37,807 bases of DNA. Origin: Elusimicrobiota bacterium (GTDB taxonomy: Bacteria; Elusimicrobiota; Elusimicrobia; 2-02-FULL-39-32). Shown piece after piece: positions 1-37,807 of the stretch (position 1 is its first letter; each line of letters begins with the position of its first letter). Location of the stretch: NCBI GenBank assembly GCA_021730935.1, contig JAKFYJ010000014.1, positions 1-37,807 of the forward strand, read 5' to 3'. The notes under the pieces are model-generated. The model did no database searches. It saw only the letters and a list, made by a program, of their open reading frames with translations, and was not told the origin of the DNA. Position numbers and translations under genes: made by a program.

Positions 1-1
1 T

Positions 2-127
2 GCCGGCAGCTCTTTCGAGTTGCCAACATTGCCTTCGCGATCCGCGCCGGGCGTTTTAAACTATTTCAAATATCAGTACGAATGCTTGAATCAATTCTAT
101 CAAACCTTATGCAGCGATGGCCAATAA
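2..127 (+). CDS. possible 3' end of an upstream gene (partial)
   Basis: The second forward frame is open from the window edge to a TAA at 125-127 and would give a 41-residue tail rich in Tyr, Phe, Leu and Gln. No family is recognisable. The first forward frame is also open to about 169, so the choice of frame rests only on the composition of the tail and on the stop falling just before a promoter. The stretch may equally be non-coding. No terminator is visible after it. Confidence 0.22.
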   Translation, partial: AGSSFELPTLPSRSAPGVLNYFKYQYECLNQFYQTLCSDGQ

Positions 128-139
128 CCGCTTCATCAA

Positions 140-169
140 TTGCATGGTATGCTCAGGAAATTCTATAAT
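140..169 (+). promoter_or_regulatory. sigma70-type promoter, copy 1 of a repeated promoter block
   Basis: The -35 is TTGCAT at 140-145 and the -10 is TATAAT at 164-169, with an 18-bp spacer. The spacer ends in CTCAGGAAATTC, exactly as in the promoter before ppcA. No coding gene starts within 280 bp downstream. It could therefore make a small RNA or act as a distal promoter reading into the riboswitch leader. Confidence 0.6.
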
Positions 170-209
170 GTCAATCCAATGGCTGGTTCGAAAATCGTCC
201 CATCCGGCC
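140..209 (+). repeat. 70-bp promoter/leader block, copy 1 (partner at 4507-4576)
   Basis: Aligned without gaps, this block and 4507-4576 agree at 55 of 70 positions by my count. The identical parts are the end of the spacer with the -10, and a downstream core of TTGGTTCGAAAA/CTGGTTCGAAAA type followed by CCATCCGGCC. In this copy TGGCTGG (180-186) can pair with CCAGCCA (208-214) to form a 7-bp stem enclosing the conserved core. Confidence 0.7.
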
Positions 210-241
210 AGCCAGTTTCAAAGTTCAGGAAAATAAAAGCC

Positions 242-267
242 AATACTTGACAAATATGTCATGTATT
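242..267. promoter_or_regulatory. 26-bp dyad operator overlapping the riboswitch promoter
   Basis: The halves AATAC-N-TGACA (242-252) and TGTCA-N-GTATT (257-267) are exact inverted repeats around a 4-bp centre. The dyad covers the -35 hexamer and much of the spacer, where a repressor would block RNA polymerase. A metal-responsive repressor would fit the operon, but the sequence does not identify the regulator family. Confidence 0.6.
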
Positions 268-275
268 GATATACT
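247..275 (+). promoter_or_regulatory. strong sigma70 promoter of the riboswitch operon
   Basis: The consensus -35 TTGACA lies at 247-252 and the -10 TATACT at 270-275, with a 17-bp spacer. The predicted start near 282 is just before the first conserved riboswitch bases. Confidence 0.8.
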
Positions 276-283
276 TAGAGCAG

Positions 284-422
284 TGAAGGGGAGTAGATCA
301 CCCGAAAGGGTTGGAAACTTCGTCAAGACGGTCGAGAATATCGGCCCGGAGTTTTCAAAGAGATAATCAGTTTCGCTTTTGATCAAGACCTTTATGGCAA
401 CGCGCCATAAGGGTCTTTTTTT
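284..422 (+). ncRNA. yybP-ykoY manganese riboswitch
   Basis: The hallmark 5' segment AAGGGGAGTAG lies at 286-296. It is followed by a stem whose internal loop carries CGTCAA on one side and CCGG on the other (GAAACT pairing with AGTTTTC). The closing 3' strand, CAAGACCTTT, is at 384-393. AAGG near the 5' end pairs with CCTT near the 3' end to form P1. This family binds Mn2+ and usually turns on exporters. The same AAGACCTTT strand also forms the 5' arm of the terminator at 385-422, so ligand-stabilised P1 should prevent termination (an ON switch). Identification is by motif and layout; a covariance-model search was not run. Confidence 0.88.
385..422 (+). terminator. riboswitch-controlled intrinsic terminator
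   Basis: A 14-bp stem (385-398 with 404-417, one G-U pair) closes a 5-nt loop and runs into seven consecutive T. Its 5' arm is the 3' strand of the aptamer P1, the usual mutually exclusive arrangement. It lies 32 bp before the first start codon of the operon. Confidence 0.9.
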
Positions 423-453
423 ATGGCGTAAAATGATAAGGAGGAAAATTCCA

Positions 454-993
454 ATGTTGAACGCATTGAAACAGCAGTTGGTTCATTTGTCGCAAGAGGA
501 TGATGGACGGTTCTTGAGCGCCCTGAAAAAGAGGGTGGGCACCTCCCAAGCAAAACTTCATGTGGAGCCGCTCAAAAACTTCATTTTGGTGATGCCTGAA
601 ATGATCTCTCAAATCAGCGTGTGGTCAGAAGAAGACCGCGTGCCCGCAGAAGTCCGGCGCCTGCACGGATATGTCCTCACTTATCTTTATCACCCGGTCG
701 ATTTCCTGCACGACGAGGGCTATGGCCTTTTTGGATATCTCGACGACGCGTATGTGGTGGGAAGCGCCTATCAGGCCACCATCAGCCAAATCCCCAAGGA
801 AAAGCGGAAACATCTGCCGCACCACAAAGACCTGGCCGAGCAACTGGAAAACTGGCTCTCCCAAGTGCGGTCCGTCTTGCCCAAAGAGACCGTTCACATC
901 AATAAAATGATGTCGGATCTTCTCAAGGGAGAAGAGGGTTCTTTTCAGAATATATTTTCAAAGAATACTCAAAAAAAGGCCGCGTCAAAATAG
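454..993 (+). CDS. DUF1232/YkvA-like protein, first gene of the Mn-riboswitch operon
   Basis: This 179-aa protein starts at the ATG at 454 because AAGGAGG (438-444) sits 9 nt upstream; an earlier in-frame ATG lies inside the terminator region and is unlikely. The central part (about residues 70-115) has the DUF1232-like pattern of a short hydrophobic stretch with TYLYHPVDFL followed by GYLDDAYVVG. This resembles the ISPIDLIPD...GxLDD signature of YkvA-type proteins, whose function is unknown. The C-terminus is hydrophilic and Lys-rich. It is the first gene after the riboswitch and only 7 bp from the exchanger gene, so it probably serves the same cation-stress response. Family assignment is moderate; the biochemical role is unknown. 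Confidence 0.6.
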   Translation: MLNALKQQLVHLSQEDDGRFLSALKKRVGTSQAKLHVEPLKNFILVMPEMISQISVWSEEDRVPAEVRRLHGYVLTYLYHPVDFLHDEGYGLFGYLDDAYVVGSAYQATISQIPKEKRKHLPHHKDLAEQLENWLSQVRSVLPKETVHINKMMSDLLKGEEGSFQNIFSKNTQKKAASK

Positions 994-1000
994 GCGCTGA

Positions 1001-2095
1001 ATGATGATGACCTTCGGCTTGATATCTTTGGGGCTGATATTCCTGGTGGGCGGCGCAGAGGCCTTGGTCCGCGGGGCCTCGCGCCTTGCCCGAATGGTCG
1101 GAGTTTCTCCGCTGGTGGTGGGTCTGATCGTTGTGGCTTATGGCACGAGCGCGCCGGAAATGATGGTGAGCGTGAAGGGGGCCCTCAGCGGCCAAGCGGA
1201 CATCGCCCTGGGAAACGTGGTGGGCAGCAATATTTTTAATGTGCTTTTTATTTTGGGAATCTCCGCATTGATCACCCCATTGGTTATCTCTCAGCAACTC
1301 ATCAGGACGGATGTCCCCATCATGATCGGGGTTTCCTTGGTTGCGATCGCCATGGGTTGGGACGGATCTGTCAGCCGCTGGGAGGGGCTCATTCTGGTTG
1401 CAGGGTTGATCGCATACACCGTGTTTGTGATCCGAAACAGCCTCAAAGAAAAAAAAGCGGAAGTTAAAGAGGAATACAACAAAGAGTATGACGGAAAAAA
1501 TTCCAAGAGTGCGGGAAATATTTTTATTCAAGCGATTTGGATCCTCGCCGGGCTTGTGCTTCTGGTCTTGGGAGCGCGATGGTTTGTGGAGGGCTCTATC
1601 CTCCTCGCTCGATCGTTCGGGGTCAGCGAGCTGGTCATTGGCCTGACCATCATTGCGGCGGGCACCAGCATGCCCGAGGTCGCCACTTCCATCATGGCGG
1701 CGATTCGCGGGGAACGGGACATCGCGGTTGGAAACGTGGTGGGGAGCAACATATTCAATATTCTCGGGGTGCTGGGAATTTCCGCACTGGTGGCTCCCAA
1801 CGGGATTGCCGTTTCCCCCGCCTTGATTAATTTTGACATGCCGGCCATGTTGGCGGTCTCGATTGCCTGTCTTCCGATTTTCTTTACGGGCAACTTGATT
1901 GCCCGATGGGAAGGCGCGGTTTTCCTTGCCTATTATGCGGCATACACCGTTTACCTTTTGCTGCAGTCTTGGCAGCACGACCAACTCGCCGCTTTCAGCC
2001 ACACCATGCTGATTTTTGTGATCCCGCTCACAGGCATGACTCTGTGGGTGCTTGCCTATCGCCAGCACAACTCAAAATCCCTGGCGCGCCGCTGA
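1001..2095 (+). CDS. CaCA-family sodium/calcium exchanger-like cation transporter
   Basis: This 364-aa inner-membrane protein has the two inverted alpha-repeats of the Ca2+:cation antiporter family (YrbG/NCX type). The first repeat has GTSAPE at 48-53 and GNVVGSN at 71-77; the second has GTSMPE at 221-226 and GNVVGSN at 244-250. The acidic residue of each GTSxPE motif coordinates the ion in known exchangers. A charged loop at about 147-170 separates the halves. Three tandem ATG codons begin at 1001; the first is used here. Being under a Mn2+ riboswitch, it may export Mn2+ in exchange for Na+ or H+. That specificity is inferred; Ca2+ is the family default. It sits 1 bp before the next antiporter gene. 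Confidence 0.88.
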   Translation: MMMTFGLISLGLIFLVGGAEALVRGASRLARMVGVSPLVVGLIVVAYGTSAPEMMVSVKGALSGQADIALGNVVGSNIFNVLFILGISALITPLVISQQLIRTDVPIMIGVSLVAIAMGWDGSVSRWEGLILVAGLIAYTVFVIRNSLKEKKAEVKEEYNKEYDGKNSKSAGNIFIQAIWILAGLVLLVLGARWFVEGSILLARSFGVSELVIGLTIIAAGTSMPEVATSIMAAIRGERDIAVGNVVGSNIFNILGVLGISALVAPNGIAVSPALINFDMPAMLAVSIACLPIFFTGNLIARWEGAVFLAYYAAYTVYLLLQSWQHDQLAAFSHTMLIFVIPLTGMTLWVLAYRQHNSKSLARR

Positions 2096-2096
2096 C

Positions 2097-3257
2097 ATGA
2101 AAAAAATCGCTCTCTTTTCCGGACTCTTGCTCTTGGGCCTTTTGGGGTCTCAGGCTCTTCCCATGCTGGCTCCGGACCTTTATTCTCAGGCCGCGTTGCC
2201 GCTGAAATTGTTGACGATGTTCTGCCTCGCGTTCATCATGATCCATGTGGGTCTGGAGTTTGATATCAACAAATCAAACCTGAAACAATACGGATGGGAT
2301 TATGTGGTGGCGGCCACTGCGGCGGGATTTCCCTGGATATTTTGCGCCCTCTACTTCGTCTGGGCCATGAGTCCTGCGCCGCTGTGGGCCGACGCCGACA
2401 CTTGGAAACAATCTTTTTTACTGGCTCGGTTTTCTGCTCCCACATCCGCTGGAATTTTGTTCACCATGCTTGCGGCCGCGGGTCTTGGCGCGACTTGGGT
2501 TTTTAAGAAAGCCCGCGTCTTGGCCATTTTCGATGACTTGGACACGGTGCTTCTGTTGATCCCTTTAAAAATGTTGATGGTGGGGTTGCAGTGGCAGTTC
2601 GGGTTTGTGGTGGCCTTCATGGGAGTTCAATTATGGTTGGCGTGGAAATATCTTCATCGCCTCCATTGGCCCGTGACCTGGCCTTGGGTCATGGGATATG
2701 CCGCGCTGATCGCCGCCCTCTGCGAAGGCATTTATCTCTATACCAAATCCCTGAACGAGCTTGTGCCGGTTCATATTGAGGTCCTGTTGCCTGCCTTCGT
2801 TCTGGGCTGCATGCTGGCTCACCCCAAGACGGAAAAAATGGCCAATGAATCAAAGATATCCACTCTGGTTTCCGCTCTGTTCATGCTCTTGGTCGGCCTT
2901 TCCATGCCGTTGATTTTGGGAACGCAGACGGATGTGAACGCTAAAAATCTGGGCGGCGCGTGGCCTGGCTGGGGAATGATCGCAATCCACGTCCTCGTCC
3001 TCACGGTCATTTCCAACTTGGGCAAGATGTTCCCTATTTTTTGCTATCGGGCGGAAGCGAACTTCCGAGAAAGGCTGGCCCTGGCAGTGGCGATGTTCCC
3101 TCGGGGCGAAGTGGGAGCCGGAGTGTTGGTGATTTCCTTGTCTTATGGAATCGGCGGGCCGGCGATTACGGTGGCGATGCTCTCGCTTGCTCTCAATTTG
3201 CTTTGCACAGGTTTGTTCATTGCAGTCGTGAAAAATCTCTTGTCAAAAAAACAATAA
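2097..3257 (+). CDS. CPA-type cation:proton antiporter
   Basis: This 386-aa polytopic membrane protein has about 11-12 hydrophobic segments. It carries the acidic motif IFDDLDT (144-150) in a membrane segment, equivalent to the ion-binding Asp pair of NhaA/NhaP-type exchangers, and PRGEVGAG (335-342), the conserved late motif of the Na+/H+ exchanger superfamily. The family exchanges Na+ or K+ for H+. The ATG at 2097 lies one base after the stop of the CaCA gene, so the two are translationally linked and share the riboswitch. A longer in-frame start at 2052 is inside the upstream gene and was rejected. A Na+/H+ antiporter beside a Na+-driven exchanger could recycle the coupling ion; this is inference. 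No terminator is evident before the convergent lipocalin gene. Confidence 0.82.
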   Translation: MKKIALFSGLLLLGLLGSQALPMLAPDLYSQAALPLKLLTMFCLAFIMIHVGLEFDINKSNLKQYGWDYVVAATAAGFPWIFCALYFVWAMSPAPLWADADTWKQSFLLARFSAPTSAGILFTMLAAAGLGATWVFKKARVLAIFDDLDTVLLLIPLKMLMVGLQWQFGFVVAFMGVQLWLAWKYLHRLHWPVTWPWVMGYAALIAALCEGIYLYTKSLNELVPVHIEVLLPAFVLGCMLAHPKTEKMANESKISTLVSALFMLLVGLSMPLILGTQTDVNAKNLGGAWPGWGMIAIHVLVLTVISNLGKMFPIFCYRAEANFRERLALAVAMFPRGEVGAGVLVISLSYGIGGPAITVAMLSLALNLLCTGLFIAVVKNLLSKKQ

Positions 3258-3270
3258 GACAACAAACCCG

Positions 3271-3789
3271 TCACTTCGAATGCGGAACTTTGCGCATTTT
3301 CGTGACATCATACCCCTGGGCTTTAAGATCGGCCAGCAGCTGCTGATAATCGGCCTCTGAAATTTGCGGCGTGCGCGCCATAATCCAGACATAATCCCGT
3401 TTGTTGCGGCCGATGACGGTCTGGGTGTAATCCGCGTTCAAATGCGTGATGAGGAATTCAGATTTGAAGGGCCAGAGGAACTGCATCCCCCAAGTGGAAT
3501 TGTTGATTGTGTCGACGATGAAACCGCGCGGGTTATAACGCTTGGGAGGCCCGTCCACCCCTCCCTGGTTGAAAGTAAACACCGTGTCGATGGTTCCGTC
3601 AGGGTCCAGCCGATAAGTTTCAATCGCGTTGGCGGCTTTCGTCTCGATGAAGGTCGGGATGCAGGCGATGACATGCCACGGACCCATGAAGCGTTTGATG
3701 TCCACATTTTCGACGGTCTTAAGTTTCGGCATGGACGCGGCGCATCCGGTGAAAGGCAATAAAGAGAGCATCACAAGAATTTTTTTCAC
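3271..3789 (-). CDS. blc: bacterial lipocalin (Blc-like lipoprotein)
   Basis: The 172-aa product begins with a GTG codon and a lipoprotein signal whose lipobox is FTGC with Cys16, so it should be lipid-anchored, probably in the outer membrane. The lipocalin opening motif is seen as RFMGPWHVIACIP (about 33-45), followed by ETYRLDPDGTIDTVF and GWGMQFLWPF-like strands, and YVWIMARTP near the C-terminus, all typical of Blc. Lipocalins of this type bind fatty acids or lysophospholipids and are linked to envelope stress. Its start lies one base after the SOUL stop codon, so the two form a bicistronic unit. Confidence 0.88.
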   Translation of the reverse strand: MKKILVMLSLLPFTGCAASMPKLKTVENVDIKRFMGPWHVIACIPTFIETKAANAIETYRLDPDGTIDTVFTFNQGGVDGPPKRYNPRGFIVDTINNSTWGMQFLWPFKSEFLITHLNADYTQTVIGRNKRDYVWIMARTPQISEADYQQLLADLKAQGYDVTKMRKVPHSK

Positions 3790-3790
3790 C

Positions 3791-4420
3791 TCATTTTCCC
3801 CCAGAGATCTCGATCTGCACTTCGTTGCGCCGCAGGAACCATAGCGTGAAAGGAGAATTATAGCGAGCGAGGAGGGGAGTCCCCACGGAAACCATTTTTT
3901 CTTTCTTGATCCAGTTCAACAGTTCCGCCTTCTTGGCTTCATATCTTGATTCGGACCAACTGCCGGAATACCTCAGCACAGCGACAGTTCTTGCCTCAAT
4001 GCAACGAATCCTGACTTCAGGGTTGGTCGGTTTCGGAAGCGTTTCCAGTGTTTCGCCTTTCGGCATCACGAACCAGACCTGATATCCGTCGGGGCCCAGA
4101 GATTGCCCCACGGGAGCCGTCATGGGAATTTTTACGGGGCCTGAAGCCTCAATCCCCACAGGCGCCGTCATCGGCAACTTCTTTTGCGACTGATTTTCTC
4201 CCTGAATATATCGGAACAGCCGGCGGAAACCTTGATTGCCCGCCTCGTTAAAATCAGACGAAGCGATGACGGTCTCGGCCACGCAGTATGCCTCATAGGC
4301 CCTCAATTCAAACGGCGCCTCTTGTTTAACAATGGAAAATGCAGGTTCTTCAATGGCCATAATGGGACCCCCAATCAAACCAACGGCAAACAGCCCGGCG
4401 CACAACATCATTTTTTTCAT
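3791..4420 (-). CDS. exported SOUL-family heme-binding-like protein
   Basis: The 209-aa product has an N-terminal signal peptide (MKKMMLCAGLFAVGLIGGPIMA) followed by a SOUL/HEBP domain over nearly the whole mature chain. Recognisable elements are FELRAYEAYCVAETV, the FRRLFRYIQG segment, the duplicated K-(I/L)-PMTAPVG motif typical of the family, and the C-terminal NSPFTLWFLRRNEVQIEI. SOUL proteins bind heme or hydrophobic ligands, although heme ligation varies. It is the first gene of a two-gene unit with the lipocalin. An AAAGGAA ribosome-binding site lies just upstream of the ATG. The ligand here is unknown. Confidence 0.87.
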   Translation of the reverse strand: MKKMMLCAGLFAVGLIGGPIMAIEEPAFSIVKQEAPFELRAYEAYCVAETVIASSDFNEAGNQGFRRLFRYIQGENQSQKKLPMTAPVGIEASGPVKIPMTAPVGQSLGPDGYQVWFVMPKGETLETLPKPTNPEVRIRCIEARTVAVLRYSGSWSESRYEAKKAELLNWIKKEKMVSVGTPLLARYNSPFTLWFLRRNEVQIEISGGK

Positions 4421-4506
4421 ATTTTCCTTTCAAGTCAATGTCTCATCCAGCTGATAATTTCATTCTACAATATCCTTGCTCTCAGGCGCCGAGAACCGCG
4501 GGTCAA

Positions 4507-4536
4507 TTGCACAGCACGCTCAGGAAATTCTATAAT
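4507..4536 (+). promoter_or_regulatory. ppcA promoter
   Basis: TTGCAC at 4507-4512 and TATAAT at 4531-4536 are separated by 18 bp. The predicted start near 4543 leaves a leader of about 65 nt before the ATG at 4609. Confidence 0.75.
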
Positions 4537-4576
4537 GTGTCTTTACCCGTTGGTTCGAAAACCGTTCCATCCGGCC
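4507..4576 (+). repeat. 70-bp promoter/leader block, copy 2 (partner at 140-209)
   Basis: This copy forms the promoter and most of the 5' untranslated leader of ppcA. Its core GGTTCGAAAACC can fold as a 4-bp stem with a CGAA loop. In copy 1 the same positions read GGTTCGAAAATC, which keeps pairing through a G-U wobble. Confidence 0.7.
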
Positions 4577-4608
4577 CAGAATTTTTTATTCATTCCAAAG
4601 GCAGATTT

Positions 4609-6066
4609 ATGAAAATCCCAAGATGCATGGGGACACAACACCCTGACAATGTCGCGACGCCTTTTTTCGCCGAAAACTCCGAGCTCGGAGGCGAAGACGA
4701 AATCCGCGAGGCTTATTATGCCTTCTCTCACCTCGGCATGGACGAGCAGATGTGGGACTGCGAAGGCAAAGAAGTGGACAACTTCGTCATCAAGAAGCTC
4801 CTCACGCGCTATGAACCCTTCTTCCGCGAGAAAGTCCTGGGCGAAGACCTTTTCCTCACGCTGAGAGTTCCCAACCCCACCGTCGAAAAATCCGAAGCCA
4901 AAATTCTGCTCGAAACCCTGGAAAGCATTCCGCGCTCGTTTGACGCGGCCAAACTTTTTTATGGCAAAGGCATTGCCCCGATCTTTGAAGTGATCCTCCC
5001 CATGACGGCATCCGCAAAATCCCTTGACCGGGTCTATCGCTATTATTCCGATTTCGTCGTCGGCAAGAAAAACCGGCCGTTCAAGGAAAACGACATCACC
5101 ATCGCCGAGTGGATTGGCGATTTCATGCCGGAACGCATCAATGTCATCCCGCTTTTTGAAGACATGCAGCACATGCTGAGGGCGGGACACATCGTCCGCA
5201 GTTATCTGCAGGACAAAGACGTGAAACACCAGAGAGTTTTTTTGGCCCGCTCTGACCCGGCAATGAATTATGGCATGGTGAGCGCCGTCCTTGCCAACAA
5301 GATTGCCCTGCGCAGACTTCATGAGGTGGAGATTGAGACGGGAGTCAAAATTTATCCCATCATCGGCGCCGGATCCGCTCCGTTCCGTGGGAACCTCAAA
5401 CCCCAGACGGTGCGCAGAACGACCGAAGAATATCCCAGCGCCCACACTTTCACCGTGCAGTCCGCTTTCAAATATGACAGCCCGCCGGACGCGGTCAAAG
5501 AAGCGATCCGGGCCCTGCGCGAACGGGAAACAGGTCTTCCTGTGGAAATCGACGAAGAGCGGTGCCTGGACATCATCCGCAGATACACGGCGGAATACCA
5601 AAAACAGATGCTGGCGTTCGCGCCCCTCATCAACCAGATCGCCAAACATGTGCCCGGAAGAAGAAAGCGCAAGCTCCACACGGGCTTGTTCGGATACGCC
5701 AGGAATGTCGGAGAGATCAAACTGCCCCGCGTCATCACTTTCACCTGCGCGCTCTATTCCATCGGACTGCCGCCCGAAATCCTGGGGCTGAACGCTCTGA
5801 CCGACGATGATTTTAAATTTTTAAAGGGAATGTATATCCATTTTGACGACGACCTGCGGGACGCCTTGAAATTTTATAATCCCAAACTGAACATGCTCCC
5901 CAAAACTCTGACGGACAAAGTGCAGGCATGGCTTCCGGGCGTGAAGAAAAATGAGGAACATGTGGAGTTGTCTCAGAACATCTTTGAATCCCTGAACGAA
6001 AACCGGACTGAAAACCTGGGCGAGTCCGTGGTGCGCGCGGCCAGCATCCGCCAGTTCCTGGGCTGA
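4609..6066 (+). CDS. ppcA: archaeal-type phosphoenolpyruvate carboxylase
   Basis: This 485-aa cytosolic enzyme matches the length of the archaeal-type PEP carboxylases (PpcA), about half that of the bacterial PEPC. The start MKIPRCMGTQHPDN is diagnostic. An in-frame extension upstream would run through the promoter and was rejected. Other recognisable parts are ENSELGGEDEIREAYYAF, PIIGAGSAPFRGNL with the phosphate-binding style GSAPFRG, and GLFGYARNVG. It carboxylates PEP with bicarbonate to oxaloacetate and phosphate, replenishing the TCA cycle. It has its own promoter and is not in an operon. This type is common in archaea and scattered in bacteria, so it suggests an unusual lineage or past transfer. 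Confidence 0.95.
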   Translation: MKIPRCMGTQHPDNVATPFFAENSELGGEDEIREAYYAFSHLGMDEQMWDCEGKEVDNFVIKKLLTRYEPFFREKVLGEDLFLTLRVPNPTVEKSEAKILLETLESIPRSFDAAKLFYGKGIAPIFEVILPMTASAKSLDRVYRYYSDFVVGKKNRPFKENDITIAEWIGDFMPERINVIPLFEDMQHMLRAGHIVRSYLQDKDVKHQRVFLARSDPAMNYGMVSAVLANKIALRRLHEVEIETGVKIYPIIGAGSAPFRGNLKPQTVRRTTEEYPSAHTFTVQSAFKYDSPPDAVKEAIRALRERETGLPVEIDEERCLDIIRRYTAEYQKQMLAFAPLINQIAKHVPGRRKRKLHTGLFGYARNVGEIKLPRVITFTCALYSIGLPPEILGLNALTDDDFKFLKGMYIHFDDDLRDALKFYNPKLNMLPKTLTDKVQAWLPGVKKNEEHVELSQNIFESLNENRTENLGESVVRAASIRQFLG

Positions 6067-6085
6067 TCAGCCCCCTTCATTCAGT

Positions 6086-7468
6086 TCAGTTAATCACGCT
6101 CATCTTCTTCCATTTCCCCGCCGTGAACCGCCGCAAGAACACCATCGAGAGCGACACGATATAAACGCTCGCCGCGCCCCAAGCCCAATAAACCGCGCCG
6201 TTCCAATCCTTCATGAGCCAGGTGGGAAGAATCATGATCGGCCAGGGCATGATGAGAGCCAGCAAGGAAACGAACCGCGTGTCGCCGGCGCCTTTCAGAG
6301 CGAACGATAACACCAGGTTCATGCTGTCAAAGGTCGTGAAGAGGGCGACATAAAGAAGAAGATTTGGGACGATCACGCTCACCTGGCTCCAGAGCGCGGC
6401 ATTGCTTGGGTTATAAAACCAGCTCAGATAAAATTTCGGGAACAGAGCGAAGGTGAGCCCCATCGTGAATATATACATCGCGGACACCTGGAGGCCGCTC
6501 CAGGTGCTCCGTTCCGCTTCCGCCGGATTTTTCTCTCCAAGGTGCTGGCCCACCAAAACGGACACGGCCTGAGCCACGCCCAGCGCCGGGAGGATGGCGA
6601 GCATCATCACCGTCACCACGATCCCGCTCGCGGCAAGTCCCGCGTCCCCGTTCGTCATCCGCCCGATGAAAATCAGGAACACAGTGAATGCCAGGCCTTC
6701 GAGCGCCCACTGAAGCCCGCTCGGAATTCCATAACGCAAAAAGCGTTTCATGAGGTCCAGATCGATCTGCCAGCCGGATCGGATTTTATATTCTTTCTGA
6801 TGTTTTTTTTGATAGACCAGAGCGAGACCATAAAACGCGGCGACCCAGGTTGCCAAAGCTGTTGCATATCCCGCTCCCGCGATCCCCATGGCCGGACAGC
6901 CGAAATGCCCGAAGATCATGATGTAATCCAAAATCACGTTGGCGATCAGGCCGACAAAATTGATCCACATGATGATCTGGGTATGCCCGAGGCCGGTGTA
7001 AAAACCGCTGGCCGCGGCGACCAGAGCCGTGGGAAGAGCGGAATAGCAAAGCGAGATGAAATAATCCGTCTCAAGGGCGCGGACCGTTTCCGAATGTCCG
7101 ATCCACCTGAACAGGGGCGCGGCGAAGGGGATCAGAAAAAGGATCAGGATTCCGCCGAGAGCGCTGATATAAACGGACTGCCAGACCGCGGGGCCGATCC
7201 TGTCGAATTTTTGCGCGCCGTAATATTGTGCGACGAAGGTCATCAGGTAAGATGCGGTCTGCTGGAGGAGCGCCATGGGGACCCAGAACACGCCCATCAC
7301 GGCCATGGCCGCGGCGAGAGATTCGGTGGAATAACTGCTCAGATAAACGCGGTCGATGGTGAGCTGAAGGTTCCAGAAACCGTTCGCTATGATGAGGGGC
7401 CAGGCGATTTTCAGGATCTCCCGCCACCTCTGGGCGCGGGTCTGATGCGTCGTGTCTTTGAGATTCAT
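6086..7468 (-). CDS. MATE-family multidrug/Na+ efflux transporter
   Basis: This 460-aa protein has about 12 transmembrane segments in two halves. MATE signatures include the N-terminal WPLIIANGFWNLQLTIDRVYLS, the ETDYFISLCYSALPTALVAAASGFY region, and in the second half RYGIPSGLQWALEGLAFTVF. MATE proteins expel drugs or metabolites in exchange for Na+ or H+. The ATG at 7468 is preferred over a GTG one codon earlier. No good ribosome-binding site is seen for either, and AT-rich DNA upstream (TAATAT) could be a -10. It is convergent with ppcA and 78 bp downstream of the permease gene. Substrate unknown. Confidence 0.88.
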   Translation of the reverse strand: MNLKDTTHQTRAQRWREILKIAWPLIIANGFWNLQLTIDRVYLSSYSTESLAAAMAVMGVFWVPMALLQQTASYLMTFVAQYYGAQKFDRIGPAVWQSVYISALGGILILFLIPFAAPLFRWIGHSETVRALETDYFISLCYSALPTALVAAASGFYTGLGHTQIIMWINFVGLIANVILDYIMIFGHFGCPAMGIAGAGYATALATWVAAFYGLALVYQKKHQKEYKIRSGWQIDLDLMKRFLRYGIPSGLQWALEGLAFTVFLIFIGRMTNGDAGLAASGIVVTVMMLAILPALGVAQAVSVLVGQHLGEKNPAEAERSTWSGLQVSAMYIFTMGLTFALFPKFYLSWFYNPSNAALWSQVSVIVPNLLLYVALFTTFDSMNLVLSFALKGAGDTRFVSLLALIMPWPIMILPTWLMKDWNGAVYWAWGAASVYIVSLSMVFLRRFTAGKWKKMSVIN

Positions 7469-7546
7469 CACGGATGATGAATATTACCAAATTTATGCGG
7501 GAAGTCTACTTTCTTTCTTTATACTGAGCGCTTTTCCTGATTTTTT

Positions 7547-8644
7547 TCACTGGATATTTTTTACGTTTAATTCATTGGGCTGAGTTTGAATGTCGCCTAT
7601 CCTGAAGCGTTTGACGCCCAGGCGCTCGCCCACCACAGGCCAGACCTGAAGAAGGGAAATCACGATCGCCGTGATAAGAGGGCCCACAAAAATTCCCCAG
7701 ATTCCAAACGCGCTGATGCCTCCGAAAATGGCCACGAGACTGACCAGGGGATGCATGTTTCCACGGCCTTTCAAAACCATCGGGCGAATGAGGTTGTCAA
7801 CCACGCCCGCGGCCATCCCGAAGCCGACCATCACGGCGGCAAGACCGGCTTGTGCATGAGCATAAAGATAAAGCGCTCCAATCACCCAGACTGGAACAGG
7901 GCCGATCACCGGGAGCCACGCCAAAATGAAAGCGGCGCCGCCCGCCAGAAAGGGGCCCGGAACTCCCAAAACCATATATCCAGCCATCACGATGGACGCT
8001 TGAGCCGAGGTCGCGGCCAGGTTCGCCACAACCACCGAAGTCGCGGTGTTCTGGACAGAGCCGATCAAATTTTCCCTGAGATCGTCTTCCATGAAAAGCA
8101 TGTCCATAAACCAATTTACGAACCTTTTGCCGTCGATAAGAAAGAAAAAGCATGCCAGAGACGCCAGGATCAACTGCAGGAATATCCTGGGAACATCGGC
8201 AAACCAGACAAGGACCGTGCCCGTCACGGATTTCAGGCCGTCCTGAATGACGCTCCTGGCCTGAGGCCCCGTGATGTCAAAATTTTTCATGATCGATTCA
8301 ATCGGACTCAGGTGGATGACATATTTGGAGATGGACAGAAACGAGAGAGCGCCGCCGTCATAGAGCTTCTCGCTGAGGGCCAGCCCTTGTTTGACGGACA
8401 GGAGTGTGAATGTGAACAGAGGAACGATGACGAGCACGATCATGGAGAGAGTGACGATCAGGGAAGCGGTCCTCGGATGCAGTTTTTTTCCAAGCAGTGT
8501 TTTATAGGCAGGGCTCGCCAAAAGCGCGAGGACGCCTCCCATGAAAAGAGCCAGGACATACGGAACGACCATCGCCGCCAATAAAATTAAAAATATCAGC
8601 AGCAGGACTAAAAAGGCCGCAAGGGATGTCCGGCTCTGGATCAC
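7547..8644 (-). CDS. AI-2E family transporter (PerM/UPF0118)
   Basis: This 365-aa inner-membrane permease begins with GTG at 8644. AAGGAG lies just upstream inside the SOD gene, and the start overlaps the SOD stop (GTGA). A longer frame reading from 8695 is therefore unlikely. Family features are two N-terminal helices, a central amphipathic soluble region (about 100-180), and the C-terminal pore helices with LPVIGPVPVWVIGALYL, DNLIRPMVLKGRG and ALFGG-like VAIFGGISAFGIWGIFVGPL. Family members are variously proposed to export autoinducer-2 or to exchange Na+/H+; the role here is unknown. It is co-translated with superoxide dismutase. Confidence 0.9.
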   Translation of the reverse strand: MIQSRTSLAAFLVLLLIFLILLAAMVVPYVLALFMGGVLALLASPAYKTLLGKKLHPRTASLIVTLSMIVLVIVPLFTFTLLSVKQGLALSEKLYDGGALSFLSISKYVIHLSPIESIMKNFDITGPQARSVIQDGLKSVTGTVLVWFADVPRIFLQLILASLACFFFLIDGKRFVNWFMDMLFMEDDLRENLIGSVQNTATSVVVANLAATSAQASIVMAGYMVLGVPGPFLAGGAAFILAWLPVIGPVPVWVIGALYLYAHAQAGLAAVMVGFGMAAGVVDNLIRPMVLKGRGNMHPLVSLVAIFGGISAFGIWGIFVGPLITAIVISLLQVWPVVGERLGVKRFRIGDIQTQPNELNVKNIQ

Positions 8645-9243
8645 ACGCGGCTCCTTAAAACACCCGCTTCCAGCCGTTCCGACACCACGGCCCAATCGAT
8701 CGCTTTGAAAAAAGCGGCGACATATTCTTCACGCTTCAACCCATAATCGGAAATATACGCGTGCTCAAAAACGTCCATCACAAGCAGAGGAACGCTCCCG
8801 GAAAGGTTTCCCCCGTCGTGCTCATTCACCCAAATGTTGAAGCAGCGGTCTCCGGCGGGATCATAACTCAAAAGCACCCAGCCGATCCCTCTCATTTTTG
8901 CGACGCTCCTGAAACTGTCTTCCCAGTTTTTGAAGGATCCGAAGTTTTTTGTGATTATTTCAGAGAGATCTTTTCCCTTCTCTTCCGAACCGTTTTTAAC
9001 CATGTTTCCAAAATAATATTCGTGCAGACGCATGCCGTTGAACTCCCAGCCGAACCGCCGCTTGAGTTCAGAATATTCCGAGGTCACAGTCTTTTCTCCG
9101 CGATCGAAGGATTTTAAAACATCATCGAGCTTGTTCGTGTGGGTGACATATCCCTGATAGAGAGTGAAGTGGTTCCTGAGCATCGCGTCGCTGAATCCGG
9201 GCGTGCCGAGGAGCCGTTCAAAGTTCATGGGTTCATACTTCAT
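8641..9243 (-). CDS. superoxide dismutase, Fe/Mn family
   Basis: The 200-aa enzyme converts superoxide to oxygen and hydrogen peroxide. All four metal ligands are visible: His25 (RNHF), His74 (LHEYYFGN), Asp157 and His161 (MDVFEHAY). There is no signal peptide, so it is cytosolic. The length is normal for the family. Metal preference for Fe or Mn cannot be decided by eye. A ribosome-binding site of the AAAGGA type lies before the ATG. It follows the holin-X-like and DUF883-like genes at short spacing and overlaps the permease gene by 4 bp, which places it in an envelope/oxidative stress operon. Confidence 0.94.
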   Translation of the reverse strand: MKYEPMNFERLLGTPGFSDAMLRNHFTLYQGYVTHTNKLDDVLKSFDRGEKTVTSEYSELKRRFGWEFNGMRLHEYYFGNMVKNGSEEKGKDLSEIITKNFGSFKNWEDSFRSVAKMRGIGWVLLSYDPAGDRCFNIWVNEHDGGNLSGSVPLLVMDVFEHAYISDYGLKREEYVAAFFKAIDWAVVSERLEAGVLRSRV

Positions 9244-9265
9244 AAATTGTCCTTTTATATTTATT

Positions 9266-9580
9266 TCACTTGCCCGTCTTCGTCTGACGGCGCGTCAATT
9301 TGCTCATGCAGGAGCCGCCTTTAAGCAGGAGCGATCCGGTCAGGACGCTGATCCCGGCAGTCACGAGCGCGGGGATCAGGAACTGCGGTTTCTGAGACAT
9401 TTGAAGAAAGATTCCCGCCAGAACCATGAACGCCCCAAAGAGAACAAAGGCGGCTCCCGAAAGGAACACGCAAGCTCCAAAAAGGAACTGCCGCGCGCCG
9501 CATTCGAGAGAGCCCAGAACTCCCTGGAGCGTTGAATCCAAATATTCCGTCACATACGAAGACAGATATTTGAGGATCAT
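9266..9580 (-). CDS. YqjE/holin-X-like small membrane protein
   Basis: The 104-aa product has an amphipathic N-terminus and two membrane segments (about 33-57 and 66-90), like the phage holin superfamily III / YqjE group that is usually paired with YqjD/DUF883 proteins. The pairing is present here: the DUF883 gene ends 6 bp upstream. No lysis genes surround it, so a phage role is unlikely. The function in YqjD-YqjE pairs is not established beyond membrane and stress association. Confidence 0.6.
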   Translation of the reverse strand: MILKYLSSYVTEYLDSTLQGVLGSLECGARQFLFGACVFLSGAAFVLFGAFMVLAGIFLQMSQKPQFLIPALVTAGISVLTGSLLLKGGSCMSKLTRRQTKTGK

Positions 9581-9586
9581 GATCGT

Positions 9587-9889
9587 TCAGTTTTTGCTCG
9601 AACGCCCGACGAGGAATCCCGTCAGCAGGCCCAAAGCCAGAGCCGCTCCGGCCGTCTGCCAGGGATATTCACGCACGACATTGTCGACGTTCTGCGATTT
9701 TTCCTTGACGGCATCCGTGATCTTTTCCATGCGCTCATGGAAGGATTCGATCGTGTTGTCCATCAGCGCCTTGGACTTGTCGGAAAGGATTTCTCCGGAT
9801 TTGGAGAAAGCGCCCTTGAGGTTTTGCTTCAGATCTTCCAACTCGTTTCTTATTTCTGTTACGACTTGTTTGTTGTTGCTGTTTTTCAT
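9587..9889 (-). CDS. DUF883/ElaB-YqjD family protein
   Basis: The 100-aa product has a long charged helix with coiled-coil potential (residues 1-70). This is followed by the family ending: REYPWQTAGAALALGLLTGFLVGRSS, a C-terminal membrane anchor of the Gly-rich YqjD type. Family members associate with the inner membrane and some bind ribosomes in stationary phase. AAAGGAG precedes the ATG. It lies 29 bp downstream of the OmpA-family gene and is probably cotranscribed with it. Confidence 0.85.
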   Translation of the reverse strand: MKNSNNKQVVTEIRNELEDLKQNLKGAFSKSGEILSDKSKALMDNTIESFHERMEKITDAVKEKSQNVDNVVREYPWQTAGAALALGLLTGFLVGRSSKN

Positions 9890-9918
9890 GATAGTTCTCC
9901 TTTTAAATAATTCCTGAT

Positions 9919-11439
9919 TTATGATCCGATCGATTCGCCCGTCACAATCATTTCGACGCGGCGGTTCATCTGCCGGCCTTCAGAACTGTCATTGGACTGA
10001 ATGGGTTTCGTTTTTCCAAAGCCTCTGGACACGATCGATTTTACGGCCACGCCCTGGCTGACGAGATAATCCATCGCCGCCTGCGCGCGCTTTTCTGAGA
10101 GGTTCTGGTTGTAAACATCTCCACCGACATTGTCGGTGTGTCCTTCCATCTGTAATTTCAACCCGGGATGCGAAAGGACGATTCCTGCGAGCTTCGCGAG
10201 CTTCTCACGGATTTGAGGCTGGAGCTTGTCGCTTCCGGTTTTAAAAAGGACATCGGACATGTTCACGACGAGGCCTCTCGCGGTGTCGCGGGTCTGGAGG
10301 ATGAGGTTAAATTGCGTCATGAGTTGGGCGCGCAACGCGGCCTTTTCGCTTTCCGACTGAACTTTGGCTTTGGCAGAATTGGCGCGTTCGTTCGCTGCCT
10401 CACCTTTGGACTGCATCGCTTCGGCCCGCGCTGATTTTGCGTCCTCCATGCTCACTGCGGAAGCGGAAGTGGCGCTCTGGGCGAAGTCAATGGCTTTGAC
10501 GCGCTCCGAATCAGACTTCAATCTGGCTGTTTCTGCGGTGGATCTGGCGGCTTCCGCTTTCGCCTGCCCTTTCGTCGCGAAGGCCGCGGTTTGCTGGGCG
10601 CCGGAAATCATGTCTTGAGAAAGCTGGCGTTCGTCGCTCAAACTTTCTTTGTCCTGGCGGCTCACTGCGATCAAGCGGCTGGCTTCCGCTTTTTGAACCG
10701 CTTCACGGGCCGTCATCGTGCGCTGTTTCCTGGAATTCTTAGCTTCGGATTTTTCGAGCAGATCCTCGGCGCTCTTGAATTCTGTCGGGGCATAGGTTTC
10801 CGCTCCCGCATATCTGGCGATCTTCACGGCGTTCCGTGCCTGATAAACCGCGAACGGCGTGTGATTGTCCATGACATTCGGCGCGCCTGTTTGATCTGTA
10901 TTCAGCGTATATTGTTTCTGCGGCATCAGTTCATAGCTCGCTTCCACCGCTTCAATCTTGGCCGTGTTATCCTTGCGGATCGCGTTTTCCAACACGACGA
11001 CACTGCTGGGCTGGGAAGCCGCGAAATAAGGTTCCGCGGTCACGATCAGGCTCATGGCCTGAAACGGCACGGACGCGTTCAGTCTGCTGCGTCCATATTT
11101 CACTAAAAGCTCCCCGAGGTTCGTCGCTCTTCCGTCGGGTGCCACGGCCCACAAGACATAGGTTAAATATTCGCGCCCGAACTTGGTCGGCGCGCTCAGG
11201 TTTTCAAATCTTGACTTGATGGTGATCGTGCCCGCTTTGTTCCTGATTTCAGCGGTGCCCGCGGATTCCGGACTGACGACAGTGCCTCTGAAATCGATCC
11301 CCACATAACCGTTCAGGTTCCTATAATTGATCGCCTTCGCCGAACTTTGAACCGCGGTCATCTGCGCCGCTCCGCCCTGCTGAAAAGTCCCTGCGACTAA
11401 AAACGCCGCGAGAACAAAAACTGAATTTACTGCTTTCAT
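9919..11439 (-). CDS. OmpA-family protein with long coiled-coil region
   Basis: The 506-aa product starts at the ATG at 11439, with GGAGG 8 nt upstream; a longer frame runs through the promoter and was rejected. It has a signal peptide (MKAVNSVFVLAAFLVAGTFQQGGAA), an N-terminal domain of about 150 residues, and an Ala/Lys/Glu-rich helical region resembling DUF4398. The C-terminal OmpA domain (about 390-500) includes LQMEGHTDNVGG, LSEKRAQAAMDYLVSQG and NRRVEMIV, the peptidoglycan-binding signature. It likely links the outer membrane or periplasm to peptidoglycan. The promoter block upstream is shared with the BON gene, so the two are probably co-regulated under envelope or osmotic stress. Confidence 0.88.
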   Translation of the reverse strand: MKAVNSVFVLAAFLVAGTFQQGGAAQMTAVQSSAKAINYRNLNGYVGIDFRGTVVSPESAGTAEIRNKAGTITIKSRFENLSAPTKFGREYLTYVLWAVAPDGRATNLGELLVKYGRSRLNASVPFQAMSLIVTAEPYFAASQPSSVVVLENAIRKDNTAKIEAVEASYELMPQKQYTLNTDQTGAPNVMDNHTPFAVYQARNAVKIARYAGAETYAPTEFKSAEDLLEKSEAKNSRKQRTMTAREAVQKAEASRLIAVSRQDKESLSDERQLSQDMISGAQQTAAFATKGQAKAEAARSTAETARLKSDSERVKAIDFAQSATSASAVSMEDAKSARAEAMQSKGEAANERANSAKAKVQSESEKAALRAQLMTQFNLILQTRDTARGLVVNMSDVLFKTGSDKLQPQIREKLAKLAGIVLSHPGLKLQMEGHTDNVGGDVYNQNLSEKRAQAAMDYLVSQGVAVKSIVSRGFGKTKPIQSNDSSEGRQMNRRVEMIVTGESIGS

Positions 11440-11478
11440 GAAATACCTCCGGTGAGATGTTTTGCTTTCTTGTATCTC

Positions 11479-11548
11479 CATGTTATGAGAATCCGGCGTT
11501 TCAGAATATCAGGGGCGAACACTATAGTTTCTTACTCCAAACCCCTAT
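11479..11548 (-). promoter_or_regulatory. shared 70-bp stress promoter block, OmpA copy
   Basis: Read on the minus strand, the block is ATAGGGGTTTGG, 22 bp, CCCTGATATTC, 16 bp, CATAACATG. The same three elements with the same spacings occur upstream of the BON gene at 15591-15660. GATATT could serve as a -10. No normal -35 is present, which suggests an activator binding at the GGGGTTTGG end. Confidence 0.7.
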
Positions 11549-11570
11549 ATCCAACCCTCATGCGAACGTC

Positions 11571-11576
11571 TATAAT
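11571..11576 (+). promoter_or_regulatory. -10 element of PAP2 gene, apparent leaderless start
   Basis: A perfect TATAAT ends 5 bp before the ATG at 11582, so transcription should begin at or next to the start codon. There is no Shine-Dalgarno sequence and no clear -35. Confidence 0.45.
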
Positions 11577-11581
11577 GAGTC

Positions 11582-12388
11582 ATGAAAACAAATTGGCGTT
11601 TAATCCTCCTCGCATCTATAATCCTGTCTCCTTATAGACTCACTGCCGAAGAAACCTCAGATTTGCCTCCGCGCAGGGATTCAGTGTATCGCGTCAATCC
11701 GGCTGTTGATATCCCGGTCTTGAGCGCGGCCGCTCTCGGCGCCACCCTTCCTCTGCTTTTTGAACCACAACTCATTCATCAGAAATGTCCCTGCAATCCT
11801 GATGATGTCAATTCCTTTGATCGGCCCGTCCTGGGCAATCAAGACGCGACTGCGGGAATGATCAGCAATTATGCGGTCGCCTTGGCCATTGCAGTTCCGA
11901 TCGCTCTGGATGGGGCGGATCAGGGGTTCAGCAAAACATTTGGAGAGGATTTATTGGTGTTCACGGAGGTTCTCTCTCTCAACACCGCGATCAGCCACAT
12001 AGGCCGTTACGGGGTTCAAAGGCCCCGTCCCGTGGCCTACACGGCAAACCCTCCCGAAGGGCGGGCCGGAGAATTTTTATCATTCTATTCCGGACACTCC
12101 GCGTCAGTCTTCGCGGCCCTGAGCGCGGCTTCCATGACCTATGGTTATCGATATGGTCACAGAGTCTGGCCCTGGCTCATCACGGCCGGCGTGGGCGTGG
12201 GAGAGTCTGTCCTTCGAGTCGCGGCGGGGCGGCATTTTTATACGGATGTGATCGCAGGCGCCGTGATGGGAACTGCGATCGGAACGCTCGTTCCATTTCT
12301 TCACAGGCGATATCGCGGATCTGAATTGACGGTTGTGCCGACGGAGGATGCAGATGGAGCGCAGCTTGTTTGGAGCAGAAAGTTTTAG
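11582..12388 (+). CDS. PAP2-family membrane phosphatase
   Basis: This 268-aa exported or membrane protein has a signal-like N-terminus. It carries all three phosphatidic acid phosphatase type 2 motifs: basic motif around GRYGVQRPRP (141-150), SGH at 170-172 with the general-acid His172, and RVAAGRHFYTD (212-222) with catalytic His218 and Asp222. Such enzymes dephosphorylate lipid phosphates such as undecaprenyl pyrophosphate or phosphatidic acid; the substrate is unknown here. It is the only plus-strand gene in this block, diverges from the OmpA-family gene, and converges with the hydrolase gene with a 4-bp overlap of their ends. Confidence 0.9.
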   Translation: MKTNWRLILLASIILSPYRLTAEETSDLPPRRDSVYRVNPAVDIPVLSAAALGATLPLLFEPQLIHQKCPCNPDDVNSFDRPVLGNQDATAGMISNYAVALAIAVPIALDGADQGFSKTFGEDLLVFTEVLSLNTAISHIGRYGVQRPRPVAYTANPPEGRAGEFLSFYSGHSASVFAALSAASMTYGYRYGHRVWPWLITAGVGVGESVLRVAAGRHFYTDVIAGAVMGTAIGTLVPFLHRRYRGSELTVVPTEDADGAQLVWSRKF

Positions 12389-13086
12389 GCGGGAATTTTC
12401 AGCGTCCGCGTGAAAGCCTGAATCTCACGGAAGGCCTCAGCGGGTTTGGACTGAAATAAAAAATGCGGCGTATCCAGTCCCACAAGCTTCACGCTGGGAT
12501 TGGCCTCGAGTATGGTTTCGCGGCAATGGTCAGGAAGAATAAAATCCCTTTTGGCGTATAGACACAGGATCGGGACCCCGCACTTTTTCAGATCCTCATA
12601 GGCGTCCACCGTCAAAGCGTCTTTCAATCGAGCCGCAAGCACTTCCGGCCTCGCCCGGTCAAGCGCTCCCACCACGAGATGCATGCGTCCCTCGCTCATC
12701 CCCTGCCATCTCAAAATCATTTCCAAAATTCCTCTCAGCCACGTCAAACGAAAAAGATAAGGCCCGACAATTCCGCGGCACCCTTCTCCGAAATTTCCTC
12801 TGGGCCTGCGCACGAAAGTCGCGCTGAGCACAAGTCCGCTGAGCATCGGAGGATGCTGGGCCGCGATCCGAACGGCAATCGGACCTCCATAAGATTCAGC
12901 GACGAGGACATAAGGCTCATGCACAGGCAGACGCGTTTTAACATAGGCCTCAACCTGGTCATAAGTGAGAATTTTGTCGGCGGGATATGGCACGACAGAA
13001 AGTCGGGTTCTCTCGGGCCACTGCTTCAGGAGCGGCTCATAAAGGAGTCCCGTTCCGTCCATCCCGGGAAGAAAGATAAACCTCAT
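12385..13086 (-). CDS. alpha/beta hydrolase
   Basis: The 233-aa product has the alpha/beta-hydrolase fold. It shows an oxyanion-hole region FLPGMDGTG (about 5-13), a nucleophile elbow of GxSxG type read as AESYGG with the catalytic Ser, a late Asp in AKRDFILPD, and the catalytic His in DTPHFLFQ. There is no signal peptide. The reaction cannot be specified: esterases, lipases and acyl transfer-related enzymes share this fold. It is the last gene of the DUF3943 - 52-aa protein - hydrolase unit, starting 2 bp after the small gene. Confidence 0.82.
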   Translation of the reverse strand: MRFIFLPGMDGTGLLYEPLLKQWPERTRLSVVPYPADKILTYDQVEAYVKTRLPVHEPYVLVAESYGGPIAVRIAAQHPPMLSGLVLSATFVRRPRGNFGEGCRGIVGPYLFRLTWLRGILEMILRWQGMSEGRMHLVVGALDRARPEVLAARLKDALTVDAYEDLKKCGVPILCLYAKRDFILPDHCRETILEANPSVKLVGLDTPHFLFQSKPAEAFREIQAFTRTLKIPA

Positions 13087-13088
13087 CT

Positions 13089-13247
13089 TTATTTTTTACC
13101 CAAATGCAGAGAATCGACAGACACATGGACGGCGGTGATGGGCTTGCGCAGTCTCGCGATTAAAAATCCCCCGGCGACCAGAGCGCCGACGAGCAGGACA
13201 AAAATGAGGACAGTGTTTGTTTTTTTTATGAATTCGATGGGCGTCAT
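13089..13247 (-). CDS. 52-aa single-pass membrane protein
   Basis: This small gene runs from ATG at 13247 to TAA at 13089. AGGAGG lies 6-10 nt upstream, and the ATGA overlap with the DUF3943 stop codon indicates translational coupling. The product has one hydrophobic helix (about 13-31), a basic RLRKP patch, and a short tail predicted outside or in the cytoplasm. No family is recognised. The tight linkage on both sides supports a real gene that interacts with, or inserts alongside, its neighbours. Gene callers with a length cut-off would miss it. Confidence 0.72.
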   Translation of the reverse strand: MTPIEFIKKTNTVLIFVLLVGALVAGGFLIARLRKPITAVHVSVDSLHLGKK

Positions 13248-14770
13248 TTTTCGTCCTCCTCAACATTGTCTCTCCACTCCACCGCTCCGAAATGGGAGTC
13301 TCCCAGGAAATTGTAGGCGAGGTAAACAGTCTCGGATCTTTGGTGCCCGTCGGGAATGTTGGAATGGCTCGCGTCCCGGCTGGTGATGACATATTGAATG
13401 CCGACGGCGTGGCGCCCGAAAATCCGCACGAGGAAGGACAAATTTCCGCGCGCGATCCTCTCGTGTCCCCGCGTGTCCGGTGACCCCACGTCGCTGATAT
13501 AATATTCGCGCCCTGTGGCATCCAGCATGGCGATTTTTCCGAAGATGAGGCGGAGAGCCAACAGCCCCTGGGCTGTGGCGCCGTAATGATAATCCCGGTC
13601 CCCCTGGACGGCGATGTTGCCCGCCGCTCCGAAACCGGGGCCTGCGAGAGCGGAACCCTGCAGAGCGATTTTTCGGGAGAGCCACCATTGCGCGGTGGTG
13701 CCGATGGAAGCGGCTGTGCTGGAGACGCGGAAAATCTGCGGAGAGATATAGTCATAACTCCCATAAAGCCCCCAGATCCCTCGAAACGAATCGCCTGACT
13801 CGTAGCGGTCCCCCAATAAAAATCCGCGGGTCATGATATTTTCAAAAGCGTTCCCTCTGCTCGTATTAGCGTTGGTCTCAAAGTGGAAATAATCGAACGG
13901 ACGTATATACCGATATCCCGGCTTTCCCGGAAGGCCATAAGCCAGAGAAAAATCCGCGGTCGCTTCATTTCCTTTTGTGCTTGTGACTCCCTGGTCAGTG
14001 ACCTTCGAATCTATGCTCGCGCCCCCGCTTAAATTTGCGAAGGTGGCCGGGTTGCGGCTGGGAAGAACGGTTTTAAATCTGTCTCCGAAGGCGAGCCGGT
14101 TCAACCCGATGGGAGGGGAGATGAATGCCGCTCCCAGTTCCCTCCAAAATCCCGGTCTGGCTCCGCCTCTCTCGAGCGAGAGATTGGCCATGCGAAACAG
14201 TTCCTCGCCAAAAAAACTTCCGCCGATGCCGCTGGCGACCTGGTCGTTGATCGAAGGCGGGCCTGTCTCTCCGGCTGTTTCCCAGAGATAACTTCCGGCG
14301 GAGGTATAAAGAAGGGATTCCCAAAATGTGAGGCCGGCGGAGCGCGCGAACCCGAAATAGATCGTCCCTTGATAAGGATGAAAGGCCTGGTTTGTGAGGA
14401 AATCGTCCTGGTCCACGCGCCAGGGGCCGTTCTTCACATGGTCTTCGAATGTATGGTAGGTCGTCCCATAAACATCATTGCCGTAAATGCCCCGGTCAGC
14501 CAGGTTGAGGAGTAAAATGAAACTCGGGATCTCAAGCGCGGGGATGAAATAACTTCTCCCGCTCCTCGATTCCCAATCCAGGACCCGCTTGGAAGCGCCT
14601 TTCCATTTTTCGCGGGGCGTGGCCATGGCGGCTGGATAATTCGGGTCGCCCGGAGCTGTCGTTGAAGAGGTTCGGGGATCGTCTTCAGCAAAGACCTTTC
14701 CGGACGCGAATAAAACGAGAGTGAGGATGCCGACCCATTTAAATTTTTTTATCATCAAGCCGGCATCCAT
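13244..14770 (-). CDS. DUF3943-domain outer-membrane-type protein
   Basis: The 508-aa product has a signal peptide (ending near KVFA-ED) followed by the DUF3943 domain. Its hallmark residues are seen as HPYQGTIYFGFARSAGLTFWES, SYLWETAGETGPPSINDQVASGIGG and GGSFFGEELFRM. The rest is rich in aromatic residues and alternating beta patterns (for example SGDSFRGIWGLYGSYDYIS), consistent with an outer-membrane barrel. The function of the family is unknown. Start choice: the ATG at 14770 has AGAGAGGTG 7 nt upstream; an alternative is Met6. It lies 23 bp after the BON gene and overlaps the 52-aa gene by 4 bp. Confidence 0.82.
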   Translation of the reverse strand: MDAGLMIKKFKWVGILTLVLFASGKVFAEDDPRTSSTTAPGDPNYPAAMATPREKWKGASKRVLDWESRSGRSYFIPALEIPSFILLLNLADRGIYGNDVYGTTYHTFEDHVKNGPWRVDQDDFLTNQAFHPYQGTIYFGFARSAGLTFWESLLYTSAGSYLWETAGETGPPSINDQVASGIGGSFFGEELFRMANLSLERGGARPGFWRELGAAFISPPIGLNRLAFGDRFKTVLPSRNPATFANLSGGASIDSKVTDQGVTSTKGNEATADFSLAYGLPGKPGYRYIRPFDYFHFETNANTSRGNAFENIMTRGFLLGDRYESGDSFRGIWGLYGSYDYISPQIFRVSSTAASIGTTAQWWLSRKIALQGSALAGPGFGAAGNIAVQGDRDYHYGATAQGLLALRLIFGKIAMLDATGREYYISDVGSPDTRGHERIARGNLSFLVRIFGRHAVGIQYVITSRDASHSNIPDGHQRSETVYLAYNFLGDSHFGAVEWRDNVEEDEK

Positions 14771-14793
14771 AAATTCACCTCTCTCTTTTTTGA

Positions 14794-15558
14794 TTATTGA
14801 ACCGTCATTCTGTTTCTGACGCTTTTCACGCCTTTGATGTCGCTGACGAGCTTGGTGACCAGGTCGATCTCAGCCGTGTTCTTCGCTTTGCCGTGAAGAG
14901 TGACCATGCCGTTGAAAGTTTTGACTTTCGTGCCGTGGAAGCTGGTCGAGCGATGAAACAAGAGCGTCGTCTTGACCTGGGCCGTGATGGAGGCGTCGTC
15001 AATGTTTTCGCTCACCTTTTCATAGGTTGTTTTGGGCGCGTTCGCAACCGTCATCTCATTGTTCACGTCTTTGACGCCTTCAACATCCTTGGCGTATTCG
15101 GCGGTGAGCTCTTTTTGAGCGTTGCTCGAGGCCTCGCCTCTCAAGGTCACGATGCCGTCCTGAACCGAAACCTTGCTGTCAGAGATGCTCACGTTCCGGT
15201 GGAACAAGAGAGTGAGTCTCACTTTTTCCGCAACCCACGCGTCGGAGTTCGCCGAAGGCATTGAACCTTTGACTTCCAGCTTGTTGCTCACGCTTTTGGT
15301 TCCAGGAAGGTCCGTGACCGTTTCGCTGGCCAGAGATTTGTGAGATTCTTCCGAGACTGTTCCCGTGAGGGTGACGGCGCCGTCTTTGGACTCGATTTTG
15401 ATGTCGTCGTCCTTAAGATAGGTTCTGAAGATATAAGATTTCTTTGCGGAGGACTCGATGCGTTCATCCTGCTTGGACGCCTGCAGGGGGACAGAAGCCG
15501 CGAACATTGCGGCAGAGGCCGCCATAAACACAGCGATGCTTGTTTTCATTGATTTCAT
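14794..15558 (-). CDS. triple BON-domain periplasmic protein (OsmY-like)
   Basis: The 254-aa exported protein has a signal peptide followed by three BON domains (about 33-100, 107-175 and 185-254). Each has the pattern of D/T-K-hydrophobic, a V-x-L-x-G turn (GAVTLTGTV, GIVTLRGEA, GMVTLHGKA), and a final V-K-x-V-x-N-x-(L/M)-x-V strand. BON domains bind phospholipids, and OsmY-type proteins protect the envelope under osmotic stress. AAGGAGC precedes the ATG. Its promoter block is the twin of that upstream of the OmpA-family gene. It is adjacent to the two-component genes, which are the obvious candidate regulators. Confidence 0.92.
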   Translation of the reverse strand: MKSMKTSIAVFMAASAAMFAASVPLQASKQDERIESSAKKSYIFRTYLKDDDIKIESKDGAVTLTGTVSEESHKSLASETVTDLPGTKSVSNKLEVKGSMPSANSDAWVAEKVRLTLLFHRNVSISDSKVSVQDGIVTLRGEASSNAQKELTAEYAKDVEGVKDVNNEMTVANAPKTTYEKVSENIDDASITAQVKTTLLFHRSTSFHGTKVKTFNGMVTLHGKAKNTAEIDLVTKLVSDIKGVKSVRNRMTVQ

Positions 15559-15590
15559 TATTTTGCTCCTTATGAGATATTGCGCTCATT

Positions 15591-15660
15591 CATGTTATGA
15601 AACGGGAGCGGGATCGAATATCAGGGAGAGATACGGTTTTGGCGTATGCCAAACCCCTAT
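15591..15660 (-). promoter_or_regulatory. shared 70-bp stress promoter block, BON copy
   Basis: This is the second copy of ATAGGGGTTTGG - 22 bp - CCCTGATATTC - 16 bp - CATAACATG (minus strand). The N22 here contains an additional dyad, TTTGGC-ATAC-GCCAAA. The block fills most of the gap between the response-regulator stop and the BON start. Confidence 0.7.
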
Positions 15661-15673
15661 GCGGGTTGGGGGG

Positions 15674-16360
15674 TTAGTTGAGTTGGTTGCTCTCGACCCA
15701 GTGGACGGCGTGCTGGGTGAGTTCGTGGGCGTTCTTCAAATTCATTTTCAGTTTGATGTGGGCGCGATAAGACTCCACCGTCTTCACACTCACGCAGAGT
15801 TCATCAGCGATTTGCCTCGTTCCTCGCCCCTGGCCGATCAGCTGGAACACCTGAAGTTCACGGTCGCTCAAAGTTTCCGTCGAGAGAGCTTCGTTGACGG
15901 ATTTGACATCAGCGATTTTGTGGAGCATCCGGTCCGACATCTTGCCGCTCAAATAAATTCCGCCGTTCATGACCTTGTGGATGGCTTTCAAGACCTCTTT
16001 CGAAGCCTCGTGTTTCATGATGTATCCTTTTGCACCGGCCCGCAGGGCGCGTTCCGCATAAAGAGACTCGTCGTGCATGGAGAGCACCAGCGCAAACGAT
16101 TTGATGGAGCGCCGCTTCATGTCTTTGACGAGGTCCAGACCGTTGCCGTCCGGCAGTGTGATGTCCACGATGACGATGTCGGGTTTATGCTGAGATATCA
16201 TTTTCAAAGCGTCAAAAGCCGTGTTCGCCTGGCCGCAGACCGTGAGGTCCGGTTCATTGTTGAACAGGCGCGTGAGCCCTTCGGACATGAGAGGATGATC
16301 TTCCACAATAAAGATTCTGATCTTGCCTTTCCTGGGCTGTTGTTTTGCGATTTTAGGCAT
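15674..16360 (-). CDS. NarL/FixJ-type response regulator
   Basis: The 228-aa product starts at the ATG at 16360, which overlaps the kinase stop codon by 8 bp; a longer in-frame extension lies inside the kinase gene. The receiver domain (about 14-130) shows the acidic pair Glu20/Asp21 in FIVEDH, phosphoacceptor Asp66 in VIVDITLPDG, and the conserved Ser (LSMHD) and Lys (YIMKHE). A LuxR-type helix-turn-helix occupies the C-terminus (LSDRELQVFQLIGQGRGTR, VSVKTVESYRAHI). It should bind DNA as a dimer once phosphorylated by the adjacent kinase. Likely targets, by proximity, are the shared promoter blocks. Confidence 0.94.
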   Translation of the reverse strand: MPKIAKQQPRKGKIRIFIVEDHPLMSEGLTRLFNNEPDLTVCGQANTAFDALKMISQHKPDIVIVDITLPDGNGLDLVKDMKRRSIKSFALVLSMHDESLYAERALRAGAKGYIMKHEASKEVLKAIHKVMNGGIYLSGKMSDRMLHKIADVKSVNEALSTETLSDRELQVFQLIGQGRGTRQIADELCVSVKTVESYRAHIKLKMNLKNAHELTQHAVHWVESNQLN

Positions 16361-17435
16361 ATCTGAATCTCTTTGATCCGGATTCTGCGAGCGGCGCGCG
16401 GAGAGAACAGACCAAAGCCGTGCCGCCGCCGTCATTTTTGCTGATCTGAAGCGTGGCGTTGATGGTGTCAGCTCTGGAATACATGATGGACAAACCCAAC
16501 CCCCTGTGTTTTTTATCTTTTTTAAATCCGATCCCGTCATCTTTCACGGAAAGGACAATTTCGCCGCGCGTCTTGGACAGGCTGATGATAATGTGTTTTG
16601 CCTTCGCGTGCTTGAGAGCGTTGTGGACCGCTTCCTGCGCGATCCGATAAAGATGGACCGCCACGGTGTCGTTCAAAACGAGCACGGGTTTTGCGCTCCG
16701 CATGGAGCAGGAAATTTGAGTCAGCCGTTGAGTGTTGAACGCCAACTCACGAAGCGCCCCCATGAGGCCTTCCGCCTCAAATTCCACGGGGAGAAGCCCC
16801 TTGGCGAGGATCTTCGCCTTGGAAAGGGCCTGTGTGATCAGTTTCCTGATTTCCTCGGCGTCCTTGGCTTCCTTTAATGATTTTTTCGACAATTTTTTTT
16901 CAAGGAGGTTGGCCAAAAGCGTGATGGCGCTCAAGTCCTGGCAAATTCCGTCGTGAAGGTCCTGGCCGATCCGCTGGTGTTCCCTCCCGCTGATGTCGAG
17001 GATTTCCTTTTGGAGCCGTTTGCGCTCCGTGATGTCCCGCATAATGGTGGTGAAAAACGGCTGGCCTCCGAACTTCCAGGTGAGGAGTGAGAGTTCCACA
17101 GGAAATTCCCGGCCGTCTTTTCGGATGCCTCTCAGCTCGTGCGTCTTCCCGTCGCTCAAGGAGGCCTTGCTGAAAAGCATGTGGTCAAACCGCGTGCCGC
17201 GCGAACTGTGACCTGCGGGCATGAGCATGGCCGTCGGCTTGCCGAGAATTTCTTTTTCTTTATAGCCGAAGAGCCGCTCAGACCCTTCGTCCCAAAAAAT
17301 AATGTTCCCGTCCGCGTCCGACACCACAACCGCTTCATCGAGCGATTGTGTCGCCGAACGGAACATGATTTTTTCCGTCACAACCTCTGTCTTCAGAGGT
17401 ATGGCTGTGGCCTTGATATGGAGCGATGCGTTCAT
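16353..17435 (-). CDS. cytoplasmic PAS-domain histidine kinase, HisKA_3 type
   Basis: The 360-aa kinase has no membrane segment. A PAS domain (about 25-140) opens with LDEAVVVSDADGNIIFWDEGSERLFGY and ends in DITERKR. The HisKA_3 dimerisation helix carries the phospho-acceptor His161 in QDLHDGICQDL. The HATPase_c domain follows, with NALKHAKAKH, VKDDGIGF and the RGLGLSIM lid/G-box. This is the NarX/DegS-like architecture that pairs with NarL-type regulators. The PAS domain suggests an internal redox or small-ligand signal. It overlaps the response-regulator gene by 8 bp and starts 8 bp after the lmo0937-family gene. Confidence 0.93.
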   Translation of the reverse strand: MNASLHIKATAIPLKTEVVTEKIMFRSATQSLDEAVVVSDADGNIIFWDEGSERLFGYKEKEILGKPTAMLMPAGHSSRGTRFDHMLFSKASLSDGKTHELRGIRKDGREFPVELSLLTWKFGGQPFFTTIMRDITERKRLQKEILDISGREHQRIGQDLHDGICQDLSAITLLANLLEKKLSKKSLKEAKDAEEIRKLITQALSKAKILAKGLLPVEFEAEGLMGALRELAFNTQRLTQISCSMRSAKPVLVLNDTVAVHLYRIAQEAVHNALKHAKAKHIIISLSKTRGEIVLSVKDDGIGFKKDKKHRGLGLSIMYSRADTINATLQISKNDGGGTALVCSLRAPLAESGSKRFRYA

Positions 17436-17443
17436 CTAGCGAT

Positions 17444-17593
17444 CTAGGCGATCTTCCTTCCTTGAATGATTCGAATCAGCAGGGACACGACCGCAAGGAC
17501 CAGGAGTATGTGAATGAATCCTCCAAGCGTATACGACGTGGCCAGGCCCAAAGCCCACAGAACCAAAAGAACCGTAAATATTGTCCACAACAT
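17444..17593 (-). CDS. lmo0937-family 49-aa membrane protein
   Basis: The small gene runs from ATG at 17593 (AAGGAGG just upstream) to TAG at 17444. The product begins MLWTIFTVLLVLWALGL and continues with a T-x-GGFIHILLVLAV core and a basic end, the pattern of the lmo0937/DUF5670 family of tiny two-helix membrane proteins. These are widespread and often stress-induced, but of unknown function. It is the first gene of a unit with the kinase and response regulator. A perfect palindrome lies about 100 bp upstream. Confidence 0.9.
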   Translation of the reverse strand: MLWTIFTVLLVLWALGLATSYTLGGFIHILLVLAVVSLLIRIIQGRKIA

Positions 17594-17689
17594 AAAATGC
17601 CTCCTTATTTGATTATACATTCAACCCATGCGGTTGAAACGGAGATCATTGATGTCTCCAATTCAAATGTATCAATTCAGAGGAGGTCA

Positions 17690-17715
17690 GGATATCAGGC
17701 AAGTCCCTGATATCC
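17690..17715. promoter_or_regulatory. perfect 10-bp inverted repeat upstream of lmo0937-kinase-regulator unit
   Basis: GGATATCAGG (17690-17699) and CCTGATATCC (17706-17715) are exact inverted repeats separated by 6 bp. The arm CCTGATAT matches the central element CCTGATATTC of the OmpA and BON promoter blocks. This makes it a candidate dimeric binding site for the response regulator, implying autoregulation. It could also act as part of a terminator for the FKBP side, but no T-run follows. Confidence 0.6.
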
Positions 17716-17746
17716 GCATCGGGGAAAATGCGGGGCTGAAAATGGT

Positions 17747-18265
17747 TTACTTAAATTTAATCATCGGGTCGATGCGGACAACCTCGATGTCGAACTGAAG
17801 AGTTTCTCCGGCAAGAGGATGGTTCAAATCCAATATAAAATTCTTTTTGTCGATGCCCATGATGGTGGCGCGGACCGGAATCCCGTTGTATTGACCCGAG
17901 ACAACGCTTCCAGTTTTGAGCTTGGAATAGTCTTTGAAAGATTTTTTCGGAACATTTTGATAGAGACTCGAATTGACGGGGCCGTATCCTTTTTCCGGCG
18001 GAACCGTCACATGCAGTTTGTCTCCGGCTTTTGAATATTTGAGCGCGTCTTCCAGGCCGGGAACAATTTGACCTGAACCCTGGACATATCTCATGGGTCC
18101 GTTCCGCGACTGATCGATGATCCGGTCGTGGACCTTGAGCACATAATTGAAAGTCACGGTCGAGCCTGAGGGAATTTCGGAAGTTCCCGCCCCATAAACC
18201 GTTCCCAAAGCGCAGAACAAAACGGAGATCCAGACTGTCCGCTTAAAAAAATGCCGGGCATCCAT
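17747..18265 (-). CDS. exported FKBP-type peptidyl-prolyl isomerase (SlyD-like)
   Basis: The 172-aa product starts at ATG 18265 (a TTG two codons earlier is an alternative). It has a signal peptide ending near VYGAG. The FKBP core shows SGSTVTFNYVLKVHDRIIDQS, YVQGSGQIVPGLEDAL and the VTVPPEKGYGP turn, which is interrupted by an insert-in-flap domain as in SlyD/FkpA-like enzymes. The C-terminal strand LNHPLAGETLQFDIEVVRI is typical. It should catalyse proline isomerisation and act as a chaperone in the periplasm. It follows the RRM gene by 22 bp. Confidence 0.9.
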   Translation of the reverse strand: MDARHFFKRTVWISVLFCALGTVYGAGTSEIPSGSTVTFNYVLKVHDRIIDQSRNGPMRYVQGSGQIVPGLEDALKYSKAGDKLHVTVPPEKGYGPVNSSLYQNVPKKSFKDYSKLKTGSVVSGQYNGIPVRATIMGIDKKNFILDLNHPLAGETLQFDIEVVRIDPMIKFK

Positions 18266-18287
18266 AAACAAAATCTTTCGAGCCGGA

Positions 18288-18605
18288 TTATCTGCGGTTA
18301 AAATTGCCTCTGCCCTTTCCGCCGCCGAACGAAGAGTTTCCGCCCGGGGAACGGGGAACCATGGGACGCGCTTCGTTCACGGTGATCTGGCGGGTTCCAA
18401 GGGTGGACCCATGAAGTTTCTGGATCGCCGCCTGAGCTTCAGCTTCGGTGCTCATTTCAACGAATCCAAATCCTTTGGACTGGCCGGAATCTTTGTCCGT
18501 GATCAATTTCGCGCTCACGATTTGTCCCAATCCTGCAAACATCTGATGCAGTTCATCTTCCGTCGTTTCAAAAGGCAGGCTCCCGACATACAGTTTCTTT
18601 TCCAT
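18288..18605 (-). CDS. RRM-domain RNA-binding protein
   Basis: The 105-aa product is a single RNA recognition motif followed by a short Gly/Arg tail. RNP2 is KLYVGSLP (4-11) and RNP1 is KGFGFVEM (44-51), both intact. Such small bacterial RRM proteins resemble the cold-inducible Rbp proteins of cyanobacteria and other phyla and act as RNA chaperones. GGAGG lies 8 nt before the ATG, directly after a hairpin with a U-run in the leader, which suggests controlled translation or early termination. Confidence 0.94.
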   Translation of the reverse strand: MEKKLYVGSLPFETTEDELHQMFAGLGQIVSAKLITDKDSGQSKGFGFVEMSTEAEAQAAIQKLHGSTLGTRQITVNEARPMVPRSPGGNSSFGGGKGRGNFNRR

Positions 18606-18616
18606 TTTGTTTCCTC

Positions 18617-18653
18617 CAAAAAAATAAACCCCAAGACTGAGGTCCTGAGGTTT
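18617..18653 (-). promoter_or_regulatory. leader hairpin and U-run before the RRM gene
   Basis: On the minus strand AAACCTC (18653-18647) pairs with GGGGTTT (18632-18626). This is followed by TATTTTTTT and then immediately by the GGAGG ribosome-binding site. It has the shape of a weak intrinsic terminator inside the 5' leader. The loop includes a direct repeat of CCTCAG. Confidence 0.4.
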
Positions 18654-18704
18654 CGTCGTCTTCAGTCACTATACCATATAAAGTCTCCCATCCTCCGATT
18701 TATC

Positions 18705-18733
18705 TTGCCCCCCACACAGAAGGGTGTTATAAT
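18705..18733 (+). promoter_or_regulatory. promoter of the P-type ATPase, leaderless start
   Basis: TTGCCC at 18705-18710 and TATAAT at 18728-18733 have a 17-bp spacer. The ATG at 18740 begins 7 bp after the -10, where transcription itself should start. No ribosome-binding site precedes it. Confidence 0.65.
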
Positions 18734-18739
18734 CCGAAT

Positions 18740-21319
18740 ATGACAAACACATTGCCTCACGACTTGGACTTTGACCCGGCATCAATCAAAGGCCTCACGG
18801 AAAATGAGGCCGCTCTCAGACTGAAGCAGGACGGACCCAACGAACTGCCCGCCGCGAAATACGGCGGAATGCTCAAGATTTTTCTGGAAATGTTCCGGGA
18901 CCCCATTTTCATATTGCTGGCGGTGAGCAGTCTCCTTTATTTTATTCTTGGAGACAAGCAGGAAGCCCTGATGCTCGCGGGCTTCGTTCTTTTCATCATG
19001 GCGATCACCCTTTATCAGGAACACAAAACCGACCGAGCCGTGGAAGCGCTCCGGGACATGACGAGCCCGAGGGCCCTGGTGATCCGAGACGGCGAACAGC
19101 GAAGAATTCCTGGGCGCGAAGTGGTGCGGGGCGACGCAATCATTTTGTCGGAAGGCGACAGAGTGCCCGCCGATTCCGCAATTTTATGGTCCACTCACCT
19201 GCGCACTGACGAATCTCTTCTCACGGGAGAATCGGTCCCCGTCAGCAAATCCATTTGGGACAATCGCCAGGAAATCGGCAGGCCCGGAGGCGAAGACTTG
19301 CCGTTCGTTTTCTCAGGCACTCTCGTTGTGCAGGGCAAGGCCGTCGCCCAGGTGATGGACATCGGAGCCCGAACCCAAATCGGCCTCATCGGGAAAGCCC
19401 TCGAGAGCGTCGCCCACGAAGAAACACCTCTGCAGGGAGAAATGCGCAAACTCGTGAAAACGCTCGCGATCATCGGACTCTCCCTCTGCGCGCTTGTGGT
19501 GGTGGCCTATGGTTTAACCTGGGGCAACTGGCTGAACGGATTTTTGGCAGGCATCACGCTCGCCATGGCGATTTTGCCCAACGAGTTTCCGGTGGTGCTC
19601 AGCATTTTTCTGGCTCTCGGAGCCTGGAGAATCTCCAAGAAACATGTGCTGACCCGGCGCGTGCCTGCGGTTGAAACCCTGGGATCTGCCACGGTGCTGT
19701 GCGTGGACAAGACGGGAACCCTCACACAAAATAAAATGACGCCGAAAAAACTTTTTGTGGAGGGAGATTTTTTAAACCTTGAGCTCAAGAGCCAGGATTT
19801 GCCGGAAAAATTTCATCCTCTGGTGGAGTTTGGCATTTTGGCGAGCCAGCCGGAACCGTTTGACCCCATGGAGAAGGCCCTCAAAAAGCTTGGGGAAGAC
19901 CTCCTCTCAAACACTGAACACCTGCACGAAGACTGGCGCCTGGTCAAAGAATATCCCCTCACTCGGGAACTCCTGGCTCTCTCGCATGTCTGGCAATCTC
20001 CCGACGGAAAAAACTGGATGATCGGAGCAAAAGGCGCGCCTGAAGCCATCGCAGACCTCTGCCATTATTCGCCCGAACAGACGCAGGAACTCCTCTCAAA
20101 TGTAAAAAAAATGGCTTCTGAAGGGCTCCGCGTGATAGCAGTCGCGCAATCTCATTTCACCCAAAATGTTTTGCCGGACATTCAGCATGACTTCACTTTC
20201 AATTTTTTGGGCCTCGTGGGTTTTGCAGATCCCATCCGGCCTCAAGTGCCGGCCGCCGTCAAAGAATGTTACAGCGCCGGCATACGGGTCATCATGATCA
20301 CGGGGGATTATCCTGAAACGGCAAGGGCGATTGCGAGAGACATCGGGCTCGCCAACCCGCAAGACTGCATCAACGGCGAAGAACTTTCAAAAATGACTGA
20401 TGAACAGCTTCGCGACCGCATCCGATCCGTCAACCTGTTTGCCCGCGTCGTCCCTGAACAGAAACTCCGTCTCGTGAACGCCCTCAAAGGAATCGGAGAA
20501 ATCGTCGCGATGACGGGAGACGGGGTCAATGACGCGCCCGCTCTCAAATCCGCCCACATCGGGATTGCCATGGGAGAACGGGGAACGGATGTTGCGCGCG
20601 AAGCCGCCTCTCTGGTTTTGACGGATGACAATTTTTCGTCGATCGTGGAGTCGGTGAGGTTGGGCCGGCGTATTTTTGATAATTTAAAAAAAGCGATTGC
20701 CTATCTTCTCGCCGTTCACATCCCGATCGCGGGAATCTCTCTGTTCCCCGTGCTTTTCAAATGGCCCCTCGTGCTTTTGCCCGTGCACATCGCGTTCCTG
20801 CACCTCATTATCGATCCAGCCTGCTCTGTCGTGTTTGAAGCGGAACCTGAAGAGAAGGGGATCATGAGCCGAAAACCCAGGGACGCGAGCAAACCTCTCT
20901 TCGACAGGAAACTTCTGGGCTGGAGTTCCATGCAGGGGATCGGCATCCTCATCATTCTGCTCTCCATGTTTGGAATCGCGCTCTACAGAGGCCAGGGAGA
21001 AACCGAAGCCCGGGCTCTCACCTTCACCACTCTCGTGATCGCGAACCTCGCCCTCATCCTCACGAACCGATCCTGGGAAGACACCATCCTGGGCACGCTC
21101 CATTCCGCAAACCCCGCTCTCTGGTGGGTGATGGGAGGAGGACTCTCCTTGCTCGGCCTGATTTTGTTCAACCCCATGCTCCAGAAACTGTTTCACTTTT
21201 CCCAACTCCATTTCGACGACATGATTTTATGTTTCACCGCCGGAGGATTGAGCGTGATCTGGTTTGAATTCCTGAAATATTTCAAGAAGCGGCAAAATAA
21301 AAATCAGACCATTTCATAA
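18740..21319 (+). CDS. P-type cation-transporting ATPase (P2-like)
   Basis: This 859-aa inner-membrane pump has the full P-type layout. It shows an N-terminal cation-ATPase domain, the actuator motif TGES (162-165), phosphorylated Asp323 in DKTGTLT, the hinge motif MTGDGVNDAPALK, and ten predicted membrane helices. The membrane-4 motif reads ILPNEFPVV (278-286) instead of the PEGLP of Ca2+ or Na+/K+ pumps, and helix 6 carries IIDPACS. This marks a poorly characterised subgroup, so the ion is uncertain (Mn2+, Ca2+ or Mg2+ are all conceivable). The gene is apparently transcribed as a leaderless mRNA together with the GIY-YIG gene 2 bp downstream. Confidence 0.93.
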   Translation: MTNTLPHDLDFDPASIKGLTENEAALRLKQDGPNELPAAKYGGMLKIFLEMFRDPIFILLAVSSLLYFILGDKQEALMLAGFVLFIMAITLYQEHKTDRAVEALRDMTSPRALVIRDGEQRRIPGREVVRGDAIILSEGDRVPADSAILWSTHLRTDESLLTGESVPVSKSIWDNRQEIGRPGGEDLPFVFSGTLVVQGKAVAQVMDIGARTQIGLIGKALESVAHEETPLQGEMRKLVKTLAIIGLSLCALVVVAYGLTWGNWLNGFLAGITLAMAILPNEFPVVLSIFLALGAWRISKKHVLTRRVPAVETLGSATVLCVDKTGTLTQNKMTPKKLFVEGDFLNLELKSQDLPEKFHPLVEFGILASQPEPFDPMEKALKKLGEDLLSNTEHLHEDWRLVKEYPLTRELLALSHVWQSPDGKNWMIGAKGAPEAIADLCHYSPEQTQELLSNVKKMASEGLRVIAVAQSHFTQNVLPDIQHDFTFNFLGLVGFADPIRPQVPAAVKECYSAGIRVIMITGDYPETARAIARDIGLANPQDCINGEELSKMTDEQLRDRIRSVNLFARVVPEQKLRLVNALKGIGEIVAMTGDGVNDAPALKSAHIGIAMGERGTDVAREAASLVLTDDNFSSIVESVRLGRRIFDNLKKAIAYLLAVHIPIAGISLFPVLFKWPLVLLPVHIAFLHLIIDPACSVVFEAEPEEKGIMSRKPRDASKPLFDRKLLGWSSMQGIGILIILLSMFGIALYRGQGETEARALTFTTLVIANLALILTNRSWEDTILGTLHSANPALWWVMGGGLSLLGLILFNPMLQKLFHFSQLHFDDMILCFTAGGLSVIWFEFLKYFKKRQNKNQTIS

Positions 21320-21321
21320 AC

Positions 21322-21588
21322 ATGCCCAAGAAATCCCCATGGTTTGTTTATCTCCTCAAATGCCGCGACGGTTCTCTTTATACCGGCATCACCACAGACC
21401 TCAAACGCCGGATGAAACAGCATTCCCAGGGCAAAGCGTCAAAATATACCCGAGCGAAGCTCCCGATCAAATGCGTTTATAACGAACCCCAACCTGATGA
21501 GAGTTCCGCAAAAAAACGCGAATGCGAAATCAAATCCTGGCCGAGAGATAAGAAGAGAAAGTTAATTGGAAAAAAGAAATTAGTTTGA
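21322..21588 (+). CDS. GIY-YIG nuclease-domain protein (UPF0213/YhbQ-like)
   Basis: The 88-aa protein consists of a single GIY-YIG domain: [24 protein letters not shown] in two parts (VYLLKC and YTGIT correspond to the GIY and YIG strands), the conserved Arg in LKRRMKQH, and the catalytic Glu region [11 protein letters not shown]. Small stand-alone members act on DNA ends or unusual structures; the role is not firmly known. It starts 2 bp after the ATPase stop, and its end overlaps the end of the convergent cysA by 9 bp. Confidence 0.9.
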
Positions 21589-22620
21589 GCGGAAAGCGTG
21601 GAAATCGGTGATGCCGATATACACCTGGGACGATTCGCGGAAACCGCTGGCCAGGGCCACGCCTTTGGGGACGAGAGCTGTGATTGATTTTTGTTCGCCG
21701 ATGTCCAGAGTCAATTCAATGAGCGGCCCTCTGAAACGCATCTTGGAAATTTTTCCCTTCACCTGAAGCGTTTCCGGATTTGAGCTGACATAGACGTCGT
21801 TCGGGCGAAAATAAATTCGAATTTTGTCGCCCAACTTAAATCCGTTGACGGAAAATTTGAAAGGTCCCCAGCAGACCAGCTCCGGCTCGCAGAGGTCCGA
21901 CTCGATATAGTTCGTTTCCCCCACAAACTGCGCCACAAAATGAGTCGCGGGTTTGTCGAAAATTTCCAAAGCCGTCCCTTCCTGCTCGATCGCGCCTTTG
22001 TTCATCACCAATATGCTGTCGGCAATCTCAAGCGCTTCGTGCTGGTCATGCGTCACAAAAAGCGTGGTCACTTCCGTTTCTTCGTGGAGACGCGTGATCC
22101 AGGCGCGGAGCTCATCGCGAACTTTCGCGTCGAGCGCGCCAAAAGGCTCATCCAAAAGCAGAACGCGGGGACGCGGAGCCAAAGCTCTTGCCAATGCCAC
22201 GCGCTGTCTTTGTCCGCCGGAAAGCTGGGACGGAAATCTTTTCCCGAGCCCGTTCAGCTGAATCAACTTCAGGAGCTCAGAAACTCTCTGGTCAATTAAA
22301 TCTTTGGGCATCTTGCGGACTTTGAGGCCGAAGGCGATGTTTTGCTCAACCGTCATGTGCTTGAAAAGCGCATAGTGCTGAAAAACGAACCCGACATTCC
22401 TGTCACGCGCGGAAAGAAACGTCGCTTCCTCTCCGGTGAGCTTCACGTCGCCGGAATCCGGGGTTTCAAGGCCGGCAATGATTCTCAAAAGAGTGCTTTT
22501 CCCTGAACCGCTCGGCCCAAGGATCGCGACAAGAGACCCCGTCTCCACTTGAAAACTGACATCACGGACGGCGGTGAAATTGTTAAATTTTTTGGTTAAG
22601 TGCGAAACTTCAATGCTCAT
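21580..22620 (-). CDS. cysA: sulfate/thiosulfate ABC transporter ATP-binding protein
   Basis: The 346-aa ATPase powers sulfate import. It shows Walker [10 protein letters not shown] (35-43), the Q-loop near QHYALF, signature LSGGQ (133-137), Walker B LLLDEP (154-159) and an H-loop in VTHDQHEA. The C-terminal TOBE-like regulatory part (about 240-346) has YFRPNDVYV as in CysA. It is the last gene of the porin-sbp-cysT-cysW-cysA operon and starts at an ATG overlapping the cysW stop (ATGA). Confidence 0.95.
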
Positions 22621-23495
22621 CCGTTATCTTCCGTCCAGTGGCTTTCTGCCAGTTCTCTGTCCTTTCTCCATTCGACCAGACTCTTTGCCGCGAGCGTCAC
22701 CAAAGCCAGCAGGGCCAGGATGGACGCGACAGCGAAAGCCGCGACATAATTATACTCATTGTAGAGAATTTCCACATGGAGGGGAATGGTGTTGGTGAGC
22801 CCGCGGATGTGTCCTGAGACGACAGAAACGGCCCCAAATTCCCCCATCGCGCGCGCGTTGGTGAGAATCACGCCATAAAGCAGTCCCCACTTGATGTTGG
22901 GGAGCGTCACATGCCAGAAAGTCTGCCAGCCGCTTGCGCCCAAAACCACAGACGCTTCTTCCTCGTCGGTCCCTTGCGCCTGCATCAAAGGAATCAATTC
23001 CCGGGCCACGAAGGGAAACGTCACAAAAACCGTGGCCAAAACAATTCCGGGGATCGCGAAAATAATTTTCAGATTATGCTCGTCCAGCCAGGGGCCCAAA
23101 AAGCCCTGCAGTCCGAAAAGCAAAACATAAATGAGACCGGAAACCACGGGAGACACGGCAAAGGGAAGATCAATCAATGTGATCAAAACATTCCTGCCGA
23201 AAAAATCAAATTTGCCGATAGCCCAGGCCGCAGCCAAACCGAAAAGAACATTCGCGCAAACGGAGATTCCGGCCGTGGTCAAGGTCAGCTTGATTGCAGA
23301 AATCGCGTCCGGGTCCTTCAAAGCTTGAGAATATGTTCCCAGACCCTTTTCCAACGCGCGGACGAAAACAGAAACAAGCGGAATGAATAAAAAAAGACCT
23401 AAAAAAATGAGGGCCGCGGAAATCAAGATCCAGCGGACCCATGCGGGTTCTGTGACGGCCAAATTCGGTTTCGTCCTGGGGTTATTGGAGGACAT
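22617..23495 (-). CDS. cysW: sulfate ABC transporter permease CysW
   Basis: This 292-aa permease subunit has about six membrane helices and the EAA-type coupling motif [22 protein letters not shown], which contacts Cys[17 protein letters not shown] and [12 protein letters not shown] are CysW-specific. I chose the ATG at 23495 because GGAG lies 9 nt upstream; an ATG at 23510 is possible. It overlaps cysT by 14 bp and cysA by 4 bp, so the genes are tightly co-translated. Confidence 0.94.
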
Positions 23496-24411
23496 AACTG
23501 GTTTCTCCATGGTCAGGCGCGTTTCTCCGTCGGCTCCACCATTGGAGGAGGTTGATCGACAACAGCAAAGCAAAAGAAATCACGAGCATGACGAGGGCGA
23601 TGGCCGTGGCTCCGAGATAATCATACTGTTCCAATTTGGTGACGATCAAAAGTGTGGTGATCTCCGTTTTCATGGGCATGTTGCCGGAAATAAAAATCAC
23701 TGAACCGTATTCTCCGATGGCGCGGGCAAAAGCAAGCGTGAACCCCGTGAGCAATGCGGGCCAGATGCTGGGCAAAATCACCGTCCGGAATGTTCGCCAC
23801 CGGCTCGCCCCCAAACTCACGGCGGCTTCTTCTTCCCCCCGGTCCATTTCTTCCAGCACCGGCTGAACGGTCCGCACGACGAAAGGGAGACCGATGAATG
23901 TGAGCGCCACCAAAACTCCCAGCGGCGTGAACGCCACCTTGATTCCAACTTTCGCCAGGACGCTCCCGATCCAGCCCGTCTGCGTATAAAGATCCGTGAG
24001 AGCGATGCCCGCGACCGCCGTTGGAAGAGCGAAAGGAAGGTCAACCAAAGCGTCCACAATCCGTTTGCCTGGAAACTGATACCGAACCAAAACCCAGGCA
24101 ACCAAGAGACCGAAAACTGCGTTGATGAGGGCCCCCGCCAGAGACATCCCGAACGACAATCGATAAGAGGCCATCACCCTCGGATCAGTCACGATTTTCC
24201 AAAACTCTGAAAAGCTCAGCTGAGAGGTTCGGATAAAAATGCCCGCAAGCGGGACGAGCACGATGAGGGTCACATAAATCAATGTGAACCCCATCGTGAG
24301 CCCGAAACCCGGAATGACGCTGTATTTCTTAAGGCTTGTAGATTTGATCGAAAACTCCCCCGTCTGAAAAATGTTTCTTCTGCGCGCTCTGCCAGCCGCC
24401 GAAAACTTCAT
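23482..24411 (-). CDS. cysT: sulfate ABC transporter permease CysT (start uncertain)
   Basis: This permease has the CysT hallmarks [26 protein letters not shown], the coupling motif [22 protein letters not shown], and [12 protein letters not shown]. The start is problematic. The conserved N-terminus begins right at the sbp stop (24329), but no ATG, GTG or TTG lies in frame there. The nearest in-frame ATG codons are 24411, 83 bp inside sbp, and 24294, which would cut off the conserved PGFGLT. A non-standard ATT or ATC start near 24330 is possible. The coordinate given is the outer ATG. Confidence 0.85.
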
Positions 24412-25339
24412 CAATCGTGAAAAGTTTTATGTCGGGGAATTTCACTTCCGCGCTCGCTAAAGCCGTTTTATCAACGGGCCGATAATAATTCTTGACGGCG
24501 ATCTTCTGGCCTTCCGGAGTGTATAAATATTCCAGATAGGCCTTTGCGATCGCTTCGGTCCCGTGCTTTTTAGCGACTTTCTCGACGACAGCCACGGGCG
24601 GCTCCGCCAGAATGCTGACAGACGGCGCCACGATTTCAAACTGGCCTTCCCCCAACTCTTTCACAGCCAGGAACGCTTCATTTTCCCAGGCGATCAAAAC
24701 ATCTCCGATGCCGCGCTGTGCAAAAGTCGTGGTCGCTCCGCGCGCGCCGGAATCCAGCACGGGCACATTTTTATAAAGCTGACCCACAAACTCTTTGGCG
24801 TGAGATTCGTTGACAAACTTTTTCAATGCGTATCCCCACGCCGCGAGATAATTCCATCTCGCTCCGCCTGAAGTTTTGGGGTTCGGCGTGATCACGGAAA
24901 CTCCGGGCTTGATGAGGTCTCCCCAATCCTTGATGCCTTTGGGGTTTCCTTTGCGAACCACGAAAAGGATCGTGGAAGTATAGGGCGTGCTGTTGTGCGG
25001 AAGTTTCTTCTGCCAGTCCGCAGGAAGCAGTTTGGATTTCTCGGCGATCGCGTCGATGTCATAGGCGAGGGCCAGAGTCACCACATCGGCTTCAAGTCCG
25101 TCGATGACGGAGCGCGCCTGTTTGCCTGAGCCGCCGTGAGATTGCTGGATCGTCACATCCTGCCCGCTCTTGGTTTTCCAATAAGCCGCGAAGGCCTTGT
25201 TAAAATCCTGATACAGCTCGCGCGTCGGATCATAGGACACATTGAGCAAGGTCAGTTTGTCTTTGGCCTGCGCCTGAACTCCTGAAATGAGCACGGAAAC
25301 AGCCGCAACGGCTATGATAAAAAGTTTATTGAGGTTCAT
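24329..25339 (-). CDS. sbp: periplasmic sulfate-binding protein
   Basis: The 336-aa product has a signal peptide (cleavage near VQAQA-KD) and the Sbp/CysP signatures. These are [20 protein letters not shown] at the mature N-terminus, [26 protein letters not shown] around the ligand site, and [19 protein letters not shown]. It captures sulfate in the periplasm for CysTWA. It follows the porin gene by 24 bp with a typical ribosome-binding site, and its 3' end overlaps the coding frame of cysT. Confidence 0.96.
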
Positions 25340-25363
25340 TTTAATTCTCCTTATTATAATTGA

Positions 25364-26704
25364 TTAGAACGCAACCTGAAACCGCGTGATGACGACTTTC
25401 TCCGTTTCGCGGTCTTTCCCGCCGGTCGCGCCGTTCAGGAAACTGGTTTCTTCATAGTTCGCGGCGATCTTGAACGCCTTGTTCAGATACCAGTTTATTC
25501 CAGCGGCCCAGGCCTGTGCCAAGCTTGCAGAAGTCGCCTTGCTCGCGAAAGCGTTCCTCGCGCTGAAAGCGTCCTGATCAATCTTCAGCTCGCCATATCG
25601 TCCGGCAATTTCCCATGCACCCCACTGACCCGCCTTGGGCTCGAAAGGTTTTTTCGGGGAGACGCCTTTGAAGGTTGCTTTGTCGTTGGTGAGGAGGATG
25701 GATGCAGAAACCTGCCACGACTCATGGGAGATGTTGTCCAGAATGTTGGCGCGGCGGACTTCCTGAGAAGAAACGGCATATTCGGAAAGAAGGCCGAAGC
25801 GGTTCACATAATAATAGAGCTGAGGAGAAATGCGCGAGCGTGTTCCGTCTGCGGTCACATTGGCGGCATAACTGAAAAAGGTCGCCTGGCCTGTGGTGCG
25901 ATAAGACGGCAGCGCGCCCACGAAAGTTCCATAAGTTCCGCCCACGCCCACGCCGAAATCGCGGAGCCAATCGGAATAAGCATTCTTAAATGGAAGCGCG
26001 AAAATTCTTGCCGCGGTCTCTTTGGTGTCGTTGGTGTCCGTGTCCAGAGATCCGCCGTCGGTCACACCGTCAAAAATGGCGAGAGCATAGCTGAGAGTTC
26101 CGCCGGCAATGTCTCCGTGGATCTGGAGCCCCACATCGCGGTTGGGAACCAGAGCGGTGGGCAAACCCGCTTCGACGAAACGGGTCACGGGGTCTGACTG
26201 AAGCCGTTCGAGGCCCACAGGAGACTTAAATTTTCCGGCACGGATCTTAAAATAAGGCAGGGGATGATAATCCAAATATCCGTCTTGGAGGACTGCGGTG
26301 CCGCCGCCGAAATCCGGCACGATGACCGCGTCAAAATCTCCGGAAAGCGTCGCGTCCGCGATGGGCCGCACGCGCCTCAAGAGGACCGTGTTCGTGAGAG
26401 GAACCCTCTGGTCATCCAAATAAAACCGAGCGTCCGCCTGCACAACCCCGCGCAGCCTGAATGAAAACTTCCCGTCGCCGGACTTGATAGCGATGCCGTC
26501 CGGATTCGCCTGAACGGAAGCTCCGGTCTTCTTTTTCTCTTCCGCCGCTTCCGCGTCCAGCTCCAATTTTCTTTCCAGCACTTTTATTTTCTGGTCCAGC
26601 GTTTCAAGCGAAACCGCAGGATCTTCCGCGCGCCCAACTGCCGTTCCAAACACTCCTGATCCCACCACTGCGCCTGCGATTAACAGCCATTTTATCTTGT
26701 TCAC
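25364..26704 (-). CDS. OprO/OprP-like outer-membrane anion porin
   Basis: The 446-aa product begins at a GTG with GGAGA 7 nt upstream. It has a signal peptide (ending VGRA-ED), a short coiled-coil with SLETLDQKIKVLERKLEL that would trimerise, and a 16-strand-type barrel of the Porin_O_P family (GKFSFRLRGVVQADARFY, DYHPLPYFKIRAGKFKSPVGLERLQS). The chain ends in a C-terminal Phe. OprP-type porins select anions such as phosphate. The position as first structural gene of the sulfate operon suggests sulfate or another sulfur anion; that is inferred from context. Confidence 0.88.
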   Translation of the reverse strand: MNKIKWLLIAGAVVGSGVFGTAVGRAEDPAVSLETLDQKIKVLERKLELDAEAAEEKKKTGASVQANPDGIAIKSGDGKFSFRLRGVVQADARFYLDDQRVPLTNTVLLRRVRPIADATLSGDFDAVIVPDFGGGTAVLQDGYLDYHPLPYFKIRAGKFKSPVGLERLQSDPVTRFVEAGLPTALVPNRDVGLQIHGDIAGGTLSYALAIFDGVTDGGSLDTDTNDTKETAARIFALPFKNAYSDWLRDFGVGVGGTYGTFVGALPSYRTTGQATFFSYAANVTADGTRSRISPQLYYYVNRFGLLSEYAVSSQEVRRANILDNISHESWQVSASILLTNDKATFKGVSPKKPFEPKAGQWGAWEIAGRYGELKIDQDAFSARNAFASKATSASLAQAWAAGINWYLNKAFKIAANYEETSFLNGATGGKDRETEKVVITRFQVAF

Positions 26705-26760
26705 TTTATGTCTCCTTTATAAATCCACTTTTCAAATCCGGCGGCGGGTTTCCATAAAAT

Positions 26761-26794
26761 AAAAAAACCCACTGTCCGTTTTGGAAGTGGGTTT
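26761..26794 (-). terminator. intrinsic terminator in the leader of the sulfate operon
   Basis: On the minus strand AAACCCACT (26794-26786) pairs perfectly with AGTGGGTTT (26773-26765), with further TCC/GGA pairing inside. It is followed by a run of seven T. It sits between the leader peptide and the porin gene, 57 bp before the porin start, so it acts before the structural genes and must be bypassed for expression. Confidence 0.85.
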
Positions 26795-26818
26795 GCTTTA
26801 TTTTTTACTGCCTGATGA

Positions 26819-26869
26819 TTACAAAGCGGTGTCGCCCTCTCCCAAAGAGAAGTTGCACATACACATCAT
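26819..26869 (-). CDS. Met/Cys-rich leader peptide of the sulfate operon
   Basis: The 16-residue open frame MMCMCNFSLGEGDTAL runs from ATG 26869 to TAA 26819. It lies about 30 nt after the predicted transcription start and 24 bp before the terminator. Its first five codons are all for sulfur amino acids (Met, Met, Cys, Met, Cys). This is the classic layout of ribosome-mediated attenuation, where stalling on scarce charged tRNA prevents terminator formation. The weak ribosome-binding site GCGAG precedes the ATG. An alternative antiterminator pairing was not found by eye. Confidence 0.7.
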   Translation of the reverse strand: MMCMCNFSLGEGDTAL

Positions 26870-26902
26870 CTCGCAGCAATTTATTTTAAGCATTATCTCG
26901 AC

Positions 26903-26930
26903 ATGATATCAAAAATAAAAATCTTGTCAA
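26903..26930 (-). promoter_or_regulatory. promoter of the sulfate uptake operon
   Basis: On the minus strand TTGACA (26930-26925) and TATCAT (26908-26903) have a 16-bp AT-rich spacer. The predicted start near 26896 leaves a leader of about 190 nt holding the leader peptide and terminator. Confidence 0.7.
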
Positions 26931-26950
26931 GAAGTTTCTTGAAAATGTTT

Positions 26951-27604
26951 TTATCTGAGTTCGAACTGGATTGGGAGGGTTACTTTGCACGCAACAGGCT
27001 GTCCGTCGGAATTATAGGCCGGGGAGAAAACGGCTTCGCGGACTTTTCGGAGAGCGGCTTCGTTGAGAGCGCCATAGCTTCCCTGCAAAAGCCGAGCGTC
27101 CTGCACGCGGCCTTCGGAATCGATCCATACGGAAATGACCACGCGGCCGTCTTTGCCTTCTTGTCTTGCAACAGCGGGATAATCCTGAGGAGCGATGAAG
27201 TTTTTTATCCATCTGGGCTTCCGCGCCGCCTGCGAGGCGGGAATAAAAACCCCTCCAGCAATGCCCGCTCCGTTTTGAGGACAAGGGTCTGCGCAAGGGA
27301 CCTCTTGATTTTCTTGCTTCAAGACTTCTTCTTTGGTTTCCTGAACGGGAACTGGAGAAGGGAGAGGAGCGTTACCCTTTTTGGGGAGCGTCCAGGATTC
27401 CGCGGGCTTAAAGCTTCGATGACCTCCCTGATTGACTGCCGCTGAAACCAACGGAGCCATGGACAAATCCAGTTCTGCGATGATCGGCGCGCCCTTTCGG
27501 GAGGCGAATCCTAAATAAGCTGAGCCGGCCATCGCCGCATGAATGACGCAAGACGCGAGCATCCCCATTCCTGTTCCGCCGATGATTTTATCCGTCCTTG
27601 TCAT
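26951..27604 (-). CDS. tonB: TonB energy transducer
   Basis: The 217-aa product starts at ATG 27604, 1 bp after the exbD stop; a longer frame inside exbD was rejected. It has an N-terminal membrane anchor (about 8-38), a periplasmic spacer with Pro, Glu and Lys (PLPSPVPVQETKEEV), and a C-terminal TonB domain (about 140-217) with YPAVARQEGKDGRVVISVWIDSEGRVQDARLLQGSYGA split over the strands and GQPVACKVTLPIQFEL at the end. It transmits inner-membrane energy to the TonB-dependent receptor encoded upstream in the same operon. Confidence 0.93.
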   Translation of the reverse strand: MTRTDKIIGGTGMGMLASCVIHAAMAGSAYLGFASRKGAPIIAELDLSMAPLVSAAVNQGGHRSFKPAESWTLPKKGNAPLPSPVPVQETKEEVLKQENQEVPCADPCPQNGAGIAGGVFIPASQAARKPRWIKNFIAPQDYPAVARQEGKDGRVVISVWIDSEGRVQDARLLQGSYGALNEAALRKVREAVFSPAYNSDGQPVACKVTLPIQFELR

Positions 27605-27605
27605 T

Positions 27606-28007
27606 TCACCGCTCCGCCGCAAGGGCGACGCGCGTGACGCCTGACTGCTTGATCGCGTCCAACACGGAAACGATTTGACGATAAGGCAAAGAGCCGTCCG
27701 CCGCGAGAGTCACTCTCACTCCGGGGTTAAGTTTCGACTCGCGGTTCAGGTTCGCTTTGAGCCCGTTCACGTCGATCTCATTATCCAAAAGCCGCAACTT
27801 CCCTCCCGCATCCAGCGTCACAGTCAGCGATGCCGTCACGGATGCTTCTCCTGCGGCCGCCTTGGGCAGGTTTATTTTTATTCCGCTGTCCGAAACGAAA
27901 TGCGCCGTCACCATAAAGATGATGAGGAGGACCAGCATGATGTCCACCAGAGGGGTAACATTGATCCCTGTGACCGTTCCGTCCAGTTCTGAATCTGAAT
28001 GAGCCAT
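27606..28007 (-). CDS. exbD: ExbD/TolR biopolymer transport protein
   Basis: The 133-aa product has the single N-terminal helix with the essential Asp in NVTPLVDIMLVLLIIFMV, which carries protons in ExbD/TolR motors. A periplasmic domain with the LAADGSLPYRQIVSVLDAIKQSG motif follows. It forms the ExbB-ExbD proton motor that powers TonB. It lies between exbB (12 bp) and tonB (1 bp). Confidence 0.94.
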   Translation of the reverse strand: MAHSDSELDGTVTGINVTPLVDIMLVLLIIFMVTAHFVSDSGIKINLPKAAAGEASVTASLTVTLDAGGKLRLLDNEIDVNGLKANLNRESKLNPGVRVTLAADGSLPYRQIVSVLDAIKQSGVTRVALAAER

Positions 28008-28019
28008 ATTTCCCCTGCT

Positions 28020-28676
28020 TTATGAAATGGATGGGCTGGCCATGCGAGGTTCGAGGCGCTGGCCTTCCGGGACATGAGCTTGGACCCTGTCGATCAAACT
28101 GCTGCAGTTCGACGCGATCCTCCGCAACCGCGAATGAAAATAATTATTGGCGGCAACCGCAGGAATAGCGACGAAGATGCCAAAAGCCGTCGCGATGAGC
28201 GCGGACGATATCCCGGACATCACAACGGAAACCCCTGAAGCGCCGCTCATGGCAAGATCGTTGAAAGCCTTGATGATTCCAAGCACCGTGCCGAAAAGCC
28301 CAATGAACGGCGCATTGTTCCCCAAAGTGCCCAAGACGATCAAATTTTTTTCCAAACGGGCGCGCTCCATCGTGAGAGTTGCGGTCATTGTTTTCTCCAT
28401 GGCCTTCAGCCCATTGGAATGGTTGGAAAGGCCGGCCAAAACGACGCGAGATTCCGCGCTGTCATGAGAACGGGCCAGGGTTCGGGCGCCGGAAAAATCG
28501 CCCGCTTCAAGTCTGTGAACCAGCTGATCAGAGAATTCACCGAAATGCAGCCGATTGGAACGGAACGCGAGCCACCGCTCGATCATAACGCCGATGGAAA
28601 CCACGCTCGCAACGACCAGAATCCAAAGCACCCAGACATCTCCGACCAGGGCTAGTTTCTTAAAAATTTCATTCAT
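28020..28676 (-). CDS. exbB: ExbB/TolQ proton channel protein
   Basis: The 218-aa product starts at ATG 28676, with GGAGA upstream, overlapping the PepSY gene end by 8 bp. It has three membrane helices, including the conserved LGTLGNNAPFIGLFGTVLGIIKAF and SSALIATAFGIFVAIPAVAANNYF segments of MotA/TolQ/ExbB channels. It pairs with ExbD to harness the proton gradient for TonB. Confidence 0.95.
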   Translation of the reverse strand: MNEIFKKLALVGDVWVLWILVVASVVSIGVMIERWLAFRSNRLHFGEFSDQLVHRLEAGDFSGARTLARSHDSAESRVVLAGLSNHSNGLKAMEKTMTATLTMERARLEKNLIVLGTLGNNAPFIGLFGTVLGIIKAFNDLAMSGASGVSVVMSGISSALIATAFGIFVAIPAVAANNYFHSRLRRIASNCSSLIDRVQAHVPEGQRLEPRMASPSIS

Positions 28677-29967
28677 GTTTATTCTCCAATTGACGCGCAA
28701 ATATTTTCGAAGCGATCCCCTCGATGAGAAGGACTGCGACCAGAGAAATTCCTGCGATGGGCACCATCACGCAAAAAAGCGCGATGAGCGCGACGAGGGA
28801 AATGGGAAGCTTGCTGTCCGAAGGCGCCTTTGGAGCCGCAAGGAGCGAACCTCTCGGGCGGCGTTTCCACCACAAAACAATTCCGGTCAAAGCCAGCCCC
28901 AAAACGCCCAGGGCCACGAGGCTGTTGAGGACCTGGTTCCAGATGCCGAACCAGGTGCCTTCGTGCAGGGCCACGGCCATCAGAACAAATTTTCCGATGA
29001 CGCCGAAATCTTTCCAGCGGTAATCCGCCAAAACTTTTCCGCTATAGATGTCCACATGGATATAAGCGCGGTCCTGGGGCCGGGGCGCTTTCCAGCGGAT
29101 CACTGCGGCGCCGCCCGGGTCTTTGGGCAGAGTGATTTGAGGTTTCGCGCCCGGAAGCTGCTCCTTTGAAATTGCGTCCAGCACATCCAGCGGCACGGGG
29201 TTCCGGCCTTCTGCCGATTCGGACTTGAAAGGCGAAGAACCGAACCCCGGAGGCGATCCTGTTCCCGTGGCGTTGGCGAAGTTGGAGAGCATCTTCCCCG
29301 TGATCCCGGTCCACGGGACCCCCGTGACCAGGAAAAGGAGGATCAGGATGGAAAGATAAAACGCAGGGACAGCGTGAATATCCTTCCACCATGAGCGCCC
29401 GGAGATATTCAGTCTCGGCCAAAAAACTCCTCCGAAACTTTTGTCTTTCGGCCACCACAGAAAAAGCCCGGTTGCAACCAGGATGAAAGCCCAACCTGCC
29501 GTCAGTTCCATGATGATTTCGCCGGGTTTTCCGATGAGCAATGAACCGTGGATGTCGTGGGCCAACTGCATCAGGGTCCTGTCAGAACGCTGGCTCCCAA
29601 CCAGTTCACCCGTGTGCGGGTTCACATAAACCGCCGTCGGTTCTCCGGTTTTTGTCTTGAGGAAAACCTGCATGGATTTGCCAGGGCCCGGGCTCGTGAT
29701 TACATATTGCAGTTTCGCGCCGGGAAACTCTTTCAATGCCGCGTCCAGTTGGGACTGAGCGGACACCTGCTGAGCAGAAGCAGGGACTTCGAGCCAACGC
29801 CGATAAAGCGCGGGTTCCGCCTGGGGCTTGAAGAGATAGATCAGTCCCGTGACGGCAAGGGTTGCCAGAGTCGGGCTCAGAAAAAGGCCGGCGAAGAAAT
29901 GCCACCGCCATATCCGAGGATATGACGGCGGCATCGTTTCAGCGGTTTGAATCGTGTTATCATTCAT
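28669..29967 (-). CDS. PepSY-associated TM protein, putative metal-siderophore reductase
   Basis: The 432-aa inner-membrane protein has four main helices in the PepSY_TM arrangement: RIWRWHFFAGLFLSPTLAT with paired His in the first helix, LAHDIHGSLLIG, KDIHAVPAFYLSILILLFLVTGVPW, and the last pair VALHEGTWFGIWNQ and LTGIVLWWKRRP. These His residues likely hold heme. Similar proteins next to TonB-dependent receptors reduce ferric siderophores or assist metal release. It starts at the ATG whose first bases overlap the receptor stop by 1 bp. Confidence 0.88.
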   Translation of the reverse strand: MNDNTIQTAETMPPSYPRIWRWHFFAGLFLSPTLATLAVTGLIYLFKPQAEPALYRRWLEVPASAQQVSAQSQLDAALKEFPGAKLQYVITSPGPGKSMQVFLKTKTGEPTAVYVNPHTGELVGSQRSDRTLMQLAHDIHGSLLIGKPGEIIMELTAGWAFILVATGLFLWWPKDKSFGGVFWPRLNISGRSWWKDIHAVPAFYLSILILLFLVTGVPWTGITGKMLSNFANATGTGSPPGFGSSPFKSESAEGRNPVPLDVLDAISKEQLPGAKPQITLPKDPGGAAVIRWKAPRPQDRAYIHVDIYSGKVLADYRWKDFGVIGKFVLMAVALHEGTWFGIWNQVLNSLVALGVLGLALTGIVLWWKRRPRGSLLAAPKAPSDSKLPISLVALIALFCVMVPIAGISLVAVLLIEGIASKIFARQLENKHE

Positions 29968-32099
29968 TAGAATGAGATTTTAACTCCGGCATTGAACGAC
30001 AGAGGCTGGCCCGCGAAAAAAGCCTGCTTCGTGGAAGACAGGCTCGAGAGAGTGTCCGTCGTCGCGTCCGCCACCACGACCGCGGAGCCGATGTATTTTT
30101 GGTCGAACACGTTGCGGACGTCGGAGAACAAGGTGATTTTGCTCACCCATCCCCATTTCACTTCTTTCGTGTAATGCACATTGAGGTTGAACAAGGTTGA
30201 GGCGGGAACCTCAAGCGTATTATTGTTGTTGATGTAATACGGCTCGATGCGCACCAGCTCAATCCACCCGCCCGTGCGGCCTGCAGTTTCATATCCAAGA
30301 CGGGAATTGATCACATGCCTTTCCACGCCGGGGACCTGTTTGCCAGAACGGTCCAGAGTCACAACGGATGACCCGGAACCGATGGACTCCATGAATTCCT
30401 TATAAACATGATCGTTGAACGAATACGAAACGCTTGTGAACAGCCCTTTCCAGGGATTGAAGTCGAGTGAAGCTTCCACTCCGCGGTGTTCCGCACGGGG
30501 CGCGTTGCTGGTGAAGCTCGAAAGCCCTGAGGCAGGGGACTGGGTCACATATTCATCATAGAAAAATTCGTAATATCCTGTAATGTCGAATTTGAGCCTA
30601 TCAAAAACCTTTCCGTTGGAACCCAGCTCAAACCCCAAATTCCTCTGAGCGTCAAGGCTGGTGTTGTTGCCGGTGATGCCGGCAGGCGTGGTCGTGAGCT
30701 GGCTGATGCTGGGTGTCCCGTAAGCCATGCCGACGCGGCCGTGGAATTTGAGATCTTGTCTGGGAGAATAAATGAGGCTCCCTTCGGGCGCGGTGTTGAA
30801 GAACCTTCTGTCAGCGCTCACCCTCGAATATGTTTCCGATGCGGTGCGGGTCTGGACATCCGCTCTGATAAGCGAAGATTCCACGCCCAGCCCGGCAATG
30901 GCGGTCCAACGGTCGTTGAAGGCAAGTTCTTCGCGGATCCTTCCGCCCACATTCTGATGATATCCCCGCGTGTTGGATTGCAGAGCGCCCCGCGTCCCGT
31001 TATAGTCCGCAAGGTTTCTGTATCCTGACGCCTCCTGTTCCATGTAGTTGAAAAACATCCCGGCATAATGTTTCGCCGAAATCCCTGCGATCGCGTTCTC
31101 GTGAGTGACGTCCATGCTCTGCTGGAAGTTCGGATTAATATTGTCGCCGATCGTCCCGAAAGTCTGGTTGATGTCCTTGACGTCATATTCGCCCATAAAC
31201 CTGAAACCCGTTTGCGGAGAAACAGCATATTCATAACGGCCGCCGATGATGGTGCGCCGGTCGTCTCTCTGCTGCTGCGTGCGGTCCGCGGAAACATTTC
31301 CGATGCCGGTCACGTTCGTGATCCCCTGGGTGCTGGGGTTCTGGTTAAATTGGTCCAGCGTGAGCCTGCTCGGGACATCGGCCTTGAGGTCGTTGTTCAG
31401 ATATTTGAATATGAAAGTCCGCTTCTGGTCCGGCGTGAAGCTGAGGGTGATGTTTTCTGTGACGGTTCGGAAAACGCTGTGGTCGATGTATCCGTCGCCG
31501 CGGACATAGCTCACGAAAGCGGAATATTCGAAATGGTCATATCGGTTTCCCGCGTGAACGTAATTGTTGGAATATCCGAAACTGCCTGCATCCGCGCCGA
31601 CGTCGACGCCATGGATGTCCCGGCCTTTACGCGAGCGAAAATTGATCACGCCGCCCTGGGCGTAATTGTCATAAAGTGAAGACGACGGCCCGCGGATCGC
31701 GTCCACGCCTTCGTAAGCGTTGGGATCGTGCAAGTCTGTCCGGGAAAGCCCGTCCGACTGAGTCACGGGGAACCAGTCCTCATACATCTTGATGTTCCGC
31801 ACTCCGAACCCGACTTTCCCTCCTGAACCGCGGAGCGAAATCGTGGCGTCTCTCGGGCCGTTGGACTGCCGCGCCGTCACGCCCGGCAAAGTGATCAGAA
31901 GATCTCTCAGAGTGAACGCGTCCGTGCTTTCCAATTTGTTCCTCTCGAGTTTCCCGATGGTCCTGCCCGCCGGGTTATGCTCGATCCTGCTCCCCAAAAC
32001 GACGATGGGTTCCATCTGAATGGCGTCCGCGTCGCTTTGCGCCGCAAAGACGTTTCCTGCCTGCAACAATAAAACTGCCGTCAATAAAAACGAAATCAT
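29967..32099 (-). CDS. TonB-dependent outer-membrane receptor
   Basis: The 710-aa product starts at ATG 32099, with AAGGAGG 6 nt upstream. It has a signal peptide (ending NVFA-AQ) and a TonB-box-like MEPIVVLG near the mature start. The plug domain is LRDLLITLPGVTARQSNGPRDATISLRGSG, DAIRGPSSSLYDNYAQGGVINFRS (each read in parts), and a 22-strand-type barrel ending in LSFNAGVKISF. It lacks the N-terminal signalling domain of FecA-type regulators. The plug resembles ferric-siderophore receptors, but the upstream His/Cys-rich protein leaves copper or another metal open. No clear Fur box was found. Confidence 0.93.
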   Translation of the reverse strand: MISFLLTAVLLLQAGNVFAAQSDADAIQMEPIVVLGSRIEHNPAGRTIGKLERNKLESTDAFTLRDLLITLPGVTARQSNGPRDATISLRGSGGKVGFGVRNIKMYEDWFPVTQSDGLSRTDLHDPNAYEGVDAIRGPSSSLYDNYAQGGVINFRSRKGRDIHGVDVGADAGSFGYSNNYVHAGNRYDHFEYSAFVSYVRGDGYIDHSVFRTVTENITLSFTPDQKRTFIFKYLNNDLKADVPSRLTLDQFNQNPSTQGITNVTGIGNVSADRTQQQRDDRRTIIGGRYEYAVSPQTGFRFMGEYDVKDINQTFGTIGDNINPNFQQSMDVTHENAIAGISAKHYAGMFFNYMEQEASGYRNLADYNGTRGALQSNTRGYHQNVGGRIREELAFNDRWTAIAGLGVESSLIRADVQTRTASETYSRVSADRRFFNTAPEGSLIYSPRQDLKFHGRVGMAYGTPSISQLTTTPAGITGNNTSLDAQRNLGFELGSNGKVFDRLKFDITGYYEFFYDEYVTQSPASGLSSFTSNAPRAEHRGVEASLDFNPWKGLFTSVSYSFNDHVYKEFMESIGSGSSVVTLDRSGKQVPGVERHVINSRLGYETAGRTGGWIELVRIEPYYINNNNTLEVPASTLFNLNVHYTKEVKWGWVSKITLFSDVRNVFDQKYIGSAVVVADATTDTLSSLSSTKQAFFAGQPLSFNAGVKISF

Positions 32100-32130
32100 G
32101 TATCCTCCTTGACCTGTGAAAATAAAGCCA

Positions 32131-32154
32131 AACAAAAACAGCGTCTGCTGTTTT
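32131..32154 (-). terminator. hairpin between the His/Cys-rich gene and the receptor gene
   Basis: AAAACAGC and GCTGTTTT pair perfectly around a 4-nt loop (32135-32154). On the minus strand the stem is followed by a T-rich TGTTTGG. It could partly terminate transcription after the small gene and lower receptor expression. Confidence 0.45.
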
Positions 32155-32192
32155 ATAGCCGGGGAACCTTAATTATGAAGGAAAGAGATGAT

Positions 32193-32555
32193 TTAGGCGG
32201 AAGGAGGGTGATCGATGAACGGACGAAATCCTGCGTGAGGAACTGCGCTTTTGCAAATATCGGACGCATCAGTTTTAAAAGTTTGGGAAATGCCGTCAAA
32301 CACAGGGGGCAGATACCGCATGCCTTCGGCGAGCAGCGACGCGCCGCTGGGCTGAGCGCACTTGTGGCCCATGGAAGAGCGTTCGGAATTTTGGGATTTC
32401 TTCTTATGATGCGAGCACTCGTGCTGTTCGGTTTCGCAAAGTTTGTGTCCGTCCGCTTCGCAGACAGCGCAAACGAGTTCCGGCAGAGGTGCGGCGGCCC
32501 GAAAAAGCGGCAACGCGAGGTTTAAAGCCCAAAGCAGGACCAAAAATTTTCTCAT
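32193..32555 (-). CDS. small exported His/Cys-rich protein
   Basis: The 120-residue product (ATG 32555; a GTG at 32564 is an alternative) has a hydrophobic signal sequence. The mature part is rich in Cys and His: CAVCEADGHKLCETEQHECSHH in two clusters, MGHKCAQ, and a late CKSAVPH. These could bind Cu, Zn or Ni. It resembles CopL or DUF2946-type proteins found beside metal TonB receptors, but this is a loose resemblance. TAATAT at 32565-32570 lies about 9 bp before the ATG, so the message may be leaderless. It heads the receptor-PepSY-ExbBD-TonB operon. Confidence 0.65.
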   Translation of the reverse strand: MRKFLVLLWALNLALPLFRAAAPLPELVCAVCEADGHKLCETEQHECSHHKKKSQNSERSSMGHKCAQPSGASLLAEGMRYLPPVFDGISQTFKTDASDICKSAVPHAGFRPFIDHPPSA

Positions 32556-32586
32556 TGAAATCACATATTACCATTTTTTTAAAATA

Positions 32587-32616
32587 TTGCCCGCCGCATT
32601 GCGGAAATTCTACAAT
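32587..32616 (+). promoter_or_regulatory. promoter of the aldo/keto reductase, leaderless start
   Basis: TTGCCC (32587-32592) and TACAAT (32611-32616) have an 18-bp spacer ending in CGGAAATTC. The ATG at 32624 begins 8 bp after the -10. The spacer end and -10 resemble the two copies of the 70-bp block at 140 and 4507. Confidence 0.6.
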
Positions 32617-32623
32617 GTGCCTC

Positions 32624-33421
32624 ATGACCCTCACGACCATCGGGCTCGGCACCTGGAACATGGAGTCCGCCCCCAAAGCGTCCGTCGATGCTCTTCGCAA
32701 AGGCATTGAAGCCGGAGCCAACCACATCGACACGGCGGAAATGTATGGCGACGGAAAAGTTGAAGAAATCGTGGCGGAAGCCGTTTCAGGAATACGCAAA
32801 AACATTTTCATCATCTCCAAAGTCCTTCCTTCCAACGCAACCTATGCGGGCACAATCGAAGCTTGCGAAAGAAGTCTCAGGCGCCTCAAAACCGATTATC
32901 TCGATGGATATTTACTGCACTGGCGTCAAAAAAACACGCGGATCGAAGAAGCGTTCAAGGCTTTTGAAAAATTAAAAGAGCAGGGCAAAATACGCCAATG
33001 GGGAGTCAGCAATTTTTCCGCTTCCGACATGGAGGAATCCATAAAGATAATGGGAAAAGGAAAAATCATCTGGAACCAGGTGCTTTATCATCCTGAAGAG
33101 CGCGCCATCGAATTTGATCTAATCCCCTGGTGCAAACAGAACGGTGTCACAGTCGTCGCTTACAGTCCCTTCGGCCAGGGAAAGATTGCCAAGCATCCTG
33201 ACCTCTCCAAAATCGCCAACGGACACGGCGCCGCGCCCGCGCAAATCATTCTGTCTTATTTAACCCGCGACCCCGCCGTCATCGCGATCCCCAAATCTTC
33301 CGACGCCAAACGGACTCAGGAAAATGTTCAGGCCATGCGTATCAAACTCTCCAAAGAAGAAATCGAAGTGTTGGACCGAGCGTTCCCGGCCCGCCGCCGC
33401 TCCTCGCTTCCCACGCTTTAA
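32624..33421 (+). CDS. aldo/keto reductase
   Basis: The 265-aa cytosolic NADPH-dependent oxidoreductase has the AKR catalytic tetrad: Asp and Tyr in HIDTAEMYGDG, Lys in ISKVLP, and His in YLLHWR. The cofactor-binding motif IPKSSDAKRTQENV is near the end. ATG 32624 is chosen because it coincides with the predicted transcription start; two earlier in-frame ATGs (32615 and 32489) fall in or before the promoter. It reduces carbonyl compounds of unknown identity. It diverges from the metal-uptake operon. Confidence 0.93.
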   Translation: MTLTTIGLGTWNMESAPKASVDALRKGIEAGANHIDTAEMYGDGKVEEIVAEAVSGIRKNIFIISKVLPSNATYAGTIEACERSLRRLKTDYLDGYLLHWRQKNTRIEEAFKAFEKLKEQGKIRQWGVSNFSASDMEESIKIMGKGKIIWNQVLYHPEERAIEFDLIPWCKQNGVTVVAYSPFGQGKIAKHPDLSKIANGHGAAPAQIILSYLTRDPAVIAIPKSSDAKRTQENVQAMRIKLSKEEIEVLDRAFPARRRSSLPTL

Positions 33422-33442
33422 TTCAATAGACTCCCTCCTCGC

Positions 33443-33466
33443 GCAATATGACATAGATCATATTGC
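33443..33466. promoter_or_regulatory. 24-bp perfect dyad ahead of the cbb3 oxidase genes
   Basis: GCAATATGA (33443-33451) and TCATATTGC (33458-33466) are exact inverted repeats with a 6-bp centre. The TATGA-N6-TCATA core has the half-site spacing of CRP/FNR-family regulators. It lies just upstream of a -10 at 33484. Confidence 0.6.
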
Positions 33467-33489
33467 CCCATTTCTTCCTTAAGTATAAT
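33463..33489 (+). promoter_or_regulatory. putative promoter of the cbb3 gene cluster
   Basis: The -10 TATAAT is at 33484-33489. The only -35-like hexamer is TTGCCC at 33463-33468, with a short 15-bp spacer, so activation by the factor binding the adjacent dyad is plausible. The start codon of the first small gene is 11 bp downstream. Confidence 0.5.
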
Positions 33490-33499
33490 TTCGCGAATT

Positions 33500-33637
33500 A
33501 TGATCTCATTTACATTTTTGCCTTTCTGGCAGGAGTTCGGGATCATCATCGGAGGAACGATCCTCCTGTTTATTTTTATACTGCGCCTTGAAAAAAAGAT
33601 CCGCACCAAAGGAGACAGCAATGACCGAAACAAATAA
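33500..33637 (+). CDS. 45-aa membrane protein at the head of the cbb3 cluster
   Basis: The reading frame from ATG 33500 to TAA 33637 encodes one hydrophobic helix (about 13-32, FGIIIGGTILLFIFIL) and a strongly basic tail (LEKKIRTKGDSNDRNK). It begins right after the promoter and its end overlaps ccoN by 17 bp, as small subunits of cbb3 operons often do. It could be a CcoQ/CcoS-like accessory peptide, but no family motif was recognised. It has no strong ribosome-binding site and may be leaderless. Confidence 0.6.
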   Translation: MISFTFLPFWQEFGIIIGGTILLFIFILRLEKKIRTKGDSNDRNK

Positions 33638-35006
33638 AATTCCCCTCGTCGATGAGCCGCTGGTCCGGGCCCATTTCATCGCGGGATTCGCCTGCCTGCT
33701 TTTTTCCGTCACGGGAGGCTTGCTTTATTCCCTCCAGCTCCTGGGGATGTATCCTTTCCCCGGGACCGAAATGCTCTCTCCGGGCCGCGTGCGCATGTTC
33801 CACACCAACATGATCGCCTATGGCTGGATCGTAAACGCCTTCATCGGCGGTCTTTGTTATGTCGTCCCCAAACTGACGGACCGGCCTCTGGCTTCCAAGG
33901 CCCTCTCCTGGACCATCTTCGTCGCCTGGCAAGCCATCGTCCTCCTGACCGCGTTTGGAATTCTGCTCGGACACGCGCAGGGCGTGGAATGGGGCGAAAC
34001 TCCGATCTTCGTGGATCCCCTCGTGATCCTGGGCGTCGTTCTGCTCGGAATCAATTTATTGGTCCCAATCCTGAAAGCGAAAAATGAGCCCTATTATGTC
34101 TCGATATGGTATTTCGTGGCGGCCATCATCTGGACCGCGCTCAACTATATCATGGGAAATTATCTGCCCCAATATGTCGTCCCGGGGACAGGCGGCGCCG
34201 CCATTTCTTCCGCCTTCATCCACAACCTCGTGGGCCTTCTGGTCACGCCCATCGGCTGGGGATTGCTTTATTATTTCGTGCCGGCAGAAATCAAAAAGCC
34301 CATTTATAGCCACGCGCTTTCCCTCATCGGTTTTTGGAGCCTCGCGTTCTTTTATCCTCTGAACAGCGTGCACCATTATCTTTATTCCCCCATCCCCATG
34401 TTCATCCAATACGCCTCCGTCGTGGCCTCTGTCGGAATCCATGTGGTGGTTTACACCGTGGCATACAACTTCGTGGCCACGCTCCGGGGCAACGGATCCA
34501 AACTTCTCTCCAGCATCCCGCTCCGCTTCTTTTATCTCGGGATCTTCAATTATCTGCTCACCTGCATGCAGTGCGCCATCCAGGTGACCATGAGCGCCCA
34601 GCAGATCATCCACTTCTCAGACTGGGTGGTGGGCCACGCTCACCTCGTGATGTTCGGCGTTTTCGGGTTTTGGATTTTGGGATACATGGCTTATCTCTGG
34701 CCCAAAATGTATGGGCGGCCCCTCCCGTGGAAACTTGCTTCCTGGGCATTTTGGCTCTGCGGAGCAGGAAACTTCATCATGTGGGTGGACCTTTTGGCCG
34801 GCGGTCTTGTCCAGGGATATCTCTGGCGGCTCCCGCAAGTGCCTTGGATTGAGAGTGTGATCGCTTCCAGGCCTTTCTGGCTCACGCGGACTTTCACGGG
34901 CATCGCGATTTATACCGGACTGGTCCTTTTCATCATCGCCATTTACAGGACCGCACATCCCGCCTCCAACGAGGTTTCGGGTTTAGCCCAGGCGGAAGGA
35001 GCGTAA
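33621..35006 (+). CDS. ccoN: cbb3-type cytochrome c oxidase subunit I
   Basis: The 461-aa catalytic subunit has about 12 helices. The metal ligands of CcoN are all visible: His61 (MFHTNM) and His341 for low-spin heme b, His201 (FIHNLVG), His251 and His252 (SVHHYL) for CuB, and His339 (VVGHAHL) for heme b3. ATG 33621 is preceded by AAAGGAG 8 nt upstream; an earlier in-frame ATG lacks this. The enzyme reduces oxygen to water with high oxygen affinity, accepting electrons through CcoO. Confidence 0.94.
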   Translation: MTETNKIPLVDEPLVRAHFIAGFACLLFSVTGGLLYSLQLLGMYPFPGTEMLSPGRVRMFHTNMIAYGWIVNAFIGGLCYVVPKLTDRPLASKALSWTIFVAWQAIVLLTAFGILLGHAQGVEWGETPIFVDPLVILGVVLLGINLLVPILKAKNEPYYVSIWYFVAAIIWTALNYIMGNYLPQYVVPGTGGAAISSAFIHNLVGLLVTPIGWGLLYYFVPAEIKKPIYSHALSLIGFWSLAFFYPLNSVHHYLYSPIPMFIQYASVVASVGIHVVVYTVAYNFVATLRGNGSKLLSSIPLRFFYLGIFNYLLTCMQCAIQVTMSAQQIIHFSDWVVGHAHLVMFGVFGFWILGYMAYLWPKMYGRPLPWKLASWAFWLCGAGNFIMWVDLLAGGLVQGYLWRLPQVPWIESVIASRPFWLTRTFTGIAIYTGLVLFIIAIYRTAHPASNEVSGLAQAEGA

Positions 35007-35010
35007 TCCG

Positions 35011-35664
35011 ATGAAAATAGAAAAATTCAGCACGGTCTTTTTGGTCGCAGGAATCTTTTTCTTCTTCTTCGCCTTCGCCACGCTCGTGGCCAGTCCCTGG
35101 TGGATGCTCAAAAATGTCCCCATCGCATCGGTTGAAGAGCTCGCCGAAATCCCGGACGAATATTTCGTCAAGATGTCGGAAAGATATCCCGCGAAGTTCA
35201 AGAATTATTTCGGCGAAGTGAACCCGAAAAGCTATGCCAAAGCGCTCCGTTTGGGACGCGATGTGTATGTCGCCGAAGGGTGCTGGCACTGCCACTCGCA
35301 GTTCGTCCGGCCCATTTCGAATGAGGACCAGCGTTTCGGGCCCGTCTCCACTCCGACGGAATATCAGAACGAGCTCCAGATGCCCCAGATGTTCGGCACC
35401 CGCCGCATTGGTCCGGACCTGATCCGCGTGGGCGGGAAATATGACAACGCGTGGCATTTCAACCATTTCATGAATCCGCCCGCCGTAGTTGAAGGTTCCA
35501 TCATGCCGAAATATCCCTGGCTCTTTGATTCTGAAGGGGACCCCAACGAAAAATGCATGGCGTTGACCGCGTACATCCAGTGGCTCGGCACCTGGCCTCC
35601 CACCAAAGGCATGAAAGAAGATTGGGACGCTGACGCCGACGACAAGGGAACGGCCGCGAAATGA
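35011..35664 (+). CDS. ccoO: cbb3-type oxidase mono-heme cytochrome c subunit
   Basis: The 217-aa subunit has one N-terminal helix (about 8-28) and one c-type heme site, CxxCH at 91-95 (Cys91, Cys94, His95). It is followed by SQFVRP as in CcoO and a candidate axial Met in GSIMPKYPWL. It passes electrons to CcoN. It starts 4 bp after ccoN and overlaps the next small gene by 4 bp (ATGA). Confidence 0.94.
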   Translation: MKIEKFSTVFLVAGIFFFFFAFATLVASPWWMLKNVPIASVEELAEIPDEYFVKMSERYPAKFKNYFGEVNPKSYAKALRLGRDVYVAEGCWHCHSQFVRPISNEDQRFGPVSTPTEYQNELQMPQMFGTRRIGPDLIRVGGKYDNAWHFNHFMNPPAVVEGSIMPKYPWLFDSEGDPNEKCMALTAYIQWLGTWPPTKGMKEDWDADADDKGTAAK

Positions 35665-35900
35665 ACAAGATCATTTTAGGGGTCATGACGGCCCTGGGAG
35701 TCTTCGCGACAGCGGCGACATTGATCGGAGTGATCACAGAGAAGCGCCTGGAGGCTTACGGCACCGCGGCCGCTTTGGGATATCTTTGTGCCACGATCGG
35801 ATTCCTCTTCCTGATCGGCTGGACTTATATGAAAGGCCACATGAAAGATGTGGAGGCGCCCAAACACAAAGTCCTTGAGGCCGAATCTGAAACGCGTTAA
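35661..35900 (+). CDS. 79-aa two-helix membrane protein in the cbb3 cluster
   Basis: The product has two hydrophobic helices (about 5-25 and 35-58) and a charged tail ending KHKVLEAESETR. It starts at an ATGA overlap with ccoO, so it is co-translated. The place after ccoO is where ccoQ normally lies, but CcoQ has one helix. No family was recognised. Its tail resembles that of the next gene product. Confidence 0.6.
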   Translation: MNKIILGVMTALGVFATAATLIGVITEKRLEAYGTAAALGYLCATIGFLFLIGWTYMKGHMKDVEAPKHKVLEAESETR

Positions 35901-36114
35901 ACAATTCTGGAAACAGTTCGGCGCGGCGCACTTCTGTTTTTATTGCGGCGTCGACAGCAAACCCTTGATCTTCCTGTTCCTGGGAACGATGGGCATTGCC
36001 GTTTTGGGCTCCGTTCTCATTTTTCTCTGGAGCCTGGCGTCAGGCCAATGGGCAAGCGAAAAAGCGAAATACAAAATATTGGAGGCAGAATCAGATGAGC
36101 CAAGAAAAAATTGA
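35848..36114 (+). CDS. small membrane protein with a Cys pair, cbb3 cluster (start uncertain)
   Basis: The open frame from ATG 35848 gives 88 residues, and a TTG at 35875 gives 79. The first part overlaps the preceding gene. The core is one hydrophobic helix (KPLIFLFLGTMGIAVLGSVLIF) preceded by FCFYCGVD, a CxxC-like pair. The tail ends KYKILEAESDEPRKN, echoing the preceding protein. Its role is unknown; a copper or heme handling accessory is conceivable from CFYC. The next gene starts inside its end. Confidence 0.5.
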   Translation: MWRRPNTKSLRPNLKRVKQFWKQFGAAHFCFYCGVDSKPLIFLFLGTMGIAVLGSVLIFLWSLASGQWASEKAKYKILEAESDEPRKN

Positions 36115-36289
36115 TCCCAACGCTTCAGCAGTTCCCGCGGCAGGACACGGAAAAATGCCCACATGGCTTTTCTGGGCCTGGGTTATCTTCCTTGCCTGGG
36201 GCATGTTTTATACCGTGAAATATGCCCTCCCCAACCTCAAGGAGTGGTCCGCAAAACCTCTCCCGACAGAAGCCGAACGCGCGAAATAA
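36095..36289 (+). CDS. 64-aa membrane protein resembling a CcoP anchor without hemes
   Basis: ATG 36095 has GGAGG 9 nt upstream and overlaps the previous gene by 20 bp. The product has a short hydrophilic start (MSQEKIDPNASAVPAAGHGK), one helix (MPTWLFWAWVIFLAWGMFYTV) and a short tail with no CxxCH. The Trp-rich helix resembles the membrane anchor of CcoP or FixP, but the two-heme cytochrome domain is missing. It may stabilise the complex. Confidence 0.6.
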   Translation: MSQEKIDPNASAVPAAGHGKMPTWLFWAWVIFLAWGMFYTVKYALPNLKEWSAKPLPTEAERAK

Positions 36290-36304
36290 GGTAAACTTTA
36301 TGGC

Positions 36305-37807
36305 GTGGGCGATAAAAAAGCCTTTGCGCTGACAGCCGCCGTCTTCGTCCTCTGCGTTTTAGCGGCGGGTTCCGTTGTCTTTTGGGCAGAACACAAACTC
36401 TCCAAACTTGTTCTCAACGGCCTCGGAGAATCCTTTTCAACCAAAGTTTATTCCGCCCCGCTCGTCCTCTTCCCCGAGGCTAAAAAGGCCCCAAGCTCCG
36501 TCCTTCGCCGTTTGCTCCGGCTAAAATATGTCCCAGTTCAGGACAAACCCTCCGTTCCCGGCCAGTTTCGCGGCCTCGCCCCGGACATAGAAATTTTTCT
36601 CCGCGGCTTTCAAAGCCCGTCCTTCGTCCAGGAACCCAAACTCGTAAAAATCATTTTCAGCAGTAAGGGCGTTGAAAAAATTGAAGGGGAAGACGGATCT
36701 CTCCTGGACAGCGCCGCGGCAGAACCTGAACTCATCGCAGAACTTTCCGGAACAAACAGGGTGCGGCGGGAACCGACGCGCTGGGAAGAAATTCCGCCTC
36801 TTTTGTCCGCCGCGGTGGTGGCCGCAGAAGACAAACGATTTTATACCCATCACGGCATTGATGTCCGTTCCATCGGGCGAGCGGTCCTTCACAACCTCAA
36901 GCGCGGAGGGAAACTCGAAGGCGGAAGCACCCTTTCCCAACAGCTTGCAAAGAACCTGCTTTTAACGCCAAGAAGGAATCTGACCCGCAAATTGTTGGAC
37001 GCCTGTTTCGGGATATATCTGGATTTTCGTCTCGGAAAAGAAAAGCTTCTGACGATTTATTTAAACCAGGTTTATATGGGGCAGGACGGATATGTCAGCG
37101 TGGCCGGTGTCGAAGCCGGAGCTGAATTTTATTTCGGAAAAAAGCTCGGCGATCTCACTTTGTCCGAATGCGCAACCCTTGCCGCGTTGATCAAATCGCC
37201 CCTTTTTTATAATCCCGCGACAAAATCCGCAAGAGCCATTGCCCGGAGGGATTATGTCCTCAAGCGGATGCTGGATGATAGGCAAATCAGCCCCGCTGAC
37301 TATGAGAAAGCCCTTAAAGAACCTCTTTCCATTCGGGCCGGAATGTCCGCGGCTCCGCAAAGCGATTCGGATTATTTTATAAGCGAAGTCATCCGGCAGA
37401 TTTCGCCGCGTTATGACGAAACCGTTTTGTTCCGCTCCGGGCTCACCATCCACACAACGATGGACCCCCTGATGCAGAAGGCGGCTCAGGACGAAATATC
37501 CGCCCAAAAACATGAAGGCGCGCTCATTGCGGTCAATCCCCAAAGCGGCCAGGTCCTCGCCCTCTCAGGCGGCAGAAACTTCAAAGAAAGCCAGTTCAAC
37601 CGCGCCACCCAGGCCCTGCGTCAGCCCGGAAGCGCGTTCAAGCCGTTTGTGACAGGCGCCGCGCTCGAGAACGGATATACGCTCGCGACTCTCCTTTCCG
37701 ATAAAAAACGAAACATAAAAAACGGCGGGAATTCATTTTGGGCTCCCAGAAACTTCGACGGAATTTATCACGGGACCGTCACGGTGCGGGACGCTCTGGC
37801 CCATTCT
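36305..37807 (+). CDS. mrcB: PBP1B-like bifunctional peptidoglycan synthase, 3' end cut by the window
   Basis: The frame from GTG 36305 is open to the window end (501 residues). The order is a membrane anchor (about 6-27), a UB2H-like domain (65-145, with GQFRGLAPDIEIFLRGF), a glycosyltransferase GT51 domain with catalytic Glu175 in AAEDKRFYTHHGID, then GGSTLSQQLAKN (207-218) and the IYLNQVYMG motif. The transpeptidase domain begins next, with nucleophile Ser443 in GSAFKPF. UB2H is the part that binds LpoB in Escherichia coli. It polymerises and cross-links the cell wall. An ATG at 36300 is out of frame and closes after ten codons. Confidence 0.93.
   Translation, partial: MGDKKAFALTAAVFVLCVLAAGSVVFWAEHKLSKLVLNGLGESFSTKVYSAPLVLFPEAKKAPSSVLRRLLRLKYVPVQDKPSVPGQFRGLAPDIEIFLRGFQSPSFVQEPKLVKIIFSSKGVEKIEGEDGSLLDSAAAEPELIAELSGTNRVRREPTRWEEIPPLLSAAVVAAEDKRFYTHHGIDVRSIGRAVLHNLKRGGKLEGGSTLSQQLAKNLLLTPRRNLTRKLLDACFGIYLDFRLGKEKLLTIYLNQVYMGQDGYVSVAGVEAGAEFYFGKKLGDLTLSECATLAALIKSPLFYNPATKSARAIARRDYVLKRMLDDRQISPADYEKALKEPLSIRAGMSAAPQSDSDYFISEVIRQISPRYDETVLFRSGLTIHTTMDPLMQKAAQDEISAQKHEGALIAVNPQSGQVLALSGGRNFKESQFNRATQALRQPGSAFKPFVTGAALENGYTLATLLSDKKRNIKNGGNSFWAPRNFDGIYHGTVTVRDALAHS

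Follow-up and report, generated by a model that had tools for sequence, protein, structure and literature searches.

A Met/Cys leader peptide and intrinsic terminator as a putative transcription attenuator of a sulfate uptake operon in Elusimicrobia

Cys-run leaders without terminators have been previously reported upstream of actinobacterial cys operons (Seliverstov 2005, PMC1262725), mycobacterial Cys uORFs have been ribosome-profiled (Shell 2015, PMC4633059), and experimental cysteine-responsive attenuation has been described in Mycobacterium smegmatis (Canestrari 2020, doi 10.1111/mmi.14498, as cited in PMC9094748, PMC9031893, and PMC13236596). In Rhodobacterales, uORFC-8-2 upstream of cysS contains tandem Cys codons and has an intrinsic terminator behind it, and ribosome stalling has been predicted to result in readthrough (PMC8632094). 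The leaderless metL, which precedes metNIQ in Streptomyces lividans, encodes the sequence ...RCMCRRMCAF (PMC8079986). Cys leader attenuators are already known, and the locus described here stands out by its unusual interleaved Met/Cys code and by a new target, sulfate import. Published precedents include Cys-run leaders of cys genes, the terminator-bearing Cys leader of cysS, and the leaderless Cys/Met leader of metNIQ, so the original prediction claimed too much novelty. A literature search with thin coverage of subscription journals returned no Cys/Met leader combined with an intrinsic terminator on a sulfate transport operon, which is weak evidence of absence.

We analyzed a stretch of 37,807 nucleotides from an Elusimicrobiota bacterium (assembly GCA_021730935.1, contig JAKFYJ010000014.1; hereafter the window), in which a short frame opening Met-Met-Cys-Met-Cys had been proposed to lie between a promoter and a porin-sbp-cysTWA operon. 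Such a leader is indeed present on the minus strand, and it very likely acts by ribosome-mediated transcription attenuation, with charged tRNA-Cys and/or tRNA-Met as the signal and the porin and sulfate ABC transporter genes under its control, a reading built on the sequence and computed folding of two examples. The operon, also on the minus strand, starts with an outer-membrane porin gene (Porin_O_P, 25364-26704, start GTG at 26704; Pfam PF07396, E 1.1e-27), followed by sbp for the sulfate-binding protein (24329-25339; NCBIfam NF008022, E 1.3e-159, TIGR00971), the sulfate permease genes cysT (23482-24414; TIGR02139, E 7.8e-130) and cysW (22617-23573; TIGR02140, E 8.3e-122), and the sulfate ABC ATPase gene cysA (21580-22620; TIGR00968, E 2.5e-112). 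Sbp, CysT, CysW, and CysA are sulfate-specific according to curated sulfate-transport models. Upstream of the leader, a tonB-like gene on the same strand ends at 26951; it is the first, encoding a TonB C-terminal protein, of a TonB-system cluster that adjoins the operon (26951-32135, minus strand), the rest of which reads as ExbD-like, ExbB-like, PepSY-type, and TonB-dependent receptor genes.

A sigma-70-type promoter (26903-26930, minus strand) with 11 of 12 consensus matches consists of TTGACA (26930-26925), a 16-bp spacer, and TATCAT (26908-26903). Only one relative was found to carry the leader, namely Elusimicrobia bacterium RIFCSPLOWO2_01_FULL_54_10 of the same genus (G001), where TTGACA-TATAAT occupies the equivalent position (locus L010). 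The 16-codon frame of the original prediction, MMCMCNFSLGEGDTAL*, does read as stated from the ATG at 26869 to the TAA at 26819; nevertheless, it is the 3' part of a longer ORF of 24 codons, MLKINCCEMMCMCNFSLGEGDTAL*, running from the ATG at 26893 to the same stop (26819-26893, minus strand). The true leader is probably this longer frame, because the ORF of the relative, MNANKYQMMMCMCSRSAGEGFIAL*, also has 24 codons and aligns with it without gaps, start and stop included. The leader ATG lies 9 nt past the -10 hexamer, and with a transcript start estimated from this hexamer at about 26896 the AUG would be some 3 nt from the predicted 5' end, so that the mRNA would be nearly leaderless. No Shine-Dalgarno sequence is visible at the leader ORF, which counts against an attenuator, and translation would depend on the near-leaderless AUG. 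The putative regulatory codons ATG ATG TGT ATG TGC (26855-26869, minus strand) are beyond chance and unique in the genome: when the intergenic region was dinucleotide-shuffled 20,000 times, no short frame with five Met/Cys codons in a row arose, a scan of both strands over 140 kb from the window and relatives showed such runs in the window leader and its counterpart in the relative only, and ATGTGYATGTGY occurs once in the 2.7-Mb genome. Cys-Met-Cys is found in both leaders and Cys-Cys in the window leader only. It is this codon content that points to a dependence on Cys or Met supply.

The predicted strong hairpin with seven T past the leader stop was located at 26793-26761 (minus strand), where 25 bases separate the stop from AACCCACTTCC-AAAAC-GGACAGTGGGTTTTTTT (stem 26793-26766, seven T at 26767-26761). 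This intrinsic terminator, AACCCACTTCC-AAAAC-GGACAGTGGGTT, retains 25 of its 27 stem-loop bases in the relative and has a probability of 0.99 in the complete leader; a simple terminator scanner did not list the hairpin, probably because of its one-base bulge. The fold of leader and terminator together gave z = -5.25. Two mutually exclusive sets of pairings can be formed upstream of the terminator 3' arm (all on the minus strand). In the protector fold, region 1 (CUUCUCU, 26846-26852) pairs in the ribosome-free minimum free energy structure with region 2 (UUUGGGAGAGGG, 26835-26846, within the ORF), this CUUCUCU:GGGAGAGG helix being nested inside GAUGAU:AUCAUC, which joins 26870-26865 over the Met codons to the GCUUUGUAAUCAUCAG block across the stop codon (26812-26827; 16 of 16 bases the same in the relative). 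In the antiterminator fold, region 2 pairs instead with region 3 (CCCACUUCCAAA, 26780-26791), which comprises the terminator 5' arm CCCACUUCC and the loop, with 11 pairs and one mismatch, and GCUUUGU (26827-26821) pairs with AUAAAGC. The core of this antiterminator, GGGAGAGGG with CCCACUUCC, is fully conserved, and together with the conserved codons and hairpin it supports the his/trp-style attenuation logic originally suggested.

When Cys and Met are plentiful, the ribosome would reach the UAA at 26819 and cover or unpair region 2, leaving the terminator (3:4) to form and transcription to stop ahead of the porin gene. When either amino acid is short, the ribosome would stall on Met-Met-Cys-Met-Cys with its leading edge over region 1, region 2 would pair with the emerging terminator 5' arm in CCCACUUCCAAA, and polymerase would continue into the sulfate-uptake genes. 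If the frame is not translated, the window leader is expected to fold into the protector and terminate. Sulfate uptake would thereby be switched on when sulfur amino acids run short. In the manner of his/trp-type attenuators, the locus has a promoter-proximal short ORF before an uptake operon, a run of end-product codons beyond chance with coding-level conservation in one relative, and an intrinsic terminator between the ORF and the first gene.

These states were examined with a cotranscriptional model in which the transcript was folded up to the terminator 3' arm and the probability that the 5' arm is paired upstream was recorded. For the window leader this probability was 0.00 when ribosome-free and 0.05 once a ribosome had reached the stop, but 0.88 if the ribosome was held at the last Cys codon, a contrast reached by none of 600 shuffles; the same procedure applied to E. 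coli trpL gave 0.07 (0.33 with the 5' end trimmed) for the ribosome-free, 0.62 for the stalled, and 0.15 for the stop state, matched by 7 of 600 shuffles. In this computed folding, the antiterminator excludes the terminator and is freed by a stall at the regulatory codons. The leader of the relative behaved similarly when stalled (0.89) and at the stop (0.15; 5/600 shuffles), but its untranslated state was unprotected (0.86), which counts against the attenuator reading; according to the model, protection without translation is not conserved there, and basal control would therefore differ. The window result also depends on the progress of polymerase, since a transcript ending with the last base of region 3, as used in the first antiterminator shuffle test, gave a weak value of 0.09 and one extended to the loop, which adds AAA pairing with UUU, gave 0.88. 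In the complete transcript the terminator was always favored (0.97-0.99), as it was for trpL in the same calculation, and therefore antitermination must be kinetic, taking place before the 3' arm emerges.

The window leader resembles trpL in its short ORF, its tandem regulatory codons, its set of three hairpins (protector, antiterminator, and terminator), and the same three-state computed profile, whereas it differs in its Met/Cys instead of Trp codons, its near-leaderless AUG, and the position of region 2 inside the ORF. There is no sequence relation between the two (Rfam Trp_leader E 0.5, far below threshold), and neither Trp_leader, Thr_leader, nor the SAM classes of Rfam matched the window leader at gathering, the best leader matches being far below threshold. 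With its Cys codons and predicted near-leaderless AUG it recalls the polycysteine ORFs of mycobacteria, short leaderless frames upstream of sulfur-assimilation operons for which a cysteine response has been proposed or shown; their control, however, is described as translation attenuation, with no intrinsic terminator and no Met codons noted. Terminator-free control of translation initiation of the mycobacterial type does not fit the window leader, which has a strong intrinsic terminator. uORFC-8-2 is similar in being a uORF with tandem Cys codons and an intrinsic terminator after it, but its target is a cysteinyl-tRNA synthetase in alphaproteobacteria, its structure is different, and no Met run is described. 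In Streptomyces, the leaderless metL peptide also mixes Cys and Met codons and stands upstream of genes for the uptake of a sulfur amino acid, but these encode a methionine importer, and no typical Rho-independent terminator was found there. Known cases of Cys/Met leader attenuation come from Actinobacteria and Rhodobacterales; the attenuator proposed here would add sulfate import in Elusimicrobia, which have very few cultured members.

Comparison with the relative suggests which parts of the leader are maintained. The Met-Met-Cys-Met-Cys codons retain 13 of 15 bases, and the two differences are both silent TGT/TGC swaps at the wobble position, indicating that MMCMC is held as codons. In contrast, GGGAGAGGG is probably held as RNA because its first base is the third position of a codon whose amino acid is not the same in the two leaders; it is identical at 9 of 9 positions although the adjacent codons differ. 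The stop-codon block GCTTTGTAATCATCAG is identical at all 16 positions, and the spacers between conserved blocks agree at only 6/21, 5/11, 2/7, and 8/17 positions, while the sequence ahead of the promoter and that beyond the terminator align no better than shuffled ones. Judging from this pattern, the conserved blocks are those that an attenuator would need, and the intervening and outer DNA has drifted. In the relative, leader, promoter, and terminator stand directly before sbp without a porin gene, and the sulfate operon is flanked by a divergent cysM-type gene and cysH (L010, 118-6864). In the window genome the sulfate operon lies behind the porin gene, with cysH and the cysM-type gene adjoining each other elsewhere, on contig C28. 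These differing neighbors indicate that the sulfate operon moved or was inserted after the two genomes diverged.

Strong terminators commonly separate tandem genes, and with the tonB-like gene upstream on the same strand the hairpin might be a constitutive terminator of the upstream transcript, or a pause site, next to a coincidental Met/Cys frame. This is hardly likely, considering that the leader is separated from the tonB stop by a conserved, near-consensus promoter and that the Met/Cys run and its coding-level conservation would be unexpected. It is also quite improbable that the leader senses something else, such as a metal, by way of the side chains of Met and Cys, or a small molecule, by way of a riboswitch not yet catalogued, with the codons mattering only as peptide or RNA. 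Soft metals could be bound by MMCMC, and RNA structure accounts for much of the conserved sequence; nonetheless, the operon serves sulfate rather than a metal, no Rfam family was found at the gathering threshold and nothing credible at a relaxed one, and ribosome position alone explains the computed switching.

A ribosome-mediated attenuator might, however, sense cysteine alone, with the Met codons mainly there for the pairing of ATGATG with AUCAUC at the stop. This is a serious, though less than even, possibility: the GAUGAU:AUCAUC pairing is kept in both genomes, published cys operon leaders have been read as Cys sensors (PMC1262725, PMC4633059, PMC8632094), and a polyCys leader before a cysK-type gene in another member of the class (G011, below) has CCC and no Met run. 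On the other hand, the ATG between the Cys codons (TGY ATG TGY) is kept although it lies outside that pairing, and a similar CMCRRMC is carried by Streptomyces metL. We tentatively consider that the interleaved codons form a dual sensor responding to a shortage of either amino acid, which is possible but somewhat doubtful. If true, sulfate uptake would be set by total sulfur status through transcription attenuation alone, a mode for which the literature searched offers no example on a sulfate transport operon, and the locus would be a compact test case of two-amino-acid sensing in one leader.

A pattern scan for MMCMC followed by GGNGARGG in 84,980 species genomes gave 12 matches (about 6 expected by our own base-count estimate), among which the Elusimicrobia relative was the sole leader, the remaining ones looking like chance by frame and context. 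A covariance model built from the two leaders recovered both sources among 336 genomes of the phylum (E 1e-31 to 1e-33), and no convincing Met/Cys leader was seen among 28 further loci examined in its tail (E above 1e-4). The sbp gene itself is rare in the phylum, with 9 matches in 341 genomes (E at most 1e-60); among G001, G003, G004, G013, G020, G032, and G185, only G001 has a Met/Cys leader upstream of it. Two of these genomes, G003 and G004, belong to the same family and have sbp without the leader, and in G002 of that family (73% complete) neither such a leader nor sbp was found, both of which count against the attenuator reading. In G004 (L012, 5203-5300, minus strand), about 30 bases before sbp and beside a gidA-like gene, stands GTGGGTTTTTTTAT, which is the same as the 3' half of the window terminator and might be either what remains of a lost leader or a chance match. 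No leader was detected in the cysH-cysM region of the window's own genome. Genome-wide, polyCys tracts occur at control level.

Among the upstream regions of cysK-type genes in the class, a family search revealed a polyCys leader, MKNKALSHFAVFQHPCCCRYGSKGALLFE, in G011, from another family (f4); 29 other cysK loci were scanned and had no such leader. An intrinsic terminator and then a second terminator-like hairpin come after the G011 leader (L050, 1270-1420), and the gene immediately downstream is of the cysK/cystathionine beta-synthase type. This leader is unrelated to that of the window, counts in favor of the attenuator reading, and is a candidate for a second Cys attenuator in Elusimicrobia, suggesting that attenuators of this sort have evolved repeatedly and escape notice because of their small size and poor conservation. 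The 5' arm of its terminator can pair with GGGCG inside the leader ORF.
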